The notes under the pieces are model-generated. The model did not search any database. It saw only the letters and a program-made list of their open reading frames with translations, and had not been told where the DNA came from. The translations under genes and the position numbers were made by a program. DNA of 64,000 nt from Natrinema salaciae (lineage in GTDB: Archaea; Halobacteriota; Halobacteria; Halobacteriales; Natrialbaceae): positions 558,001-622,000 of the forward strand of contig NZ_FOFD01000001.1 of assembly GCF_900110865.1 (NCBI RefSeq), in the 5' to 3' direction. Positions 1-64,000 of this stretch are shown one piece after another (position 1 is the stretch's first letter; each line of letters starts with the position of its first letter).

Positions 1-1335
1 GATGACGTCGCCGTATTCGGCGTTCTCGAACGTCTCGGCGTCCGATTCGAGCTCGTCGACGCGGGCCTGCTGCGCCTCCAGATCGGCCTCGAGCTCCTCG
101 ATGCGTCGCGATCGCCGCTCGAGTTCGTCCTCGATCGCCTCGAGTCGCGTTTCGATCTCCCCGCGTTTCTGGCGCCGCTCGCGGAGCTCCTTCCGACGAG
201 CGGAGAGCTCGTCGATCTGATCCTGCAGTTCGCTTCGCTCGTCGAGTTTCGACTGCCGGAGCGATCGCAACCGGTCGAGCGTCGACTCGATCCGGTCGCG
301 GTCGACCTGCGAGCCACACGTCCAGCAGACGACGTCGTTCGAGTCCGCGAGGAGCTGCTCGGTAATGTCGCCGTCGTCTCCGTCCCCATCGCTGGCGTCG
401 GACGTCTCCTCGAGATCGAACTCGAAGCCATCGTCCGCGAGCCGCTCCTCGTTGAACCGGATCACGCTCTGGAGTTCACTGACGGTCGTGTCGAGCGACC
501 GCTTTCGGGCCCGAAGCTCCTGAACGCGCCCCTCGAGTCGGTCCGGGGACTCCTGGGTATCGTCGAACGCCTCGAGTTCGGCCTCGAGTTCGTCGCGTTC
601 CCGCTCGAGTTCGTCGTAGCTCTCCCGCTCGGTCTCGAGGTCGTACTCGATCGACTCGAGGTCCGTCCGGGCCGTCTGGAGATCGGCGAACGCCGACTCG
701 ATCTCCGCTTTCCGGGCGCGGCTGGCTTCCACGTCGAGATCGAACGCCTCGAGCTCGGCCTCGAGGGTCTCGATCCGCTCGGTCGTCGCTTCGATCTCGT
801 CTTCGAGCGCGACGCGGTCCGCCTCGAGGTCGGGGAGTTCCGTATCGAGCTGGGCGAGTTCCTCGAGCCGATCGTCGAGTTCGCGCTTTTCGGCCTCGAG
901 CATGCTGATCTCCGCTTCGATCTCGTCCGTATCGATCGGCTGCATGATGAGTTCCCGGAGATCGTCGCCGCGCCTGACGGCCCGCCGGGCCTCGTTGGAC
1001 TCGAGCAGAAAGGCGAACAGATCGGGGAGTTCCGGATCGTCGAGATACGGGTCGCCGTCGAAGACGACCTCGCCGTTGCGCCGCTCGAGGTATCGCGTGT
1101 ACTGCTCGTCGTCGAACTCCAGTTCGACGTGACCGGCGTCTGCGTCGCCTTTCAGTGAGGAGCGTCGGCTGCCCAGCGCCGCCATGATCGTCTGCAGGAA
1201 CGAGGTCCGATTCGTCGCGTTCCGGCCGGTCAACACGTTCACGCCGGGCTGGAGAGTTACCTCAGTACTGTCGATACCGCCGATATTCTCCGCGAGGACG
1301 GTTATCGACGATGAAACTGACTCTGGAGATGACAT
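1..1335 (-). CDS. sph3: SMC-like coiled-coil ATPase, Sph3/archaea-specific SMC-related protein (C-terminus cut by window edge)
   Basis: The first 445 codons are present and the rest lies left of the window. The N-terminus carries an ABC/SMC-type P-loop at residues 37-45 (GRNATNRTS). The canonical Gly-Lys is replaced by Asn-Arg, which I recall as typical of the archaea-specific SMC-related (ASRP) family and not a sign of decay. Long Glu/Leu-rich heptads (about 120-320 and 345-445) surround a CWTC motif at Cys337/Cys340, resembling a Rad50 zinc hook. It lies 65 bases downstream of rdfA in the same direction. In Haloferax volcanii, Sph3 and RdfA are neighbouring genes reported to act in rod/disk shape determination; a similar role here is inferred from synteny. 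A TATA box 26 bases before the ATG gives it its own leaderless promoter. A generic Rad50-like DNA-repair ATPase is the alternative. Confidence 0.85.
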   Translation of the reverse strand, partial: MSSPESVSSSITVLAENIGGIDSTEVTLQPGVNVLTGRNATNRTSFLQTIMAALGSRRSSLKGDADAGHVELEFDDEQYTRYLERRNGEVVFDGDPYLDDPELPDLFAFLLESNEARRAVRRGDDLRELIMQPIDTDEIEAEISMLEAEKRELDDRLEELAQLDTELPDLEADRVALEDEIEATTERIETLEAELEAFDLDVEASRARKAEIESAFADLQTARTDLESIEYDLETERESYDELERERDELEAELEAFDDTQESPDRLEGRVQELRARKRSLDTTVSELQSVIRFNEERLADDGFEFDLEETSDASDGDGDDGDITEQLLADSNDVVCWTCGSQVDRDRIESTLDRLRSLRQSKLDERSELQDQIDELSARRKELRERRQKRGEIETRLEAIEDELERRSRRIEELEADLEAQQARVDELESDAETFENAEYGDVI

Positions 1336-1357
1336 AACAACCTCTTATCGGCGCGGG

Positions 1358-1365
1358 ATATAAAT
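1358..1365 (-). promoter_or_regulatory. TATA box of the sph3-like gene
   Basis: The minus strand reads ATTTATAT here, centred about 26 bases upstream of the ATG at 1335. That is the expected spacing for a leaderless haloarchaeal promoter. It lies inside the short rdfA-sph3 spacer, so the second gene can be transcribed independently of the first. Confidence 0.6.
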
Positions 1366-1400
1366 GTTATTTGGTTGTGGCCGCAGCGGACACGCGACCG

Positions 1401-2027
1401 TCACGCGGCGTCCGCGCCGTCACAATCACAGCCGCCCTGATCGAGCAATTCGGCGATCGGGTAGTCGGCCCCGCAGTTCCCACAGATGGCTCGGACGTCG
1501 ACGAACACCTCGTACTCCCGGTCGGTAATCTCGTCGGCATTACGCAGCTCGTCGAGCGTGGATTCGGTGATGACCTGCGTTCGGCCGGCGAGTCGCTGGA
1601 CCGTCTCTTTCTTTCGTTCGACGCGGTCCTCGGCGTCCTCCTCCGGGAGGGAGGCGTCGCGAACGTTCGTGAGGTACGTGTAAATCGTCTGGTGGGTGAC
1701 GAAGTTCGACCGAACCTCGTCGATGTCGACTCCCGATCGCTCGAGTTCGCGGCGCTTCCGGACCGTGTCGGATCGCGACACGTCGTCGTCCGTCAGGGTT
1801 CGATAGAGGGATTCGACGTCGGTATCCAGCACGGTGCCCTCCGCCTCGCGGACGGCGGCCCCGAGCACGGCCTGATTGAACGCGGTCGCGAGGTCCCGGA
1901 GACTCGTTCGCTCCGTCCCCTCGCCGGTCCACTCCGCCTCCAGTCGTTCGCCCCACTCCTCGAGGTCGTACTCGTCCATCACGCGCTCGACTTTCGTTCG
2001 TCGCCCGCCACTCGAGTCATCTGTCAT
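1401..2027 (-). CDS. rdfA: Rod-determining factor RdfA-like protein
   Basis: A 208-residue soluble protein. The conserved core starts at GRRTKVERVMDEYDLEEWG, continues through an SLRDLA helix region and a TDDDVS segment, and ends in a C-terminal zinc-binding tail (CGNC followed by CDC). The combination with an adjacent SMC-like gene matches the RdfA-Sph3 pair of Haloferax, where RdfA is needed for rod shape. I chose the ATG at 2027 because GGAG lies about 9 bases upstream and the family core follows directly. An in-frame upstream start at 2144 exists, with an AT-rich TATA-like element near 2170, so a longer 247-residue form cannot be excluded. Transcribed towards sph3, 65 bases apart. It probably acts as a cytoplasmic signalling or regulatory factor (inference). 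Confidence 0.8.
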   Translation of the reverse strand: MTDDSSGGRRTKVERVMDEYDLEEWGERLEAEWTGEGTERTSLRDLATAFNQAVLGAAVREAEGTVLDTDVESLYRTLTDDDVSRSDTVRKRRELERSGVDIDEVRSNFVTHQTIYTYLTNVRDASLPEEDAEDRVERKKETVQRLAGRTQVITESTLDELRNADEITDREYEVFVDVRAICGNCGADYPIAELLDQGGCDCDGADAA

Positions 2028-2144
2028 ACCGAATATCTCCGATGCTACCGGTACAAATGTTCCGATTGAAGCCGGTCGAAACCGCTCGTCGACGACGGAC
2101 CCGTCCACAGACGCATCGCCCCCTCGTAACCGATACGTCGTCAC

Positions 2145-2910
2145 CGGCTGCTATCGGATTCTTGACTGATAATAAAATATGAACGTTCGCAAAGTGGGGG
2201 AGAGGGAATAACTGGGACAACGGGCTGTTATCTGATGTATAAGTAATAAAATATTTTCGGCGATATCGGCGATATGTATATTATTTTAGTGAATAAAACA
2301 AGAACAAAAATTGGTGATCGAGACGACGGCTTCAGGCTAGGGGAGAGGGTGGCGAGGACGCCGCGCCGTCCGCCGAAAGCGAGCGACCAGTTACAGATAT
2401 ATGACTGTAAACCTTCGTCCGGTCGCTCAGTAGTGCCCGAACCGATCGACCGGTGGCAGGTGACTTCGGTAGGCGGGACCGAGCGGTTCGGCCACGTACG
2501 GACCCGTACGTTGACCTGGAGGTCGTGCCCAGTCTGCCTTCCGCCGGGCGACCGCCGTTTCCGATCCCTGAACCGTCCGCCGACCCCGTTCGGGCACAGG
2601 GCGATCGATCGGACCGCTCGAGCGACTGATTCCGGGCACACCGCCGGTTCTCGAGCGAACTACTGCACCGGTGAGTAGCGGATGGTCTCCGCCGTTATGC
2701 AGTATGGAACGCGTTTCGCACCACACGCCCGCCAAGCGATGTCAGATAGCGTTCGATTCGGTCCCGAAGCGAATACCGACGGCTGAGCCGTCGATCGGCC
2801 AGCCGTATTGCCGTCCGAACTGCGAGGGAGCAGTCCGCTCCATGCGGCGGCTGATGGCTCCCGACCCATGACGCATGTTTCCGATTAACGGACTATCGAG
2901 GACGCCCGTA
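2145..2910. other. Intergenic region without a recognisable gene
   Basis: Bases 2165-2320 are strikingly AT-rich for this genome, with a tandem CGGCGATAT repeat near 2260-2276. The AT-rich block could hold the rdfA promoter. The rest (2330-2910) is GC-rich. Its open frames on both strands have no haloarchaeal codon bias, no similarity I recognise, and Arg/Ser/Pro-rich shadow composition. I see no RNA gene here. Confidence 0.55.
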
Positions 2911-2920
2911 CACTTTTATC
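2911..2920 (+). promoter_or_regulatory. TATA box of the malic enzyme gene
   Basis: The sequence CACTTTTATC lies about 33 bases upstream of the ATG at 2949, a spacing that fits transcription starting a few bases before the start codon. Confidence 0.5.
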
Positions 2921-2948
2921 GATCCAGTAAAGACGTACGAACACGACA

Positions 2949-5204
2949 ATGGACGAAGACGCGCTCGAGTATCACAGAACCGCTCCCCCGGGAAAGATCG
3001 AGATATCGACGACGAAGCCGACGAACACCCAGCGGGACCTCTCGCTCGCGTACTCGCCCGGGGTCGCCGCGCCGTGTCGGGAGATCGCCGCTGACGCGGG
3101 CGACGCCTACCAGTACACGACGAAGGGGAACCTCGTGGGCGTCGTCTCGAACGGCTCGGCCGTGCTCGGACTCGGCGACATCGGCGCGCAGGCCTCCAAA
3201 CCGGTCATGGAGGGGAAGGGCGTCCTGTTCAAGCGCTTCGCCGACATCGACGTCTTCGACATCGAACTCGATCACGACGAGCCCGACGCGTTCGTCGAGT
3301 CGGTCGCCGCGATGGAGCCGACATTCGGCGGGGTCAACCTGGAGGACATCGCGGCACCGGACTGTTTCGCGATCGAGGAACGACTCCGCGAGCGCCTGTC
3401 GATCCCGGTGTTCCACGACGACCAGCACGGGACCGCCATCATCAGCGGTGCCGCGCTGCTCAACGCCGTCGACATTTCGGACAAGGACCTCGAGTCGCTC
3501 GAAGTGACGTTCGCCGGTGCGGGCGCGGCCGCGGTCGCGACGGCCCGATTCTACGTTTCACTGGGCGTCAGACGGGAGAACATCACGATGTGCGACATCG
3601 ACGGCATCTTGACGCGGGAGCGGGCCGAATCCGGCGATCTGAACGAGTTCAACCGGGAGTTCGCCCGCGATCTGCCTGCGGGCGGACTCGCGGACGCGAT
3701 AGCGGGTGCCGACGTGTTCGTCGGTCTCTCGGCCGGCGGCATCGTCAGTCAGGAGATGGTGCGCTCCATGGCCTCGGACCCGATCATCTTCGCGATGGCC
3801 AACCCGGAACCGGAGATCGGTTACGAGGCGGCGAAAGCCGCTCGCGACGACACGGTCATCATGGCGACGGGGCGGTCGGACTACCCCAATCAGGTCAACA
3901 ACGTCCTCGGCTTCCCCTTTATCTTCCGCGGCGCACTCGACGTCCGCGCGACCGAGATCAACGAGGAAATGAAGGTCGCGGCGGCGATGGCTCTCGCCGA
4001 TCTGGCCAAACAGGACGTCCCCGATTCGGTCGTCAAAGCGTACGGCGATCAGCCGCTCCAGTTCGGGCCCGACTACATCATTCCCAAACCCCTCGACGCC
4101 CGCGTCCTCTTCGAGGTCGCCCCAGCGGTCGCGCGGGCGGCGATCGAGTCCGGCGCGGCCCGCCGCGAACTCGACGTCGACGAGTACGTCGAACGCCTCG
4201 AGGCGCGGCTGGGCAAATCCCGCGAGATGATGCGGGTCGTGATCAACAAGGCGAAGTCCGATCCGAAGCGGATCGCGCTGGCCGAGGGGACCGACGAGAC
4301 GATCGTCCGGGCGGCGGCACAGATCGTCGAACGGGGCATCGCGGAGCCGGTCCTGATCGGCGACGAGGACGAGATCCGCACCACGGTCGCCAACCTGGGC
4401 CTCGAGTTCGAACCGGAAGTCGTCGACCCCGAGAACGGGGCGTCAGTGGGGTACGCCGACCACCTCTACGAGCGCCGGAACCGCAACGGAATCACCCGCC
4501 GGGAAGCCGAATCGATGGTCCGCGACGATACCAACTACTTCGGTAGCGTCATGGTCGACCGCGGCGACGCCGACGCCATGCTCACCGGCCTGACGAACCA
4601 CTATCCGTCGGCGCTGCGGCCGCCGCTGCAGGTGATCGGCACGGCCGCCGACGCCGACTACGCGGCCGGCGTCTACATGCTCACGTTCAAGAACCGCGTC
4701 ATCTTCGTCGCCGACGCGACGGTCAATCAGGCCCCCGACGAGGACGTCCTCGAGGAAGTGACTCGCCACACCGCCGAACTCGCGCGCCGGTTCGACGTCG
4801 AGCCCCGCGCCGCCTTGCTCTCGTACTCGGACTTCGGCAGCGTCGACAACGAGGGAACGCGCAAGCCACGCGAGGCGGCCCGCCGCCTCCGTGCGGACCC
4901 CGATGTCGACTTCCCCGTCGACGGCGAGATGCAGGCCGACACCGCCGTCGTCGAGGAGATGCTGACCGGCACCTACGAGTTCAGCGACCTCGAGAAGCCC
5001 GCGAACGTGCTGGTCTTCCCCAATCTCGAAGCCGGCAACATCGGCTACAAGCTGCTCCAGCGGCTCGGCGGAGCCGACGCCATCGGACCGATGCTGGTCG
5101 GGATGGACGAGCCGGTCCACGTCCTCCAGCGCGGCGACGAGGTCAAGGACATCGTGAACCTCGCGGCCGTCGCGACCGTCGATGCGCAGGACGGCGGGTC
5201 CTGA
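2949..5204 (+). CDS. maeB: NADP-dependent malic enzyme, MaeB type with C-terminal phosphotransacetylase-like domain
   Basis: 751 residues, the usual length of the two-domain MaeB family. It decarboxylates malate to pyruvate with reduction of NAD(P), linking the citric acid cycle to pyruvate. The N-terminal catalytic domain shows YSPGVA near residue 35, the [21 protein letters not shown] block, the metal region FHDDQHGT near 157, and a Rossmann loop [13 protein letters not shown] near 190. From about residue 428 the protein becomes a phosphate-acetyltransferase-like domain, ending in the [20 protein letters not shown] block. In bacterial MaeB this half is catalytically inert and regulatory, binding acetyl-CoA (family knowledge). 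A TATA box lies 33 bases upstream, and the gene stands alone. Confidence 0.95.
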
Positions 5205-5255
5205 TCGGGAACTCGGCTGCCGTCGACGCACGTCGTTCGTGGCGAGTTCGTCCGA

Positions 5256-6151
5256 TCACAGCAACTCGAAGGACCAGTGCTGGCTCGCGGCACCGTCCGG
5301 CGTCGACTGGATGACGTCCGCACCGTCGCCCGGGGATGCGACGTCGAGGACGAGACCACTGTTGACGTTCTCGATCGCGTAGGTTCCGTCGCCGTTGCCG
5401 TTCAAGAGCCACTTCTGCATGGGTTCGGCCCACCAGCCCCACTGGTGAACGCTCGTCCCCGGTATGGTCGAGCCGTCGAGAACGTCGGCCGCTCGGTTGC
5501 TGTTCTCGTTGACGAGCCGGTACTGGTCGCTGCCGAGGTACTCCACCCACCACCGCTGATTCGGACCGCCGTGCCAGACCACTGGACGACATTCGCGCCG
5601 TCGGTCGTCGCGGACTCGTACACCTCGAGGACGTTCCCCGTCGCCGCGTTCTCGATGCGATAGACCCCGTCCGAAACGGGACCCGTATCGCCGCTGTGGG
5701 GCATGCGACTCTGGTAACTGGGCGTCCCGTCGCCGGCCACGACCGGCCACCCGTCTTCCCACTCGATGCGGTCGGTCATGAGGATGCGGTTCCACGTGCC
5801 GTCGACGAACGCTGGTTCCCGGTCGTCGTAGGCGTGGTAGAACATCCACCAGTCGCCGGCCTCGTCCCGAATCGCGGTGTTATGGCCGGGCGCAGTGAAC
5901 CGGTCGTTGCCCGAGAGGAGTGCGACGCCACTGTTGTGTTCGTTTCGGTCGCGCAGGTCCGTTCCGTTCTGGTTGACGTACGGGCCAGTGAACGACGTCG
6001 ATCGACCGACTTCGACCGAATACGTGCTGTCGTACCCCTCACAGCAGTACCCCGTGGAGTAGAACAGGTAGTAGTAGCCGTCGCGCTCGAGAACGGTCCG
6101 ATTCCAGGGACGACTCGACTCGTGATCTGGCGTCCAATCGCGCGCAATATT
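5256..6151 (-). pseudogene. Remnant of a secreted GH43 (arabinanase-like) enzyme with a ricin-type lectin domain
   Basis: Reading leftward from 6151, one frame encodes the C-terminal half of a GH43 five-bladed propeller (RDGYYYLFYSTGYCCEGYDS, GHNTAIRDEAGDWWMFYHAYD split here as two blocks). It passes into a beta-trefoil ricin/CBM13 repeat at VYRIENAATGNVLEVYES. At about 5577 the frame is lost. One missing base in a Ser codon between VVQW and WHGGPNQRWW would restore it, and the lectin then continues in the next frame to the stop at 5256. Upstream, an in-frame stop (6152-6154) and an AT-rich tract replace the N-terminal catalytic half, including signal peptide and catalytic base. The gene is therefore both 5'-truncated and frameshifted. 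It converges on maeB. A plant-polysaccharide degradation gene in decay is the best reading. Confidence 0.85.
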
Positions 6152-6677
6152 TCAAATCAAATAAATGGTACTTATAGATAAGTATCTACTAATAGATATT
6201 TAGGTGCTGTGATTTGAATGCCAGTTCTGCCTCGGCTGGGCTCCGATGGATTCATCCGTCTCGATCGAGGTGCGTACTTCTACCGTCTCTGTCCCATATG
6301 GCGCTTATCTCTCCTTTTTCACTGCTTCCCGAATGGACGCTACCAATTGAACGGGTGGTCCAACGCCCTATCGAACGTACGCGGCATCATAGCCGTTTTA
6401 TCCGGCACAGAGGCCGATATTCCGGGCGAGAGTCTCGTTCCGTGCCGAGTCCGAGATCGGGTGCGAAACTGGATCGAATCGCTTCGAAGGCGGCCGCTCG
6501 AACCTGCTATATCAAAAATAGAAGTAGTAGTTCAGACAGATGTATCCACATAGTGGTGGCTTCAGATACGGATACCACGACCGTTCGAGCGACGGCACAC
6601 GAAAATCGGATGTGTCAGCGAGGCACCATTTCGAGCGCGACGGCTCGATCGGTGTCGGCCGGCCGACTCGCCGCGAA
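6152..6677. other. AT-rich junction and gene-free stretch
   Basis: Bases 6145-6215 are unusually AT-rich and abut the truncated GH43 gene, as at an old rearrangement or insertion boundary. I find no terminal repeats or transposase there. The remaining 460 bases have no frame with haloarchaeal composition and no RNA signature. Confidence 0.45.
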
Positions 6678-7114
6678 TTAGAGGACGAACCCGCCGACCA
6701 TCGCGAGGACGAAGAGGGCCGCGACGATCGCGAGCGCCTCGAATCGGTATCCGAACCGACTCCAGGTCCGGCGTTCCGAAGACGACACCGAGGAGGCCGC
6801 CGACGGCCACGACTCGGATCGCGACGGCGTAGAGAACGCGTACAGCGGCTCCGTTATGGGGTTACAGACGTCACGAACGCGCGTAAATCCCGGGCGAAGC
6901 GGTCGACGTTCCGACGGGTCGGACGGCTGCGGCTCAAATCGCGAGCGAGGAACCGGGCGGACCGCTATTGGAGGTCGCCTCGAGCAGGGCGCGATCGGAG
7001 CGGGGAACCCGTGGCTGCTGTGCGAGGACGGCCTCCCCGCCACGGAGCGGGTGATCGACGAAGCCCGTCGTCGGCGTCGGTCTCGAGGTCGTCCAGATCG
7101 ATTCTGTCAGTCAT
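6678..7114 (-). pseudogene. Possible frameshifted small membrane protein downstream of aor
   Basis: An ATG at 7114 overlaps the aor stop in the arrangement ATGACTGA and opens with an acidic haloarchaeal-looking stretch (MTDRIDLDDLETDADD). That frame ends after about 49 codons. Further down, two hydrophobic segments lie in two other frames: YAVAIRVVAVGGLLGVVFG (around 6790-6840), then FEALAIVAALFVLAMVGGFV just before a stop at 6678. Joined by frameshifts, these would make a two-helix membrane protein with an acidic N-terminus, a common haloarchaeal layout. No function is recognised. The join points are inferred, so this could be two unrelated fragments. Confidence 0.4.
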
Positions 7115-8969
7115 CGTCGGTCACCGCCGCAGTACCGTCGGGCCGGTCCGGATCGCGATCGTCGTCGGGCTCGGAGACCGGCGTCGCATCGTCGAGCGCG
7201 CTCTCGAGGTCGAGCCGCCGGATCGTCTCCCGCGTCGGCCGGCCCGCCTCGTCCCAGCCTCGATAGCGGTAGTAGCGCTCGAGCAGCGCCCGAAACCGCT
7301 CGGGCTCGAGCGCGTTTCCGGGTTCGGCGCTCGGTGCCGCACCGTCCGGAGCCGTCTCGCACGTCCCGTCCTCGGGCGACTCGAGCAACGCGTCCGGCAG
7401 CGCGTCGTCGGTGCGATCGAACCCCTCGCGGACGTTGAAGAGGCGGACGAGCGTCCAGATCCGCTCGCCGGCGGTCGCGAGCGCTTCGCGGTCGTACTCG
7501 CGGCCCACCGCCGCGAGCCACTCCGCGCCGAGATCCTCGGTCAGCGCCTCCTCGAGGAAGTCGTCGGCGATCAGGCTCCAGAGGACGGCCCGCCGGTTCT
7601 GTTCGCCGACGATGGCCGCGACCCTGGCGGCGTCGTCGGGCCACGGCCGACCGATGGCCTCGGACTCGACCGGCCGCGCGCGGCGGTGACAGGCACCCCG
7701 ATCGCTCGTCGCGTAGGCCAGCGCCATCGTCTCGGCACCGCGCGGGTCGTACGACGAGCAGTCCATCCCCTTGACGGTCGGGATCAGGTTCTCGCCCCCG
7801 AACTCGTCGGCGGCCGCCTCGATTCCGTCGGCGAGCGCGTCGCCGAGGGGCGTCGCTCGCGTCGCGATGTCGCGGATCAGCGCTCGGGCCGCGTCCTCGT
7901 CGCCGAAGGAGAGGTCCCGCTCGAGCAGGCCCGCCTGGCTCGCTCGAACCGCCCAGGCGACGGCGTTGCCCGCGGTGATGACGTCCATCGCGAGGCGATC
8001 GCAGAGCGCGCCGAGCGCGGCCACGGCGTCGAAGTCGTCGATGCCGAGCCCGGCCCCGAGCACGATCGGCGTCGCACCGCGCGGGACGGTGTCGCCCTCG
8101 TCGCTCTCGACGCGGAAGCCGCCGGGGACCGCCTCGCCCTCCCGCTCGCGTCCGTGCGAACACTCGCGGGCCGCCTCGATACCGATCTCGCTCGCGCCGT
8201 CGAACCGGCTCGCCTGCCACCCCCGCGTCGGTAACGCGCCCACCGCGTTCGCGAAGTCGATCGTCTCGAGGGTGGCGCTCGCGGACTGCCAGCGCCCCGT
8301 CTCGCTCTCGGCGAACGCGTCCTCGGTGCGCTCGCGAAGGGCCTCGTGGCCGGTCGGTGGTTCACCGCGGGCGACGACCGCTTTGAGCCCCTTCGACCCC
8401 ATGACCGTTCCCGCACCGCCCCGACCCGCGTGGTGGTCGCCCCCGTCGGAGGCGATCGTCGCGTACCGCACGCCGCGTTCGCCCGCAGGACCGATGCAGG
8501 CGACGGCGGCGTCCGGAAACGCCGCGCAGGTCTCGGCCGCGTCCGCACCCCAGTGATCGCCCGCGGGCTCGAGTCGGGCGCCCCCCTCCGCGACCTCGAG
8601 AACGGCGGGTTCGTCCGCGCTGCCGGTCACGAGAATCCCCAGGTGTGTTTTCAGCGACCCGGCGAGTCGACGGGGAAACGAGCCGCCGCCGTAGGAATCG
8701 AGAAACGCCCCCGTGAGCGGCGACTTCGTGATCGCCGCGTACCGCGCCTCGCCCGGTATCAGTCCGGACACCGGGCCGAGCGCGAACAGGAGCGCGTTGT
8801 CGGCCGAGAGCGGGTCCGTTCCCGGCTCGAGTTCCGCGTACAGGTACCTCGCACCGAGGCCCTTCCCGCCGACGTACCGCTCGAGCCACGCCGCCGGTAC
8901 CCGTTCGCTGGTCACGGATCGCGCCGTGAGGTCGACCCGGAGGAGGCGTGGCGGATCGTCGGGTGACAT
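7107..8969 (-). CDS. Aldehyde ferredoxin oxidoreductase family protein lacking the usual cluster cysteines
   Basis: 620 residues, close to the family's usual 600-620. AOR enzymes oxidise aldehydes to acids with a tungstopterin and a 4Fe-4S cluster, passing electrons to ferredoxin. The pterin-binding N-terminus is well kept: YVGGKGLGARYLY, GPVSGLIPGEARYAAITKSP (split across residues about 60-85) and SYGGGSFPRRLAGSLK. YDPRGAETMALAYATSDRGACH is kept in the middle. At the position of the cluster motif CxxCxxxC (near residue 268) there is only one cysteine (ECSHGRER), so three cluster ligands seem missing. Haloarchaea carry several divergent AOR paralogues, and this looks like one of them with altered or no electron transfer. 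The ATG at 8969 sits 29 bases from a TATA box. A possible small gene overlaps its 3' end. Confidence 0.85.
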   Translation of the reverse strand: MSPDDPPRLLRVDLTARSVTSERVPAAWLERYVGGKGLGARYLYAELEPGTDPLSADNALLFALGPVSGLIPGEARYAAITKSPLTGAFLDSYGGGSFPRRLAGSLKTHLGILVTGSADEPAVLEVAEGGARLEPAGDHWGADAAETCAAFPDAAVACIGPAGERGVRYATIASDGGDHHAGRGGAGTVMGSKGLKAVVARGEPPTGHEALRERTEDAFAESETGRWQSASATLETIDFANAVGALPTRGWQASRFDGASEIGIEAARECSHGREREGEAVPGGFRVESDEGDTVPRGATPIVLGAGLGIDDFDAVAALGALCDRLAMDVITAGNAVAWAVRASQAGLLERDLSFGDEDAARALIRDIATRATPLGDALADGIEAAADEFGGENLIPTVKGMDCSSYDPRGAETMALAYATSDRGACHRRARPVESEAIGRPWPDDAARVAAIVGEQNRRAVLWSLIADDFLEEALTEDLGAEWLAAVGREYDREALATAGERIWTLVRLFNVREGFDRTDDALPDALLESPEDGTCETAPDGAAPSAEPGNALEPERFRALLERYYRYRGWDEAGRPTRETIRRLDLESALDDATPVSEPDDDRDPDRPDGTAAVTDDD

Positions 8970-8995
8970 CGACCGACACGTACGGGACGTGCGGG

Positions 8996-9001
8996 CTTTA
9001 A
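8996..9001 (-). promoter_or_regulatory. TATA box of the AOR-family gene
   Basis: The minus strand reads GGTTAAAGC around here, about 29 bases upstream of the start at 8969, fitting a leaderless transcript. The other 360 bases up to the divergent alcohol dehydrogenase (9365) hold no recognisable gene. Confidence 0.5.
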
Positions 9002-9364
9002 CCGTTCCCCGAGTCCGTGAACGAGAGTGGAATTTCCGGATCGGAACGAAGCGACGAACTGAATGGGGTCGTGACCGAGGCGACTCGATCGGCGATTCTA
9101 GTCCTGTCGCCCGACTATACGATACTCGGACAATACGACGATTTCCTGCAAAAGTTGCGTGCGCATCCGCGTGGGACGGTCGAGTATGCGGATGGAACTC
9201 GGGGCCTGTAAACGGGACCAGACGCGCCAGGACGTGACGGTCGAACTCTCCGCCGAAAGCGCGGACGTGCTCACGTAGCTGGCAGCCGGAAAACCGCCGG
9301 CAGACGGGCGAAATTTTGGGCGCACCGCACATACTTTTGTACTATCCCTTTGAAACACTGACCA

Positions 9365-10426
9365 ATGCGAGCAGCCGTACTCGAAGAACATGGCGAACCG
9401 CTCGCGGTCAGAGACGTCGACTACCCGGACCCGGGTCCGGATCAGGTCGTCGTCGAAACCGAGGCGTGCGGGATCTGTCGCAGCGACTGGCACGCCTGGC
9501 AGGGCGACTGGAGCTGGATCGGTGCCGGCGTTCCGGAAGGGCAGATCCTCGGCCACGAACCCGCCGGCGTCGTGTCGGCGGTCGGTGAAGACGTCGAAAC
9601 CCTCGAGGAGGGCGACCGCGTGGCGGTGCCGTTCCACCTCGGCGACGGGACCTGCACACACTGCCGCGACGGCCGGGCGAACAACTGCGAGACGGTGCTT
9701 CCGCTCGGCCTGTCGGAGTACGCCCCCGGCGCGTTCGCCGAGGCGTTCCCCGTTCGGGAAGCGGACTTCAACTGCGTCAAACTCCCCGACGAAGTCGACT
9801 TCGCCGAGATGGCCGGACTGGGCTGTCGGTTCATGACGGCCTACCACGCGCTGGCCGACCGCGCCGACCTCCGCCCCGGCGACTGGGTCGCCGTCCACGG
9901 CTGTGGCGGCGTCGGCCTCTCGGCGATCCACATCGCGCAGGCGCTCGGCGCACACCCGATCGCGATCGACGTCCTCGACAGCAAACTCGAGCGCGCGACG
10001 GAACTCGGTGCGGTCGAGACGATCAACGGCGCCGAGGTCGACAGCGCGCCACAGGCGGTCAAAGCGATCACCGACGGCGGTGCGGACGTCTCGATCGACG
10101 CGCTGGGCATCGCGGAGACCTGCCAGAACTCGGTCAACAGCCTCGGAACGCGGGGCAGTCACGTCCAGGTCGGACTGACGACCGGGGAAGAACAGGGCCA
10201 GATCGACCTCCCCGTCGACATCATGACGATGCAGGAGATCGACTTCCACGGCTCCTTCGGCATGCCGCTGGTCCGCTACGAGGAACTGTTCCGCCTGATC
10301 GCACAGGGTACCCTCGAACCGAGCAAGATCATCGGGCAGACGCTGTCGCTCGAGGAGGCACCCGAGACGCTGGCCTCGATGGACGACTACGAGACGGTCG
10401 GCATTCCGGTCATCACGGAGTTCTGA
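9365..10426 (+). CDS. Zinc-dependent alcohol dehydrogenase (medium-chain dehydrogenase/reductase)
   Basis: 353 residues, a typical MDR length. It should interconvert alcohols and aldehydes or ketones with NAD(P)(H); the substrate is not predictable. The catalytic zinc site is seen as CGICRSDWH (Cys38) with GHE at 63-65. The structural zinc lobe DGTCTHCRDGRANNC has three cysteines (97, 100, 108), and Asp94 sits where the first cysteine normally is. The Rossmann loop HGCGGVGLSAIHIA lies near residue 180. It is divergent from the AOR-family gene, and an aldehyde-producing or -consuming partnership is possible but speculative. The start is preceded by CATACTTTTGTAC, a possible promoter element. 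Confidence 0.9.
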   Translation: MRAAVLEEHGEPLAVRDVDYPDPGPDQVVVETEACGICRSDWHAWQGDWSWIGAGVPEGQILGHEPAGVVSAVGEDVETLEEGDRVAVPFHLGDGTCTHCRDGRANNCETVLPLGLSEYAPGAFAEAFPVREADFNCVKLPDEVDFAEMAGLGCRFMTAYHALADRADLRPGDWVAVHGCGGVGLSAIHIAQALGAHPIAIDVLDSKLERATELGAVETINGAEVDSAPQAVKAITDGGADVSIDALGIAETCQNSVNSLGTRGSHVQVGLTTGEEQGQIDLPVDIMTMQEIDFHGSFGMPLVRYEELFRLIAQGTLEPSKIIGQTLSLEEAPETLASMDDYETVGIPVITEF

Positions 10427-10847
10427 GCGTCGAACCGGGTCGAAAACGACCGAGCCGTTTTCGTCCGAGGCGGGTCGCTGGCCGTCGGCTTCGGACCGTG
10501 CGAGAGTCAGCGAGCCGTCGCTAGCGGATCAGGTTCCGTGAAACCCGGGCGGGGCGGGAGCCGCCCTGGGCGTGAGAGACATGAGCGTACTCGAAGCGGG
10601 GGCGAGTCCACATCCGAGCGATCCGGGCACGAACGCACGCAATCGGCCGGTTCGCGCGCCGGTACGGCCAAGCGCGTACCCGGCGGGGTGTTCTCCCCGC
10701 AGGGCGGTCAATGGCCGACTCGGATATTGTTATGCGGCCGCTTGGCGGCCGGTAGCGACTCCGAACTTCCCGCAGGCAGCGTCTACGCCGCCCGTAGCCC
10801 CGTGCTACGGCCCGACGAATCACGCGACTCTCGCTCGATCCCGCTCG
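10427..10847. other. Gene-free GC-rich spacer
   Basis: 421 bases between the convergent alcohol dehydrogenase and glutaredoxin genes. Open frames on both strands are Arg/Pro/Ser-rich shadows. Short GC-rich dyads (around 10688-10707 and 10735-10755) could fold but match no RNA family I recognise. Confidence 0.4.
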
Positions 10848-11093
10848 TCAGGCGAGCGTCCGGTCGACGTACTCGAGGATGTTTTCCGACTCCGGCATCG
10901 TCACGCCACGGTCGTCGTCGACGAGAACGGGAACCGCTCGCTGGCCGGAGACTCGTTTGACGTCGTTCCGACCCGAGTGCAGCGCCGGCACCTCCTCGCG
11001 ATCGTACTCGATGTCCAGTTCGTCGAGCCGGTCGGTGACGGCCTCGCAGTACGGACACCCCTCGAGGACGTACATCGTGATATCTGTTGCCAT
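10848..11093 (-). CDS. Small dithiol glutaredoxin
   Basis: 81 residues forming one glutaredoxin/thioredoxin fold. The CPYC active site is at residues 13-16 in the VLEGCPYCEAV context. The cis-proline segment AVPVLVDDDRG and the following PESENILEYVD match the glutathione/thiol-binding half of the fold. It should reduce protein or low-molecular-weight disulfides in the cytoplasm. Because haloarchaea make gamma-glutamylcysteine (a gshA gene is in this window), that thiol is a plausible partner (inference). It stands alone, convergent with the dehydrogenase at 9365 and divergent from the gene at 11225. Confidence 0.9.
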   Translation of the reverse strand: MATDITMYVLEGCPYCEAVTDRLDELDIEYDREEVPALHSGRNDVKRVSGQRAVPVLVDDDRGVTMPESENILEYVDRTLA

Positions 11094-11224
11094 ACCGTCC
11101 GCTTCGGCGCGAGGACGGAAAGGCGTAGCGGCGATTCGAGACGACGGGACGGTGGCGGAACCGAAGCCCGCTGCTTGCCCACGACGACTCTAGAGGGATA
11201 CCCCTGGAGTCCGTTCCGAACCGT

Positions 11225-12235
11225 ATGAGCGACGGCGCTGTGCCACGCCAGATTCGTCTCGGTATCGTCGGCCTCGGATACATCGGAACCACCGTCGGTG
11301 GGCAGTTCCACCGCCACCCCGACGCGACCGTTCGCGCCATCTGCGACCTCGACGCGGATCGCCTCGAGGGGATCGGCCGAGAGTTCGACGTGTCCGGCGA
11401 CCGTCGGTACACCGAGTACGCGGCCATGCTCGAGGACGCGTCGCTCGACGCGGTCCTCGTCGGGACGCCCCACACCCTCCACTACGACCAGGTCCTCGCT
11501 GCCCTCGCACACGGCTGTCACGTCTACTGCGACAAGCCGCTGACGACCGATCTCGAGCGCGGCCGCGACCTCGCGGCGCGAGCCGAGGACAGCGACCGGG
11601 TCGTGATGGTCGGCTACCAGCGACACCTGCAGCAGGCGTTCCGAACGGCCCGCGAGCGGTTCGCCGACCGCGAGCCGACGTGGCTGACCGCCTCGATCAC
11701 GCAGGACTGGATCGACGACTCGTGGGGGACCTGGCGGCTCGACCCGGAGCTATCGGGCGGCGGGTTCCTGTACGATACGGGGAGTCACGTCCTCGACGGC
11801 GTCCTCTGGACGACCGGCCTCGAGCCGGTCTCCGTCGCGGCGAGTATGGACTTCCACGACGACGCGGCGCGGGTCGACCGACGCGCACACCTCGACGTGG
11901 CGTTCGAAAACGGTGCGACGGGAACGTTCTCCTTTCACGGCGATGCCCCGTCAGTCCGCGAGCACGTCCACCTGTGGGACGACGAGGGAGCGGTCTATCT
12001 CGAGGGCACGCAGTGGGGGTCCCGAGAGGTCACCGAGATCGATTCCGACGCCGGGGAGCACGTCCCGTACATCGACCCTCGCGACGAACGGTCCCGCGCC
12101 GAGGCATTCGTCGAGAGCGTCCGGGAGGGGATCGAGCCGCCGGCGACGGCTCGAGACGCGCTTCGAGTGACGGCGCTGACGGAAGCGGCGTACGAAGCGG
12201 CGAGAACGGGCGACCGCGTCGCCGTCGACCGCTGA
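11225..12235 (+). CDS. Gfo/Idh/MocA family oxidoreductase
   Basis: 336 residues. The N-terminal Rossmann domain opens with GIVGLGYIGTTVGGQFHRHP and continues through GTPHTLHYDQVLAAL and the signature CDKPLTT (family EKP, here DKP). The C-terminal alpha/beta domain (about 125-330) includes GGGFLYDTGSHVLDGVLWTTG, kept here as two blocks, with the metal- or substrate-side DTGSH motif. Members oxidise or reduce sugars, inositols or related polyols using NAD(P). The substrate cannot be read from sequence. No sugar-utilisation operon surrounds it, although the GH43 remnant 5 kb away hints at former carbohydrate use. Confidence 0.88.
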   Translation: MSDGAVPRQIRLGIVGLGYIGTTVGGQFHRHPDATVRAICDLDADRLEGIGREFDVSGDRRYTEYAAMLEDASLDAVLVGTPHTLHYDQVLAALAHGCHVYCDKPLTTDLERGRDLAARAEDSDRVVMVGYQRHLQQAFRTARERFADREPTWLTASITQDWIDDSWGTWRLDPELSGGGFLYDTGSHVLDGVLWTTGLEPVSVAASMDFHDDAARVDRRAHLDVAFENGATGTFSFHGDAPSVREHVHLWDDEGAVYLEGTQWGSREVTEIDSDAGEHVPYIDPRDERSRAEAFVESVREGIEPPATARDALRVTALTEAAYEAARTGDRVAVDR

Positions 12236-12608
12236 TACCGATCGGAACTCGACTCTCGACTGTCGCCGAGACTGCGACTCGCGAGACGGCGTTCGCTCCC
12301 GGTCGGGACGGGCGAGCGGTGACCCCGGAACCGACCGGAATAAGCGACGGTATAACCCGCTTGTTGCAGCCGGAAAGGTACGTTTTCGGTAGCCGAATCG
12401 ATCCGCGAGCCGAAACCGCGGGACCCGACTCTTTCGGGCGATTATAGAGTACTTACTCACGTTTCATCCGGTTCGAGGGGGCGCGGGTCCCCGCCGGAAC
12501 TGCCCAAAATGCGGGCGCCGACGAATAACGGGGTAAGAGCCCGATAGTCGCGTGTGCCTTTCGGTTACAAGCCGGATAACTACATCCGGTGCTGGCTATC
12601 GAACGGGT
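12236..12608. other. Intergenic region, possible promoter only
   Basis: 373 bases with no convincing gene. An AT-rich patch near 12439-12452 (GATTATAGAGTACT) could be a promoter element but lies 160 bases before the next start. Confidence 0.35.
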
Positions 12609-12824
12609 ATGATCACCTGCACTAACTGCGAGACCGCCCAGTTCCTGCAGATCACGCAGAGCCGCGTCTACTTCGAGGACGGCGAGATGATCAACGAGAT
12701 CTCCGAGACGTACGAGTGCACCCTGTGCGGTGCGACCGGTCAGTACGTCTACGACGACGACAGCGACGAGGAAACCGTCACCGGCGACGTCGAGCACACG
12801 ACCGAACGGCCGAAGTACGCCTGA
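12609..12824 (+). CDS. Small zinc-ribbon protein
   Basis: 71 residues with two CxxC knuckles (CTNC at residues 4-7 and CTLC near 39-42) flanking a beta-rich middle, then an acidic tail. This is the layout of a single zinc beta-ribbon. Haloarchaea have many such micro-proteins of mostly unknown role, and I cannot assign a partner. I used the ATG at 12609, immediately before the first knuckle; an upstream in-frame start would add 19 residues with unlikely composition. A strong hairpin follows the stop codon. Confidence 0.75.
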   Translation: MITCTNCETAQFLQITQSRVYFEDGEMINEISETYECTLCGATGQYVYDDDSDEETVTGDVEHTTERPKYA

Positions 12825-12825
12825 C

Positions 12826-12853
12826 CGGCAGCCCCCGTTCGGGGGCGATGCCG
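12826..12853 (+). terminator. Hairpin after the zinc-ribbon gene
   Basis: A perfect GCCCCC/GGGGGC stem with a four-base loop at 12831-12846 is flanked by CGGCA and TGCCG, which extend it after a two-base bulge. It begins two bases after the stop codon. There is no downstream T-run, so it may stabilise the 3' end more than terminate. Confidence 0.5.
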
Positions 12854-12967
12854 CGCTCGACCATCGCAGCGACCCGACGATCGCTCGGTCCCCGCTTCGT
12901 CCTCCTATCTCGTCGTCTCTCCATCTCGTCTCCTCTCGCCTCGACGTCTCCAGCCGCGCCCTCGGTC

Positions 12968-13336
12968 TCAGTCCTCCGTTTCGCCTCGCTCACGCCGCTC
13001 GTCGTCCGTTTCCTCCCGATCGGATCGCTCGTCGGGCGAACTGCCGACGCCGAGTTCGGTCAGCTCCTCGAGTTCCGGCTCTGACTCCGGGTCGGCCTCG
13101 CCGGCTTCGTGGTACCGTCGGCGATCCGCGGCCGCTTTCCGTCGGCTGGCGTCCCACTCCTCGAAGAGGCCGTACTCGGTCATCGTCTCCATGCCCGCGA
13201 TCGCCGCCGTGAGCTTGATCCCGACCAGCGGAATCTCCGCGACCGAGACGATCACGTCCGCGCGGAGGATCGCGCCGTCTCTGAGCAGGACGTCGAGCAC
13301 GTCGACGAACGTCTCCTCGTCCTTTCGCGGTCTCAT
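12968..13336 (-). CDS. gvpM: Gas vesicle protein GvpM (GvpA/J family, extended C-terminus)
   Basis: 122 residues. The first 65 carry the GvpA-like fold: FVDVLDVLLRDGAILRADVI, then the beta segment VAEIPLVGIKLTAAIAGMETM. GvpM is a minor hydrophobic component thought to act in nucleation together with GvpF-L. Halobacterium GvpM is about 84 residues; here an acidic hydrophilic tail of some 45 residues is added. It is last in the leftward gvp operon, and its ATG overlaps the gvpL stop as ATGA. Its paralogues here are gvpA and gvpJ. The assignment as M rather than J rests on position at the operon end and the short N-terminus. Confidence 0.9.
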   Translation of the reverse strand: MRPRKDEETFVDVLDVLLRDGAILRADVIVSVAEIPLVGIKLTAAIAGMETMTEYGLFEEWDASRRKAAADRRRYHEAGEADPESEPELEELTELGVGSSPDERSDREETDDERRERGETED

Positions 13337-14274
13337 GGGTGCGGGTTCGTCTGATCGCTGGCAGGGGTCGTTCCGTCACCGTCGCCGCCCAGCTCCGGCG
13401 CGAACGTGTACGGCGGCCACGGCCCCGTGAACCTGACCTCGAGCCCCTCGTTCGCGGCGACGTCGTCGAGTATCGATCCGATCGCTTCCTCGTCGTCCTC
13501 GTGAGCCAGCAGCGTGAGCCGGGAAAGTGTCTCGCCGTCGGACTCGCCGGCCCCCGAACCGCTGCCGGCGACGTCGTCCGAGAGCGCCGCGCTCGGAGAG
13601 CGCTCGAGCGCGTGTACTTCCCGCGCCTCGGCGGCCAGTCGTTCTTCGAGGTCGGCGGTCAGCGATTCGCGGCGGGCCGACCGGAGCTCCGTCAGCCGCT
13701 GGTCGAACTGCTTCTCGAGCAGGAAGGCCGTTCCCTCCTCGGCGTCGTCGATCTGCTCGTCCAGTTCGCGAAGGCGGTCGTCGTGTTCGATCAGCGCGTC
13801 GTCGCCGATCGGGTCGACTTCGACGACCTCGACGCGGTACTCCCAGTGGCCGGCCAGTCCGGACAGGGCGCGCTCGAGGATCGCTTCCTCCTCGCGAAGC
13901 CACTGCCGGACGCGGTCGTCGTCCCCGCGGAGGATCGTATCGAACTGGAACGGGATCGGCGTCCCGAAGGCCTGACCCGCCTCGTCGACGACCGTCTGGT
14001 GGCGGACGAGCCAGCGTCTGATCTGTGCGAGGTCGCCCGAGTCGTAGATCCCGTCACAGGCGTGGACGACCGCACCGATGCCGTCCTCGACGACGACCGA
14101 AACCGGTTCGCCGTCGACGCCGGTCGTCTCGAAGGCGGCGTCCTCGTCGGCCGGAACGATACAGTAGAGGTACCGGCCTTCGTCGATCGCCGGCGCGTCG
14201 GCCGGCTCCGCGGTCGCCCGCTCCTCGATCGCCTCGAGGCGTTCGGTAGGGTCGTCGGACTCGCGGTCGCTCAC
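13333..14274 (-). CDS. gvpL: Gas vesicle protein GvpL (GvpF/GvpL family)
   Basis: 313 residues. The core GvpF/L fold starts after about 33 acidic residues at [11 protein letters not shown] and contains [20 protein letters not shown] and the closing WPPYTFAP segment. GvpL binds the other accessory Gvps and is thought to organise the nucleation complex. A Ser/Gly/Glu-rich insertion sits near residues 225-245. It starts with GTG, and the start overlaps the gvpK stop as GTGA, suggesting coupled translation. It is larger than its sister GvpF (207 residues), as is usual in haloarchaea. Confidence 0.93.
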
Positions 14275-14615
14275 TCGTCTTCACCCCCGAACACGGAGTA
14301 GCCGGGTTTCCGGGCGGCCGTCGGCTCGCCGTGAAGCTCCTGAATGGCGTCGTTGACCAGCCCGTCCAGGTCGCCCCGGAGGTCGTCGACGCCGTTTTCG
14401 ATCCCCTCGTCCGCTTTGAGGCGTTCGATCTCGGCCTCGATCGTGGCGAGCTGGGTGCCGAGCCGTTCGATCTCCTCGTCCGAGAGACTCCCCGACTCCA
14501 TGCGACGGACCGCCTCCCGCTCGAGCGTTTCGATCAGGATCTCGACGACGGTGACGACCAGCGTCATCAGTCCGTCCCGCGCGTCCTCGCCGTCGCCGAC
14601 GTCGATCGCCGTCAC
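14271..14615 (-). CDS. gvpK: Gas vesicle protein GvpK
   Basis: 114 residues, the normal family size. It shows the conserved [20 protein letters not shown] helix followed by [19 protein letters not shown], with a coiled-coil region to about residue 90. GvpK is an accessory protein needed for vesicle formation in most gvp clusters. It starts with GTG overlapping the gvpJ stop (GTGA) and its own stop overlaps gvpL. Confidence 0.93.
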
Positions 14616-15169
14616 GACTCGTCACCCTCCGGCTCCGGAGCGGCTCCGTCCGCCTCGGCGTCCGCGTCCTCGTCGGCCGATTCCGTCTCGTCCTCGCTCG
14701 CGTCCGACTCCGAGTCGCCGCTGAGCAGATCGAACCCGCCGCTGGTGGGTCGCTCCGGGTTCGGTCTGGAACCGAGGCGGTCGCTCACCTGTTCCCCGTC
14801 GCCGACGTCGCGGTCGCTCTCGCTCGATTCGCCGTCGTCGCTCTCGTCGGCGGCGTCCGACTCGTCCGCGGTGACGTTGACGCCGCGAGTGGGATCGATC
14901 ACCGGGTTCGGACGATCCATCTCCGCTATTTCGGGGTCGCCGGCCGCTTCTGCGACCCGGCGCATGTCCGTCCCCTCGGGGAACTCGAGACCGTACTTCG
15001 CCGCGGTCTCGAAGGAGGCGATCGCGGCCCGGACCTGGACGCCGAGCAGTTGCGTGTCGCCGATCGAGACGGCGATGTCGGCGTTGATGACGATCCCCTT
15101 GTCCAGCAGCATCTCGACGACCTCGGCGAGGTCGGTCTTCTGTCGACTGGGCTGGAAATCATTGACCAT
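14612..15169 (-). CDS. gvpJ: Gas vesicle protein GvpJ with long acidic tail
   Basis: 185 residues from the ATG at 15169. The first 70 hold the GvpA-family core ([20 protein letters not shown], then [20 protein letters not shown]). Residues 80-185 form a hydrophilic Asp/Glu/Ser-rich tail. Halobacterium GvpJ is about 114 residues, so the tail is some 70 residues longer. GvpJ is a minor shell-like protein in the accessory complex, likely at tip or seam positions (inference). I rejected the 17-residue upstream extension because [10 protein letters not shown] is the usual start style and a GATC-containing SD-like region precedes it. It is 77 bases from gvpI. Confidence 0.93.
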
Positions 15170-15246
15170 CGGGATCACCTCCGAAGCGGGTCGGCCGCTG
15201 GTCGGTCGCGCGTCTCTCACAGCCGTTCGGTCGTGGTAGTAGTTGG

Positions 15247-16194
15247 TCAGTCATCGGTCTCTCTCCGTTGGTCGCTCTCGCCGTCGTTCCGTCGCCGCCG
15301 TCGCTCTCGCTCGAGTTCGAACCGGCGGCCGTAGATCCGCTTCCGGGTGGGTGCCGTCGAGAGTTTGACGTCCTGTGGCACCGTCGAGTAGCGGGCGCCG
15401 CCGCCGAGGTCGCGTCTGTCGATCGGCATGGTCGACGACGCCGTCGGGTTCCGCGAGTTCGTGCTTCTGTCCTGTCGGCGCATCTTCTCGCGGTTGAACT
15501 CGTAGAGGCGCTCGAACGTTTCGTGGGTCTCGAGCAGCGCCGTCCGGAAGGCGTCGATCCCCCGCATCGCCTGCTGCTGGATGGCGACCTGATAGGCCTC
15601 GGGGTCCTTCGCGACGTCGATGTCGCCGAGCGCCTCCTTCGTCGCGGAGCCGGCGTCCATCCCCGTGCCGAGGACGCCGTCCTCGTCGTCCTCGAGCAGC
15701 CCGTCGTCGGTGGCGTCCGACACCGCGTCCTCGAGCATCCCGGCGTCGTCGCCGTCCTCGAGTTCGTCGATGGCGTCGTCGAGTTCGCGTTTCTCCTGCC
15801 AGATGTCGGTCAGATCCGTGGCATTCCAGGCGTTCAACAGGTCGATCGCGTCGAACAGGTCCGTGAAATCGACCAGCTCGGTCACGCCGGTCTCCTCGTC
15901 ACCCAGCACGTCGGGAATCTCGCCGAGTTCGATCGCGTCGAGGAGTTCGTCCTCGTCGACCGCGTCCGGCAGATCGCCGATGTCCATGGCCTCGAGCAAC
16001 TCGCCGACCTCCTCGGCGACACGCAGGAGGGCCTCGAGATCGCCGACGACCGTCTCGACGGTGTCGTCGTCGAGTTCGTCGATCGCCCCGCCGTCGCCGA
16101 GGGTCCCCTCGAGCCGATCGAGGCTCTCGGTCGCCTCCTCGAGCAGCGCGTCGACCGTCTCTTCGGACCCGGCGTCGGCGTGGGCATCGCTCAT
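15247..16194 (-). CDS. gvpI: Positional GvpI: large protein with acidic N-half and basic C-tail
   Basis: 315 residues between gvpH and gvpJ, exactly where gvpI lies in haloarchaeal clusters. Residues 1-200 are extremely acidic and helical, with repeated Glu/Asp/Leu segments. Residues 205-240 form a helical block (YQVAIQQQAMRGIDAFRTAL), and the last 75 residues are Arg-rich (RKRIYGRRFELERERRRRRN). Halobacterium and Haloferax GvpI are about half this size and mostly basic, so only the C-terminal part corresponds. GvpI is reported to influence vesicle length or strength and is dispensable. The N-terminal domain's function is unknown. The ATG overlaps the gvpH stop (ATGA). Confidence 0.75.
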   Translation of the reverse strand: MSDAHADAGSEETVDALLEEATESLDRLEGTLGDGGAIDELDDDTVETVVGDLEALLRVAEEVGELLEAMDIGDLPDAVDEDELLDAIELGEIPDVLGDEETGVTELVDFTDLFDAIDLLNAWNATDLTDIWQEKRELDDAIDELEDGDDAGMLEDAVSDATDDGLLEDDEDGVLGTGMDAGSATKEALGDIDVAKDPEAYQVAIQQQAMRGIDAFRTALLETHETFERLYEFNREKMRRQDRSTNSRNPTASSTMPIDRRDLGGGARYSTVPQDVKLSTAPTRKRIYGRRFELERERRRRRNDGESDQRRETDD

Positions 16195-16772
16195 TCGTCG
16201 TCACCCGCCGTCTCTTCGGTGGCCTCGTCCGCCGCCGGGTTCGGCCTGATCTGGACGGTGAGCACGCCGTTCCTGATCGTCGCCTGCGAGTCCGTCTCGC
16301 GCCAGGGGACCTCGACGCGATCGAGCTCCGTCCCGTCGACGGCGATGACGAGCATCGAATCGTCGAAGCCGACCGTGACGTCGTCCGGGTCGATACCGGC
16401 GACGTCCGCGGTGACGACCAGTTCGTCGTCGTACGATCGGGTCGCCACGTTGTGGTCGCTCGAGGGTCCGGAGGAGCGGATGCGGCGTTTGCGCGACCGA
16501 TCCGTGTCCCGATCCGGATGCCGATCGCGATCGCCGGGGCGGTCGGCGAACGGCGTCCCCTCGGGCGACTCGTCGGCGAGGTCGTCGCCCGAGCGGATCG
16601 AGATGTCGTAATCGAAGATCGTTCGATCGCTCCGCCGCCGGCCCGAGGTGGACGTCGAGCCGCTCTCGAGCGATTCCAGCGCGGACAGCAGGCTCGAGAG
16701 CCAGTGGTCGTCCTCGTAGCTGCGATCGTCGGCCGATTCGTCGCGGTCGTCGTCGGGAGTGGGTCCGCTCAT
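16191..16772 (-). CDS. gvpH: Gas vesicle protein GvpH (Hsp20-like)
   Basis: 193 residues. A variable Ser/Arg/Asp-rich N-terminal half is followed from about residue 105 by an alpha-crystallin/Hsp20-type beta sandwich: ELVVTADVAGIDPDDVTVGF, then RNGVLTVQIRPNP. GvpH acts with GvpF-M during assembly, probably as a chaperone-like factor keeping small hydrophobic Gvps soluble (inference from the Hsp20 fold). One base separates it from gvpG. Confidence 0.92.
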   Translation of the reverse strand: MSGPTPDDDRDESADDRSYEDDHWLSSLLSALESLESGSTSTSGRRRSDRTIFDYDISIRSGDDLADESPEGTPFADRPGDRDRHPDRDTDRSRKRRIRSSGPSSDHNVATRSYDDELVVTADVAGIDPDDVTVGFDDSMLVIAVDGTELDRVEVPWRETDSQATIRNGVLTVQIRPNPAADEATEETAGDDE

Positions 16773-16773
16773 G

Positions 16774-17028
16774 CTATCGTTTCACCTCCACGCGGCCGCT
16801 CGAGAGCCGCTCGTGAACGTCGCGAGCAGTCTCGAGCTCCGCTTCGAGTTCCTCTTTGCGGCGTCGGTACTCCGCTTCGGGGCGCTCGCCGAGCTCGTAC
16901 AGCAGTTGGTTCTCCTTGAGCTCGTCCTCGAGGGCCTCCACGTCGTACAGCTCGTCGAGTGCGATCGAGTGGAGCGCGTTGACGATGCCGAGGAACGGCC
17001 GGAACAGGAGGTCGTCGAGGACGAACAT
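16774..17028 (-). CDS. gvpG: Gas vesicle protein GvpG
   Basis: 84 residues, the family's usual size. The conserved N-terminus is MFVLDDLLFRPFLGIVNAL, and a charged coiled coil follows from about residue 28 to 75. GvpG belongs to the accessory nucleation complex with GvpF, J, L and M. It is two bases downstream of gvpF and one base upstream of gvpH, clearly in one transcript. Confidence 0.94.
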   Translation of the reverse strand: MFVLDDLLFRPFLGIVNALHSIALDELYDVEALEDELKENQLLYELGERPEAEYRRRKEELEAELETARDVHERLSSGRVEVKR

Positions 17029-17030
17029 GG

Positions 17031-17654
17031 TTATTGCTGGGCTCCGATTTTCACGTCGACGAAGCTGTAGGGCGCGAACGGTCCCGTGTACTGGACCAGC
17101 AGGTCGTCGTGCTCGTCCTCGAAGCTGGCGACCGCCTCGTCGAAGGCCTCGCGGTCGTCCTCGTCGACGAGGTACGAGCGGTTGAGCACGAGCCGGTCGC
17201 TGAACAGGTCGTTCTCGACGGACTGTGCGGCGATCGGCTCGAACCGATCCGCGACCTCGGCCGCGAGCGCCTCGCGGTCGACGTCGGCGTCTTCCTCGCG
17301 GACGAGTTTGAGGCCGAGTTCGATCCGCCCCTCGATGTCCGTCATCGCGCGTCGGAAGGCCGGTCGCGCCCCGCGGAGGACGTTCTTCAACTCGCGATCG
17401 CTCTCGAAGGCCATGCCGAACTGCATGGGAACGACGGTCGTGCCGCCGTCGTACGCCATGATCTCCCGGAGGACCTCGTCGTGGATCTGGGCGTCCTCGT
17501 CGGTCTCCTCGGGATCGGTCGTGTCGATGTCGGAGACGACGGCGCCGAGTCGCCGGTGGGAGATGGTGTAGACGCGCTCGGCACCGGCGACGGCCTCCGT
17601 CTCGAACTCGACCGTATCCGACTCGACGACGCCGTAGACGTATCGGTGACTCAT
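17031..17654 (-). CDS. gvpF: Gas vesicle protein GvpF (GvpF/GvpL family)
   Basis: 207 residues, first gene of the leftward operon. It has the GvpF signature RYVYGVVESD at the N-terminus, VVPMQFGMAFESDRELKNVL in the middle and the closing TGPFAPYSFVDVKI segment. GvpF contacts GvpA and the other accessory proteins at vesicle nucleation. A good Shine-Dalgarno-like GAGAGTGATC ends five bases before the ATG. That element lies inside a ten-codon leader ORF whose TGA overlaps the gvpF ATG. Confidence 0.95.
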   Translation of the reverse strand: MSHRYVYGVVESDTVEFETEAVAGAERVYTISHRRLGAVVSDIDTTDPEETDEDAQIHDEVLREIMAYDGGTTVVPMQFGMAFESDRELKNVLRGARPAFRRAMTDIEGRIELGLKLVREEDADVDREALAAEVADRFEPIAAQSVENDLFSDRLVLNRSYLVDEDDREAFDEAVASFEDEHDDLLVQYTGPFAPYSFVDVKIGAQQ

Positions 17655-17683
17655 CGATAGATCACTCTCATTCGCTGACTCAT
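17651..17683 (-). CDS. Candidate ten-codon leader ORF overlapping gvpF
   Basis: ATG at 17683 to TGA at 17651-17653 encodes MSQRMRVIYR. Its stop overlaps the gvpF start as ATGA, the same junction type used throughout this operon. The bases around its start (CGATGAGTCAGCGA) are a near-perfect copy of those at the gvpF start (CGATGAGTCACCGA), so it may simply be a small duplication. Translation is unproven. Confidence 0.3.
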   Translation of the reverse strand: MSQRMRVIYR

Positions 17684-18107
17684 CGGCGAATCACTCGCTG
17701 ACGCTGCATGGTGTTCTCTCGTACCCGAGCCGGACGCAGTAGTCGACGCTCGTTACGACGCCGCCGACAGCCGCGGGTCGATAAACGCGTGCGTAACACC
17801 TCGCGGTCGGTGATGGGACAGCTGGATGACATGGGGCTGCGATAGTCGTGCACCTCGCGGCCGACACCGGCCACGGGTGTCGTGACGAGCACTCGAGTAC
17901 CGTCGCCGACGATACGCCGCCGGCGCGGGTTATCGTGGTGCTTGCAGTCGCAGCCACGTCTCCGTCCGCCGACCGCGTGCGTTCGCGGGGCTGCTATCGG
18001 CGGCTATCGACGATCGACGCGCTACCGACGGCGCAGACGCTGGCAGCCCGAGCGGCTTGCAGTCGCAGTCCAAGCCGTGTTACGAGGGGGCAGTCTACCT
18101 CGGGTGT
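17684..18107. promoter_or_regulatory. Divergent gvpF-gvpA control region
   Basis: 424 bases between the two gvp transcription units. CGTTTATCG on the minus strand (about 17790-17798) is a TATA candidate for gvpFGHIJKLM, which would give a leader of about 110 bases. No classical TATA box is seen close to gvpA. A 13-base sequence CTTGCAGTCGCAG is repeated at 17941-17953 and 18056-18068 on the gvpA side. In Halobacterium and Haloferax this region binds GvpE, but no gvpE is present in the cluster. No protein gene is evident here. Confidence 0.55.
17941..18068 (+). repeat. Pair of 13-base direct repeats upstream of gvpA
   Basis: CTTGCAGTCGCAG occurs at 17941-17953 and again at 18056-18068, identical and in the same orientation. 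The second copy ends 39 bases before the gvpA ATG. The location fits activator or repressor binding, but one pair could also be chance or an old duplication. Confidence 0.4.
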
Positions 18108-18392
18108 ATGGCACAACCACAACGAAGACCCGACTCCTCGAGCCTCGCGGAAGTACTGGACCGCGTCCTCGACAAGGGCGTCGTCATCGACGTCTGGGCC
18201 CGAATTTCGGTCGTCGGGATCGAGCTGCTGACGATCGAGGCCCGCGTCGTCGTCGCCTCGGTCGACACCTTCCTGCACTACGCGGAGGAGATCGCAAAAA
18301 TTGAGCAGGCCACGGCGGAGGGCGATCTCGAGGAACTCGAGGAGCTCGAAGTCGAGCCTCGGCCGGAATCGTCGCCGAAATCCGCGGAGTAG
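18108..18392 (+). CDS. gvpA: Major gas vesicle shell protein GvpA
   Basis: 94 residues. The core is almost textbook: [20 protein letters not shown], then [20 protein letters not shown], then [19 protein letters not shown]. GvpA polymerises as helical ribs to form the gas-permeable, water-excluding vesicle wall that gives buoyancy. Halobacterium GvpA has about 76 residues. Here the usual short Ala/Thr tail is replaced by a 22-residue acidic tail ([20 protein letters not shown]). It is first in gvpANO, six bases before gvpN. Confidence 0.97.
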
Positions 18393-18398
18393 CTCCCG

Positions 18399-19424
18399 AT
18401 GGCCGACGACACTTCGCGCAAGCGTACGGTCCGCGGTACCAAGATCAGGGCCAGTCGCGAGCAGAAGGAAGGCCGCAGAGCGAAGAAAGAGCTCGCGCGA
18501 AAGGCATCGAGCGCCGGCGAACGAAACGGCGACAGTCCCCTCTCCGATCCGGCGGACGTCGTCCCCGAGCCGTTCGTCGAGACCGACGCCGTCAGATCGC
18601 TCCGCGATCGGATCAACGGCTGGCTCGAGGCGGACCAGCCGGTCCACCTGATCGGCCCGACGGGCTGTGGCAAGACGGCGCTCGCGCTGTCGGCGGCGGC
18701 CGAGCGCGGTCGTCCGGTCGTCTGGCTCAACGGTGACGAGGCGGTCGACACCGCCGCGCTCGTCGGCTCCCACGCCGGCGGCGAACGCTACGAAGAGCAC
18801 GACCGGTACGTCAGCGGCGTCGACAAGAAGACCCAGATCGTCCGTGAACGCTGGGTGGACAACCCGCTGTCCGTCGCGGTGCAGGAGGGTGCGACGCTCG
18901 TCTACAACGAGTTCTCGCGCAGCGACCCCGCCGCTCACAACGTCCTGCTGTCGGTCTTCGAGGAGGGCGTCCTGGAGCGACCGGGCAAGCGCGGCGACGA
19001 TCGGACGATCGACGTCCACCCCGAGTTCCGGGCGATCTTCACGTCGAACGACGTGGAGTACGCCGGCGTCCACGAACAGCAGGACGCGCTGCTCGACCGG
19101 TTCATCGGCGTCCACGTCAACTACTACGACGCGGAGACCGAACGCGAGATCGTCGGTGCGCACGTCGACCTCGCCGCGGACGACATCGCGACCATCGTCG
19201 AGAAGACGCGAGCGCTCCGCGACGAACTCGATATCGTCGTCGGCACCCGCGCCGCGATCACGGCCGCGAAGGGACTGACCGTCTTCGACGGGCACGACGA
19301 GACCGGCGAGTTCGACGACGAGACGCTGACCCACGTCTTCACGGACGTGCTCGCGCCGAAGATCACTGGCGAAGACGGCGACGACATCGACGGACTGCGA
19401 TCGCAGATCACCGAGACCATCTGA
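18399..19424 (+). CDS. gvpN: Gas vesicle AAA ATPase GvpN
   Basis: 341 residues. A basic N-terminus of about 60 residues precedes a MoxR-type AAA module with Walker A GPTGCGKT at 86-93, Walker B-like ATLVYNEFSR near 165-175, and sensor FRAIFTSNDVEYAG near 210. GvpN is thought to use ATP to enlarge nascent bicones into full-width vesicles. It follows gvpA after only six bases. In classic clusters gvpC lies between A and N; here there is no room for it. Confidence 0.95.
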   Translation: MADDTSRKRTVRGTKIRASREQKEGRRAKKELARKASSAGERNGDSPLSDPADVVPEPFVETDAVRSLRDRINGWLEADQPVHLIGPTGCGKTALALSAAAERGRPVVWLNGDEAVDTAALVGSHAGGERYEEHDRYVSGVDKKTQIVRERWVDNPLSVAVQEGATLVYNEFSRSDPAAHNVLLSVFEEGVLERPGKRGDDRTIDVHPEFRAIFTSNDVEYAGVHEQQDALLDRFIGVHVNYYDAETEREIVGAHVDLAADDIATIVEKTRALRDELDIVVGTRAAITAAKGLTVFDGHDETGEFDDETLTHVFTDVLAPKITGEDGDDIDGLRSQITETI

Positions 19425-19481
19425 CCGACGCGGAGGCGAACGAACGACACGCGAGCCACACAGCGAACTACAGCAAGACCA

Positions 19482-20027
19482 ATGGCCGAAGCCGACACGC
19501 AATCACGAGAGCAGTGCAAGGCACTCACCGAGGACGGCCAGCGCTGCTCGCGGCCGGCCCGAGACGACGGCTTTTGCTACCAACACGACGAGAGTGATCC
19601 AACAGTGAGCGACAGTCAGGCGGCCCAAGAGGAGGAACAGACGGACGAACAGGCCGAACACGGCGATGTCGAGGAGTCCCGATCCCGCGGGACGGTCAAC
19701 ATGACCGCCGAGGAGATGACCGATCCCGACGAGGTCGACGCGGACGTCGAGACCGATCGGGAGGAGATCGCGGGGATCCTCGCGGTTCGACAGACCGTCC
19801 AGTCGACCGCGGGCGAACTCATCGGTCACGAGTTCGACGGCGTCAGCGAGATCACCCCGACCGACGACGGCTGGCGCGCCGTCGTCGAAGTCGTCGAACG
19901 CCGGGCCGTCCCCGACACCCAGGACATCATCGGCCGCTACGAGATCGAACTCGACACCGACGCCACCGTCCACGGCTACCGGCGGGTCGACCGCTATCGG
20001 CGCGGCGACACCGCCCAGTTCGAGTGA
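19482..20027 (+). CDS. gvpO: Gas vesicle protein GvpO with N-terminal zinc-binding module
   Basis: 181 residues. The C-terminal 90 are the GvpO domain (AGILAVRQTVQSTAGELIGH through GYRRVDRYRRGD). The first 36 form a Cys/His motif C-x7-8-C-RPARDDGFC-xx-H typical of small zinc-binding modules (CKALTEDGQRCSRPAR, FCYQH). An acidic linker with Gln/Glu runs between. In Haloferax, GvpO affects gvpA transcript levels and is needed for vesicles. It ends the rightward unit, 57 bases after gvpN. Confidence 0.9.
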   Translation: MAEADTQSREQCKALTEDGQRCSRPARDDGFCYQHDESDPTVSDSQAAQEEEQTDEQAEHGDVEESRSRGTVNMTAEEMTDPDEVDADVETDREEIAGILAVRQTVQSTAGELIGHEFDGVSEITPTDDGWRAVVEVVERRAVPDTQDIIGRYEIELDTDATVHGYRRVDRYRRGDTAQFE

Positions 20028-20088
20028 GCCTCGAGCGGGGATTCGATCGCGGTCCCTCGCCGACTCGAGTGGGAACGCCGTCCGTCGC

Positions 20089-20890
20089 TCACCGCCGCCG
20101 TCTCTTTTCGTCTCGAGGGCGTTCCGTTCGATCGCTCGGCGCGTAATTCGGAGGGTCACCGTCGACGGTGAGTACGGGTCCATCGTCGGAGCGAGGCGAA
20201 TCGCGAGGCTGGGAGTCACAGCGCCGTCCCGGGTAGTAACGCCGGGCGAGGACCTTCGCGGCGTTGAAATCGGCGGCGACGGTGTCGACGTGGCAGTCCC
20301 GATTGCTACACCGGAGGGCCGCGTTCCGTACCCGGTCGCCGAGCGCGCCGCAGGCGTGGCATTCCTGCGAAGAGTATGCGTCGGGCACTGTCGTCACCGG
20401 GATACCGTACTCAGCGGCGATAACTCGCAACCGCAGATGGGCCACAGAAAGGAGCCACGACGAGCCGCGGTGGGCGTTGGGCGCTATCAGCCACGTCCAT
20501 AGGTCCGGCCTGTAGTGGCTGTCTTCGGTGACCAACACTGAATTGTCGTAGGCGCTCGCGTACCCGCAGATCTCGTGGGCTGCGGCGTCGATCTCCGCAA
20601 CGAGGGCATCGCGGCGCTGCTGGACGTGGGCAGCGATCGTCTCGCGGTCGACGGTACTCGAGAGAGTGCGGCGGTCTCGAGTCGGAAGCCATCGAGTTAC
20701 TGACAGATATTGTCGCCACAGACCGCGTACGCGCCCCGCCAATCCGGAAGGGAGACCGGGCAGGCTGTATAGAGGTTGTATTCGCCGAGGTCGACGCCGA
20801 TCGGAGTTTCGTCACGGCCATTCTGATCGGCGTACGTGAATCGTAGCGATGCGTCTCTCGTGTCGGGGCTTAAGGCCCCGTGAATTGTCG
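20089..20890 (-). pseudogene. Decayed IS200/IS605-type TnpB (RNA-guided nuclease) gene
   Basis: Reading leftward, one frame shows SPDTRDASLRFTYADQ and the RuvC-I segment TPIGVDLGEYNLYTACP. It then meets an in-frame TAA (20697-20699). A frameshift near 20655 moves into the frame that carries RETIAAHVQQRRDALVAEI, the RuvC-II glutamate (VLVTEDSHYRP), the zinc finger (CHACG and CSNRDC) and the RuvC-III region DTVAADFNAAKVLARR, ending at 20089. The N-terminal third is missing. A GGGGC-TTAAG-GCCCC hairpin at 20868-20882 lies at the 5' boundary. With a stop, a frameshift and a truncation it cannot make an active nuclease. No tnpA is nearby. Confidence 0.85.
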
Positions 20891-21121
20891 TCGGACATGG
20901 CTCGTCCCACAGCTACGCGAGCCGCGCGGGCCGGTGCCATCACACCGGTCTGCATGTTCATCCGACTATCTGCCGGTCTGGTTTGCTTGCGACTTGCGCT
21001 ATCCGAGTAGTCCTCGCTCGACATAACTGTGTTGACGATACCGTAAATTTGAGTAGCCAATATCGACAATACATTACATGCTACCGACAAGTGTAAGGAG
21101 AATTCTGACAGTGTGGGGGTA

Positions 21122-21391
21122 ATGAGGAAGCGGGCGGACTGGATGGTCAAAGCCGATGAAGTGATCCTTGAGGTCCTCGAGGGCGGTCTCATGCTCGGCC
21201 CTACGGCAATCGCGAAGAACGGCGATCTGTCTCGGCAGCACGTGACAAACAGAGTATCTATTCTGATGGCGTACGGATTCGTAGAGCGAGTCGAAGAGGG
21301 TTACTACCAGATCACCGATCGTGGACGGGCGTGGCTCGAGGGTGAGATCGACGCAAGTGAACTCGATCCTACCGGGGATCGATACGAGTAA
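21122..21391 (+). CDS. PhiH1-repressor-like winged-helix protein
   Basis: 89 residues forming one winged helix-turn-helix: ADEVILEVLEGGLMLGPTAI, then the recognition segment DLSRQHVTNRVSILMAYGFV, then wing and ITDRGRAWLEGEIDASEL. It aligns along its length with the protein at 50892-51152 and with repressors of the haloarchaeal phage phiH1 family. I chose the ATG at 21122 because it gives the same N-terminus (MRxxADWM) as that paralogue. GGGGG lies just upstream. It is probably a DNA-binding repressor of an element now mostly lost; the TnpB remnant next door supports an accessory region. Confidence 0.85.
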   Translation: MRKRADWMVKADEVILEVLEGGLMLGPTAIAKNGDLSRQHVTNRVSILMAYGFVERVEEGYYQITDRGRAWLEGEIDASELDPTGDRYE

Positions 21392-21720
21392 CGAATAGCT
21401 GTCGAATGTGATGGGAAAGGCACACCCAACAAAATCACCGAAAAGGGCACCAGTATCCCGATGGTGATCTCGGGGCAGATGACCGTAGAGTACGTGGCAG
21501 CTAATTTGATCGTGTTCTTCTGCTTCCTCGGTGACCGACGAGAGGCGGCAGTCGGCGGTGCCCGCGATGCCCCGCGTGCCGAGAGCGGGTGAGCGCCGCA
21601 ATCCGTCGAGAAGTCGGCGCTCACGACCGGAGAGAATGAGCACGTCACTTCGGGAGAACCCGGTTATTTCGGGCCTTCCACATCCCTTATGTTTCTCGGC
21701 CACTGTAACGATGGACGAGG
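21392..21720. other. Gene-free spacer in the accessory patch
   Basis: 329 bases with no supported gene. A minus-strand frame around 21420-21540 has a hydrophobic run (ICPEITIGILVPFSVILLGV) but continues into the coding region of the winged-helix gene and has an Arg/Ser/Pro-rich N-terminus, so I do not call it. Confidence 0.35.
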
Positions 21721-22173
21721 ATGACACCTGAAGTCGCGTTCCGGGAGGTCCAACGGTTTCGACAGTGGTGGCTCTGGGCTCTCCTGGGCCTCGTCGGTCT
21801 CGTTTCGGTCGTTGCCGGCGGACCTGTCGGGGTCCTCACCATAGCAGCTATCGTGGTATTCTTCTGGTCGCTGCGACTGGTCACGGAGGTCCGAACCGAT
21901 GGACTCTACGTCCGGTTCGTTCCCCTCCATCGGTCGTTCCGGAGAGTGCCCTGGGACGCTATCGACTCAGTCGAGTCGGTGACGTATCGGCCGCTCCGTG
22001 AGTACGGCGGGTGGGGCATCCGCTGGCGACCGTCGACGATCGCGTTCAACGTCAGCGGATCGCGCGGTGTCTACGTGACGAGGCCCGACGACCGCGACCT
22101 ACTGGTCGGCAGTCACCGTCCGGACGAACTGGCGACAGCGATACGAGACAGGATGTCCGAAGCGGCCGGGTGA
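21721..22173 (+). CDS. Two-helix membrane protein, DUF6141-like
   Basis: 150 residues. Two adjacent transmembrane segments (WWLWALLGLVGLVSVVAGG and VGVLTIAAIVVFFWSL, residues 16-52) are followed by a cytoplasmic PH-like beta domain with WDAIDSVESVTYRPLREYGG and WGIRWRPSTIAFNVSGSRGV. This is the layout of the DUF6141 family, whose role is unknown. It starts 330 bases after the winged-helix gene, and the spacer shows no strong promoter. Confidence 0.75.
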   Translation: MTPEVAFREVQRFRQWWLWALLGLVGLVSVVAGGPVGVLTIAAIVVFFWSLRLVTEVRTDGLYVRFVPLHRSFRRVPWDAIDSVESVTYRPLREYGGWGIRWRPSTIAFNVSGSRGVYVTRPDDRDLLVGSHRPDELATAIRDRMSEAAG

Positions 22174-22828
22174 GGATCGGTTTCCGGCGAGACTCGAAGC
22201 GTCCACAACGACCGCCCTGCTGGGACGGTCCATTCGTCGCGGGACGTACCCCTCAGTGGCGCTGGTCAACTCCTTCGCGGCTGATCGAATGTACCTGCCG
22301 GATACGCCGGCCGTTCAGCACGGCGGCATCGTTATTTCACCCGAAACCAACGAATCAGACCTTCTGTAGAGATGTGGATTTCGCGCTGACACATCATCCA
22401 CTCTAGATACTGGTGGAGTCGTGCTGAATAGGCAGCACGTACCCGCAGATCTCACGGTCTAGTTCTGTATCTCCTCGACTGGCACGTTTCCGTCGAGAGA
22501 ACTTGCCGCGGTCTCTGGTTGTCGTACTGCACGAACTGTTTGATAGTAATACGCTGGGTGACGTCGAGACCCGTGTCGAGCCAGCGAATCACCGCCCCAA
22601 CCTAAGTACCGGTCGTGTGCTCTTCGTCGACGAGGACGGCCTGCTCATGAGCGTCCTCCCGGGGAAGCGTGCTGTCAATCCCTCCGAGAACCGCCTTCTT
22701 GAGCACGGAGACTGGTTTCGGGACTCTTCTCGTTGGCGTCCTCACCGGGTGGTTCGGGGATATCACAGTTGGGTCGCGAGTTCGGAGTCCGACGAGATCC
22801 TCATCCCGCGAATGTGAACTACTCCGCC
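22174..22828. other. Gene-poor DNA with probable mobile-element debris
   Basis: No intact gene. Sixteen bases at 22438-22453 (CGTACCCGCAGATCTC) are identical to a stretch inside the TnpB remnant (20558-20574). On the minus strand both read as the TnpB segment EICGY, so part of this spacer may be another tnpB scrap. The frame at 22503-22817 (+) lacks family similarity I recognise. Confidence 0.4.
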
Positions 22829-22951
22829 CTACTCACTCGCCGCTAACGCGACTCGTTCCTTGAGGACGGAGCTTCCTGTTTCTACGACGCGACTTGCAGA
22901 CACAGAACGAGTGTCCGCAGAGGTAGCAGTCTCCACAGGCGTGCCTTTGGA
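22829..22951 (-). pseudogene. C-terminal scrap of a haloarchaeal TnpB
   Basis: Between two in-frame stops the minus strand encodes about 40 residues that include TPVETATSADTRSVSASRVV and ETGSSVLKERVALAASE. The pattern PVETA...RVVETGSP..LKE...ASE is, as I recall it, the characteristic extreme C-terminus of one haloarchaeal TnpB group. It differs from the C-terminus of the remnant at 20089, so it comes from a second element. Nothing of the catalytic domain remains upstream. Confidence 0.6.
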
Positions 22952-22999
22952 CTAACAATCGTGGACACATTCATATCTATCCTCTGAGTGTCTGCAAGT

Positions 23000-23680
23000 A
23001 TGGCATTATCGAACCGAGTGTCGACGCAGGAACTGCTCGGCGCGGTCGTCGTGATCGTCGGAACCATACTGTTGCTCGACACGACCGGGGTCGCTGAAGC
23101 GGGATCGCTCCTCAACTACGTGCCATCGCTTTTCGTCCTCCTTGGTCTGTACGCGCTGATCACGAGCGGATTCCGCAACCTGTTCGGCCCGCTCTTGGTG
23201 ATCGTGCTGGCCGGTGCCTGGCAGATAGCGGCGCTCGACCTCGTTCCGGAGGCCGACCTGGCTTCCTTCTGGCCCGCTCTCATCATTCTCTTTGGCGTCT
23301 CACTGCTTCTGGGGCGAATGCGGACGAAAGCGGAAGAGGTCGGCGAGCAGCGCGTGGACGGCATCGCCGTCTTCGGCGGCCGGAACCAGCGCGTGACTTC
23401 TTCGCGGTTCACGGGAGCGGATCTGACCGCGCTCTTTGGCGGATACGAACTCGATTTACGCGATGCTGAGGTGGCCGACCGTCCGGCGCGGATCAACGCC
23501 GTCGCCATGTTCGGCGGTGTCGATATCATCGTTCCCCGGGACTGGAACGTCCGCCTCGACGTGTTACCGATCTTCGGTGGTGCGGAGGACGAGCGCCCGC
23601 GCCGCGAAGCGGAACACGAGGAGGTCGACCTGATCTTGACTGGCTTCGTCGCATTCGGTGGGATCAGCGTGAACGACTGA
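23000..23680 (+). CDS. LiaF/LiaI-like membrane protein with C-terminal DUF2154-type domain
   Basis: 226 residues. Four hydrophobic segments in the first 110 (LLGAVVVIVGTILLLD, VPSLFVLLGLYALITSG, LFGPLLVIVLAGAWQIAAL, FWPALIILFGVSLLLG) form the LiaI-type membrane module. Residues 120-226 are a beta-helix-like domain with repeated FGG(V/Y/A) turns (IAVFGGRNQ, ALFGGYELD, AMFGGVDII, FVAFGGISV). In Firmicutes, LiaF inhibits a cell-envelope stress kinase; in archaea the role is unknown. A CATATC TATA-like box 27 bases upstream supports the ATG at 23000 over the GTG at 22988. Confidence 0.85.
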   Translation: MALSNRVSTQELLGAVVVIVGTILLLDTTGVAEAGSLLNYVPSLFVLLGLYALITSGFRNLFGPLLVIVLAGAWQIAALDLVPEADLASFWPALIILFGVSLLLGRMRTKAEEVGEQRVDGIAVFGGRNQRVTSSRFTGADLTALFGGYELDLRDAEVADRPARINAVAMFGGVDIIVPRDWNVRLDVLPIFGGAEDERPRREAEHEEVDLILTGFVAFGGISVND

Positions 23681-24018
23681 GGTAGCCCATAAAACGTTAT
23701 TTCTGTAACCTCTGTCTCAATCGAATCCTGATCCCCTCGTCTATTTCAGCCCACTCGTCACTGTGACATTGCTCGTGCGTTGAACGATCGCGTTCGTAAC
23801 GATTACCGATAATACAACGCGCGTATGCAGCACGCTTCGGAGTCGATGAGGGAGGGCGGATTATCGGTCAGTACCGCTGAACAAGGGAACACGAGACCTT
23901 CCAATAACCCAGCCGTTCAGTAGATATGGGCACTGATCACCTGTCCGACGAACCGGCTGGCTCCGTTCCAAGAACTATAAGACAGAAAGTACTTATGGGG
24001 TGTCAGTATCGATGTGGT
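23681..24018. promoter_or_regulatory. Spacer with promoter of the next gene
   Basis: 338 bases without a gene. ACTTATG at 23991-23997 lies about 25 bases before the ATG at 24019 and is a good TATA candidate; CTATAAG at 23975-23981 is an alternative. Confidence 0.45.
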
Positions 24019-24525
24019 ATGCCCATTTCTCTCTCGTCTCGCTCGTCAGTCGCTGACCTGGACAGGCTGTCGTTTGCGAGCCTGCTTGGGGGCATCGTCG
24101 TGCTCGGGCTCGCTTTGCAGGTGTTCTTGCTGATGCAATCGACGACCTGGACGCTCGAGCTGGAACGCGTCATCGCGCTGGTGCCCGTCGTGGTTGCAGC
24201 TCTCGTGTACGTCCGCAACCGTCCGACAGCGGCGGCCTGGGAAATCAGCGCCGTCGCAGTTTGGGGGCTCCTCGCCCAGTGGATTGCGGGGATTACCTGG
24301 TTCGTCGTCGGGCCTGCGTTGGTGGGGAAACCCTCGGTCTCAGCCGCCCTGCTGTCCGGTGCCGCCGAGCTCCGCCTGGCGGAACTGTTGCGATTTCTCG
24401 TAACGGTCGCCGTCTTCGCCGGGTTCTACGCCGCCGCGGCGTCTCGACGCGATCGAACGGTTGTTAGCGCAATCACACTGCTTGCCGTTCCGGTCGTGAT
24501 GGTCGTCGTCTATGCGATCGTCTAG
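24019..24525 (+). CDS. Five-helix membrane protein of unknown function
   Basis: 168 residues with about five transmembrane segments: LLGGIVVLGLALQVFLLM, VIALVPVVVAALVYV, VAVWGLLAQWIAGITWFVVG, FLVTVAVFAGFYAAAA and ITLLAVPVVMVVVYAIV. There are no catalytic or transport motifs that I recognise. I chose the ATG at 24019 because it follows a TATA box at leaderless distance; the longer in-frame form has a non-haloarchaeal N-terminus. It converges on the patatin gene. Confidence 0.65.
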   Translation: MPISLSSRSSVADLDRLSFASLLGGIVVLGLALQVFLLMQSTTWTLELERVIALVPVVVAALVYVRNRPTAAAWEISAVAVWGLLAQWIAGITWFVVGPALVGKPSVSAALLSGAAELRLAELLRFLVTVAVFAGFYAAAASRRDRTVVSAITLLAVPVVMVVVYAIV

Positions 24526-24623
24526 CACCGCTCGACATCTCGGGACGCAGCACAGCCCACTGCCTTCGTTTCTCGCGATCTCTCCGTCTCGAATCGGCTG
24601 TCGACTGAAACCGTGACGAGTCG

Positions 24624-25646
24624 TCACGACTGTCCCGCGTTCGAACGCGACCCTCGACTCCATCCTTCGAGGAAGCGCTCGGCGCTCCGTTCGCCCCGAC
24701 GAATGAGGGTATCGATGAACTCCGGATCTCGGTCGAGTTTCGAGGGTGCTGATAGCGATCCACCGAGGTCGATTTTTCTGACCTCGACTTGCTTGTACTC
24801 GGCGGGGAGGCTTCCCCGATCGATCAACTTGTTCACCTGTTCGATAAAGTACACCTCCTGATACAGCGAGAGGTTTCCGGCGAGTTCGTTGCGCCGGTCG
24901 CTGATATCCTCGACCGACTTCGGGACCGTCTCGCGGCGTTTGGGATTGATTTGGACGATCCAGATCTCGTCCGGTTTTTCTCCCGGGTCGTCAGGAACCG
25001 TCAAGAAGTCGCGGATCGGTGGATTTTGCGAGAACAACCCGTCCCAGTACCAGTGGCCGTCGATTTCGACCGCCTCGAACAACGTTGGGATCGCCGCTGA
25101 AGCGAGGACCGCCTCGGCCGTCACTGCCTCGTTGCGGAAGGTGTCGAACTTGCCCTCCGACACGTCGGCTGCCCCGACGATCAGCTCAACGTCGGCGGCG
25201 GCAGCGAGTTCGGGAACCCGATCGAACTCGATGTGCGCTTCGAGCGTGCTGAGAAATCGGTCGCGCCCGCTCGAGGTGAACGGCAGCTCATACGGGCTGA
25301 GCATCATCAGCGGCCCTCCGTGTGCGGCGAACTGCGCAAGTTTGACGGTCCACTCGTTGGCGATCCTGTCGAACGGAGACCGAGCCGAGAAGTCCCGCCA
25401 GATTCCCTCGAGCGTTTCGATAGCCCGGTCCGCTCCGCCGTCGAGAAACCCGTACCAGGCGGCGGTCGCGCAGACCGCCCCGCCGGAGGTCCCGCTCAAT
25501 CCGATGAGTTCGTACGACCGGTCGTCGTGTTCGCCGAGGAGCCGTTTGAGTACCCCTGCGGTGTAAGCGGTGTGGCTGCCACCACCCTGACAGGCGATCG
25601 CGACCCGAGTGACGTCGTCGGTGTCGATACCAGCACTCATAGCCAT
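24624..25646 (-). CDS. Patatin-like phospholipase family protein
   Basis: 340 residues. The patatin Ser-Asp dyad is intact: oxyanion loop CQGGGSHTAYTAGVL (19-33), nucleophile elbow LSGTSGGAV with Ser54, and the Asp motif YWDGLFSQNPP near residue 200. It should be a cytoplasmic or membrane-associated lipid acyl hydrolase. There is no signal peptide. Haloarchaeal lipids are ethers, so natural substrates may be imported or non-lipid acyl esters (inference). The C-terminal 90 residues (from DPGEKPDEIWIVQINP) match family members. An internal ATG at 25640 is an equally possible start. Confidence 0.9.
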   Translation of the reverse strand: MAMSAGIDTDDVTRVAIACQGGGSHTAYTAGVLKRLLGEHDDRSYELIGLSGTSGGAVCATAAWYGFLDGGADRAIETLEGIWRDFSARSPFDRIANEWTVKLAQFAAHGGPLMMLSPYELPFTSSGRDRFLSTLEAHIEFDRVPELAAAADVELIVGAADVSEGKFDTFRNEAVTAEAVLASAAIPTLFEAVEIDGHWYWDGLFSQNPPIRDFLTVPDDPGEKPDEIWIVQINPKRRETVPKSVEDISDRRNELAGNLSLYQEVYFIEQVNKLIDRGSLPAEYKQVEVRKIDLGGSLSAPSKLDRDPEFIDTLIRRGERSAERFLEGWSRGSRSNAGQS

Positions 25647-25931
25647 CGATACGGCGCACCACTACGTAGGTTTCGGGGCGGCGAGCGTCCCTGTCTTTAC
25701 ACCGGGTACCGCTCGCGGACCGGTCGCGATTCGGCCGAACTGACCGCGAGGCGGTGGACTCCAATCACGAGCGACGAACCCTCCCTCGAGACGCCCCAGC
25801 TTCGAAGACACTCGGTCCGGAGCACGGCCCAGCGGCTGCTCTCCCAGTTGCCGGCCGCCGATCGGCTCGCGGCCGAGCACCGATCCCGTCTCATCGCAAC
25901 ACCGAAGCACCCGCCGGCCGTCGAGCCGATC

Positions 25932-26270
25932 GTGCAATCGATCGGCGGCCACACCGTCCACGGCGTCGACGTCGGTCCGGAAACCCGGTGTGCCCACTAC
26001 GACACCGACCGCGACGTCGTCGCGTTCACGTTCGCCTGCTGCGAGCGCTATTACCCCTGCTTTCGCTGCCACGAGGAGTCGACGGATCACGAGGCGGTTC
26101 CGTGGCCGCGCGACCGATTCGACGAATCCTCGGTGCTGTGTGGGGTCTGCGGGACCGCACTCACCGCGTCCGCGTATCTCGAGGCCGACTATCGCTGTCC
26201 GGCCTGCGACGCCGCGTTCAATCCCGGCTGCGCCGCCCACGCCGACCTGTATTTCGAGCCGGGCGACTGA
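25932..26270 (+). CDS. CHY-type zinc finger protein (GTG start)
   Basis: 112 residues encoding a CHY zinc finger domain. It starts VHGVDVGPETRCAHYDTDRD, continues with ACCERYYPCFRCHEESTDHE, then LCGVCGTALT and YRCPACDAAFNPGCAAH. The nine or more Cys/His ligands fit several zinc ions. Archaeal and bacterial stand-alone CHY proteins are of unknown function; in eukaryotes the domain occurs in ubiquitin ligases. No in-frame ATG precedes the domain, so I use the GTG at 25932, giving the usual compact length. It is divergent from the patatin gene. Confidence 0.8.
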   Translation: MQSIGGHTVHGVDVGPETRCAHYDTDRDVVAFTFACCERYYPCFRCHEESTDHEAVPWPRDRFDESSVLCGVCGTALTASAYLEADYRCPACDAAFNPGCAAHADLYFEPGD

Positions 26271-26450
26271 CGCCCGCCGACCGTCGTCCGGGTGTCTGCT
26301 CGGCCCGCTGTACACTCGCTTCGTGGATGTCTGGGAGTCCACGGCGACCTCCGGGAGAGTCTCGTCGGCCGCGAGTCCGTGTTCGTCGATACCGAGACGA
26401 CGGTGCGCTAGTCGCCGTTCGAGTCGCTCTCGCCGGCGCACCGACTCCCG

Positions 26451-27743
26451 TCAGTCGTCCGCAGACGCTACTGCCGACGACTCCGTCTGCTCGTCCTCGA
26501 CCTCCTCGATCCCCTCGACGGATTCGTCGTCGCACAGCGCCGCCTCGGCGTCGGGTTCGAGTTCGTTGACGACCGACCGACCGTCCTTCTCGCGGACGAC
26601 CAGTCCGTCGTCTTCGAGCGCGGCGAGGTGATGCGAGACGGTGCTCGGATCACGCTCGAGTTCGTCCGCGAGCCGGCCGTTGTGCGCCCGGCCCAGGCCG
26701 GCGAGCGCCTCCAGCACGTCGCGTTTGGCCGGTTCCGCGAGGGCGGCTCGCAGTTCGGCGTCGGCCGCGTCCCGGAAGTAGCGGCGCTTCCCGTTGAGCT
26801 TGGCCGCGGTTATCAGATCCTCCGCTTCGAGGATCCGAACGTGGTACCGGACCGTCGAAAGGGGGATGTCGGTGTCGTCGCTGAGCTGCGAGAGGTACGA
26901 CCCCGGGTCGTCGCGGATCGCCTCGTAAATCGCCCGGCGGCGATCGTGCTCGAGCGGATCGGAGTCGTCGTACTGACTGTACCGGAACAGCGGCAGCATC
27001 TTCCAGAGGTCCCCGGCTCGGCGGAGCGGGCCCGTCCCGCGGAGAGTGTGCAGCCACCCGGCCGTCGCAGTGGTCCCGCTCCCGGCAGCGCCGGTCGCAC
27101 CGGACGCGCCGGCCCCGCCCGCCGCCCCGGAGGCGGTGATCGCCCCGAGCAGTCCGACCAGTACCGCGTCCGTCGCCGTCTCGGTCGCGCCGGGCGTCCC
27201 GGAGCCGTCGGAGTCGCCGCTCCCGTCGGCGCTCGCGTTCTCGGCCGTCGACTCACCGGCGCTCGAGCCGTCGTCGTGGGGACTCGAGGGTCGTCCGTCG
27301 GTTTCGACTTCGGCGTCGGCCTCGAGGCCGGTGTCCAGCGGCGTCTCGTTGACGGTCCGGTCGACAGCCCCCTCCGTCCGATCGACCGTCGTCCCGGTGG
27401 TGTTCTCGAGTTCGTCGGTCGTCGTCCCGGTGGTGTTCTCGAGTTCGTCGATCGTCGTCTCGGTGGTGTTCTCGAGTTCGTCGATCGTCGTCTCGGTGGT
27501 GTTCTCGAGTTCGTCGGTCGTCGTCCCGGTGGTGTTCTCGAGTTCGTCGGTCGTATTTTCGACGGTCTCCGTCGGCTCGTCGATGGAGTCGTCGACCGAA
27601 TCAGTCGTCGAGAGCGCCGCTCCCGTCAGTGTCGAGCCGGCGCTCGCGGACGCGGCCGCGATCCCCGCGGTCGCACCGCCGAGTACCATCGCGACGGCGA
27701 CCCACACGAGCACGCGCGTCGCGATCGACGAATCCCGTTTCAT
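26451..27743 (-). CDS. Membrane-anchored winged-helix transcriptional regulator with repeat-rich outer domain
   Basis: 430 residues. A signal anchor ([20 protein letters not shown]) leads to an outer region with five 12-residue repeats of the type [11 protein letters not shown] (residues about 62-120), rich in N-x-T glycosylation sites, then Ser/Gly/Asp linkers. A weak second hydrophobic stretch ([20 protein letters not shown]) follows near residue 190. The cytoplasmic C-terminal half holds two winged helices: [20 protein letters not shown] to [14 protein letters not shown], and [20 protein letters not shown] to [14 protein letters not shown]. It thus looks like a one-component transmembrane regulator that could sense the surface and bind DNA (inference). 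The tandem-winged-helix half resembles a known haloarchaeal family. Confidence 0.85.
27391..27566 (-). repeat. Five 36-base tandem repeats inside the membrane regulator gene
   Basis: The unit, beginning GGTGGTGTTCTCGAGTTCGT on the plus strand, recurs every 36 bases about five times with a few substitutions, all in frame. It encodes the 12-residue Thr/Glu/Asn repeat. Copy number may vary by slippage or recombination. Confidence 0.85.
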
Positions 27744-27886
27744 ACCAGTCGTCCGGTTATGTGCGATCGACGGTAATACGCTTTTTCCGTTCCCTGACAG
27801 TCACGAAATCCGACTGGCGGCCGACTCGAGCCGGCCGTGGAGCGGATCCAGCAAGCTATTTCCGCGTCGGGCGGCCGAATTCGGGT

Positions 27887-30604
27887 ATGGATTCGGCGCT
27901 TGGTCCGCCCGAGCAGATGGCCGCGAAGCGCGACGAGCTGACGCCCATGATGGCGCAGTACCACGACCTCTGTGCGCGCTACGACGACGCGATCGTCCTC
28001 TTTCAGGTGGGCGACTTCTACGAGACGTTCTGCGGCGCGGCCGAACGCACCGCGCGGCTGCTCGAGATCGCGCTGACCAGTCGCGAGGACAGCACCGGCG
28101 AGTATCCGATGGCCGGAATTCCGATCGACAACGCCGAATCGTACATCGAGGACCTGCTCGAAGCCGGCTACCGCGTCGCGGTGGCGGATCAGGTCGAAGA
28201 ACCCGGCGAGACCTCGGGCGTGGTCGAGCGCGCTGTCACGCGCGTGATCACGCCCGGGACGCTCACCGAAGACGAACTCCTGACAGGCGACGACAACAAC
28301 TTCGTGGCGGCCGTCGCCCGTAACGGCGATCGGCTGGGACTCGCCCTGCTCGACGTCTCGACCGGCGACTTCTACGCGACGAGCGCGACGTCCGACGAGT
28401 CGATCGCCGACGAGGTGAGTCGGTTCGACCCCTCGGAAGCGGTCGTCGGCCCCGACGCCGCCGCCGACCCGATCCCCGAGGAGTGCATGGTGACGCCGTT
28501 CGACGCGCGCGCGTTCGACCGCGAGCGGGCCACAGAGAAGCTCACGACGTATTTCCGGAACCCCGACGCGCTGCTCGCGGACACCGCGGAGATCCGGGCC
28601 TGTGGCGCGCTGCTGGCGTACGCCGAGTACGTCCGCGGCGGCGAACACGAGGGCGAACGCGGCGAGGACGCCGACGAGCGCGTCGCGGCCGTCTTCGAGG
28701 GCGACGACGAGCAGCGACTCGAGTACATTACCCAGCTGACCCGGTACGACCCCCGCGAGTACCTGTTGCTCGACGCGGTCGCCCTGCGCAGCCTCGAGCT
28801 GTTCGAACCCCGGGCGGTCCACGGCCGGGACGATGCGACGCTCGTCGGCGTCCTCGACGAGACCGCTAGCGCGCTCGGCGGCCGTAAACTCCGGGACTGG
28901 ATTCGCCGGCCGCTGCTCGAGCCCGCGCGGATCGAGGCCCGCCACGACGCGGTCGCCGAGTTGACGGGAGCCGTCCAGCGCCGGGAACGGCTCCACGATC
29001 GCCTGCGAGAGGTCTACGACCTCGAGCGTCTCATCGGCCGAATCTCCCGCGAGCGGGCCAACGCCCGGGATTTGCGCTCGCTGCGAGATACGCTCGCGGT
29101 CGTCCCCGACATCCGCGAGCAACTGGCCGACGCCGACTGTGAACGCCTGCGGGACCTTCACGGGAACCTCGACCCGCTGGCGGACGTCCGCGAGTTGATC
29201 GAGGACGCCGTCGTCGAGGAGCCCCCGATCGAGATCACCGAGGGCGGGATCATCGCCGAGGGGTACGACGAGGACCTCGACGCCCTCCGGGGGACCGCGC
29301 GGGACGGCGAGCAGTGGATCGAGGACTTAGAGGACCGCGAGCGCGAGCGGACGGGTATCGATTCGCTGAAGGTCGGCCACAACTCGGTCCACGGCTACTA
29401 CATCGAGGTGACGAATCCGAACCTCGAGTCCGTCCCCGACAACTACCAGCGCCGCCAGACGCTGAAGAACTCCGAGCGGTTCGTCACGCCGGCGCTCAAA
29501 GAGCGCGAGGACGAGATCGTCGGCGCACGGCAACGCGCCGACGAACGCGAGTACGACCTCTTTTGCGAGGTTCGTCGCGAGATCGCCGCCGAAGTCGAGC
29601 GCGTTCAGGCCCTCGCCGACGCGCTGGCGACGCTGGACGCGCTCGTCTCGCTGTCGACCGTCGCCGCCCAGTACGACTACTGCCGGCCCGAGATCCTCGA
29701 GCGAGAGGGTCGTGACGGCCTCGAGATCGACGTCGAGGGCGGCAGACACGCGGTCGTCGAGCGCACGCAGGAGTCGTTCGTCCCGAACGACGCGTGCCTG
29801 ACGACCGACCGGCGGCTGGCGGTGATCACCGGCCCGAACATGTCTGGGAAGTCGACCTACATGCGGCAGGTCGCCCAGATCGTACTGCTCGCGCAGGTCG
29901 GCAGTTTCGTCCCCGCTCGCTCGGCGCGGCTGACGCCGGTCGATCGGATCTTCACCCGCGTCGGTGCCAGCGACGACATCGCGGGCGGGCGCTCGACGTT
30001 CATGGTCGAGATGGACGAACTCGCGACGATCCTGCGCGAGGCCGACGAGCACTCGCTGGTCCTGCTGGACGAGGTAGGCCGGGGTACCTCGACGGCCGAC
30101 GGGATGGCGATCGCGCGGGCGATCACCGAACACATCCACGACGAGGTGGGGGCGACTACCCTCTTCGCGACCCACCATCACCCGTTGACCGAACTCGCGG
30201 ACGACCTCGCGGCCGCGTTCACGCTCCACTTCGAGGTCGACGAGGCGGACGGCGACGTCGTCTTCCACCACGAGATCGCACCCGGCGCGGCCAGCGGATC
30301 GTACGGCGTCGAGGTCGCCACGGCGGCGGGCGTTCCCGAACCCGTGGTCGACCGGGCGCGGGAACTGGTTGCCGACGCGACCGAGGACGAACCCGAGGCG
30401 GGCGGCGAAGCCGAGACGAGAGTCAGGGCGCGCGGTGAGATGGCCGACGAGACGGATTCGGGGCCGGCGTCGCCGGCGACTGCAGACGGGGGAGACGTTC
30501 CGGCCGACGTGGCCGCCGAGCTCCGCGCGCTCGACTTGGCCCACCTCACCCCTGTCGAGGCGCTGACGGAACTCGACCGGCTGAAGCGGTTGCTCGAAGC
30601 GTAA
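27887..30604 (+). CDS. mutS: DNA mismatch repair protein MutS
   Basis: 905 residues, full-length MutS1. The mismatch-binding motif DFYETF (Phe44-x-Glu46) is intact, followed by connector, lever, clamp and ATPase domains. Walker [10 protein letters not shown] lies near residue 650, Walker [14 protein letters not shown] near 725, and the His box [15 protein letters not shown] near 770. It recognises base mismatches and short loops and uses ATP as a sliding clamp. No mutL is adjacent. I chose the ATG at 27887 directly before the conserved [20 protein letters not shown] block; the upstream extension overlaps the divergent regulator's promoter. nucS, a separate mismatch nuclease, lies 1.4 kb downstream. 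Confidence 0.97.
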
Positions 30605-30619
30605 CCGCTCCGTCGGCCG

Positions 30620-31144
30620 TCACGCCTCTCCCAGCGATTTTCGGTAGACCAGTAGATCGACCGGATCGCCGAACCCGTCGATTCGTTCGCGGTGCACCTC
30701 GCCGAAGCCCTGCGACTCGTACAGGCCACGGGCTGCGGTCTGTCTCGCCATCGTGTCGAGGACGATCTCGTCAGCCTCCTGCGATCGAGCACGGCGCTCG
30801 AGTTCCGCGTAGAGCCGGCGACCGTAGCCGCGGCGCTGCTGGTCGGGAGTGACGCGCATTCGGGTCAGTTCGACCGCCGAGTCCGCGAGATCGGGGACGA
30901 CTGTCGCGATGTGCTCCGAGCCGTCGATCGGTCGGAACGCGCCCATCGCGACGATGGTGCCGTCGCGCTCGCCGACGAGGAACTCCCCGCCGGCATCGAC
31001 GTAGGTTTCGGTGATCTGCTCGAGGTCGTCGTCGGGAACGTCCTCGAGGTACGCATCGACATCGCGCATGGCCGTTTCGTGGAGGTCACGGACTCGAGTG
31101 CCGTCCGTCGGTCGATAGCGGCGGACCGTCAGTTCGGGTCCCAT
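30620..31144 (-). CDS. GNAT family N-acetyltransferase
   Basis: 174 residues with the GNAT fold: beta-strand VELTRMRVTP followed by the acetyl-CoA loop QQRRGYGRRLYAELERRA, then EIVLDTMARQTAARGLYESQ and GFGEVHRE. It transfers an acetyl group from acetyl-CoA to an amine; the substrate is unknown. The ATG at 31144 is preferred to a TTG two codons upstream. It converges on mutS with only 15 bases between stops. Confidence 0.88.
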   Translation of the reverse strand: MGPELTVRRYRPTDGTRVRDLHETAMRDVDAYLEDVPDDDLEQITETYVDAGGEFLVGERDGTIVAMGAFRPIDGSEHIATVVPDLADSAVELTRMRVTPDQQRRGYGRRLYAELERRARSQEADEIVLDTMARQTAARGLYESQGFGEVHRERIDGFGDPVDLLVYRKSLGEA

Positions 31145-31249
31145 ATTCAACCCATGGACGTGTGGGATGAAAGGGAACTACAGTCGAGCGGCGACCCGGA
31201 TTGCATGGACCGGCACAACACACAACTATCCCGGTAACGATGTAGTTGT

Positions 31250-31393
31250 ATGACATATCGAACGACGATCGGCTGGTCGCTCATCTCCTCGGGCATCGTC
31301 ACGTTGTTGTTGGCGTATCTGCCGGGGAAGTCGTGGTGGTGGGGAATCGGTCTCCTCGTCCTTGGCGTCGCGATCTTCACTGTTCGTCGGTAG
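31250..31393 (+). CDS. Tiny two-helix membrane protein
   Basis: 47 residues, MTYRTTIGWSLISSGIVTLL and so on. There are two hydrophobic helices (about 8-22 and 30-43) separated by a LPGKSWWWG turn, ending in Arg-Arg. The composition and the proline/tryptophan turn look like a genuine small membrane protein, not a shadow. It sits alone between the GNAT and the PEBP-like gene, and no function is assigned. Confidence 0.55.
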   Translation: MTYRTTIGWSLISSGIVTLLLAYLPGKSWWWGIGLLVLGVAIFTVRR

Positions 31394-31542
31394 CCGTTCG
31401 GGTCCGTTCGCGGAACGGAGGCGACTCGGTCGTGTCAATCCACCAGCGTGGCCGCGGGCCGAACCCGCTCGCACGGGCTGTAAGTTTATTCTATCCGGAG
31501 AGCGAACGCTCGACCGACGGCACGACTAGAGGTGACTTCGCC

Positions 31543-31998
31543 ATGGGAGAACTCACGCTCGAGAGCCGAGCCTTCGACGACGGCGAACGGATCCCCGAGG
31601 AGTACGGCTACACGGCGCGCAACGTCAACCCGCCGCTCGAGGTCGACGGCGTGCCGGACGACGCGGACTCCCTCGCGCTGATCGTGGACGATCCCGATGC
31701 GAAAGACCCCGCCGGGAAGGTCTGGGACCACTGGATCGTCTGGAACATCCCGCCGGAGACGGAGACGATTCCGGAGGCGTGGGAGCCGACGGACGCGACC
31801 GAAGGGACGAACGACTACGGCGAGCGCGGCTACGGCGGCCCGAACCCACCGGACAGGGAACACACCTATCGGTTCACGCTGTTCGCCGTAGACACGACGC
31901 TCGGTCTCGGACCCGGGACGGACGCGGACGACCTCGAGTCGGCGGTCGAGGGTCACGTCACCGATCGGGCGCGGCTCGAGGGGACGTACCCGGCCTGA
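31543..31998 (+). CDS. YbhB/YbcL (Raf kinase inhibitor-like, PEBP) family protein
   Basis: 151 residues. It has the PEBP ligand pocket signatures: IPEEYGYTARNVNPPLEVDG, SLALIVDDPDA, DHWIVWNIPPE, and GYGGPNPPDREHTYRFTLFA. Bacterial and archaeal members are small cytoplasmic proteins with an anion-binding pocket and no proven reaction. The ATG at 31543 starts directly at the domain; the upstream in-frame region is non-coding. Confidence 0.93.
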   Translation: MGELTLESRAFDDGERIPEEYGYTARNVNPPLEVDGVPDDADSLALIVDDPDAKDPAGKVWDHWIVWNIPPETETIPEAWEPTDATEGTNDYGERGYGGPNPPDREHTYRFTLFAVDTTLGLGPGTDADDLESAVEGHVTDRARLEGTYPA

Positions 31999-32029
31999 CG
32001 GAGGACGGCGGGGCCGGCGGTCGAAACCG

Positions 32030-32773
32030 TCACTCGGCCGGCGGCTCTAGCGAGACGAACTCGAGGCCGTGTTCGGTCAGCAGCCGGTTCGCGCGGTCGG
32101 TCACCGAGGGCGCGACCAGAATGCCGCGAACGGCGGCGTCGGCGTGGAGGTCGCGCTCGAGGGCGTCGACGTAGCGCCGGAGCTGACTCACCGCGTCGGG
32201 GCCGACCCGGCGGCGCTTCAGTTCGACCACGACCGCTCGTCCGGCCGCGTCCTCGCCGTAGATGTCGACCGCGCCCGCGGGCGTGTCGCGTTCGGTCGCC
32301 AGCGGCGTGAACTCCGCCTCGAGCAGGGCCGGCTCCTTGAGGATCCGCCGTCGGAGGTCCTCCTCGGTGCCGACCAGGGCGAGTTCGGTCTCGTCGGTCC
32401 CCGCGAACGCGGAGACCTGCAGGACCTCCTGGAACCGGACGCACAGCCGTTCCTCCGGCGTCGGCCGTCGGCTCTCGAGGACGAGGGTCCCGTCCTCGCA
32501 GAAGACATCGTGATCGCAGCCCGGCGGCTGCCAGTTGACCGGCTGCTGGCCCTCGTCGGTGTGTACCAGCGCCGCGCCGTCGGGCTTGAGCATGACGTGT
32601 CGATCGCCCGCCTCGAGGTGACTCGACGCCCGTCCGTCGTAGTCGACGGTACAGCGCCCGTAGACGGTCACGATCGCCTCGCGGTCGAATCCGTCCGCGA
32701 CCACGTCGCGGGCGGCCGTCGGTGTCGGCCCCTGCAGGGTTTCCGTTCGCTGGCCGGACTCTCGATTCGTCAC
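32030..32773 (-). CDS. nucS: Endonuclease NucS (EndoMS), mismatch/branched-DNA nuclease
   Basis: 247 residues. The N-terminal DNA-binding half (about 1-110) includes YGRCTVDYDGRASSHLEAGD and the VNWQPPG segment. The C-terminal PD-(D/E)xK-type nuclease domain has Asp170 (AGAVDIYGED), Glu184 and Lys186 (VVVELKRRRVG), and ends LEFVSLEPP. NucS/EndoMS cuts both strands at mismatches and also flapped DNA, acting with PCNA in archaea and actinobacteria. It starts with GTG. Its closeness to mutS places both mismatch-recognition systems in one region. Confidence 0.95.
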   Translation of the reverse strand: MTNRESGQRTETLQGPTPTAARDVVADGFDREAIVTVYGRCTVDYDGRASSHLEAGDRHVMLKPDGAALVHTDEGQQPVNWQPPGCDHDVFCEDGTLVLESRRPTPEERLCVRFQEVLQVSAFAGTDETELALVGTEEDLRRRILKEPALLEAEFTPLATERDTPAGAVDIYGEDAAGRAVVVELKRRRVGPDAVSQLRRYVDALERDLHADAAVRGILVAPSVTDRANRLLTEHGLEFVSLEPPAE

Positions 32774-32902
32774 TGGAACCTGCTAGCGCCGGCGCGAATA
32801 AAAGATGCCCGCTGTCGGGCGGATTCCGCGTCGCGGTGCCGACGTTGCCGCCGAGCGTAACGCAGAAGGCATACCTTCGTCCGTCCCTGCCGTTCAGAGA
32901 CG

Positions 32903-33481
32903 ATGTCGAACCTACCGACCCGCCGCGGGTTTCTCGCGATCACTGGTACCGGTACGGCCGCGTCGCTGGCCGGCTGTTCGCAACTCGAGTCGATCACGCA
33001 GGAGGGCTCGGAGAACCCCGACGAGGCGGTCACCGTGACGGTCCAGCCGGAGCGTGAGGAACTGCAGCGTCTCGAGGAAGAGATCCGGGCCGACCTCGAC
33101 GAGGGCACCCTCAGCCAGCAGGAGGCGGGACGGGTGTTTCGGGAGAGACAGGTCGAGTTGACCGAAGCGGCCGTGGCGTCGTTCGAGGAATCGGTCGCCG
33201 GGAGTGAACTCTCGGTCGCGGAGTCGAGGCCGGAGTACGGGCTGCTTCGCGTGACGGGCCCCGACGTGGCGATCATGGAGTCGCTCCGAAACGGCGACGT
33301 GAGCGGTATCTATCCCGGTGAGCGGTACGAACTGATCGTCCAGCAGCAGCAACAGCGCGAGCAGCGACAGGAGATGCTCGAGCAACAGCAGGAGGCACAG
33401 GAGACGGACGGCGAGACGAACGAGTCCGACGCCGGGAACGAGACCGACGGAACCGACGCCGGGAACGAAACTGACGAGTAG
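32903..33481 (+). CDS. Tat-type lipoprotein with Gln/Glu-rich coiled tail
   Basis: 192 residues. The N-terminus RRGFLAITGTGTAASLAGC contains a twin-arginine and a lipobox with Cys near residue 26, so it should be exported folded and lipid-anchored on the outside. Residues 55-140 are helical and include SLRNGDVSGIYPGERYELIV. Residues 145-165 are a Gln-rich coiled coil, and the last 30 are Asn/Asp/Thr-rich. Function unknown; similar small haloarchaeal lipoproteins exist. Confidence 0.8.
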   Translation: MSNLPTRRGFLAITGTGTAASLAGCSQLESITQEGSENPDEAVTVTVQPEREELQRLEEEIRADLDEGTLSQQEAGRVFRERQVELTEAAVASFEESVAGSELSVAESRPEYGLLRVTGPDVAIMESLRNGDVSGIYPGERYELIVQQQQQREQRQEMLEQQQEAQETDGETNESDAGNETDGTDAGNETDE

Positions 33482-33519
33482 CCGAGCCTGACGGCAGTCG
33501 ACTGGTTGGTCGCGGACAC

Positions 33520-34005
33520 TTACCGCTCGAGAGCGAACGGGCTCTCCCGCTCGGTCCAGTCCCAGCCGGGGAGGCGCTCCTGAAAGCCGGCGGCGAGGGC
33601 CGCCTCGCAGTCGTCGAGGCCGGCGTTTTCGTCTTCCGCCCCGTGGACCTGCAGGTCGGCGTAGTGGAACGTGGCTTCGCCGAGGGTCCGCAGCGGCTGG
33701 CTGCCGGCGATGGTCGCGGCCAGCTCTCGGCCGAGAAGTTCGTCGACGACGAATCCCGGATAGTCGCCCTCGACGTCGAGTTCTCTGAGGATCGCGACCA
33801 TGGCGGCGACGTTGACGGCCAGATCGCCGTCCGCGAAGACGGCGTCGACTTCCCTGCGGTACTGCGCCTCGGTGACCGCGTCGACGTCGGTGTCGAATGC
33901 CGCGCCGAGTTCGTCGCGGACGTCGTTGATGAGCGGGACGATCCGTCCGGCCCGATCGACGATCCACGCCCGTTCCTCGCCGACGCGCGCTTGGCTAACG
34001 TGCAT
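33520..34005 (-). CDS. Conserved haloarchaeal protein of unknown function
   Basis: 161 residues, soluble, acidic, with normal haloarchaeal codon use. Segments such as RAWIVDRAGRIVPLINDVRD, NVAAMVAILRELDVEGDYPG and FHYADLQVHGAEDENAGLDD look conserved, but I do not recognise a named domain. It converges on the lipoprotein gene (38 bases between stops). A TATA-like sequence about 50 bases upstream (34051-34059) may serve it. Confidence 0.65.
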   Translation of the reverse strand: MHVSQARVGEERAWIVDRAGRIVPLINDVRDELGAAFDTDVDAVTEAQYRREVDAVFADGDLAVNVAAMVAILRELDVEGDYPGFVVDELLGRELAATIAGSQPLRTLGEATFHYADLQVHGAEDENAGLDDCEAALAAGFQERLPGWDWTERESPFALER

Positions 34006-34364
34006 GCGTACCGACGGCTACTGTCCCCACGGCCCTGGTTTTTGCGAAGGCTTTTATACCACGCAAAGAATAGCGTCGAGTAAGCGGGTTCTCCCTGGAA
34101 TCTTCCCGCACGGACCAGGATAACCGATCCGGGAGCGTGTTCGTCAGGCACGGAGTAGGATACGATGAATCGGGAGGCGAGACGGAGTGTGAGCTACGTT
34201 GTCGAACGAAGACGGCGGCGCTCGCGACCGGTACCGAGACGACGGACGCCCGATGGCGCCCCTCGCAGTACCGAGATCCGGTCTCCCCGCTCGATCCCGT
34301 CGGTCCGACCCGGCACCGAACCCGATCTCGGACGGCGAGTTCACGCAAGCCACATTCGGCGATT
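34006..34364. promoter_or_regulatory. Long upstream region of aCPSF1 with a TATA box
   Basis: CTTTTATACC at 34051-34059 is the only strong TATA-like element. Read rightward it would give the aCPSF1 transcript a leader of about 285 bases; read leftward it could serve the gene at 33520. I find no gene in the leader. Confidence 0.45.
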
Positions 34365-36299
34365 ATGAGCACTGTAGAGCAGCAACTCGACGATCTCAAA
34401 GCACAGATCACGAGCGAGTTACCGAGCGATATCTCGGTCTCCTCGGTGAAGTACGAAGGCCCCGAACTGGTGGTCTACACGCGCGACCCGAAGAAGTTCG
34501 CCCAGCAGGGCGATCTCATTCGGCAGCTCGCGAGCAAGCTTCGAAAGCGGATCACCGTTCGACCCGACCCAAGCGTCCTCTCGCGGCCCGAGCAGGCCCG
34601 CGAGGAGATCATGGAGGTCATCCCCGACGAAGCGGGGGTCACCGACCTCGACTTCCACGCCGACACCGGCGAGGTCGTCATCGAGGCGGAAAAGCCGGGG
34701 ATGGTGATCGGCCGTCACGGGTCGACGCTCCGCGAAATAACGAAGAACGTCGGCTGGACGCCCGAAGTCGTCCGCACGCCGCCGATCGAATCCTCGACCG
34801 TCTCGAACGTTCGCAGCTTCCTCAAGCAGGAGCGCGACGAGCGCCGGGATATCCTCGAGAAGGTCGGCCGACAGATCCACCGCGAGGAGATGTCCGACGA
34901 CGAGTACGTCCGCATCACCACGCTTGGCTGCTGTCGCGAGGTCGGCCGCGCCTCCTTCATTCTCTCGACGCCCGAGACGCGAATCCTCATCGACTGCGGC
35001 GACAAACCCGGCGCGGAGGGCGAAGTGCCCTACCTCCACGCGCCCGAGGCGCTCGGCGCTGGACCACAGACCATCGACGCGGTCGTCCTCACCCACGCCC
35101 ACCTCGACCACTCCGCGCTGATCCCGCTGCTGTTCAAGTACGGCTACGACGGTCCGATCTACTGCACCGAGCCCACGCGGGACATGATGGGGCTGCTGAC
35201 GCTCGACTACCTCGACGTCGCCGCCAAGGAGGGCCGGAGCCCGCCCTACGAGAGCGAGCAGGTCCGCGAAGCGATCAAACACTGCATTCCCCTGGAGTAC
35301 GGCGACGTCACCGACATCGCGCCGGACGTCAAACTCACGTTCCACAACGCCGGTCACATTCTCGGCTCGGCCGTCTCGCACTTCCACATCGGCGATGGCC
35401 TCTACAACGTCGCCTTCTCCGGTGACATTCACTACGACGACACCCGCCTGTTCAACGGTGCCGTCAACGACTTCCCGCGAGTCGAGACGCTCGTCCTCGA
35501 GTCGACCTACGGCGGCCGCAACGACTACCAGACCGATCAGGAGGACTCCGAACGGAACCTCAAGGAGATCATCAACGACACCTACGACCAGGGCGGCAAG
35601 GTCGTCATTCCGGCCTTCGCGGTGGGTCGCTCCCAGGAGATCATGCTCGTCTTGGAGGAGGCGATGCGAAACGGCGATATCCCGTCGATGCCGGTTCACC
35701 TGGACGGGATGATCTGGGAAGCGACGGCGATCCACACCACCTACCCCGAGTACCTCCGCGACGATCTGCGCGACCGGATCTTCCACGAGGACGAGAACCC
35801 GTTCCTCGCCGAGGAGTTCAACCACATCGACGGCGGCGAGGAGGAGCGACAGGACGTCGCCGACGGCGAGCCCTGTATCATCCTCTCGACCTCCGGGATG
35901 GTCACTGGCGGCCCGATCATGTCCTGGCTCTCCCACATCGGCCCCGATCCGGACTCGACGCTCGTCTTCGTCGGCTACCAGGCGCAGGGTACCCTCGGCC
36001 GACGCATTCAGAACGGCTGGGACGAGATCCCCACCAGCGAAGTCGGTGCCATGGGCAACGGCGGCGGCCGCGGGACCCTCTCGCTGAACATGGACGTCGA
36101 AACCGTCGACGGCTTCTCCGGCCACGCCGACCGCGCCGGCCTCGAGAACTTCGTCAAGACGATGAACCCGCGGCCCGAGAAGGTGCTCTGTGTCCACGGC
36201 GACGAGCGCTCCACGCAGGACCTCTCGTCGGCGCTCTACCACGACTTCGACATGCGCACCTTCGCGCCGAAGAACCTCGAGACCTTCCGCTTCCTTTGA
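34365..36299 (+). CDS. Archaeal CPSF1/FttA beta-CASP ribonuclease (transcription termination factor)
   Basis: 644 residues. Two N-terminal KH domains (1-150, with EVVIEAEKPGMVIGRHGSTL) precede a metallo-beta-lactamase domain with HAHLDH at 244-249 and the beta-CASP motifs STYGGRNDY, PAFAVGRSQEIMLVLEEAM, SGMVTGGP and the late GFSGHADR and VHGDE metal sites. The protein cleaves nascent RNA 3' ends and acts as a general archaeal transcription terminator (aCPSF1/FttA). It is nearly universal in archaea. I chose the ATG at 34365, where the KH-domain signature MSTVEQQLDDLKAQI begins. It stands alone with an unusually long upstream region. Confidence 0.96.
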   Translation: MSTVEQQLDDLKAQITSELPSDISVSSVKYEGPELVVYTRDPKKFAQQGDLIRQLASKLRKRITVRPDPSVLSRPEQAREEIMEVIPDEAGVTDLDFHADTGEVVIEAEKPGMVIGRHGSTLREITKNVGWTPEVVRTPPIESSTVSNVRSFLKQERDERRDILEKVGRQIHREEMSDDEYVRITTLGCCREVGRASFILSTPETRILIDCGDKPGAEGEVPYLHAPEALGAGPQTIDAVVLTHAHLDHSALIPLLFKYGYDGPIYCTEPTRDMMGLLTLDYLDVAAKEGRSPPYESEQVREAIKHCIPLEYGDVTDIAPDVKLTFHNAGHILGSAVSHFHIGDGLYNVAFSGDIHYDDTRLFNGAVNDFPRVETLVLESTYGGRNDYQTDQEDSERNLKEIINDTYDQGGKVVIPAFAVGRSQEIMLVLEEAMRNGDIPSMPVHLDGMIWEATAIHTTYPEYLRDDLRDRIFHEDENPFLAEEFNHIDGGEEERQDVADGEPCIILSTSGMVTGGPIMSWLSHIGPDPDSTLVFVGYQAQGTLGRRIQNGWDEIPTSEVGAMGNGGGRGTLSLNMDVETVDGFSGHADRAGLENFVKTMNPRPEKVLCVHGDERSTQDLSSALYHDFDMRTFAPKNLETFRFL

Positions 36300-36517
36300 C
36301 GGCCTTCACGGGGTAACGCGCGAGGATTCCGCCGTTGGGGTTCGGCCGTTCGGCTCTGCCGATTCCACGGAGGTACCGTGTGGGGTCGTGCGCACGTCGT
36401 CGAGACGTCTACGAGGGTGTGTTCCCCGACCGACCGTGGTCGTCCCACTCGAATCGTGCGGGCCGTGCTATCGACCTGCCGTCCGTCTTCTCTGTCGGGG
36501 CCGTCCCCGTCGGCGTC

Positions 36518-38242
36518 TCAGTTCCGCTGTGGTCGCGGGTCCTCGGCGTCCTCGGTCGACGACGCGTGACGGCTCCGGCCGTCGGTCGCTTTCGGGAGTT
36601 CGACTGCGAACGTCGCACCGGCCTCGTCGCTGGATTCGACCCACACGTCGCCGCCGTAGCCGTCGACCAGCGTATCGACCAGATAGAGCCCGATCCCGGT
36701 CCCTTCGCTCTCGAGCCCCTTCTGGCCGCGACCGAAGATTTCGTCACGCTGCGCCTCGGGAACGCCGGGACCGTTGTCGGAGACGCGGACGCGAACGACC
36801 TCGTCGCCGTCCTCGATCGAGACTCTCACGTGCGGCGAGGCGGCGTCGTTGTGCAGGACGGCGTTGTTGAGGAGGTTCGTGAACACGGAGGACAGCATCT
36901 CGTTGCCGAGGACCGTCACGTCCGTCGTCATCCCGTCGATGTCGAACGTCGCGTGGGGGTAACTGGTACGGGCCTTTTCGACCTGGTTCCAGACGACCGG
37001 CCCCAGATGAACCGGTTCGAGATCCAGATCGCCGTCGGTGGTCAGCGTTTCCACGAGGTCACCGACGACTCGCGTCAGTTCGACGACGTGATTGCTGCTC
37101 TCCCTGATCAGCTCGAGGTGTTCCTCCCCCGCGGGATCGATGTGTTCGTCGAGGAGCTCGCTGCGGCCGGTGATCACGTTCATCTCGTTTCGGATGTCGT
37201 GCCGGACGATGCGATTGAGGACGGTCAGCTCCTGTTCGCGGTTTTTCAACTGCGTAACGTCCCGGAGGACGATCAACCGGCCCGTCTGGGTACCGCGCGA
37301 GTTCGTCAGCGGCGAAATCTGGAGGGCGAAGTAACGGGTTTCGCCGTCGATCTCGACGGAAATCTCGCTTTGAGCGTCCGAGACGTCGTCGAACTCCGTG
37401 ATTCGGGACGAGGGGAACGTCTCCGCGAGTGCGTCGCCGACCGCCACGTCGTTGCCGGCGAGGCGTTCGGCCGACGGGTTCACGTCGACGATTCGGTTCG
37501 CCGCGTTGACGACGAAGACGGCGTCCTGCATGTTGTCGATCACTTTCGTCCGCGCGACGGGGACGATATCGAGGAGCTGTAACCGGTCGACCGCGAAGTA
37601 GAAGCCGACGACTTTCACCATGCTCGTCAGGGCGAGCGTCTCGACGGTGACGAACGTGAACCACCAGAGGACCAGCCCGAGAACGACGAACAGGATCGTC
37701 GCGATGAGGATTCCCGCTTGCTTCTCGAAGCCTTGGAGCGAGCGGAACAGTCGGACGAGAAGGTAGACGCCGATCCCGAGATACGCCATCATCGTCGTGG
37801 CGTAGACCCAGTAGAGCGGTTCGAACGTGGGGATCAGGAATCCGGTCGTCGGATCGATCGTAGCGGCGTAGAACCAGCCGTGGTGGCCGTTCGTCCACGC
37901 TGCGAACTGGGTCAGAATCGGCACGGCGGCGAGTACTGCGCCGGTTCGATACGTGATGTACTCTTCGTTGTTGGTGTATTCGATCGCCATCAGCAGGTAG
38001 CCGATCGTCATCAGCGACTCCGCGAGGAACCGCCAGTTCCACCAGAAGAGCTTCGCCGATTCGCCAGTCGACAACAGCTGGAGAACCACCGTAATCGAGA
38101 GGAGGATGACTCCGACGACGTCGAGCATGAACCCCTTCGCGCCCCGTCGATCGCGATGCCGCCAGATCGCGCTCAACAACACGATACAGATGATCGTGGC
38201 GGCGATGTACGGAAGCGCGACGGGAGTGAATTCGTATGCCAT
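36518..38242 (-). CDS. Sensor histidine kinase with 7TM N-terminal domain and PAS
   Basis: 574 residues. Seven hydrophobic helices fill residues 8-225 (the histidine-kinase N-terminal 7TM type). A PAS domain follows at about 230-330 (IDNMQDAVFVVNAANRIVDV). The H-box RIVRHDIRNEMNVITG has its phosphoacceptor His near 346. The HATPase domain has N-box NLLNNAVLHN, G1 VSDNGPGVP and G2 GTGIGLYLVDTLV. It should autophosphorylate in response to a membrane or small-molecule signal. No response regulator is adjacent, as is common in haloarchaea. A short disordered Arg/Ser/Asp tail ends it. Confidence 0.93.
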   Translation of the reverse strand: MAYEFTPVALPYIAATIICIVLLSAIWRHRDRRGAKGFMLDVVGVILLSITVVLQLLSTGESAKLFWWNWRFLAESLMTIGYLLMAIEYTNNEEYITYRTGAVLAAVPILTQFAAWTNGHHGWFYAATIDPTTGFLIPTFEPLYWVYATTMMAYLGIGVYLLVRLFRSLQGFEKQAGILIATILFVVLGLVLWWFTFVTVETLALTSMVKVVGFYFAVDRLQLLDIVPVARTKVIDNMQDAVFVVNAANRIVDVNPSAERLAGNDVAVGDALAETFPSSRITEFDDVSDAQSEISVEIDGETRYFALQISPLTNSRGTQTGRLIVLRDVTQLKNREQELTVLNRIVRHDIRNEMNVITGRSELLDEHIDPAGEEHLELIRESSNHVVELTRVVGDLVETLTTDGDLDLEPVHLGPVVWNQVEKARTSYPHATFDIDGMTTDVTVLGNEMLSSVFTNLLNNAVLHNDAASPHVRVSIEDGDEVVRVRVSDNGPGVPEAQRDEIFGRGQKGLESEGTGIGLYLVDTLVDGYGGDVWVESSDEAGATFAVELPKATDGRSRHASSTEDAEDPRPQRN

Positions 38243-38594
38243 TCCGAGTGGATCACCCGAACCGGTCGGGCGCGTTACCTCGAGCGATCCTCGAGTTCGG
38301 TCGCTCTCTGCTGCGCCCCGCTGCCGTCGCGCTCGCGCGCTGGGTGAGCGGCCCCGGTGCCCGTCCGCCTCTCGATGGGGATAACATGCGATCTGTCAGG
38401 AATCGGTCTGTCGTCTATCTCGACGGCTGACTCTCATTAACGTTGTGGCAATTCCCTCGCGACCGCAAGCGAGTCGCCGCGGTGCAGACCCGGTTCCGTT
38501 CGCCGCGACCGGCGACGGCGAGCGTACACGACGGGGTCGCCGTGACCGCGTCGAACGCGACCGCGGCGGAAACCCGGCCGACGTCGGCAGCCGA
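38243..38594. other. Spacer between histidine kinase and ABC operon
   Basis: 352 bases between the start of the kinase gene and the end of the ABC permease gene. No gene or clear RNA is visible; frames here are shadows. Confidence 0.4.
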
Positions 38595-39398
38595 TCAGGA
38601 GAGTTGTTTCGAGAGCCAGTTCAGGTTCGTCGCGATCGCCGCGACGACGATGGCGAGCAGCGAGATCAGGATCAGGAACGTCGAGACGACGCTGACCATC
38701 GGATCCAGCGACTGTCGCAGCGTCGTCCACGCGACGACCGGAATGGTCTCGGTGCTGTGACTCGAGAGGAACAGCGCCATCACGAACTCCTGGAGGCTGA
38801 CGATGAACGCCAGCAGTGCACCGACGAAGATCCCGTGTTTGACGTTCGGAAGGACGGCGTAGACGAACGACTGGATCGGCCCCGCGCCGAGGTCCGTCGC
38901 GGCGTCGAGCAGCTGCCAGTCGTACCGGCTGAACACCGACCGCATCACGAAGTAGACGAGCGGCGTCGCCCACAGCGTGTGCGCGAGGATGATGCTCAGG
39001 TACGAGGCCTCGAGCCCGGTTCTGACGAAGTAGACGCGCATCGAGATCCCGAGGACGATCGGGGGGATCAGCAGCGGCACGAGGACGAGCGGCGCGAGCA
39101 CCTGCCCGGTCCGGCCGTCGTCGAGTTCGTGTCCGAAGGCGGCCGTGACGCCGAGCGCCGTCGCGACGACCGTCGTTCCGACGCCGACGAGGAGGCTGTT
39201 GTCGAACGCCGATAGCCAGCGCGTCTCTTCGAGGAACGCCCGGTAGTGGACCAGCGAGTAGCGCTCGGGCGGGAAGACGAGATTCCCCGACTCCGCGAAG
39301 GAGGTCACGACGACCACCACGAGCGGCAACAGCATGAACGCCATGATCGCCAGATACCCCGCCCGGAACGCGGCGTCTTCGACGGTCTCTCTATGCAT
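38595..39398 (-). CDS. ABC transporter permease, PotC-like (polyamine-type importer)
   Basis: 267 residues with six transmembrane helices and the binding-protein-dependent permease loop DAATDLGAGPIQSFVYAVLP near residue 180, which contacts the ATPase. It is the second permease of the operon, following the PotB-like gene with an 8-base overlap. The ATG at 39398 has a strong Shine-Dalgarno GGAGGTGA 8-15 bases upstream, so it is preferred to the GTG at 39410. Polyamine or another small cationic or organic solute is the probable cargo class; the exact ligand is unknown. Confidence 0.9.
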   Translation of the reverse strand: MHRETVEDAAFRAGYLAIMAFMLLPLVVVVVTSFAESGNLVFPPERYSLVHYRAFLEETRWLSAFDNSLLVGVGTTVVATALGVTAAFGHELDDGRTGQVLAPLVLVPLLIPPIVLGISMRVYFVRTGLEASYLSIILAHTLWATPLVYFVMRSVFSRYDWQLLDAATDLGAGPIQSFVYAVLPNVKHGIFVGALLAFIVSLQEFVMALFLSSHSTETIPVVAWTTLRQSLDPMVSVVSTFLILISLLAIVVAAIATNLNWLSKQLS

Positions 39399-40314
39399 AC
39401 TCGAACTCACCTCCGAAGTGGTTGAGGACGGCGGTGATCGCGGCGACGCTTCCGAACATCAGGAGCAACATGACGACCGCGTACGCGGTCGCGAGCTCCC
39501 ACTGGAGGTTCGACAGCAGTCGCTGCTCGACCTCGATCGCGAACGTCCGATTCGCGCCGCCGCCGAGGAGCCCCGGCGCGGCGTAAGCGCCCACGCTCCA
39601 GGCGAACGAGATCACCGTCGCGACGATGATTCCGGGCATCGCCTGCGGAACGACGACCTCGAGGACGGAGCGCGGACGGCTCGCGCCGAGATCGCGGGCG
39701 GCTTCGACGATCCCCCAGTCCATCGTCGACAGGACGCTGTAGATCGCTAACACGGCGTAGGGCAACACGATGTAGACCTGGCCGACGACCACGCCGACCG
39801 TCCCCGGGACGAACTGCACCGGCTCCGAGACGAGGTGTAGCGACAGGAGGAGGTCGTTGAGCGTCCCGTTGGGCGAGAGCAGGGGCCAGAACGCGTACGT
39901 CTTGATCACGAGCGTCGTCAGCAGCGGCAGGACGACCGAGAACAGCAGCGCCGACTCGACGAATCCCTCGGCGCGCCAGATCGCGTAGGCGTAACACACC
40001 GCGATCACGACCGCGGTCGCCGTCGCGGCCAGCCCCATCCCGAACGAGTAGACGACGGGATCGAGCAACACGCCGTTGGTGAACACTTCCGCGTACCCCT
40101 CCAGCGACCAGGTCCCCGGCGCGTACCGCAGGTCCGACGAGCCCGACGTGAGGCTGATCCGGACCAGAATCAGGAATGGGGCGACGAAGAGCAACAGCTC
40201 GAAGATCAGCAGCGGTGCCATCAACAACAGCGCCCGCCTCGACCGCGAGCGGCCCCGGAGCGGCTCCCAGAGTCGGGCGACCGGTCCCGGCAGCGACGAT
40301 TGCGTTCCGGACAT
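39391..40314 (-). CDS. ABC transporter permease, PotB-like
   Basis: 307 residues with six transmembrane helices. The permease signature EAARDLGASRPRSVLEVVVP is near residue 205, preceded by GVVVGQVYIVLPYAVLAIYS. It pairs with the PotC-like permease as a heterodimeric channel. Its ATG is two bases from the ATPase stop, so the three membrane-complex genes are one transcript. Confidence 0.9.
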   Translation of the reverse strand: MSGTQSSLPGPVARLWEPLRGRSRSRRALLLMAPLLIFELLLFVAPFLILVRISLTSGSSDLRYAPGTWSLEGYAEVFTNGVLLDPVVYSFGMGLAATATAVVIAVCYAYAIWRAEGFVESALLFSVVLPLLTTLVIKTYAFWPLLSPNGTLNDLLLSLHLVSEPVQFVPGTVGVVVGQVYIVLPYAVLAIYSVLSTMDWGIVEAARDLGASRPRSVLEVVVPQAMPGIIVATVISFAWSVGAYAAPGLLGGGANRTFAIEVEQRLLSNLQWELATAYAVVMLLLMFGSVAAITAVLNHFGGEFEYA

Positions 40315-40316
40315 CG

Positions 40317-41456
40317 TTACAGGTCGACCCTCGAGCCGTCGTCGCGGAACGCGAGGACGTCCGCGCCGTCCCAGTCGATTCGGATCTCGTCGCCCGCATC
40401 GAACGCCCCGGAGTCGGAGACGGTGCGTTCGACGAAGACCGACGTACCGTCGACGGCGACGGAGTAGCGGACCGTCGACCCCCGGTAGAGGACGTTCTCG
40501 ACCGTCCCGACGACGGCGTTCGTCGTACTGCCGTCGGTGCGAACGGGCTGGCCCCGTTGCTCACTGGACGCATCCGACTCGGCGGATTCGATCGAGAGCA
40601 CCTCGGGGCGAACGGAGAGCGTCACCGCGTCGCCCGCGGAGAGCGCCTCCGGGCGTCCCGTCGGGAGGACGATCGTCCGACCCAGTTCGGTCTCGACGTG
40701 AACCGAGTCGCCCGTCGTCCGCTCGACCTCGCCGTCGACGAAGTTCGTGTCACCGAGGAATCCCTCGATGAACCGGTTCTTCGGGTTCTCGTAGACCTCG
40801 TCCGGTTTGCCGACCTGAACCAGGTTCCCGTCGGCCATGATGCCGATCCGATCGGCGAGCGTGAACGCTTCGTCCTGGTCGTGGGTCACGTGGACGAACG
40901 TCTCCTCGAGTTCCGCGTGGATCTCGCGGAGTTCGATCTGCATGTCCTCGCTGAGCCGCTTGTCGAGGTTCGACAGCGGCTCGTCGAGCAACAGCACGTC
41001 GGGGTTGACCGCGAGGGCCCGCGCGAGCGCAACGCGCTGTTTCTGCCCGCCGCTCAGGTTCATCGGGTCGTCGTCGGCGTGGGCCGTCATTCGAACGCGC
41101 TCGAGCATCTCTCGTGCCCGATCGCGGCGCTCGTCCTTCTCGACGCCTTGCATCTTCAGCCCGAAGGCGACGTTCTCGAGGACCGTCTTGTGGGGGAACA
41201 GCGCCCAGTCCTGGAACACCGTCGCGGTGGTGCGTTCGTAGGCGGGGCGATCGGTCACGTCCGTCTCGTCGATGTGAATCCGGCCGTCGGTCGGCGTCTC
41301 GAGCCCGGCGAGCATCCGCAGCGTCGTGGACTTGCCGCTGCCGCTGGGCCCGAGCAGGCACAGTAGTTCGCCGTCGTCGATCGTCACCGAGACGTCCTCG
41401 ACGGCGAGCTCGTCTCCGTACCGCTTCTCGAGTCCGTCAAGCGTAATTTCAGACAT
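40317..41456 (-). CDS. ABC transporter ATP-binding protein, PotA-like
   Basis: 379 residues. It has Walker A GPSGSGKST (near 38-46), Q-loop TVFQDWALFPHKTVLENVAF, signature LSGGQKQRVALARAL, Walker B LLLDEPLSNLD and switch His in VHVTHDQDEAF. The C-terminal 140 residues form the TOBE regulatory domain of the PotA/MalK/FbpC group. It energises the two permeases downstream. It lies 23 bases after the solute-binding protein gene. Confidence 0.95.
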   Translation of the reverse strand: MSEITLDGLEKRYGDELAVEDVSVTIDDGELLCLLGPSGSGKSTTLRMLAGLETPTDGRIHIDETDVTDRPAYERTTATVFQDWALFPHKTVLENVAFGLKMQGVEKDERRDRAREMLERVRMTAHADDDPMNLSGGQKQRVALARALAVNPDVLLLDEPLSNLDKRLSEDMQIELREIHAELEETFVHVTHDQDEAFTLADRIGIMADGNLVQVGKPDEVYENPKNRFIEGFLGDTNFVDGEVERTTGDSVHVETELGRTIVLPTGRPEALSAGDAVTLSVRPEVLSIESAESDASSEQRGQPVRTDGSTTNAVVGTVENVLYRGSTVRYSVAVDGTSVFVERTVSDSGAFDAGDEIRIDWDGADVLAFRDDGSRVDL

Positions 41457-41479
41457 GAATATCGTGCAGTGACGGCGCT

Positions 41480-42628
41480 TCAGGAGTTCTGCTGCATCGC
41501 GGTGAACTCGTCGGAGAGATCGGCGCTGTGCTCGGCGAGGAACTCCCAGTCCGGGAACGCGATGCTCGCCGCTTCCTCGCTGTTACTCGGCAGGTCGTCG
41601 GCGAGGTCGCCGGCGTACTCGGTGTTCTCGTTACAGAACAGGGTGGGCATCTCCTCGGACCACGCCGTCTGTACCGACGCGTCCATGAGGAAGTTGATGA
41701 ACTCCTCGGCGCGGTCGCGTTTGTCGGTGCCCTTGACGACACACCAGTGGTTCAGGTAGCCGGTCGTCTCCGCCGGCATCGTGTGCGTCAGCCCGTCGTA
41801 GTCGTCGATATCGTACGCCGTCTGCTCGTAGTACCACTGGGCGACGTCGATGACGTCGTTTCGGAAGGCCTGCCAGATGTCCTCGCCGGAGCTGGCCCAA
41901 CTGGTGATCGGCCAGTCGCGGACCGTCTCGAGGACGTCGTCGTGCAGGTCGGCGTCGTGCATCTCCGCACCGAGTTCCCGGTCGTCCATCCCGACGGCGG
42001 CGGCGTACATCGGATACCACCAGAAGCCGGTATCGACGCCGATGCCGTTGCTCTCCTCGACCGCCGGCGCGGAGAGATCGCTCCACGACTCGGGTTCGAT
42101 GTCCAGCTCCTCGCGGTGGACGATGGTACAGGGGGCCCCGTCGACCGGCATTCCGTACTCCGTGCTCCGGAACTCCGCGTAGTGGTCGATGAGCTCGTCG
42201 GCGTTGGGGACGTTCTCCGTCCTGATCTCGTGGAAGAGATCGTCCTGCCGGCCGTAGTAGTAGAAGTTCCCCTCGGTGATGGTGACGTCGTACGGCGGAT
42301 CGCCGTCCGGCGCGGTCTGGATGTCGGTGAGAATGTCGTTCCAGCCGCGCTGGACCTCGAGCTCCGCGTCGAACTCCGCTTCGTATCTCGGAACGACCGA
42401 TTCTTCGAACCGATCGGCGTAGTTTCCGCTCCAGACGCTGACGCGCAGCGAGTCGCCGCTCCCGCTGGAGAGCAGTTCGGTACAGCCGGCGAGGGCGGTC
42501 ACCGATCCGGTCGCCGTCGCCGATAACACGCGTCGGCGCGAGACGGAATCCCGCACTCGGTTGGTCGACGGTGCCGACTCCGACTCGCACCCGCTCGTCT
42601 CTGCATCCCGGTCTGGGCCTGCAGGCAT
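41480..42628 (-). CDS. ABC solute-binding lipoprotein (spermidine/putrescine-binding type)
   Basis: 382 residues. After a hydrophilic 30-residue lead, a Tat lipoprotein signal SRRRVLSATATGSVTALAGC anchors it outside the membrane. The mature part resembles PotD-type periplasmic-binding proteins: LRVSVWSGNYADRFEESVVP, YDVTITEGNFYYYGRQDDLF, GAPCTIVHREELDIEPESW and the CVVKGTDKRDRAEEFINFLM helix. First gene of the operon; a TATA box (42657-42665) lies about 33 bases upstream of the ATG at 42628. Polyamine binding is a family inference, and related proteins bind other ligands. Confidence 0.9.
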   Translation of the reverse strand: MPAGPDRDAETSGCESESAPSTNRVRDSVSRRRVLSATATGSVTALAGCTELLSSGSGDSLRVSVWSGNYADRFEESVVPRYEAEFDAELEVQRGWNDILTDIQTAPDGDPPYDVTITEGNFYYYGRQDDLFHEIRTENVPNADELIDHYAEFRSTEYGMPVDGAPCTIVHREELDIEPESWSDLSAPAVEESNGIGVDTGFWWYPMYAAAVGMDDRELGAEMHDADLHDDVLETVRDWPITSWASSGEDIWQAFRNDVIDVAQWYYEQTAYDIDDYDGLTHTMPAETTGYLNHWCVVKGTDKRDRAEEFINFLMDASVQTAWSEEMPTLFCNENTEYAGDLADDLPSNSEEAASIAFPDWEFLAEHSADLSDEFTAMQQNS

Positions 42629-42656
42629 TGGTACCCCGGGTCTACCCCGATACCGA

Positions 42657-42665
42657 CATTTAACC
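42657..42665 (-). promoter_or_regulatory. TATA box of the ABC importer operon
   Basis: The minus strand reads GGTTAAATG, centred about 33 bases before the start at 42628. The remaining 360 bases up to the divergent gene at 43034 hold no gene I can support. Confidence 0.55.
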
Positions 42666-43033
42666 ATTGTGAAGTCGAACAGACGTATCACGAAACGGTT
42701 ACGTCGAGTCGATCGCCGCGACTCCAGCGAAATTTCCGGCTCAGGGCGATCGGGTCGATTCCGGATCGTGGTACAACAAAACATGGCGCAGGGTCGGTGA
42801 CGGAGTCGAATACGCCCCCGGACTGATTCCACCCCCTACCCGATCGATCGCGTCTGCGGCCGAGCACGAGCACCGGCGTCGATATCTCACGAATCTGTCT
42901 CGTACGGCCGACGGGATCGACGACCGACCGATCGGTCCCCCGCCGGTCCGCCGAAGCCGCTTCGCTCGATACGCACACGGACCGACGACTTCGCGTTCGC
43001 CGGATTCAAGAACCATCCTCGCCAGCACTCGAC

Positions 43034-44149
43034 ATGGACAAACGCGAGCGACTCGAGGCGTACCTCGAGTCCAACGACCTCGACTCGGTCTGGTTTACCC
43101 GACCGAACTCGTTTGCGTGGCTGACCGGCGGACGCAACGTCGTCGATCGGGAAGGTGATACCGGCGTCGCCGCGATCGGCTACGACGGCAGCGACGTGTG
43201 GCTCGTGGCGAACAACATCGAGGCCGACCGCATCGAAGCCGAGGAACTGCCCGATCTCGAGGCGAGCGAGGTCTCCGTCGCGACGTTCCCCTGGTACGCC
43301 TCGTCGCTGCCCGAGGCGGTTGCCGAACGGGTCGGGAGCGACGAGCGGGCGGCCATCGACGTCGCGAGACCCGGCTTCGAACGCGTCGATCCGACCGCGC
43401 TGCGCCAGCCGCTGACCGAGCGCGACCGCGAGCGGTACCGCGAACTCGGCGGGCAGACGGCGTCCGCCGTCGAGGCGGTCTGCCGAGAGATCCGGCGGGA
43501 GGACACCGAACACGAGGTGGCATCCGCCCTGCGGGTCGCGCTCTCGGCGCGTGAGATCGAGGCTCCCGTCGTGCTCGTCGGCGGGGCGGAGCGCGCCCAG
43601 CAGTACCGCCACTACACGCCGACCGAGGCCGAACTCGGCGACTACGCGCTGGTCTCCGTGACGGCCGAGCGCGCCGGTCTTCACGCGAGCTGTACCCGGA
43701 CCGTCGCCTTCGACCCGCCGTCGTGGCTCGAGGAGCGACACGACGCGGCCGCACGCGTGGAGGCGACGGCGCTGGCCGCGACGCGGGCGGCCGCGAGCGA
43801 CACGGGCGACGACCGCGGAACCGCGGGCGACGTCTTCGCCGCCGTTCAGGACGCCTACGACGCGGTCGGCTACGGGGGCGAGTGGACGCACCACCACCAG
43901 GGCGGTGCCGCGGGCTTCGCCGGCAGGGAGTGGATCGCCACGCCGGACCACGACGCACCGGTCGAAGCGCCGATGGCCTACGCGTGGAACCCGACGGTAC
44001 AGGGCGCGAAGAGCGAGGATACCGCGCTGGTCACCGACGACGAGGTCGAGGTTCTGACGTCGACGGACCGGTGGCCGACGACGACCGTCGAAGCGGTCGA
44101 TCGCGATCTCGCGCTCGAGCGGCCGGCGGTTCTCGAACTCGAGGAGTAA
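43034..44149 (+). CDS. M24 (Xaa-Pro peptidase-like) family protein with missing metal ligands
   Basis: 371 residues. A creatinase-type N-terminal domain (1-140, with LDSVWFTRPNSFAWLTGG) is followed by a pita-bread M24 domain. Compared with active members, the first aspartate is Thr (ALVSVTAERAG) and the second is Cys (LHASCTRTVAF). The first glutamate is Asn (AYAWNPTVQG), while the His (HHHQGGAAGF) and last Glu (AKSEDTALVT) remain. It is therefore unlikely to hold the usual dinuclear metal, so it is probably not a peptidase or uses one metal in a new way. The NPTVQGAKSEDT variant may define a subfamily. Divergent from the ABC importer. Confidence 0.88.
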   Translation: MDKRERLEAYLESNDLDSVWFTRPNSFAWLTGGRNVVDREGDTGVAAIGYDGSDVWLVANNIEADRIEAEELPDLEASEVSVATFPWYASSLPEAVAERVGSDERAAIDVARPGFERVDPTALRQPLTERDRERYRELGGQTASAVEAVCREIRREDTEHEVASALRVALSAREIEAPVVLVGGAERAQQYRHYTPTEAELGDYALVSVTAERAGLHASCTRTVAFDPPSWLEERHDAAARVEATALAATRAAASDTGDDRGTAGDVFAAVQDAYDAVGYGGEWTHHHQGGAAGFAGREWIATPDHDAPVEAPMAYAWNPTVQGAKSEDTALVTDDEVEVLTSTDRWPTTTVEAVDRDLALERPAVLELEE

Positions 44150-44185
44150 CGACCGGCGGAGAAACGACACGTCGATCGCGGGCGC

Positions 44186-44905
44186 TCACTCGTCGATACC
44201 GCGTCCGCCAGCGTCGTCGTCGCTGTTCGCGTCGTCGCTCTCGTCCGACTCCGTCTCGACGGTGTCGATCTGTACGTCGTCGTCGAACTCGATGACGTCG
44301 GCGTCGGCGTCGGTGTCGATGTCGGTATCGGTATCCGGGTCCTCGTCCACCTCGCCCGCCGGCTCGGGCTCGTCGTCGGCCGTCGGTGTCGTGTCGTCGA
44401 CGGTGATCTTCACCGGCTCGACGTCGTCTTCGAGTTCGGTCCCGGACTCGCGGTCGCCCTCGCGGTCGAGGACGCGATCGAGCGTGAAGATGGTGTTCAG
44501 CTCCCGCTGGACCTGATCGACGACGCCGCCGACGAGGTCGCTGGGCTGGATCGCCGTGTACTCGTAGGGGTTGTTGCCGGCCCCCTCGTTGGCGCGCTTC
44601 TCCCGCGTGACGCGATCGTCCTCGTGGAGCTCCGCGAGCGCTTCGCGGACGGTGCTGGGATAGAGGCCGGTCCCCTTCGCGACCTCCTCGGAGGTGCTCC
44701 CGGGATTGGCCAGCAGGAAGACGTAGATCTTCGCGCTGGTCTCCGTATCGAGGATCCACGAGAGCAGGTCCACGATCCGCTGATCGAGCTCCTCGACCGC
44801 CGGATTTCGACCGGCTTCGGTCTCGACGACGTCGTCCGGTCGCTCGAGCGATTCGTCTGCCTCGTCCGCGTCGACCGGAGTCTCGTCAGTGTCGTCGGAA
44901 CTCAT
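44186..44905 (-). CDS. HTH transcriptional regulator (TrmB-like winged helix) with acidic tail
   Basis: 239 residues. The acidic N-terminus (1-45) leads to a winged helix at about 50-120: LLSWILDTETSAKIYVFLLA, STSEEVAKGTGLYPSTVREA, LAELHEDDRVTREK, NPYEYTAIQPSDLV. A helix, VDQVQRELNTIFTLDRVLDR, may dimerise. The last 90 residues are a disordered Asp/Glu/Thr tail. It follows gshA by 55 bases on the same strand, so it may share the transcript and respond to thiol or redox state (inference). The start at 44905 fits the family; upstream sequence belongs to the spacer. Confidence 0.82.
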   Translation of the reverse strand: MSSDDTDETPVDADEADESLERPDDVVETEAGRNPAVEELDQRIVDLLSWILDTETSAKIYVFLLANPGSTSEEVAKGTGLYPSTVREALAELHEDDRVTREKRANEGAGNNPYEYTAIQPSDLVGGVVDQVQRELNTIFTLDRVLDREGDRESGTELEDDVEPVKITVDDTTPTADDEPEPAGEVDEDPDTDTDIDTDADADVIEFDDDVQIDTVETESDESDDANSDDDAGGRGIDE

Positions 44906-44960
44906 GTGTGTTCTCGTACAGGACGAGGCTACGAGCGGAGTTAAACCTTTGCGGGCCCGG

Positions 44961-46043
44961 TCACTCCGTCTGCAGGAACAGCGACTCGCAGAGCGCGTCG
45001 GGACCCTCCTCCTCGAGCAGGCGGCGCTGTCGATCCGCGCCGCTTTCGCGCTCGTAGACCCGCTTGATCCCGTCGATTCCCAGCCGCTCGCACTCGCGGT
45101 CGACGAGTTCGCCGAGGTCGACGGTCCCCTCGAGTTCGCGGTCGATGAAGGCGGCGTCCTGGCCGTAGCGGATGGCACGCCACTTGTTCTCGTCGAGCAG
45201 TTCCCGGCGGTGGCGGTGCCCGCTCGCCCCGTCCTCGTAGGCCTCGGCCAGCGCCTCGACGAGGGCGTGGGCGTACTCGACGAACGCCAGCACGACCTCC
45301 GGATCAGCCTGGCCGTCCGGCGTCCGCAGTTCGACCGTGCCGTGTGCGGTGTGTGGGCGCACGTCGTACCAGAGTTCGCCCCGGTCGTTGATCGACTCGG
45401 TCTCGAGCATCCGGCGCTCGAACCGGTCGAACGCCTCGAAGTCCTCGAAGTGGGTCGGCATCCCGGTGTTTGGCAGCGCCTCGAAGATCTTCGCGCGGGC
45501 GGACTGGAGCCCGGTGTCGAACCCGTTCCAGTACGGCGAGTTCGCCGACAGCGCGAGCATGATCGGCACGTACCAGCGCAGTTCGTTGGCGATCCAGACC
45601 GCCTTGTCGGCGTCGTCGACGCCGACGTGGACGTGAACCCCCGCGGTCGTGTTCCGGTGTTGCGGATACTGAATGCGGTCGAGCTGGGCGCGATAGCGGG
45701 GTTTCTCCGCGTGCTCGAGTTCCTGCCACTTCGCGAGCGGGTGGAGGCCGGCGGCCGCGATCCGGTAGCCGTGGGCCTCGGCGTGCTCGACCAGCGCCTC
45801 GCGGATCGCGAGGAGGGAGTCGCGAGCGCCCGCGGGCGATTCGATCAGCGGCGTCTGTGTCTCGATGACGAACTTGAACAGCTCGTGGTCCAGCCGGCCC
45901 TCGAGGATCGCCGGGGGATCGTGTTCGTAGACGAGTTCGTCGGTCCCGCTGGTTGGGCGGCCGTCATCGTCGACGACGAAACACTCCTCTTCGATCCCCA
46001 GCGTACCCATGCGCGTAAACGATTCCCGGGACCCGCGTTCCAT
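44961..46043 (-). CDS. gshA: Glutamate-cysteine ligase GshA
   Basis: 360 residues, GCS2-type ligase. Motifs include [53 protein letters not shown] and [20 protein letters not shown], with ATP/Mg-binding glutamates. It joins glutamate and cysteine to make gamma-glutamylcysteine, the main low-molecular-weight thiol of haloarchaea, which lack glutathione synthase in most cases. An internal ATG at 46010 just before GTLGIEEE is a shorter alternative start. It is downstream of an acyl-CoA ligase and upstream of the HTH regulator. Confidence 0.95.
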
Positions 46044-46132
46044 TGTGTCGTGCTTTCGTCGCCGATAATAAATACGGTTTGGAGTCGGTGCGTTCGGCCG
46101 GAACGTCGACCAGGCGCGGTTCCGTCGGGCGG

Positions 46133-47728
46133 TCAGGACGCGACGGTTTCGGCCTCGGGCTCGAGGTTCGCCGCCTCCTCGCGGAGCGTGAACTTCTGGA
46201 TCTTCCCGCTGGGGTTCTTGGGAAGCTCGTCGACGAAGTAGTAGGTCCGCGGTCGCTTGAAGTCGGCGAGCCGGTCACTCTCGAGGAGGAACGAGTCCAG
46301 TTCGGTCGCGCCGATGCCGTCGTCGGCGACGACGTACGCGACGACCAGTTCGCCCCACTCTTCGTCGGGTTCGCCGACGACGGCCGCCTCTTCGACGGCG
46401 TCGTGTGCGAACAGCACGTCCTCGACCTCGGCCGGATAGATGTTCTCGCCCCCGCTGACGATCATGTCGTCCTTCCGGTCGACGACGGTGAGGTAGCCGT
46501 CCTCGTCGCGGTAGCCCAGATCGCCCGTGTAGTACCACGTCGTGCCGTCGGCCTCGCGCAGCGATCGCTCGGTCGCCTCGGGCCGGTTCCAGTACTCCCG
46601 CATCGTACACGGGCTGGCGATCAGAATCTCGCCGATCTCGCCCGGCTCGACCTCGCGATCCGGCGGCGCGTCGGGCTCGACGATGCGTAGTTCGTGATTG
46701 AGCCCGGGCAGACCGGCCGTTCCCTGTTTCGAGAGCTGATCTTCGGGCGGCTGGAAGACGCCGGCGGGACCGATTTCGGTCATCCCGTAGGCCTGCAGGT
46801 AGTCCTCGCAGAGGTGCTCCATGCAGTTCTCGAGGACCTGTTCCGGCATCGGGGCCGCTCCGTACAGCCCGAGGCGGAGCGAGGAGGTGTCGACGTCCGT
46901 CTCGGCGGCGGTCATCGACAGCGCGTTCCACGCGGTCGGTGCCGCGAAGAGGAGCGTGACGCCGTGGTTTTCGACCGCCTCGAGTGCGGCCGCGGGGTCG
47001 AACTCGTGGTGGATGACGCTGGTCGCACCGCGGTGGATCCGGGGGAAGAGGTTACAGTGGAGTTCGGCGCAGTGATACAGCGGCATCACCGACAGCCCGA
47101 CGTCGTCCCGCGTCATCTTCCCCTCCGCGATACACAGCAGGTTGTGCTCCACCATGTCCCGGTGTTCGTGGACGACCCCCTTCGGCCGGCCCGTCGTTCC
47201 CGACGTGTAGATGAAGGCGTAGACGTCGTCTTCGTCGACGCGGACGTCGGGCCGGTCGGCGGCCCCCGACTCGAGCAGGTCGTAGAACCCGCTCGCGTAG
47301 TCCGGGACCGCCTCGCGGTCGTCGTCGATGAACACGTACTCGTCGACCGTCTCGAGGGTGGGGCGGGCCCCCGCGATCGCCTCCGCCGTCGCGGACTCGA
47401 AGAGCACCATCTCGGCTTCGGCGTCGGTGACGATGTACTCGATCTCGCCCGCCGGCAATCGGAAGTTGAGCGGGGTGAAGACGGCTCCGATCTTCGCGCA
47501 CGCGTAGACGGTGAGCGCCATCTCCGACCCGTTGTACAGCACCGTCGCGACGCGATCTCCCTTCTCGATCCCTGCCTCGAGCAGGGCGTTCGCCAGCCGG
47601 CTCACTCGCTCGTCGAACTCGGCGTAGGTCCACCGCTGGTCCTTGCGCGGATAGACGATCGCGTCGCGTTCGGGGTGGCGATCGACCGTCTGCTCGAGCG
47701 TGTCACCGATCGTGGGATGCTCTGACAT
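46133..47728 (-). CDS. Long-chain fatty acid-CoA ligase family protein (AMP-forming)
   Basis: 531 residues. The ANL-superfamily motifs are complete: A3 [17 protein letters not shown]5 [14 protein letters not shown]7 [21 protein letters not shown]8 [20 protein letters not shown] and A10 [11 protein letters not shown] with the catalytic Lys. It activates a carboxylic acid as acyl-AMP and then acyl-CoA. Chain length and substrate are not predictable; medium- or long-chain fatty acids are the usual annotation. The ATG at 47728 is preferred to the upstream start at 47746, because [20 protein letters not shown] is a standard N-terminus. Confidence 0.92.
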
Positions 47729-47903
47729 GACATTATTCTGTACCACGGTACGCCTTATATTCTTTATCGGCTACAATTGCCGTTCGCAATCGTTATCGGC
47801 CAGTAACGCGGGCAGCGCGCCGTCCAAAGTGGTCGGGTTCGGTGTCGACGCCGGTCTCGAGACTTGACGGGGACGGGGCTGTGGGACTCGAGAGACCGGC
47901 GGT

Positions 47904-48632
47904 CTACTCGGACTCGACGGAGACCACGTCTTCGGCGGAGTTGAAGTGGACGCGCCGGTCCGGTCCGACCGTGAGGCTCACGCTGGCGATTTCGAAGTCG
48001 TCGGGGCGTTCGACGCGGACGACCGAGTGATGCGAGGTGAAGTCGTCCGTCCGTTCGTACGGTTCCGTATGACACCCGTGGAGGCGGAGGCCGCGGTCGG
48101 TCGTCTCGGCGCGCTTCCAGTGGTGGGTGATCGACCCCGAGCCGTACCCGGACTCGACGACGAGCAGCAGGTTCTCCTCGAAGTCGATCGCGTCGATGGG
48201 TTCCTCGGGTTCCCCGTCGGTGTCGTCGCCGCCACCGCCGTCGCCGCCGTCGCCGTCGAGTTCGAACACCTCGCGGACCTCCGCCGCGCTCGTCAGGGCA
48301 CGAACGGCGTACACCTCGTTCCCGCTGTCGGCCGTCGGTAACAGCAGGTCGGCGCGGGGAGCCGACACCTGCTGGAACTCGAGGTCGGAGTCCCCCGACA
48401 TGTTCTCACAGAGGACGAGCTGGTTCCACTCCTCGGCGTCGGTCGGTTGCTCCGGGATCTCGTACGGCGGTTCGTCGACGCGAGGGGCTTCCGGAACCGC
48501 GGTCGTCGGTTCCGTCCCGCCGTTGCCGTTCCCGTTTCCGCTCCCGCTTCCATCGTCGGCCTGTAAGCAGCCGGCCGAGGTAGCCGCCGCGACCGCGGCT
48601 CCGGCGAGGAACCGTCGTCGATCGATCGTCAT
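47904..48632 (-). CDS. Tat-type lipoprotein of unknown function
   Basis: 242 residues. The signal RRRFLAGAAVAAATSAGC has a twin-arginine and a lipobox Cys, so it is a membrane-anchored extracellular protein. A Gly/Asn linker follows. The mature domain contains WNQLVLCENMSGDSDLEFQQ, YAVRALTSAAEVREVFELDG, a Gly/Asp insert near 125-145, and ENLLLVVESGYGSGSITHHW. Similar haloarchaeal lipoproteins exist but no function is known to me. Confidence 0.8.
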   Translation of the reverse strand: MTIDRRRFLAGAAVAAATSAGCLQADDGSGSGNGNGNGGTEPTTAVPEAPRVDEPPYEIPEQPTDAEEWNQLVLCENMSGDSDLEFQQVSAPRADLLLPTADSGNEVYAVRALTSAAEVREVFELDGDGGDGGGGDDTDGEPEEPIDAIDFEENLLLVVESGYGSGSITHHWKRAETTDRGLRLHGCHTEPYERTDDFTSHHSVVRVERPDDFEIASVSLTVGPDRRVHFNSAEDVVSVESE

Positions 48633-48917
48633 CTACCGCTCCCTACAGTCGGGTTTTGTAAAACTCTTCTAGTGGGTGAAATGCGTACTTGAGCTTTCGC
48701 CGGCGACTTCTACTGGTCTACTGCGGCGACCGACGACCGGATCGGCGGCCAGTCGCGGGGTCTCTCGAGCGGATTCCCGATCACCTCGCTCGTCGCGGGC
48801 GGGAGTTCGGTCAGTGCGGCGGCGGTCGAACGGGTCGCTCGCCGCCCTGTGGGAGGTGTCGCCGGGGGAAGCGCTACGTCGTCCGAACGGCCCCGGCCGA
48901 TTCGTCGCCCGCCGCTC

Positions 48918-49037
48918 TCACGGTCCCGCTTTCTCCGGTCTGAATAGGGCGCAGTTAGGGCACCAGATCGTTCCGTCGGGCCGCGTCTTCTGCTTTCCGT
49001 TGCATTCGGAGCAGCGCCGATCCGCGTATCGGTCCAT
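48918..49037 (-). CDS. 39-residue zinc-ribbon micro-protein
   Basis: ATG at 49037 encodes MDRYADRRCSECNGKQKTRP, a short turn, then WCPNCALFRPEKAGP. Two CxxC knuckles 14 residues apart make a minimal zinc ribbon. Haloarchaeal small zinc-finger proteins of this size are known and some affect growth or stress; this one is unassigned. There is no other gene within 280 bases on either side. Confidence 0.65.
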   Translation of the reverse strand: MDRYADRRCSECNGKQKTRPDGTIWCPNCALFRPEKAGP

Positions 49038-49360
49038 ATGGTGTCGGGGTGAGAGCCGTGCCCTTATGTGCCTTCCGGCGATCTCGAACCGTAACACTCG
49101 ATCGTCACCCGGCGAACGTCCGCGACCGTCGGTGTCCGACTCGAGAACGAGGATCGGGACGCTGCGGTTCGCTTGGACGAACGCTGCCGACCCTTTCCAT
49201 CGGGGTGGATCACTGGTATTACAGCCACGATTGCGGGACTAACGATCGGAATACACCTATTACCGTTCTCGTCCCGTCTGCCGAATTCGAGTGTTTCTCG
49301 CGCGAAACGTTCGAACGAATTGTCCGATTTTTGCAGCCCGACGACGGCACCATCGATGCA
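49038..49360. other. Spacer upstream of the DUF7282 protein gene
   Basis: 323 bases with no supported gene. The part just upstream of the next ATG (49300-49355) is less GC-rich and could hold a promoter, but no clear TATA box stands out. Confidence 0.35.
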
Positions 49361-50005
49361 ATGTCACGCGCAAGACCAGTCGGCGTCGCAGTCGTCGCGA
49401 TGCTCGTCCTGCTCACGGGGGCGAGCATCGCGTTCGCCGCGGCAGACGCCGGCACGGCGGCCCAAGACAACGAGACGGAGAACGAAACGGCCAACGAGAC
49501 GGCGAACGAAACGGCCGAGATCACGTTCGAGAACCAGACGTCGAACGGGACCGCAGTCGTGGTCAACAACACGACGCTGCCCGAAGGTGGCTTCGCCGTC
49601 ATCCACGCAGCCGAGCCCGCCGACGCGGACAACACAACGGAGGGTGCGAACGCCACCGAGAACGAGACGATGGAGGGAGCGAACGAGACCGTGACCGACA
49701 TGTCCGCGGAGTACGTGCCCGGGGAAGTCCTGGGTAACTCCACCTTCCTGGACGCCGGCGATCACGAGAACGTGTCCGTCGAACTCGACCAGCCCCTCGA
49801 GGAGAGCCAGGTGTTGATCGCGATGGCCCACCAGGACACCAACGGCAACGAGACGTACGAGTTCCCCGAGGCCGACGACCCCTACACGACCGACGGCGAG
49901 CCGGTGATCGACGACGCACTGGTCACGCTCGAGGAGGGGATGAACGAGACGGCCGATAACGAAACGATGGCCACCGAAACGACCGATAACGAGACGGGGA
50001 TGTAG
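49361..50005 (+). CDS. Secreted DUF7282-type surface protein
   Basis: 214 residues. A Sec signal peptide (VAVVAMLVLLTGASIAFAA) is followed by an Asn/Glu/Thr-rich stretch and a DUF7282-like beta domain from about 50 to 180: ITFENQTSNGTAVVVNNTTL, GGFAVIHAAE, VPGEVLGNSTFLDAGDHENV, QVLIAMAHQDTNGNETYEFP. More than a dozen N-x-T/S sequons suggest heavy glycosylation. It may be a soluble or loosely bound surface protein. The family is common in haloarchaea and functionally unknown. Confidence 0.83.
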   Translation: MSRARPVGVAVVAMLVLLTGASIAFAAADAGTAAQDNETENETANETANETAEITFENQTSNGTAVVVNNTTLPEGGFAVIHAAEPADADNTTEGANATENETMEGANETVTDMSAEYVPGEVLGNSTFLDAGDHENVSVELDQPLEESQVLIAMAHQDTNGNETYEFPEADDPYTTDGEPVIDDALVTLEEGMNETADNETMATETTDNETGM

Positions 50006-50055
50006 CGACCGCCGTCCGTTTTTCGCGCCCGTTCGCCGCGGCTCGAGAGATCGTC

Positions 50056-50196
50056 TCACGTGATCCGCGTGCCGTCGTCGGTGACCGCGAGCGCGCAGTC
50101 GTCACAGAGCCACCAGCCGATCAGCGGATCGCGTTCGGCGATGGCCGCGCCGCAGTCGGGACACCGCTTCGGCTCGCCGTCTCGAGCCCCGGTCAT
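50056..50196 (-). CDS. 46-residue zinc-ribbon protein co-transcribed with the PadR-like gene
   Basis: MTGARDGEPKRCPDCGAAI then a hydrophobic GWWLCDDCALAV segment gives two CxxC knuckles. The ATG at 50196 overlaps the stop of the PadR-like gene as ATGA, so it is very probably translated by coupling. It may modulate the regulator or act independently; no function is recognised. Confidence 0.65.
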   Translation of the reverse strand: MTGARDGEPKRCPDCGAAIAERDPLIGWWLCDDCALAVTDDGTRIT

Positions 50197-50675
50197 CCGT
50201 CACCGTCCCCTCGAGCAGTCGTGTCGTCTGAGCGGTCGAGCGTGACGAGCCCGCAGGTGTCCGCGAGCCGTTCGACCCGCTGTCGCAAGAGCGTCAGTCC
50301 CGCGTCGGTCGGGACGTATTCGACCCGGTCATCGTCGGCGGCGCGCTCGCGTCGCTCGAGGAGGCCGTACCCGACGAGCACGGTCAGGGTGGGATAGAGC
50401 CGGTTGTGGTTGAGGTCCGGGTACGTGCGATCGAGTTCGCGGGAGATTTCGGCCTCGTGAGAGCGCTCGTCGACTCGCTCGAGACGGACGACGGCCTCGA
50501 GACAGTCGCGCTGGACGGCGGTGAGGTCGGTCCAGTCCGTGCCGCCGTCGGGACGGAGTTCCGACGAGGGAGGTCTCGTCGTAGTCGGCTCACCGCTGTC
50601 TTCTGTCGGTTGATTTGAGGGTGGTGCGTCTACTCGAGCGGGGTTTTCGAGGTCCCGCAAATTGTCCGCTTGCAT
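50193..50675 (-). CDS. PadR-like winged-helix transcriptional regulator
   Basis: 160 residues. The winged helix lies at about 55-130: LTAVQRDCLEAVVRLERVDE, the paired helices SHEAEISRELDRTYPDLNHN, recognition RLYPTLTVLVGYGLLERRER, wing RVEYVPTDAGLTLLRQR. The N-terminal 45 residues are disordered. A GTG at 50744 would lengthen the protein by 23 residues and lies closer to a TATA-like TATAGTT in the dyad, so that start is possible. It is divergent from the PhiH1-like gene at 50892 and overlaps the zinc-ribbon gene. Confidence 0.8.
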   Translation of the reverse strand: MQADNLRDLENPARVDAPPSNQPTEDSGEPTTTRPPSSELRPDGGTDWTDLTAVQRDCLEAVVRLERVDERSHEAEISRELDRTYPDLNHNRLYPTLTVLVGYGLLERRERAADDDRVEYVPTDAGLTLLRQRVERLADTCGLVTLDRSDDTTARGDGDG

Positions 50676-50780
50676 GGCTTCCGGAGACTGATAGGGGGTC
50701 GCTTGCGGACCCGGTGTCCAAAGCACCGGGCCGCGTTCGTCCACACTTCCACGATCAGCTTCGTGTGTCGCGATCCAAGC

Positions 50781-50809
50781 AACTATACTTTCTCAAAGTT
50801 AGTATAGTT
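50781..50809. promoter_or_regulatory. Perfect 9-base dyad between two divergent regulators
   Basis: AACTATACT and AGTATAGTT form a perfect inverted repeat with an 11-base spacer, in a locally AT-rich tract. The arm includes a TATA-like TATAGTT. It lies between a PadR-like and a PhiH1-like regulator gene, so it is a good candidate operator for one or both. Confidence 0.6.
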
Positions 50810-50891
50810 TCCGATAGACTCTAACTAAGCAATCTATGTCTAACAATTGCTTTCCGACGATGGTTTGATGGCGAGAGGGTATTAGAGTAGT

Positions 50892-51152
50892 ATGCGGGTT
50901 TCTGCTGACTGGATGGTTTTAGCCGACGACAGAATCCTCGAGTTCTTGGACGAGAATGGCCCCCGATCGCCGACGAAAATCAAAGAAGAAGGGCCGATCC
51001 CCTTTTCGCGACAACATATCAACAACCGATGTATGAAACTCGAAGAGTACGGCCTGACCCAGAACATCGGAAACGGTGTTTACACGATCACCGACGATGG
51101 CGAACGCTACCTTCAGGGGGAACTCGACGCGAGAACGTTAGCGGGTGAGTGA
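50892..51152 (+). CDS. PhiH1-repressor-like winged-helix protein (second copy)
   Basis: 86 residues: ADDRILEFLDENGPRSPTKI, the recognition segment PFSRQHINNRCMKLEEYGLT, and wing/ITDDGERYLQGELDARTLAG. It aligns end to end with the protein at 21122-21391 (shared MRxxADWM, SRQH, NR, ITDxGxxxLxGExDA). It should be a small dimeric repressor. The upstream dyad is a likely target. Confidence 0.87.
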   Translation: MRVSADWMVLADDRILEFLDENGPRSPTKIKEEGPIPFSRQHINNRCMKLEEYGLTQNIGNGVYTITDDGERYLQGELDARTLAGE

Positions 51153-51272
51153 GTTGTCGTCACGGTGGCTCACCTCCTTTACCGTCGAGCAGAATCGTAG
51201 ATAGTGTCGAAGCGACTTACTCGAGCGCCAAAGCCGCAGGGAACGCCGACGGTATCCTGCTGGTGGCCGTGA

Positions 51273-53333
51273 TCAGCTAACGTCGAGAATTCTGGTTCGC
51301 TGACGGGTCCTCGGCCACTCGACACCATCGAACTCGTTCGCTTCGTTCGACGGGCCGTCGCGATAGTAGAGCGTGTCGTTAAAGATCGCAGTGCTATTGC
51401 TCCACCCATACTGCTGGTAGAGGCCGTAGGAATTGCTGCCGGCGTCTGAATTTACCGTGGCCGCCTCGTGCTCGTCTGCCTCCTGTTCCATCACCGTCTG
51501 GATCTCTTCGTCGTACTCCGCACCGGTAGCGTCACCTGAACGCTCGTTGTCGAACGGGCCCAAGAAGCCGTTGTCCTCGTCGTCCGCACCGCGCCCGACG
51601 AGGTTGTCACTACTGGCAAGGAACAGGTTGTTGCGAGTCGTTGCCCCACCGATGGCGAAGTGGCCGACCCGGAAGTCGGCGATGACGGACTCTTCGAGTG
51701 TGGTGTGACTCCACTCGGTCCAGACCGCCGAGTGACCGTTGTTGTAAGCCGTCAGTCCCTCGACGCTGTGTTCGGGTGCCAGCGGGAAATCGGGGAACTG
51801 TTCGATACCGTCCGGGAACAACTGGAAGAACACGCCGAATCCGCGGGCGAGGTTCTTGTAGCGGAGTGGCCCATCCGTCGAGTACGTATGGGCTGTATTG
51901 TCCTCGAAGGTGATGTCGATAGCATCCTCATCCACCTCGAAGCCACCCCGACCGTCGTAGAAGAACCCGTTGGCGAGGTATCCACCCGCGGCGTGGTTGC
52001 CCTCGAGCACGTTATTCGGGTTCGAGATCCAGAAGGCACCCGGTCGGAAGTCGTTTTGTTCGTTCGAATCGCCGTTAGCACTGGCGACGCCACCGAAGGG
52101 CCGGTCTCCCCTGCGAACGCGCCGATTGAAAACCACCAAGTTCTCACGGAACACGTTGTTCTGTTCGGCTTCGAGGCCTTCTTCGACGAGGAAACAGTGG
52201 CCGTTGATGTCGTACCCGACGTTTCGTTCGTAGGTCACGTTGCCCGTACCGTGGCTATTGTAGCCGCGTTGGTAACTGTCGTGGACGCTGTTGTGCGAGA
52301 TGTACGAGTTCGGCTGTTCGTGGGCGTGGTGGAAGTGCAGCGGATATCGGGCCTTGTGGCCGGTCTGGCCGGCGTGGTAGACTTCCATCCCTTCGATCTG
52401 GATCCGGTTCGGGTCCTTGGCGAAGATGCCGTGTGCACCGAAGCCGGTTTCGTATTCGAGGCTGGTGTCGCCTTTCGTCGGGTTGGTATACGACCCGTCG
52501 CCGCCGGGATTCGAAATCTCATTACCACCACGCATGACGACGTTGCGAGTCAACAGCCCGACCTCGGCACGCATATCCACGTCCCGTCCCTCGACCTCCT
52601 GCATCTCCCCGAAGTGATCGTGGTTCAGGGCCGACTCGAGTTCGACGGCGTTTCCGTCGACTGAGTCGATCGTCCGCCGCTCGGCTTCTTTGGGATCTGT
52701 CCCACTCGGAGCGACGACGATCTCGTCACCTGCTTCCCAGGTAACCGCGTCTTCGAGTTGGATGCGCTGGTCGCCTGCGGTAGCGGTCTCTCCGAGCTGT
52801 GTCCAGTCGGTCTTGTCTCGGGATGCACCGTGAATGTCGATACTGCCACCGTCGAAGGTACCGAGAAGCTTCGTGCCGATAGCCATCTCGTCTCGGCCCC
52901 TGATACTCTCGTCCGTCTCCGTTCCAGTCAAGGTGATTACTGCCTTGCTTTGGAAGGGATCGTTCTCGGTTCCGATCCGAATCATCCCATCGCCCTCGGC
53001 CAGGACGTAGTCACTCGTGAGTTCTCTGTACCCTCCGTCTTTGAACTCCAGAACCCCGTGAACCGTCACGCCCCCCAAATTAGGCGTGTTTTGATCGAGG
53101 ACTACGTGCTTGCCCGATTCGATTGTCACTTCTTCCCCGGCACTCGGGGTCGACCCGTTCCACGTGTCCGGATCTGACCACATCTCGGGCGTGGCCTCTT
53201 CTCTCGGAACCGCCCCACTTTTTCCAACGATCGCACTCGTCGCGACTGCAGCGGTCGTCGCTTGAAGGAACCGACGGCGGTCGAACTGCTTTTTTGCGTT
53301 ACTCGTTTTCTTCGGCAACGTGTTTTGATGCAC
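51273..53333 (-). CDS. Secreted G8-domain/parallel beta-helix protein
   Basis: 686 residues from the GTG at 53333. A Tat signal DRRRFLQATTAAVATSAIVG exports it. A G8 domain (about 45-165) contains MWSDPDTWNGSTPSAGEEVT and VLDQNTPNLGGVTVHGVLEF. A right-handed beta-helix follows, with ARYPLHFHHAHEQPNSYISH, HGTGNVTYERNVGYDINGHC and GNHAAGGYLANGFFYDGRGG. The same architecture occurs in the CEMIP/TMEM2 polysaccharide-degrading proteins, so extracellular glycan binding or cleavage is plausible (inference). The region upstream of 53333 is AT-rich and non-coding in style, so the longer frame to 53450 is rejected. Confidence 0.85.
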   Translation of the reverse strand: MHQNTLPKKTSNAKKQFDRRRFLQATTAAVATSAIVGKSGAVPREEATPEMWSDPDTWNGSTPSAGEEVTIESGKHVVLDQNTPNLGGVTVHGVLEFKDGGYRELTSDYVLAEGDGMIRIGTENDPFQSKAVITLTGTETDESIRGRDEMAIGTKLLGTFDGGSIDIHGASRDKTDWTQLGETATAGDQRIQLEDAVTWEAGDEIVVAPSGTDPKEAERRTIDSVDGNAVELESALNHDHFGEMQEVEGRDVDMRAEVGLLTRNVVMRGGNEISNPGGDGSYTNPTKGDTSLEYETGFGAHGIFAKDPNRIQIEGMEVYHAGQTGHKARYPLHFHHAHEQPNSYISHNSVHDSYQRGYNSHGTGNVTYERNVGYDINGHCFLVEEGLEAEQNNVFRENLVVFNRRVRRGDRPFGGVASANGDSNEQNDFRPGAFWISNPNNVLEGNHAAGGYLANGFFYDGRGGFEVDEDAIDITFEDNTAHTYSTDGPLRYKNLARGFGVFFQLFPDGIEQFPDFPLAPEHSVEGLTAYNNGHSAVWTEWSHTTLEESVIADFRVGHFAIGGATTRNNLFLASSDNLVGRGADDEDNGFLGPFDNERSGDATGAEYDEEIQTVMEQEADEHEAATVNSDAGSNSYGLYQQYGWSNSTAIFNDTLYYRDGPSNEANEFDGVEWPRTRQRTRILDVS

Positions 53334-53522
53334 GGTTAGTATTCTGCCGCTCAATAAATAAATTAATCGTATATAGATTAAATTAAATACTTCTGGTGAG
53401 TTTTCACCAGTCGATGGACATCGTAGTGAGCAAGGATTCGCCCGAATCAATTCCCGCAGCGACTATTCGACGGTGATCGTGAGGAACGGCGGGACGAGCA
53501 ACGGCCACTCCCACCCAACTCA

Positions 53523-54155
53523 TCACGGCCGCGCGACGATTCCGAGATGATCCGTGTGATAACTCTCGAGCCGCCGCTCCGCCAGAATCTCGTACCCCTC
53601 CGCTAACTCCTCCCGAACGTCCTCGAACACGGCATTCGGCTCCCGCGTCACGTCCTCACTACGAGCCTTCACGGCCAGCAAGAGCCGCCCGTCGTCGGCC
53701 AGGAACCGCCGGTTCTCGAGCGCCACCCGCGCTTGCCCGCGCGTCGCCACGTCTTGGACGATCGCGTCGACGTCCGACTCGACGACGTGGGCGTAGGTCT
53801 CCGGCTTCCGGGCGTCTTTCAGCAGTGGGAACAGCCGCGGGCGGCTCTCGGCCGCGGAGAGCAGGTCCCGCGCCGGCCGCGCGGCGAACTCGATCGCGTA
53901 GGTCGGCCCGGCGAAATCGGCGACGTGGCTCACGGTCGTCCCGCTGGCGGCACCCAGATAGAGGATGGTCTCGCCCCCCGAGAGGCCGGTGTCCATGCCG
54001 AGCTCGAGCATCGCGCCGAGTTTGGAGCGGTGCGGGTTCCAGGCGCGCCACTCGCCGTCGGTGGGCTCGCCGTAGACCGGCTCGCCCCGCGTCGCGAGCC
54101 GCTCGGTCCCGTCGAATTCGCGGCGCTCGACGCCCGCCGGGAGGTCTTCACTCAT
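53523..54155 (-). CDS. flpA: Fibrillarin-like rRNA/tRNA 2'-O-methyltransferase
   Basis: 210 residues. The N-terminal beta domain (VERREFDGTERLATRGEPVY) precedes an AdoMet-dependent methyltransferase with motif I ILYLGAASGTTVSHVADF near 68, ending YHTDHLGIVARP. It is the catalytic subunit of archaeal C/D-box ribonucleoproteins, methylating ribose 2'-OH of rRNA and tRNA under guide-RNA direction. The ATG at 54155 overlaps the end of nop5 by eight bases, so the two partners are made together. Confidence 0.96.
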   Translation of the reverse strand: MSEDLPAGVERREFDGTERLATRGEPVYGEPTDGEWRAWNPHRSKLGAMLELGMDTGLSGGETILYLGAASGTTVSHVADFAGPTYAIEFAARPARDLLSAAESRPRLFPLLKDARKPETYAHVVESDVDAIVQDVATRGQARVALENRRFLADDGRLLLAVKARSEDVTREPNAVFEDVREELAEGYEILAERRLESYHTDHLGIVARP

Positions 54156-55035
54156 CGTCGGCACCTCCGTCGGTCGCAGCCTCCTCGTCGGCCGTCCGCG
54201 CCTGAATCGTCTCGATCCGCTCGGCCAGTTCCGCCTCGAGTTCGGGCGTCAACTCGCCCGAGTAGTGGTCGACCCGGGCGGCGATGGCGAGCTTCCCGGC
54301 GACCGCGCGCGCCGCTGAGCCCCTGTTTTCGGGATGCGTTCCGCGGACCGCGTCGTGCGTGTAGATGATCCCGTGTTTGGGCGACGGCGCGTGCCCCCGC
54401 AGGTGGGCGAACAGCGCGTCCTCCGCGCCCAGCACCTGCACCGTGCCGCTGGGTTTCTTCGCGAGTTCCTCGAGGCCACCGGCCAGCGACATCAGCCGGG
54501 CCGCGAGGACGGGGTCGGCGAGCGCCGACAGGTTCGGCGCGACGGCGGGCGTCTGTCGCTCGACGAATTCCCGGAGCTCGTCGGCCTCGTCCGCGAGGTC
54601 GGCGACTCGCCCTGCGAGCGAGCGGACTGCGGGTTCCTCGAGCCCGGCATCGGTCTCGCCGCGGGCCAGTTCGCGGGCGTACTCGACGCCGGTTCCGGCG
54701 TCGGGGTCGACGGTCCCGGCCCACTCCGCCAGTCGCTCGGCGAGCTCGTTCGCCGTCCGATTGCAGTCGTCCATCGCGCGGATCGCGTGGACGAGCTGGC
54801 GGTCGTCAGCCCGTTCGCGTTCCCGTACTTCCCGGCGCGTCGCATCGATCGTCGCCTCGTGAAGCCGGTCGTAGTAGTCCGCCTCCGAATCGACGTAGCC
54901 GGCGTCGACCGCTCGGCGCGGCCAGTCCCGCGGCTCTCCGGCCGTGCGTTCGTTTATCGCCGCACCGGCCCGGTCGATGTCGCCCGGCTCGCCGTGCGTA
55001 AACCACCCCTCGGTCACGTCGGGTCCGTCAGTCAT
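54148..55035 (-). CDS. Nop5/Nop56-Nop58 family C/D-box RNP scaffold
   Basis: 295 residues. The N-terminal fibrillarin-binding part (1-85) leads to a coiled coil and the Nop domain (about 150-265) with VAPNLSALADPVLAARLMSL, KKPSGTVQVLGAEDALFAHL and HGIIYTHDAVRGTHPENRGS. It bridges L7Ae-bound C/D guide RNA and fibrillarin. The acidic C-terminal tail is short. ATG at 55035 is preferred to the GTG just upstream. Confidence 0.95.
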   Translation of the reverse strand: MTDGPDVTEGWFTHGEPGDIDRAGAAINERTAGEPRDWPRRAVDAGYVDSEADYYDRLHEATIDATRREVRERERADDRQLVHAIRAMDDCNRTANELAERLAEWAGTVDPDAGTGVEYARELARGETDAGLEEPAVRSLAGRVADLADEADELREFVERQTPAVAPNLSALADPVLAARLMSLAGGLEELAKKPSGTVQVLGAEDALFAHLRGHAPSPKHGIIYTHDAVRGTHPENRGSAARAVAGKLAIAARVDHYSGELTPELEAELAERIETIQARTADEEAATDGGADDE

Positions 55036-55180
55036 CACCCGGAGCTACTGCTCGTGCTTGTATATGCGTTCCCGAAACGTCGAGTGACGACTCGGTGAAC
55101 CAGGGATCGGGACGAGACCGTATTTCCGCAGCGGATTCGAGAGGCGATATAGAACGGCGTGTTTCCGGCGGGAGAGCCCG

Positions 55181-56551
55181 CTACCGCTCGTGGACGACGG
55201 CATCCATCGGATCGGCCGGCTGGAGCGTGATCCCCGTCTCGAACGCGAGGTCTGGACCGCCGACCGGATCGACGGTGACGGCCGAGAGGACCGTGGGTAA
55301 GACGAGCTCGAGTTCAATCATCGCGAAGCGCATGCCGATGCAGTGGCGCGGCCCGCCGCCGAAGGGGAAGTAGGCGTACTCCGGAAGGGAGTCCTCGAAC
55401 GCCTCGGTCCAGCGCTCCGGTCGGAACGCCTCGGGATCGGGGTAGAAGCGACGATCCCGATGGACGCGTATCTGCGGGAGGGTGAGCTTGGAGCCGTCGG
55501 GTATTCGGTAGCCACCGATCTCGGTCGTCTCGGTCGCCTGTCGGAAGATGGCGTACGCCGGGGGATACAGCCGGAGCGTCTCTTTGACAACTCGTTCGGT
55601 GTGGGTCAGATCCCCCAGGTCCGACACCGACGGCGGATCGCCACCCGTGACGGACGCGATTTCCTCGCTGAGCCGCCGCCGCGTGTCAGTGTGATGGCCG
55701 AGCGCGTGAAGCGCGTAGGTGAGCGCGAGGGCGGTCGTCTCGTGGCCGGCGAACAGGAAGGTGATCAGCTGATCGCGGACCTCGCGCTCGGAGAGAGTAG
55801 ACCCGTCGTCGGTTTCGACGGCAAGCAGCAGTGAGAGCAGGTCGTCGCCGTCGGACGCGTCGGCGCGGCGTTCCGCGATCAGCGCCTCGAGGAGGGTTTC
55901 CAGGTCGTCCATCGCCCGGTGAAGCCTGCGGTTGGTCGGCGTCGGGACCCAACTGGGAAGGAACGCCGACAGACTCCGAGCGTTCGCCCGCGCGTTGAGC
56001 GCGTCGGCGGCCCGACGGACGACCGTTCTCCGCTCCTCGAGGTCGAGATCGAACAGCGCTCGCGTGAGGATGCGAAGGGTCAATTTCGAGGTTTCGTCCG
56101 TGAGTTCGATCGTCTCCCCGTCGTCCCACTCCTCGATCGTTCGCTCCGTCTCGGCGACCATCGCGTCCGTGTAGGACTCGATCCGAGCGGGCGTGAACGC
56201 GTTCTGGATGAGGAGTCGCTGCCGACGCCACTGCTCGCCCTCCGTGAGGAGGAGGCCCTCGGACCCGTACCCGGCAAACGTGTCTCCCCACTCCTCGCCG
56301 GCCCATCGCCGGAATCGATCGCTCTCGCTCACCAGAACCCGTTCGATACGGTCCGGATGAAGGACGGCGGTGAACCGCTGCCCGGCAACTCGATAGGTCA
56401 CGACGTCGCCGTACTCGGCGACGCGATCGACGAACTCGATCGGTCGCCGCATCAGGTCGAACGTGCTTCCGATAACGGGGAGTTCGTCCGGGCCGGGTGG
56501 AAGCGGCAGCGCTTCCGGATCTCGGGTCGGTGTTGTGGACGCGTTTGCCAT
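55181..56551 (-). CDS. Cytochrome P450
   Basis: 456 residues, a soluble-type P450. The I-helix FLFAGHETTALALTYALHAL, ExxR motif KETLRLYPPAYAIF, and heme loop YFPFGGGPRHCIGMRFAM with the cysteine ligand near residue 405 are intact. It should hydroxylate or otherwise oxidise a hydrophobic substrate; terpenoid/carotenoid or fatty-acid-like compounds are possibilities. No ferredoxin or reductase gene is adjacent. The ATG at 56551 is preferred to a GTG one codon earlier. It is divergent from a Bat-type HTH gene, with two related short sites between them. Confidence 0.93.
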   Translation of the reverse strand: MANASTTPTRDPEALPLPPGPDELPVIGSTFDLMRRPIEFVDRVAEYGDVVTYRVAGQRFTAVLHPDRIERVLVSESDRFRRWAGEEWGDTFAGYGSEGLLLTEGEQWRRQRLLIQNAFTPARIESYTDAMVAETERTIEEWDDGETIELTDETSKLTLRILTRALFDLDLEERRTVVRRAADALNARANARSLSAFLPSWVPTPTNRRLHRAMDDLETLLEALIAERRADASDGDDLLSLLLAVETDDGSTLSEREVRDQLITFLFAGHETTALALTYALHALGHHTDTRRRLSEEIASVTGGDPPSVSDLGDLTHTERVVKETLRLYPPAYAIFRQATETTEIGGYRIPDGSKLTLPQIRVHRDRRFYPDPEAFRPERWTEAFEDSLPEYAYFPFGGGPRHCIGMRFAMIELELVLPTVLSAVTVDPVGGPDLAFETGITLQPADPMDAVVHER

Positions 56552-56560
56552 CACTCGAGG

Positions 56561-56625
56561 CTACGCGCAGGTCGACGAAGCGGCTTTTGTCGAACCCACT
56601 AGCGTTTTTATAAGCCTACGCGTAG
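56561..56625. promoter_or_regulatory. Divergent promoter with TATA box and two related palindromic sites
   Basis: CTACGCGTAG at 56616-56625 is a perfect palindrome lying between a TATA box (TTTTTATAAG, 56605-56614) and the regulator ATG at 56634. CTACGCGCAG, differing at one base, lies at 56561-56570, ten bases before the P450 start codon. Centre spacing is 55 bases. The TATA box is 25 bases from the regulator ATG, so that transcript is probably leaderless. The arrangement suggests coordinated or auto-control. Confidence 0.5.
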
Positions 56626-56633
56626 CTGAGAGC

Positions 56634-57320
56634 ATGAAATATCTCGACGTGACGATCGAGATGCCGACGTGGGCGCGCCACCCGATGCAGGAATTCTGTC
56701 GACAGTCGGACGCGATGGGGCAGGTCGAACTCATCACGTGGAACGTCACGGGCGAGGGAGAGGAGTACGCGTTCTTCCGCATCGCGGGGGACATCGACGC
56801 CTATCGAGATCGAATCGAGGCGGTCGAATCGGTCCTCGAGTACAACCTGACGCCCATCGACGACGACTCGTTCTACAGCTACGTCGTCCAGCGACCCCGC
56901 GAGGCGGAGCGGCTGTGGCGGCAGGCGTTCACGAGCCGCAACCTCGTAGTCGTTCCGCCGATCCGCTACGATGAGGACGTCCGTATGACTCTCACCGTCG
57001 TCGGAGACAAAGACGACCTCCGGGCGCTTCTCGAGGAGTTCCCGGCCGAATTCGAACTGACGGTCGAGGAGGTCGGCGACTACGACCGCCGACACGCGAC
57101 GATCGCCGCCGGCCTGACGGAGAGACAGTTGGAGGCGATCGAGGCCGCGGTCGAGCTCGGCTACTACGCGGTTCCGCGGGAGGCGAGCCTCGAAGCGGTC
57201 GCGGAGGCGCTTGGCTGCGCCGAGAGCACCGCGTCGAACCACCTTCGAGAGGCGGAGTCTCGGGTGATGGAGCGACTGGTTCGTCGAACCGCACCGGCGG
57301 TCGGCCGGCTAACGGACTGA
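56634..57320 (+). CDS. Bacterioopsin-activator-type HTH regulator
   Basis: 228 residues. An N-terminal sensor-like domain (1-160) includes EMPTWARHPMQEFCRQSDAM and FFRIAGDIDAYRDRIEAVES. The C-terminal HTH (about 165-220) has LTERQLEAIEAAVELGYYAV, PREASLEAVAEALGCAEST and ASNHLREAESRVMERLV, the HTH-10 signature of the haloarchaeal Bat family. It probably controls the divergent P450 gene (inference from position and shared sites). Confidence 0.88.
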   Translation: MKYLDVTIEMPTWARHPMQEFCRQSDAMGQVELITWNVTGEGEEYAFFRIAGDIDAYRDRIEAVESVLEYNLTPIDDDSFYSYVVQRPREAERLWRQAFTSRNLVVVPPIRYDEDVRMTLTVVGDKDDLRALLEEFPAEFELTVEEVGDYDRRHATIAAGLTERQLEAIEAAVELGYYAVPREASLEAVAEALGCAESTASNHLREAESRVMERLVRRTAPAVGRLTD

Positions 57321-57386
57321 ACGGTCCGCTCTCCGAGCTCTATCGATAGCCATCTGCCGAAGACGCGGCGTCGAAACGGACCCGAA

Positions 57387-58514
57387 TCAGACGCCGAACG
57401 TCGCCCGCAGCATGTCTCGAGTGCCGGGACCGAGACCGACGGCGACGACGGTGATCATGAGCAAAATTGCGTAGCGCGGGCTGTCCTCGAAGACCGTCTC
57501 GTCGAAGATCCAGATGACGAAGATGGCGGCGGCGATCTTCACGAGCAGGAACGGCCAGGCCGAACCGGTGGCGGCGACGATATCCGCCGGAAGCACGTCG
57601 GCGGTGGTGTTGGCGATCGCCCGGTTGATCGGGTGTTTCGGGACGAGGTTCGCCGGCAGTCCGAGCGAAGTCGCCCAGTCGAGGCCGATTACGTTGGCGA
57701 CCCCGTCGACCGCGTGGGCCCAGATGACGACGACGCCCATGTATCGAGTTCCGCGGTTCAGTTCGGGCGCGTAGCGTTCGATCGCGACCCAGGTGATCGC
57801 CGTCGTCAGCGTCGCGCCGACGAGGATCACGAGCGGGACGAGCGGGTAGAACTCCGAGTACGGCTCGGTCGCCGCGACGTAAGCCAGGTAGGCGATGGTG
57901 ATCGTCAGCGCGGCCGTTCCGATTCCAGCCAGCGGGTACTCGTAGCCCGAGACGTAGCCGTTGCGGTCGAGCCACACGGCGGTCACCACTGCGAAGAGGG
58001 CGATGAAGAAGACGGTGAAGTAGATCAGCGGGCTGATGATGAGGCCGGACCACGGCAGCTGGATGGCCATCTCGCCGGTCGCCTCGAAGGCCGCCGCGTT
58101 CGCGTCCTCGACGACCCGCAGCGCGCCGCCGAAGAGCATGAACGGGAACAGCGCGAAGAAGCCCGCGCGGTAGCGTTCGATCTCGAGGCGGCGGATGAGG
58201 AAGATGACCCCGACCAGCATCAGGACCAGGGTCGGGATGTAGCCGGCGTAGGAGACGAACGTGTAGCCGGGTTCGGCTGTCGGCCCGGCACCGGTACCGG
58301 CCTCGCCGCAGGGCACCTGATCGCCGCCGGCCCAGGCGACGCACGACCAGCTGTGCGCGTCGGCGACGACCGGCCCCCAGAAGTACTGCCAGATGATGTC
58401 GACGTACACCCGCTGGGGGAACAGGACCGCGCCGAGTACGATAACGGCGGCGAGACTCGCGACGGTCGCGGCCCAGACGCGCTCGGCCCCGTACCGATCG
58501 ATGAAGTCGTCCAT
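57387..58514 (-). CDS. DUF63 family multi-helix membrane protein
   Basis: 375 residues with about eight to nine transmembrane helices and conserved polar segments such as [60 protein letters not shown] and [20 protein letters not shown]. These define the archaeal DUF63 family, of unknown function but widely conserved in Euryarchaeota. The ATG lies near the IMPase stop; the two genes face the same way, 96 bases apart. Confidence 0.9.
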
Positions 58515-58610
58515 ACCCGAATCCGGTATTGGGTGCCGCTTACCGTTTCCGGTTTCAACGCGTGTGACAATCAGGCCCGTCGTCGTCGAGGCCCGATCGA
58601 CGCGATCGAT

Positions 58611-59420
58611 TCAGTTTCGGTCCTCGATCTCGCGGGCGGCCGCGAGCAGTTCGTCGTGAATCCCGCCGTTCGACGCCACGAGCCCCGTACTGTCGTGTCG
58701 CCAGCGCTCCCCCTCGAGATCGGTGACGACGCCGCCCGCCTCGCGGATCAGCCGGACGCCGGCGACGGTGTCCCAGGGATTGGCCCGCAGGTTGGTCATC
58801 GTTCCCTCGAGCGCGCCCGAGGCGACCATCGCGAGCTCGAGCTGGGCGCAGCCGTACCGGCGCATGTCGTCGAACCGCTGGACGACCGCGCGGGTGGCTG
58901 CGGCGTACTGGTCGCGCTGGTCGCGGTCCCACCAGAGGGTCGGGCAGACGGTGGCGGTTTCGGGATCGGTACAGTTGCTGACCGACAGCGGCTCGTCGTT
59001 GCGATACGCCCCGTCGGGACCGACGCGGTAGACGTCCGAGAGCGCGGGACAGTCGAACGCGGCGGCGACCGGTTCGCCGTCGACGACGGCCGCGACGGCG
59101 GTGCCGAACGCGCGGCTCCCGTCGACGTAGTTGTTGGTTCCGTCGATCGGGTCGACGATCCAGGCCGGGCCCGTTTCGGGGACCGCTTTCAGCGCGTCCG
59201 CCTCCTCGCCGACGATCGGCTCCGTCGGGAACGCCTCGCGGATCGTCTCGATGACTGTCTCCTGCGCGTCGCGATCGGCCTGGGTCACGAAATCGGTCTT
59301 TCCGTCCTTCCGTTCGACCGCCAGTTCGGTCCGAAAGGAGTCGGCCGCGACTGCACCACCGCGGTCCGCCGCGCGAACCGCGACGGCCGCGCGACTGGAA
59401 TCCGGTTCGACGTCACTCAT
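58611..59420 (-). CDS. Inositol monophosphatase family protein
   Basis: 269 residues. The metal sites are intact: DFVTQADRDAQ, IVGEEAD, WIVDPIDGTNNYVDG and NPWDTVAGVRLIREAGG. The family hydrolyses inositol monophosphate, fructose-1,6-bisphosphate or 3'-phosphoadenosine phosphate in a Mg-dependent way. In archaea dual IMPase/FBPase activity is common; which applies here is not clear. It starts at 59420, and a tRNA gene lies upstream on the same strand. Confidence 0.92.
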   Translation of the reverse strand: MSDVEPDSSRAAVAVRAADRGGAVAADSFRTELAVERKDGKTDFVTQADRDAQETVIETIREAFPTEPIVGEEADALKAVPETGPAWIVDPIDGTNNYVDGSRAFGTAVAAVVDGEPVAAAFDCPALSDVYRVGPDGAYRNDEPLSVSNCTDPETATVCPTLWWDRDQRDQYAAATRAVVQRFDDMRRYGCAQLELAMVASGALEGTMTNLRANPWDTVAGVRLIREAGGVVTDLEGERWRHDSTGLVASNGGIHDELLAAAREIEDRN

Positions 59421-59641
59421 TGTCCGTCATCGGTGGCCCGTGCTGAAAAGTGGTCGTGATAGTCGAGCCGGGACAGTCGTCCGGTCGGATTCTTCCCGGT
59501 CCCAGCGGTACCGTCCCGGAGCTTCTCGGTAGATCTCGTGCCAGCGCAGCGAGCCGATCGCTCGCGAGCGCGGACGAAAGCGGCTCGAAATCGGCGACGC
59601 CGTCGCTGTCCGCTCCAGCGTCGTCGGCAGAAGTTTGCGAG

Positions 59642-59662
59642 GGCAAGACGCTCCGTCTTGCC
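59642..59662 (-). terminator. Perfect hairpin downstream of tRNA-Leu
   Basis: GGCAAGACG and CGTCTTGCC form a nine-base perfect stem around a CTC loop, 16 bases past the tRNA 3' end on its strand. It may end or stabilise the primary transcript. No T-run follows. Confidence 0.45.
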
Positions 59663-59677
59663 GCGCACTGTGGTGAG

Positions 59678-59760
59678 TGCGAGGGGAGGGGATCGAACCC
59701 ACGAACTCCTACGAGAGCGGATCTTGAGTCCGCCGCCGTTGACCGCTTGGCTACCCTCGC
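59678..59760 (-). tRNA. tRNA-Leu (anticodon CAA)
   Basis: 83 bases with full cloverleaf on the minus strand: acceptor GCGAGGG/CCCTCGC, D arm GCC/GGC, anticodon stem GCGGA/TCCGC around CTCAAGA (anticodon CAA), a 14-base variable arm with CTC/GAG stem, and T loop TTCGATC. Discriminator A is encoded; CCA is not. No intron. The T stem GTGGG/CCCTC has one U-U mismatch at the second pair. It decodes UUG. A TATA box lies about 31 bases upstream. Confidence 0.95.
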
Positions 59761-59790
59761 ACGCAGTCGCATCTGAGACGCTCATCGCGG

Positions 59791-59796
59791 TTAAAT
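59791..59796 (-). promoter_or_regulatory. TATA box of tRNA-Leu
   Basis: ATTTAA on the minus strand is centred about 33 bases before the tRNA 5' end at 59760, a normal spacing for an archaeal tRNA promoter. Confidence 0.55.
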
Positions 59797-59969
59797 CGTC
59801 CGATTCGAGCCGCGGGTCGTCCACCCCGTTCGGGGGCGACCGCGTCGGAAACGGGCTCGAGACCGCCTACTCGTCGACTCCGGCAGCCGTCTCGGACCGC
59901 CGGACCAGTTCGGCGACGAACCAGCGTTTCAGCCCCATCGTCGCCGCCATCGGGTGTAGCCGGCGAAGA

Positions 59970-60269
59970 TCAACAGGGGATAGGCGAGCAGCCGCGTCCA
60001 CCCGCTTTTCGGTTCGAATGCCGGTCCCAGACCGAATCGGGTAGCATACGTCCGTCTCGGTGGCTATCCGACAAAACGATTCCGCAGGCGGGGCTCGAGG
60101 CCAGCGAGGGTCTCGCGATCACCGCTGGGACTCGGCCCGGTCGGACCGCTCGCGCCTCGAGGGCATCGTCCACGTCCCGACGCTCGCAGTTGAGACACTG
60201 GTCGCCGCCATCGATGTGTGCGTAGAGGCGCTCCCCGCAGTGCTGACACCGGGCGTCGGGTGTGGTCAT
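59970..60269 (-). CDS. Zinc-ribbon protein, possibly decayed at its 3' end
   Basis: 99 codons from the ATG at 60269. The first 36 residues look real: [20 protein letters not shown] with CxxC pairs CQHC and CLNC, then an acidic stretch. After about residue 38 the composition changes to Arg/Ser/Pro-rich shadow type. Further down, other frames hold a hydrophobic [15 protein letters not shown] (about 59960-60005) and MGLKRWFVAELVRRSETAAG (to about 59873). The original gene or genes here may have been frameshifted. Function unknown. Confidence 0.45.
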
Positions 60270-60372
60270 CGAGTCGGTGTCGCGAACCGGACCGGAATAC
60301 GGCCGGCGCTTCCACGTGAGAGGTGCGACAGTGAGCGACGGAATTACCCGCGAGCAGCCCGCTCGTTCGTCT

Positions 60373-60858
60373 ATGGACGACCACACCCGCGACCCCTCCG
60401 TCGCACCGCCCGCCGGAAACCCGACGGGATGGGAGCCGTCCGCGGGTCGCTGGGAGCACGCGACGCTGCGTCGGGCGACCGTGCACGGCGTCCGGCTGTT
60501 CAACGACGGCGCGTTCCACGAGTCACACGATTGCTTCGAGGACGAGTGGTACAACTACGGGAACGGCTCCACCGAGAGCCGGTTCCTCCACGGAATGGTG
60601 CAGGTGGCCGCTGGAGCCTACAAACGCGTCGACTTCGAGAACGACTCCGGAATGCGGAGCCTCTTCGAAACGGCGCTCCAGTACCTCCGGCCCGTTCCGG
60701 ACGACTACTACGGCGTCGACGTGCCCGTCGTTCGGACCGCGCTCACGAACGCCCTCGCGGAGCCGGACCGAATCGACGGCTGGCGGATTCCACTCGACGG
60801 CGAGTGCCCGGTCGCTCGAGCCATCGACGAGGAGTACGCCGCCGCCCTCGAGGACTGA
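60373..60858 (+). CDS. DUF309 family protein
   Basis: 161 residues. The conserved helical core includes [40 protein letters not shown] and [20 protein letters not shown]. The H-x(2)-D/E pattern [11 protein letters not shown] is typical of DUF309, a small helical family of unknown function found in archaea, bacteria and plastids. I chose the ATG at 60373 because it follows a gene-free region and gives a compact N-terminus. Confidence 0.88.
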
Positions 60859-61028
60859 GCGAACCGTCGCGAATCTCACCCGGCGTGACAGATCGGCCGC
60901 GGCCGGGCAGTCGAGCCCCGCTCAGCGGGTGGCGTCGGTACGGACGGGGGCGTTCGCTCGCGATCGGTGACCCATTCGCGCTGTGAAAGACCGAATCGCC
61001 TTTCCCGACGCAGCCCAACTATCACGTA

Positions 61029-61826
61029 ATGAAAGTCGCACAGCTCGGGTCGGGAACGCCGGAAATCGCAGTCGTCGCGGGCGTTCACGGGGACGAACCC
61101 TGTGGCGTCCGGGCCGTCGAGCGGTTGCTCGACGATCGCCCGACCGTCAAACGCCCCGTCAAGCTCATCGTCGCCAACGAGGAGGCGCTCGAGCGGCGGG
61201 TGCGGTTCGTCGACGAAGATCTCAACCGCGCGTTCCCCGGCGATCCGGACGCGAAGACGCACGAAGGACAGCTCGCAGACGAACTCGTCTCCGAACTGGC
61301 GGGCTGTCTGACCTTCTCGATGCACTCGACGCAGAGCCACGCCGAGCCGTTCGCCATCGTCAACGGCGTCAGCGAGACGGCGAAAGCGCTCGTCCCGCAG
61401 CTGCCGGTGGCGGCGATGGTCGAGACGAGCAACTTCGCGGAGGGGCGGCTCTTCTCCGCGATCGATACGATCGAGGTCGAGTGCGGACTGCAGGGCTCGG
61501 AGACTGCCGCCGAGAACGCCGATCGCCTGACGCGAGCATTCCTGACCGCGGTCGACGCGCTGCCGGGCGATACGATCCACAGCGACCTCCCGGTCTACCG
61601 GCTCACCGACGTCATCAACAAGGGACAGGCCAGCACGTACGAAGTCTTCGTCGACAACTTCACCCAGGTCGAAGCGGGCGCGCCCTTCGCCGCGGCCGAC
61701 GGCGACAAGCAGGTCGCCGACGAGCCGTTCTATCCGGTCCTCATGTCCTCGAACGGCTACCGGGACGTCTTCGGCTACGCCGCCGAGAAACTCGAGGTCC
61801 TCGAGACGCCCCCCGCGGCGGACTGA
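61029..61826 (+). CDS. Succinylglutamate desuccinylase/aspartoacylase family protein
   Basis: 265 residues, zinc carboxypeptidase-like fold. Zinc ligands appear as GVHGDEPCG (His-x2-Glu) and SMHSTQSH. RVRFVDEDLNRAFPGDPDAK and AMVETSNFAEG-IEVECG (catalytic Glu region) are also kept. Members deacylate N-acyl amino acids. In haloarchaea this group is widespread and the natural substrate is unsettled. The C-terminal 70 residues form the usual beta domain. Confidence 0.88.
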   Translation: MKVAQLGSGTPEIAVVAGVHGDEPCGVRAVERLLDDRPTVKRPVKLIVANEEALERRVRFVDEDLNRAFPGDPDAKTHEGQLADELVSELAGCLTFSMHSTQSHAEPFAIVNGVSETAKALVPQLPVAAMVETSNFAEGRLFSAIDTIEVECGLQGSETAAENADRLTRAFLTAVDALPGDTIHSDLPVYRLTDVINKGQASTYEVFVDNFTQVEAGAPFAAADGDKQVADEPFYPVLMSSNGYRDVFGYAAEKLEVLETPPAAD

Positions 61827-61946
61827 CCGCTCGCGTTCGCGCCGGCCGCCGGCGTCCTCGTGGCTGCCACGTTCGCTGTCGTGCCCCCCCGATTCGACAG
61901 TGCCGACGACGCAAGGCATATGCCGCACACGGTCCTATGAGCGTGT

Positions 61947-62291
61947 ATGGAATTCCCACCGAACCAGGGTCTCGATCAGGACGAAGTCGACGAGCAGGTC
62001 GCCGACGCCATCGCGGAAAACGAGGTCGTTCTCTTCATGAAGGGGACGGAGCTGATGCCACAGTGTGGCTACTCGCGTAAGGCGCTCGGCCTGATCGACC
62101 AGCACCGCGACGAGTACGAGACCGTCGACGTCCTCGAGTCGCTCGACGAGTTCCGCGCGGCGCTCAACGAGGAGAGCGGCTGGGAGACCATCCCGCAGAC
62201 GTTCGTCGACGGCGAGTTCGTCGGCGGCTCCGACGTGCTCGAGGAACTCGAGGAACGCGGCGAACTCGCGGAGACGCTCGACGCAGCGTGA
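61947..62291 (+). CDS. Monothiol glutaredoxin family protein
   Basis: 114 residues. The active site reads MPQCGYSRKAL, the CGYS variant of the CGFS monothiol glutaredoxins, after FMKGT. The TIPQTFVDGEFVGGSDVLEE segment supplies the thiol-binding TVP-like and GG motifs. CGFS-type proteins carry or transfer 2Fe-2S clusters; an Fe-S trafficking role is inferred. It lies alone between the desuccinylase-like gene and the DUF7110 gene. Confidence 0.9.
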   Translation: MEFPPNQGLDQDEVDEQVADAIAENEVVLFMKGTELMPQCGYSRKALGLIDQHRDEYETVDVLESLDEFRAALNEESGWETIPQTFVDGEFVGGSDVLEELEERGELAETLDAA

Positions 62292-62418
62292 CGGTCGCGC
62301 CGTCGTACCGTGGGGCGACAAATTCGTTAATACTGATAAATCATGGATTTAATAGCAGGTCATATAAGTCACCCCCTCGTACTAGAAGACCACGACTATC
62401 GCCGTAACCCTTCCCACT

Positions 62419-63003
62419 ATGTCAACAGAGGAATCCAGACACGTTTATCGGCTGCACTCGACACTCGAACTGCCACTCGAAGATCTCCACGATCACATCG
62501 ACGAGGCGACGTTTCCGGCGGGGGTCGAGGACGTCGAAATCACGAGACGGAACAACACGCTCATACTCAAGGCCGTCGCGGAGGACCAGTCCGTCAGTAA
62601 GTACACGCCGACGGCCCAGCTCAAGGCCAGCGTCACGGAGAACCGGGTCTACGAGGAGGACCCGGACGAACGCAGACAGAAATCCTTCAGCTGGGACGAG
62701 GAGGAAGAGGAGGAAATCGAGTCGGAACTCGTCGAGTTCGCCGCGTTCAAAGGCGACCGCGAGACCGTCCTGCAGAACTCGCTGCTCCAGTACCAGATGT
62801 TCCTCGTCCTCTGTGGAATCGCCGAAGCGGCCGAGAAAGGCACCCTGACGGCGATCTCGGAGTGCGATGGCGACCTCGAGGCGACCCGGATCGTCGACGG
62901 CGAGCCGCGGCCGGCCGATATCGAGGTCGTCGAGGGGCCACGCGATCACGGCTCCGGACAGGGCGGCGTCAACTGGCGGGACAACAAGTTCATCACGGAC
63001 TGA
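62419..63003 (+). CDS. DUF7110 family protein
   Basis: 194 residues, soluble and acidic. The conserved blocks are VYRLHSTLELPLEDLHDHID, TRRNNTLILKAVAEDQSVSK, YTPTAQLKASVTENRVYEED, the poly-Glu stretch near 95, and LVEFAAFKGDRETVLQNSLL. I recognise it as the haloarchaeal DUF7110 family, of unknown function, usually encoded alone. AT-rich sequence just upstream (62320-62360) may carry the promoter. Confidence 0.85.
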   Translation: MSTEESRHVYRLHSTLELPLEDLHDHIDEATFPAGVEDVEITRRNNTLILKAVAEDQSVSKYTPTAQLKASVTENRVYEEDPDERRQKSFSWDEEEEEEIESELVEFAAFKGDRETVLQNSLLQYQMFLVLCGIAEAAEKGTLTAISECDGDLEATRIVDGEPRPADIEVVEGPRDHGSGQGGVNWRDNKFITD

Positions 63004-63080
63004 GCGTATCGACCTGTTCTCTCTCCGGAAACGGCAGTGGGGACCCGAGCCACCGTCCGCAACGATCGAATAGCGACGAC

Positions 63081-64000
63081 TCACCCGTCATCGACGATGC
63101 GGTCGTACACGTCCGGAGACTCCCGCAGTCTCGCTCGTCCGAGGAGGTCGTTGAGATACGCCTGTACTCGCTCGTTCCACGGCTTCCACGACGATCCCGC
63201 CCAGGAATTCCGATCGACGTCCGCGACCCGGATGTTCCCGATCGCCGGCTCCGAGAGGACGGTCGTGAACGGAGCCGGGTCCGGGCCGAGTACCGTCTCG
63301 TAGGTGGCTTTCGCCCGCCGTTTTTCGTCGAGAACGTGTCCGGGATCGAACGTCTCGTCGTCGGCGGTCAGTTCGAGTTCCGCGACTGCGTACTCGTGGG
63401 CGCGCCAGTCGATCAGGCCTCTCGAGCCCCCGAGGACCCGGAGCACGGGGAAGTCGTCGTCCACCGTCGTCTTCCAGAGGGACGCGAACTCGGCCGGGAA
63501 ACACCACCGTACGAGCCGACTGTGTGCGAACTCGTACGGTCCGTACGAGTCGACGTCCTCGCCGATGTACGACGATCGGACCTCGTCTCGCGTCGGTATC
63601 GGCTCGAGATCGCGTTCGAGGTCGTCGAGGACACCACCGAGGTGGTCGTCGTATCTCTCGTCGGCACCCTCGACGGTCTCCCACAGGCGGTCGCGGTATC
63701 GCTCCGCGCTCTCGACCGCGAGCTCCGCACGCAGGAGTTCGGACGTGATCGTCCCGATCTCGCGCGGGTCGGACGCGGATATCTCTGTCTCGGCCCCGTC
63801 GCCATCGGCTTTGCGAACGGCGTCGAGACCGTGTCAGTCGGCGAGGGTACGACCGCGCTGGAGCTCGAGTTCGATGTGGCTGTACCACGCCAGGTCGCGC
63901 TCCGGCTCGCGGACCGGATACGAACCGATCGCGCCGACGACGGCGTCGATTCGATCGAGCAGCGCGACGGCACGGTCGGCGAGGTCGGCGAGATCCGCCT
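63081..64000 (-). pseudogene. Unidentified gene interrupted by an in-frame TGA (runs off right edge)
   Basis: One minus-strand frame stays coding from the window edge to the stop at 63081. It reads ADLADLADRAVALLDRIDAV, then EPERDLAWYSHIELELQRGR, then after a TGA at 63834-63836 continues DPREIGTITSELLRAELAVE, VDSYGPYEFAHSRLVRWCFP, LRVLGGSRGLIDWRAHEYAV and SSWKPWNERVQAYLNDLLGR. Haloarchaeal composition is equal on both sides of the stop, so this looks like one gene broken by a nonsense change. There is no in-frame ATG soon after the stop (first plausible start GTG at 63464), so a two-gene reading is weak. No domain is recognised. Confidence 0.7.

Follow-up and report, generated by a model that had tools for sequence, protein, structure and literature searches.

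Architecture and Topology of the Regulator

One gene in the window, which is the whole 64,000-nucleotide stretch of the Natrinema salaciae genome (4.86 Mb, 11 contigs) that was analysed, probably encodes a transcription factor that is tethered to the membrane by a single pass in type-I orientation (N-out, C-in) and has a physically read stalk, and this is the reading that best accounts for the evidence presented below. Its open reading frame begins with ATG and specifies, from the N-terminus, a signal peptide, a repeat stalk, an acidic linker, a hydrophobic segment, a juxtamembrane motif, two winged helices and an acidic tail (Table 1). The conservation of this layout, the helical pattern of the stalk and its variation in length emerge from sequence comparison, which makes the architecture clear and the predicted topology very likely. 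We regard the protein as belonging to a known kind, the transmembrane transcription regulators (TTRs), in a form that we did not find described; searches of open-licence papers, mostly at the level of listings, brought up none on this regulator family.

Table 1. Features of the regulator gene, its upstream region and three related loci. Coordinates are window positions, except in the last row, where they are given by locus.
Feature	Coordinates	Strand	Basis
Whole gene, 430-aa membrane-tethered (putative) tandem winged-helix regulator	26451..27743	-	ORF, Pfam, relatives
Signal peptide, residues 1-30 (end by eye)	27654..27743	-	Hydropathy; K/R at start, hydrophobic core, A-x-A region
33-bp (11-aa) tandem repeats, one N-T-T sequon per unit	27387..27554	-	TRF; lag 11
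Predicted continuous helical stalk, residues 64-127	27363..27554	-	AlphaFold; spectral peak
Acidic linker of low complexity, from stalk to membrane, residues 128-192	27168..27362	-	Sequence; low pLDDT
Transmembrane candidate, residues 193-215, Ala/Gly-rich, GLLG motif	27099..27167	-	Hydropathy
Juxtamembrane 11-residue motif, residues 255-265	26949..26981	-	Alignment
First winged helix, residues 264-335, HVO_0163-type	26739..26954	-	PF24266; pLDDT
Second winged helix, residues 338-395, ArsR-type	26559..26732	-	PF01022, NF033788, ArsR/SmtB folds
C-terminal Ala-Asp-Asp end	26454..26462	-	Family comparison
Conserved promoter core GGAAAAAGCGTATTAC, BRE/TATA-like (presumed)	27772..27789	-	Alignment of 36 upstream regions
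Palindrome TGACWGTCA, candidate operator, just upstream of core	27795..27803	.	Upstream alignment
Subtilase-regulator loci	L107:1201-4798, L111:2250-4613, L119:839-4703		Pfam

The comparisons rest on genome collections with one genome per species. A set of 48 ortholog-like proteins consists of L001 and those of L004-L059 for which a protein was found, minus L048 (weak signal-peptide and transmembrane scores) and L055 (no hit). Loci L033-L039, from the genome of N. salaciae itself, lie outside this set, as do the 20 lower-scoring loci L060-L079, of which at least three (L060, L061, L066) are likely orthologs and the others paralogs. From a second set of 60 loci, 10 were left out to give the relatives: the duplicates L110 and L141, and eight without a confident start, truncated or divergent (L125, L132, L134, L138, L139, L146, L148, L149). 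When the cytoplasmic domain was used as a search profile at a threshold of E <= 1e-40, matches were found in 66 of the 125 genomes of the taxonomic family (17 of 29 genera). At the level of the order, 62 of the 293 genomes sampled gave a match, and these came from 26 of 87 genera, with named relatives that include Halorarius, Halocatena, Natronomonas, Haloglomus, Haladaptatus, Halosimplex, Halostella and Salinigranum. The N. salaciae genome has a single match at this threshold; its next helix-turn-helix relative (L002) has a frame of 205 aa, which leaves no room for a stalk and ends in WDSY, not in -AD.

Both hydrophobic segments of the original prediction were recovered by hydropathy. The first, proposed as an N-terminal signal anchor, starts at residue 12 (mean KD 2.07 over 17 aa) and lacks a lipobox Cys, the sole Cys in the whole protein being residue 404. 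The second starts at residue 193 and is moderately hydrophobic (KD 1.66 over 19 aa). AlphaFold places no helix at this transmembrane candidate in the N. salaciae protein (pLDDT about 40), and a GLLG-type motif lies within it in 45 of the 48 orthologs. Among 49 of the 50 relatives (L128, which has no anchor match, is out of the count), the start is signal-peptide-like in 48, a transmembrane-like segment is present in 40, and the cytoplasmic side of the candidate is the more positively charged in 46. Four distant, short members (L137, L145, L147, L150) have ectodomains of 16-59 aa and no clear transmembrane segment. The original prediction had named two observations that would speak against it. 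One was a cytoplasmic N-terminus, and the signal-peptide-like starts of the relatives point the other way. The other was a separately made winged-helix half, which gains no support from an internal start: just one further ortholog of the 48 (L029) has a counterpart of the internal Met 249, so no conserved internal start is apparent there.

A Probably Helical, Sequon-Rich Stalk of Variable Length

The stalk had been described as five in-frame repeats of 36 bases. About five copies are indeed present, but the unit is 33 bp, or 11 residues (5.1 copies, 97% matches, score 308 by TRF), and self-similarity of the stalk at lag 11 stands well above composition shuffles (z = 11.6). The same lag was best in 32 of the 48 ortholog stalks, and another lag was best in 16. 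AlphaFold predicts a single long helix with pLDDT of 55-85 per block of ten residues, and a helical hydrophobicity peak was also found in the spectrum of the N. salaciae stalk; we consider a helical stalk likely in this protein. The mean hydrophobicity spectrum of the 48 stalks has one peak, at 3.6-3.67 residues per turn with a power of 10.5 (shuffled controls: mean 1.0, maximum 1.53), an average around which individual stalks vary. Among 16 named members of the family, a strong peak in the helical band was seen in nine and was absent in seven (L094, L097, L098, L100, L101, L103, L105). The hydrophobic stripe of the helix is mostly Thr, and a stable coiled coil is therefore uncertain. A Pfam Apolipoprotein match on the stalk (27.9 bits, cut-off 90) was set aside as a product of composition and the 11-mer pattern, not of homology.

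The N-x-T richness noted earlier held up: residues 31-190 contain eight sequons as compared to a shuffled mean of 2.6 (P 0.0006, an optimistic value given that the repeat units are copies). Across the 48 stalks we counted 424 sequons, as compared to 154 +/- 10 after shuffling; the reversed motif gave 145. These figures, like those on sequon placement below, are descriptive and not strict tests, since related sequences and copied units are treated as independent. The cytoplasmic parts of the same proteins hold 11 sequons in 8,356 residues, so that sequon density in the stalks is about 30 times higher. Where the local helical moment was clear, 265 of 281 sequon Asn residues fell on the polar half, at an angle of over 90 degrees to the hydrophobic stripe. 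Any amphipathic helix has its polar residues there; what matters here is that the candidate sites for glycans are found on that side as well.

Stalk length, with the stalk taken to begin 22 residues after the first hydrophobic window opens and to end 15 residues short of the second, ranges from 102 to 484 aa among the 48 proteins (CV 0.39), as compared to 166-206 aa for the cytoplasmic part (CV 0.05). Two orthologs with 97% identity in the cytoplasmic part (L052 and L058) have stalks of 255 and 310 aa, a difference of 5 x 11, and another pair at similar cytoplasmic identity (L056 and L057) has nearly equal stalks of 148 and 151 aa. Together with the charge bias and the sequon density, the stalk lengths of close species lend good support to the earlier proposal of a membrane-tethered factor with a variable outer stalk. 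We also asked how many indels have helix-compatible lengths (120 of 224 gaps of at least 4 in 52 close pairs match the listed steps), and do not use this count as evidence because it has no null and the list of steps is generous.

Two further proteins in the window carry repeats. One (49049-50005) has a hydrophobic segment followed by N-E-T repeats, and the other (32903-33481) is small and lipoprotein-like, with a tail of NETD repeats at its C-terminus.

The Cytoplasmic Head and Its C-Terminal End

The tandem winged helices were confirmed by profile matches. PF24266 (HTH_HVO_0163_N) matches residues 267-335 with 53.7 bits (gathering cut-off 31), PF01022 (ArsR HTH_5) has its best stretch at 338-382, and NF033788 (ArsR) scores 76 bits (cut-off 55). 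The PDB matches of the predicted structure include a CzrA/SmtB-like fold, and block pLDDT exceeds 90 from residue 271 on. In ArsR/SmtB metalloregulators, a Cys metal site lies in the DNA-binding domain, and other sites use Asp/His. The single Cys of the regulator lies C-terminal to its second winged helix. In the juxtamembrane Y..DDSDPL motif, Y, S, D, D, S, D, P and L are invariant in all 28 aligned sequences; in a wider set of 51 sequences, only Y255, P263 and L264 remain so.

The protein ends in a short motif, [AS]D or [AS]DD. Of 57 family members, 84% have this ending, and among the 48 orthologs the share is 96%. In the background, 362 putative genes picked by acidity at these loci, it is 2%. 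The 57 come from the 60 loci, with L146, L148 and L149 out and the duplicates L110 and L141 kept. By eye, the tails that precede this ending do not align, so the ending itself looks selected. A role as a signal for docking or degradation is conjecture. In one ortholog (L015), the frame runs on for about 40 residues beyond PADD.

Other Spacers on the Same Head

Members from outside the taxonomic family, and paralogs within it, carry the same kind of transmembrane candidate, motif and winged-helix pair after very different low-complexity ectodomains, with repeats such as KPDKPG (L113), SDTSDSPDDSDP (L114), SEETETETEA (L144) and GEGVSVGGESGIHAEV (L136); Natrinema paralogs have spacers of Lys/Pro or Asp/Ser/Pro repeats. 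The GEGVSVGGESGIHAEV units, from Haloglomus (L136:4708-6570), form a predicted beta-repeat stalk whose spectrum peaks at period 2 and for which AlphaFold gives regular short strands, with block pLDDT reaching 76, followed by a helix at 380-400 (pLDDT about 50). The helical peak is found again in the distant members L118, L129, L130, L133, L135 and L143. From these comparisons, the stalk appears to be a module that is interchangeable among lineages, while the transmembrane candidate and the winged-helix pair stay. According to a study of the Haloferax S-layer, archaeal S-layer proteins outside the haloarchaea combine immunoglobulin arrays with either coiled coils or a beta-helix, together with a transmembrane anchor (PMC8640222).

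Proposed Mechanism and Alternatives

Most archaea have the S-layer for their main wall. To our knowledge, how these organisms sense the state of that wall is largely open. In the reading that we prefer, a Sec-type signal peptide would export the N-terminal half of the regulator. The exported half would be an extended stalk. In this protein, as in roughly two of every three orthologs, the stalk would take the form of an 11-residue (hendecad) amphipathic alpha-helix, one face of which carries Leu, Val, Ile and Thr and the opposite face acidic residues and sequons for N-glycosylation. This stalk would probably form a glycosylated coiled-coil oligomer across the S-layer space. A single Ala/Gly-rich helix would pass through the membrane, and the conserved juxtamembrane segment would link it to the tandem winged helices, which would bind DNA from the membrane. 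The stalk would most likely be read physically, through its extension, packing or oligomeric state as set by the envelope, and not through a ligand pocket; its length would shift through gain and loss of repeats. The topology in the cell, the oligomer, the occupancy of the glycan sites, the sensing and the DNA targets are what we infer from the comparisons above, and sensing through the stalk is plausible, at roughly even chances. Several observations weigh against this reading: the transmembrane candidate is Gly/Ala-rich, moderately hydrophobic and without a predicted helix, the stripe is mostly Thr, some stalks have another best lag or no clear helical peak, four distant relatives have hardly any ectodomain, and the promoter palindrome described below is missing from part of the loci. 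If the reading is right, a conserved link from surface stalk to DNA within one protein would offer a genetically simple handle, as its stalk varies in nature like a ruler and its cytoplasmic module is portable. Independently of this, the conserved C-terminal end offers another lead.

A more far-reaching version, which we offer only tentatively and think rather unlikely, is a family of archaeal surface-strain sensors in which interchangeable stalks (alpha-hendecad, beta-repeat or disordered acidic) spanning the S-layer would couple the mechanical or packing state of that layer, via one membrane helix, to the DNA-binding head. Gain and loss of 33-bp repeats would tune the sensitivity, and the -Ala-Asp(-Asp) end would dock or destroy the head.

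Alternatively, the protein could be a latent, membrane-held precursor, in which a surface event such as loss of the stalk to a secreted protease would lead to intramembrane cleavage and free a soluble winged-helix half. This would fit the transmembrane candidate, which is Ala/Gly-rich and strongly conserved with small residues, as well as the long exposed linker and the conserved -[AS]D(D) end, which could serve degradation or docking. It would also fit the subtilase genes that adjoin the regulator, by Pfam, in Halorarius (L107), Haloglomus (L111) and Haladaptatus (L119), three among the 14 non-family or paralog loci with listed neighbours; a neighbour in L127 is subtilase-like by eye. However, the five neighbours scanned in the window (mutS, GNAT, patatin, LiaF-like and CHY zinc finger) include no protease, and the survey of TTRs argues that such regulators work from the membrane (PMC10269533). 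We judge regulated proteolysis to be a doubtful alternative.

It is similarly unlikely, in our estimation, that the stalk serves only to space and to carry glycans, as a neutral element prone to slippage, with a winged-helix repressor or activator merely placed at the membrane and regulated from the cytoplasm. The quick turnover of the stalk (mean pairwise identity of 0.34, versus 0.67 in the cytoplasmic part) is in keeping with such a passive tether, as are spacer types that differ by genus. Yet helical phase and sequon placement persist in the 48-ortholog average, and even the shortest of these stalks retains 102 aa, neither of which is expected under pure drift. The physically read stalk remains our preferred reading, and the question of its possible targets is taken up with the gene neighbourhood.

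Promoter and Gene Neighbourhood

Alignment of the upstream regions of 36 of the 39 mutS-linked loci (L012, L017 and L042 were looked at separately) revealed a conserved core, GAAACGGAAAAGCGTATTACG, which we take to be a BRE/TATA promoter element, with TGAC[AT]GTCA before it. Allowing one mismatch, the palindrome TGACWGTCA is present in 23 of the 36 regions, as compared to a mean of 0.9 and a maximum of 4 in mononucleotide shuffles, a null to be read with the relatedness of the upstream sequences in mind; it is missing (two or more mismatches) in the other 13. In L012 and L017, where the gap to mutS is 370 and 318 bp, the palindrome still lies 59 bp upstream of the regulator start, and it thus goes with the regulator promoter. 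It was not found in the Halovivax loci examined or in those from outside the taxonomic family. A palindrome at the regulator's own promoter suggests autoregulation as the simplest reading. A search of the N. salaciae genome for a wider regulon with the motif TGACWGTCANGAAA returned 11 rows, namely the own site (exact), its other strand with one mismatch, and nine one-mismatch rows at eight places, near which no common theme was seen by eye; the reversed control gave 1 + 1 rows. These sites form no coherent set, and we rejected them as a regulon.

The neighbourhood itself raises the possibility that the regulator controls the divergent mutS, the linked gas-vesicle cluster or both, a proposal that concerns targets and is compatible with the membrane-tethered reading. 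A mutS gene lies head to head, upstream of the regulator, in 38 of the 48 loci, with gaps of 122-168 bp in 34 loci, 204-370 bp in three and 1.6 kb in one, and a convergent CHY zinc-finger gene lies downstream in 30 of the 48; flanks in L004-L032 extend only about 1.5 kb, such that absent neighbours there may reflect truncation. At least 44 of the 66 genomes with the regulator have a GvpA-family gene no more than 10 kb away from it. Such a gene is present in 112 of the 125 genomes of the taxonomic family, however, so its presence hardly discriminates, and 50 of these 112 lack the regulator. In four genomes the regulator is matched and GvpA is not: G063, G069, G110, and G006, whose regulator match is a more distant member. 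The gvpF-gvpA intergenic region contains no copy of the palindrome even when one mismatch is allowed, the Halovivax loci examined show no link to mutS, and both linkages may be inherited synteny. We therefore consider local control of mutS or gas vesicles improbable.

Gas-vesicle control by a replacement of GvpD/E was also considered and dropped. Matches to PF07088 (GvpD) are weak (best 32.7 bits, cut-off 24) in 60 of the 125 genomes, and the N. salaciae genome has none; since PF07088 finds no clear GvpD, no contrast with GvpD was drawn.

The gas-vesicle genes of the window lie at 12968-20027, where GvpA is backed by PF00741 and the other names were given by eye. The cluster is apparently full, with gvpM-L-K-J-I-H-G-F on the minus strand and gvpA, gvpN and gvpO on the plus strand. 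Between it and the regulator is what looks, by eye, like a TnpB transposon remnant (20089-20742), and a pair of similar small winged-helix-like proteins was noted by eye at 21113-21391 and 50892-51152. In related loci from outside the taxonomic family, a dCTP deaminase-like gene lies beside the regulator in L109, and similar deaminase-like proteins were seen nearby, by eye, in L107, L108, L111, L118, L120 and L127.

Comparison With Known Systems

A survey of TTRs counted 1,384 such proteins in archaea and found single-pass proteins to be the commonest class (PMC10269533). Like them, the regulator combines a DNA-binding domain with at least one transmembrane region in one protein, the latter called here by hydropathy. 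Unlike the TTRs that the survey describes, it has a signal peptide, a long repeat stalk and a C-terminal tandem winged-helix pair (PMC10269533). The passages of the survey drawn on here describe no such haloarchaeal family, and 'halo' has 0 occurrences in its main text (PMC10269533); another paper that names a related term only cites the survey (PMC10694973).

ArnR and ArnR1 of Sulfolobus are experimentally studied archaeal membrane-bound one-component regulators, and the present protein would be of the same general type (PMC6396743). Their helix-turn-helix domain is N-terminal (PMC13286277), whereas the winged-helix pair of the regulator is C-terminal (residues 264-395), and the accounts of ArnR and ArnR1 drawn on here mention no repeat stalk (PMC6396743; PMC13286277). 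In its DNA-binding part, the regulator has the same two domains as HVO_0163-type and ArsR regulators (PF24266, PF01022). HVO_0163 itself, called ArsR-type, increased in abundance after hypochlorite (PMC10294847).

The closest likeness to the predicted stalk is tetrabrachion of Staphylothermus, a helical surface stalk with 11-residue repeats that forms a right-handed coiled coil and binds a subtilisin-family protease (PMC5744192). Tetrabrachion is an S-layer protein with large arms and not a regulator, and its four-helix structure has been shown, whereas the stalk of the regulator is predicted only (PMC5744192). The regulator would carry no S-layer arms, with only about 33 residues between its signal peptide and the helix predicted by AlphaFold.
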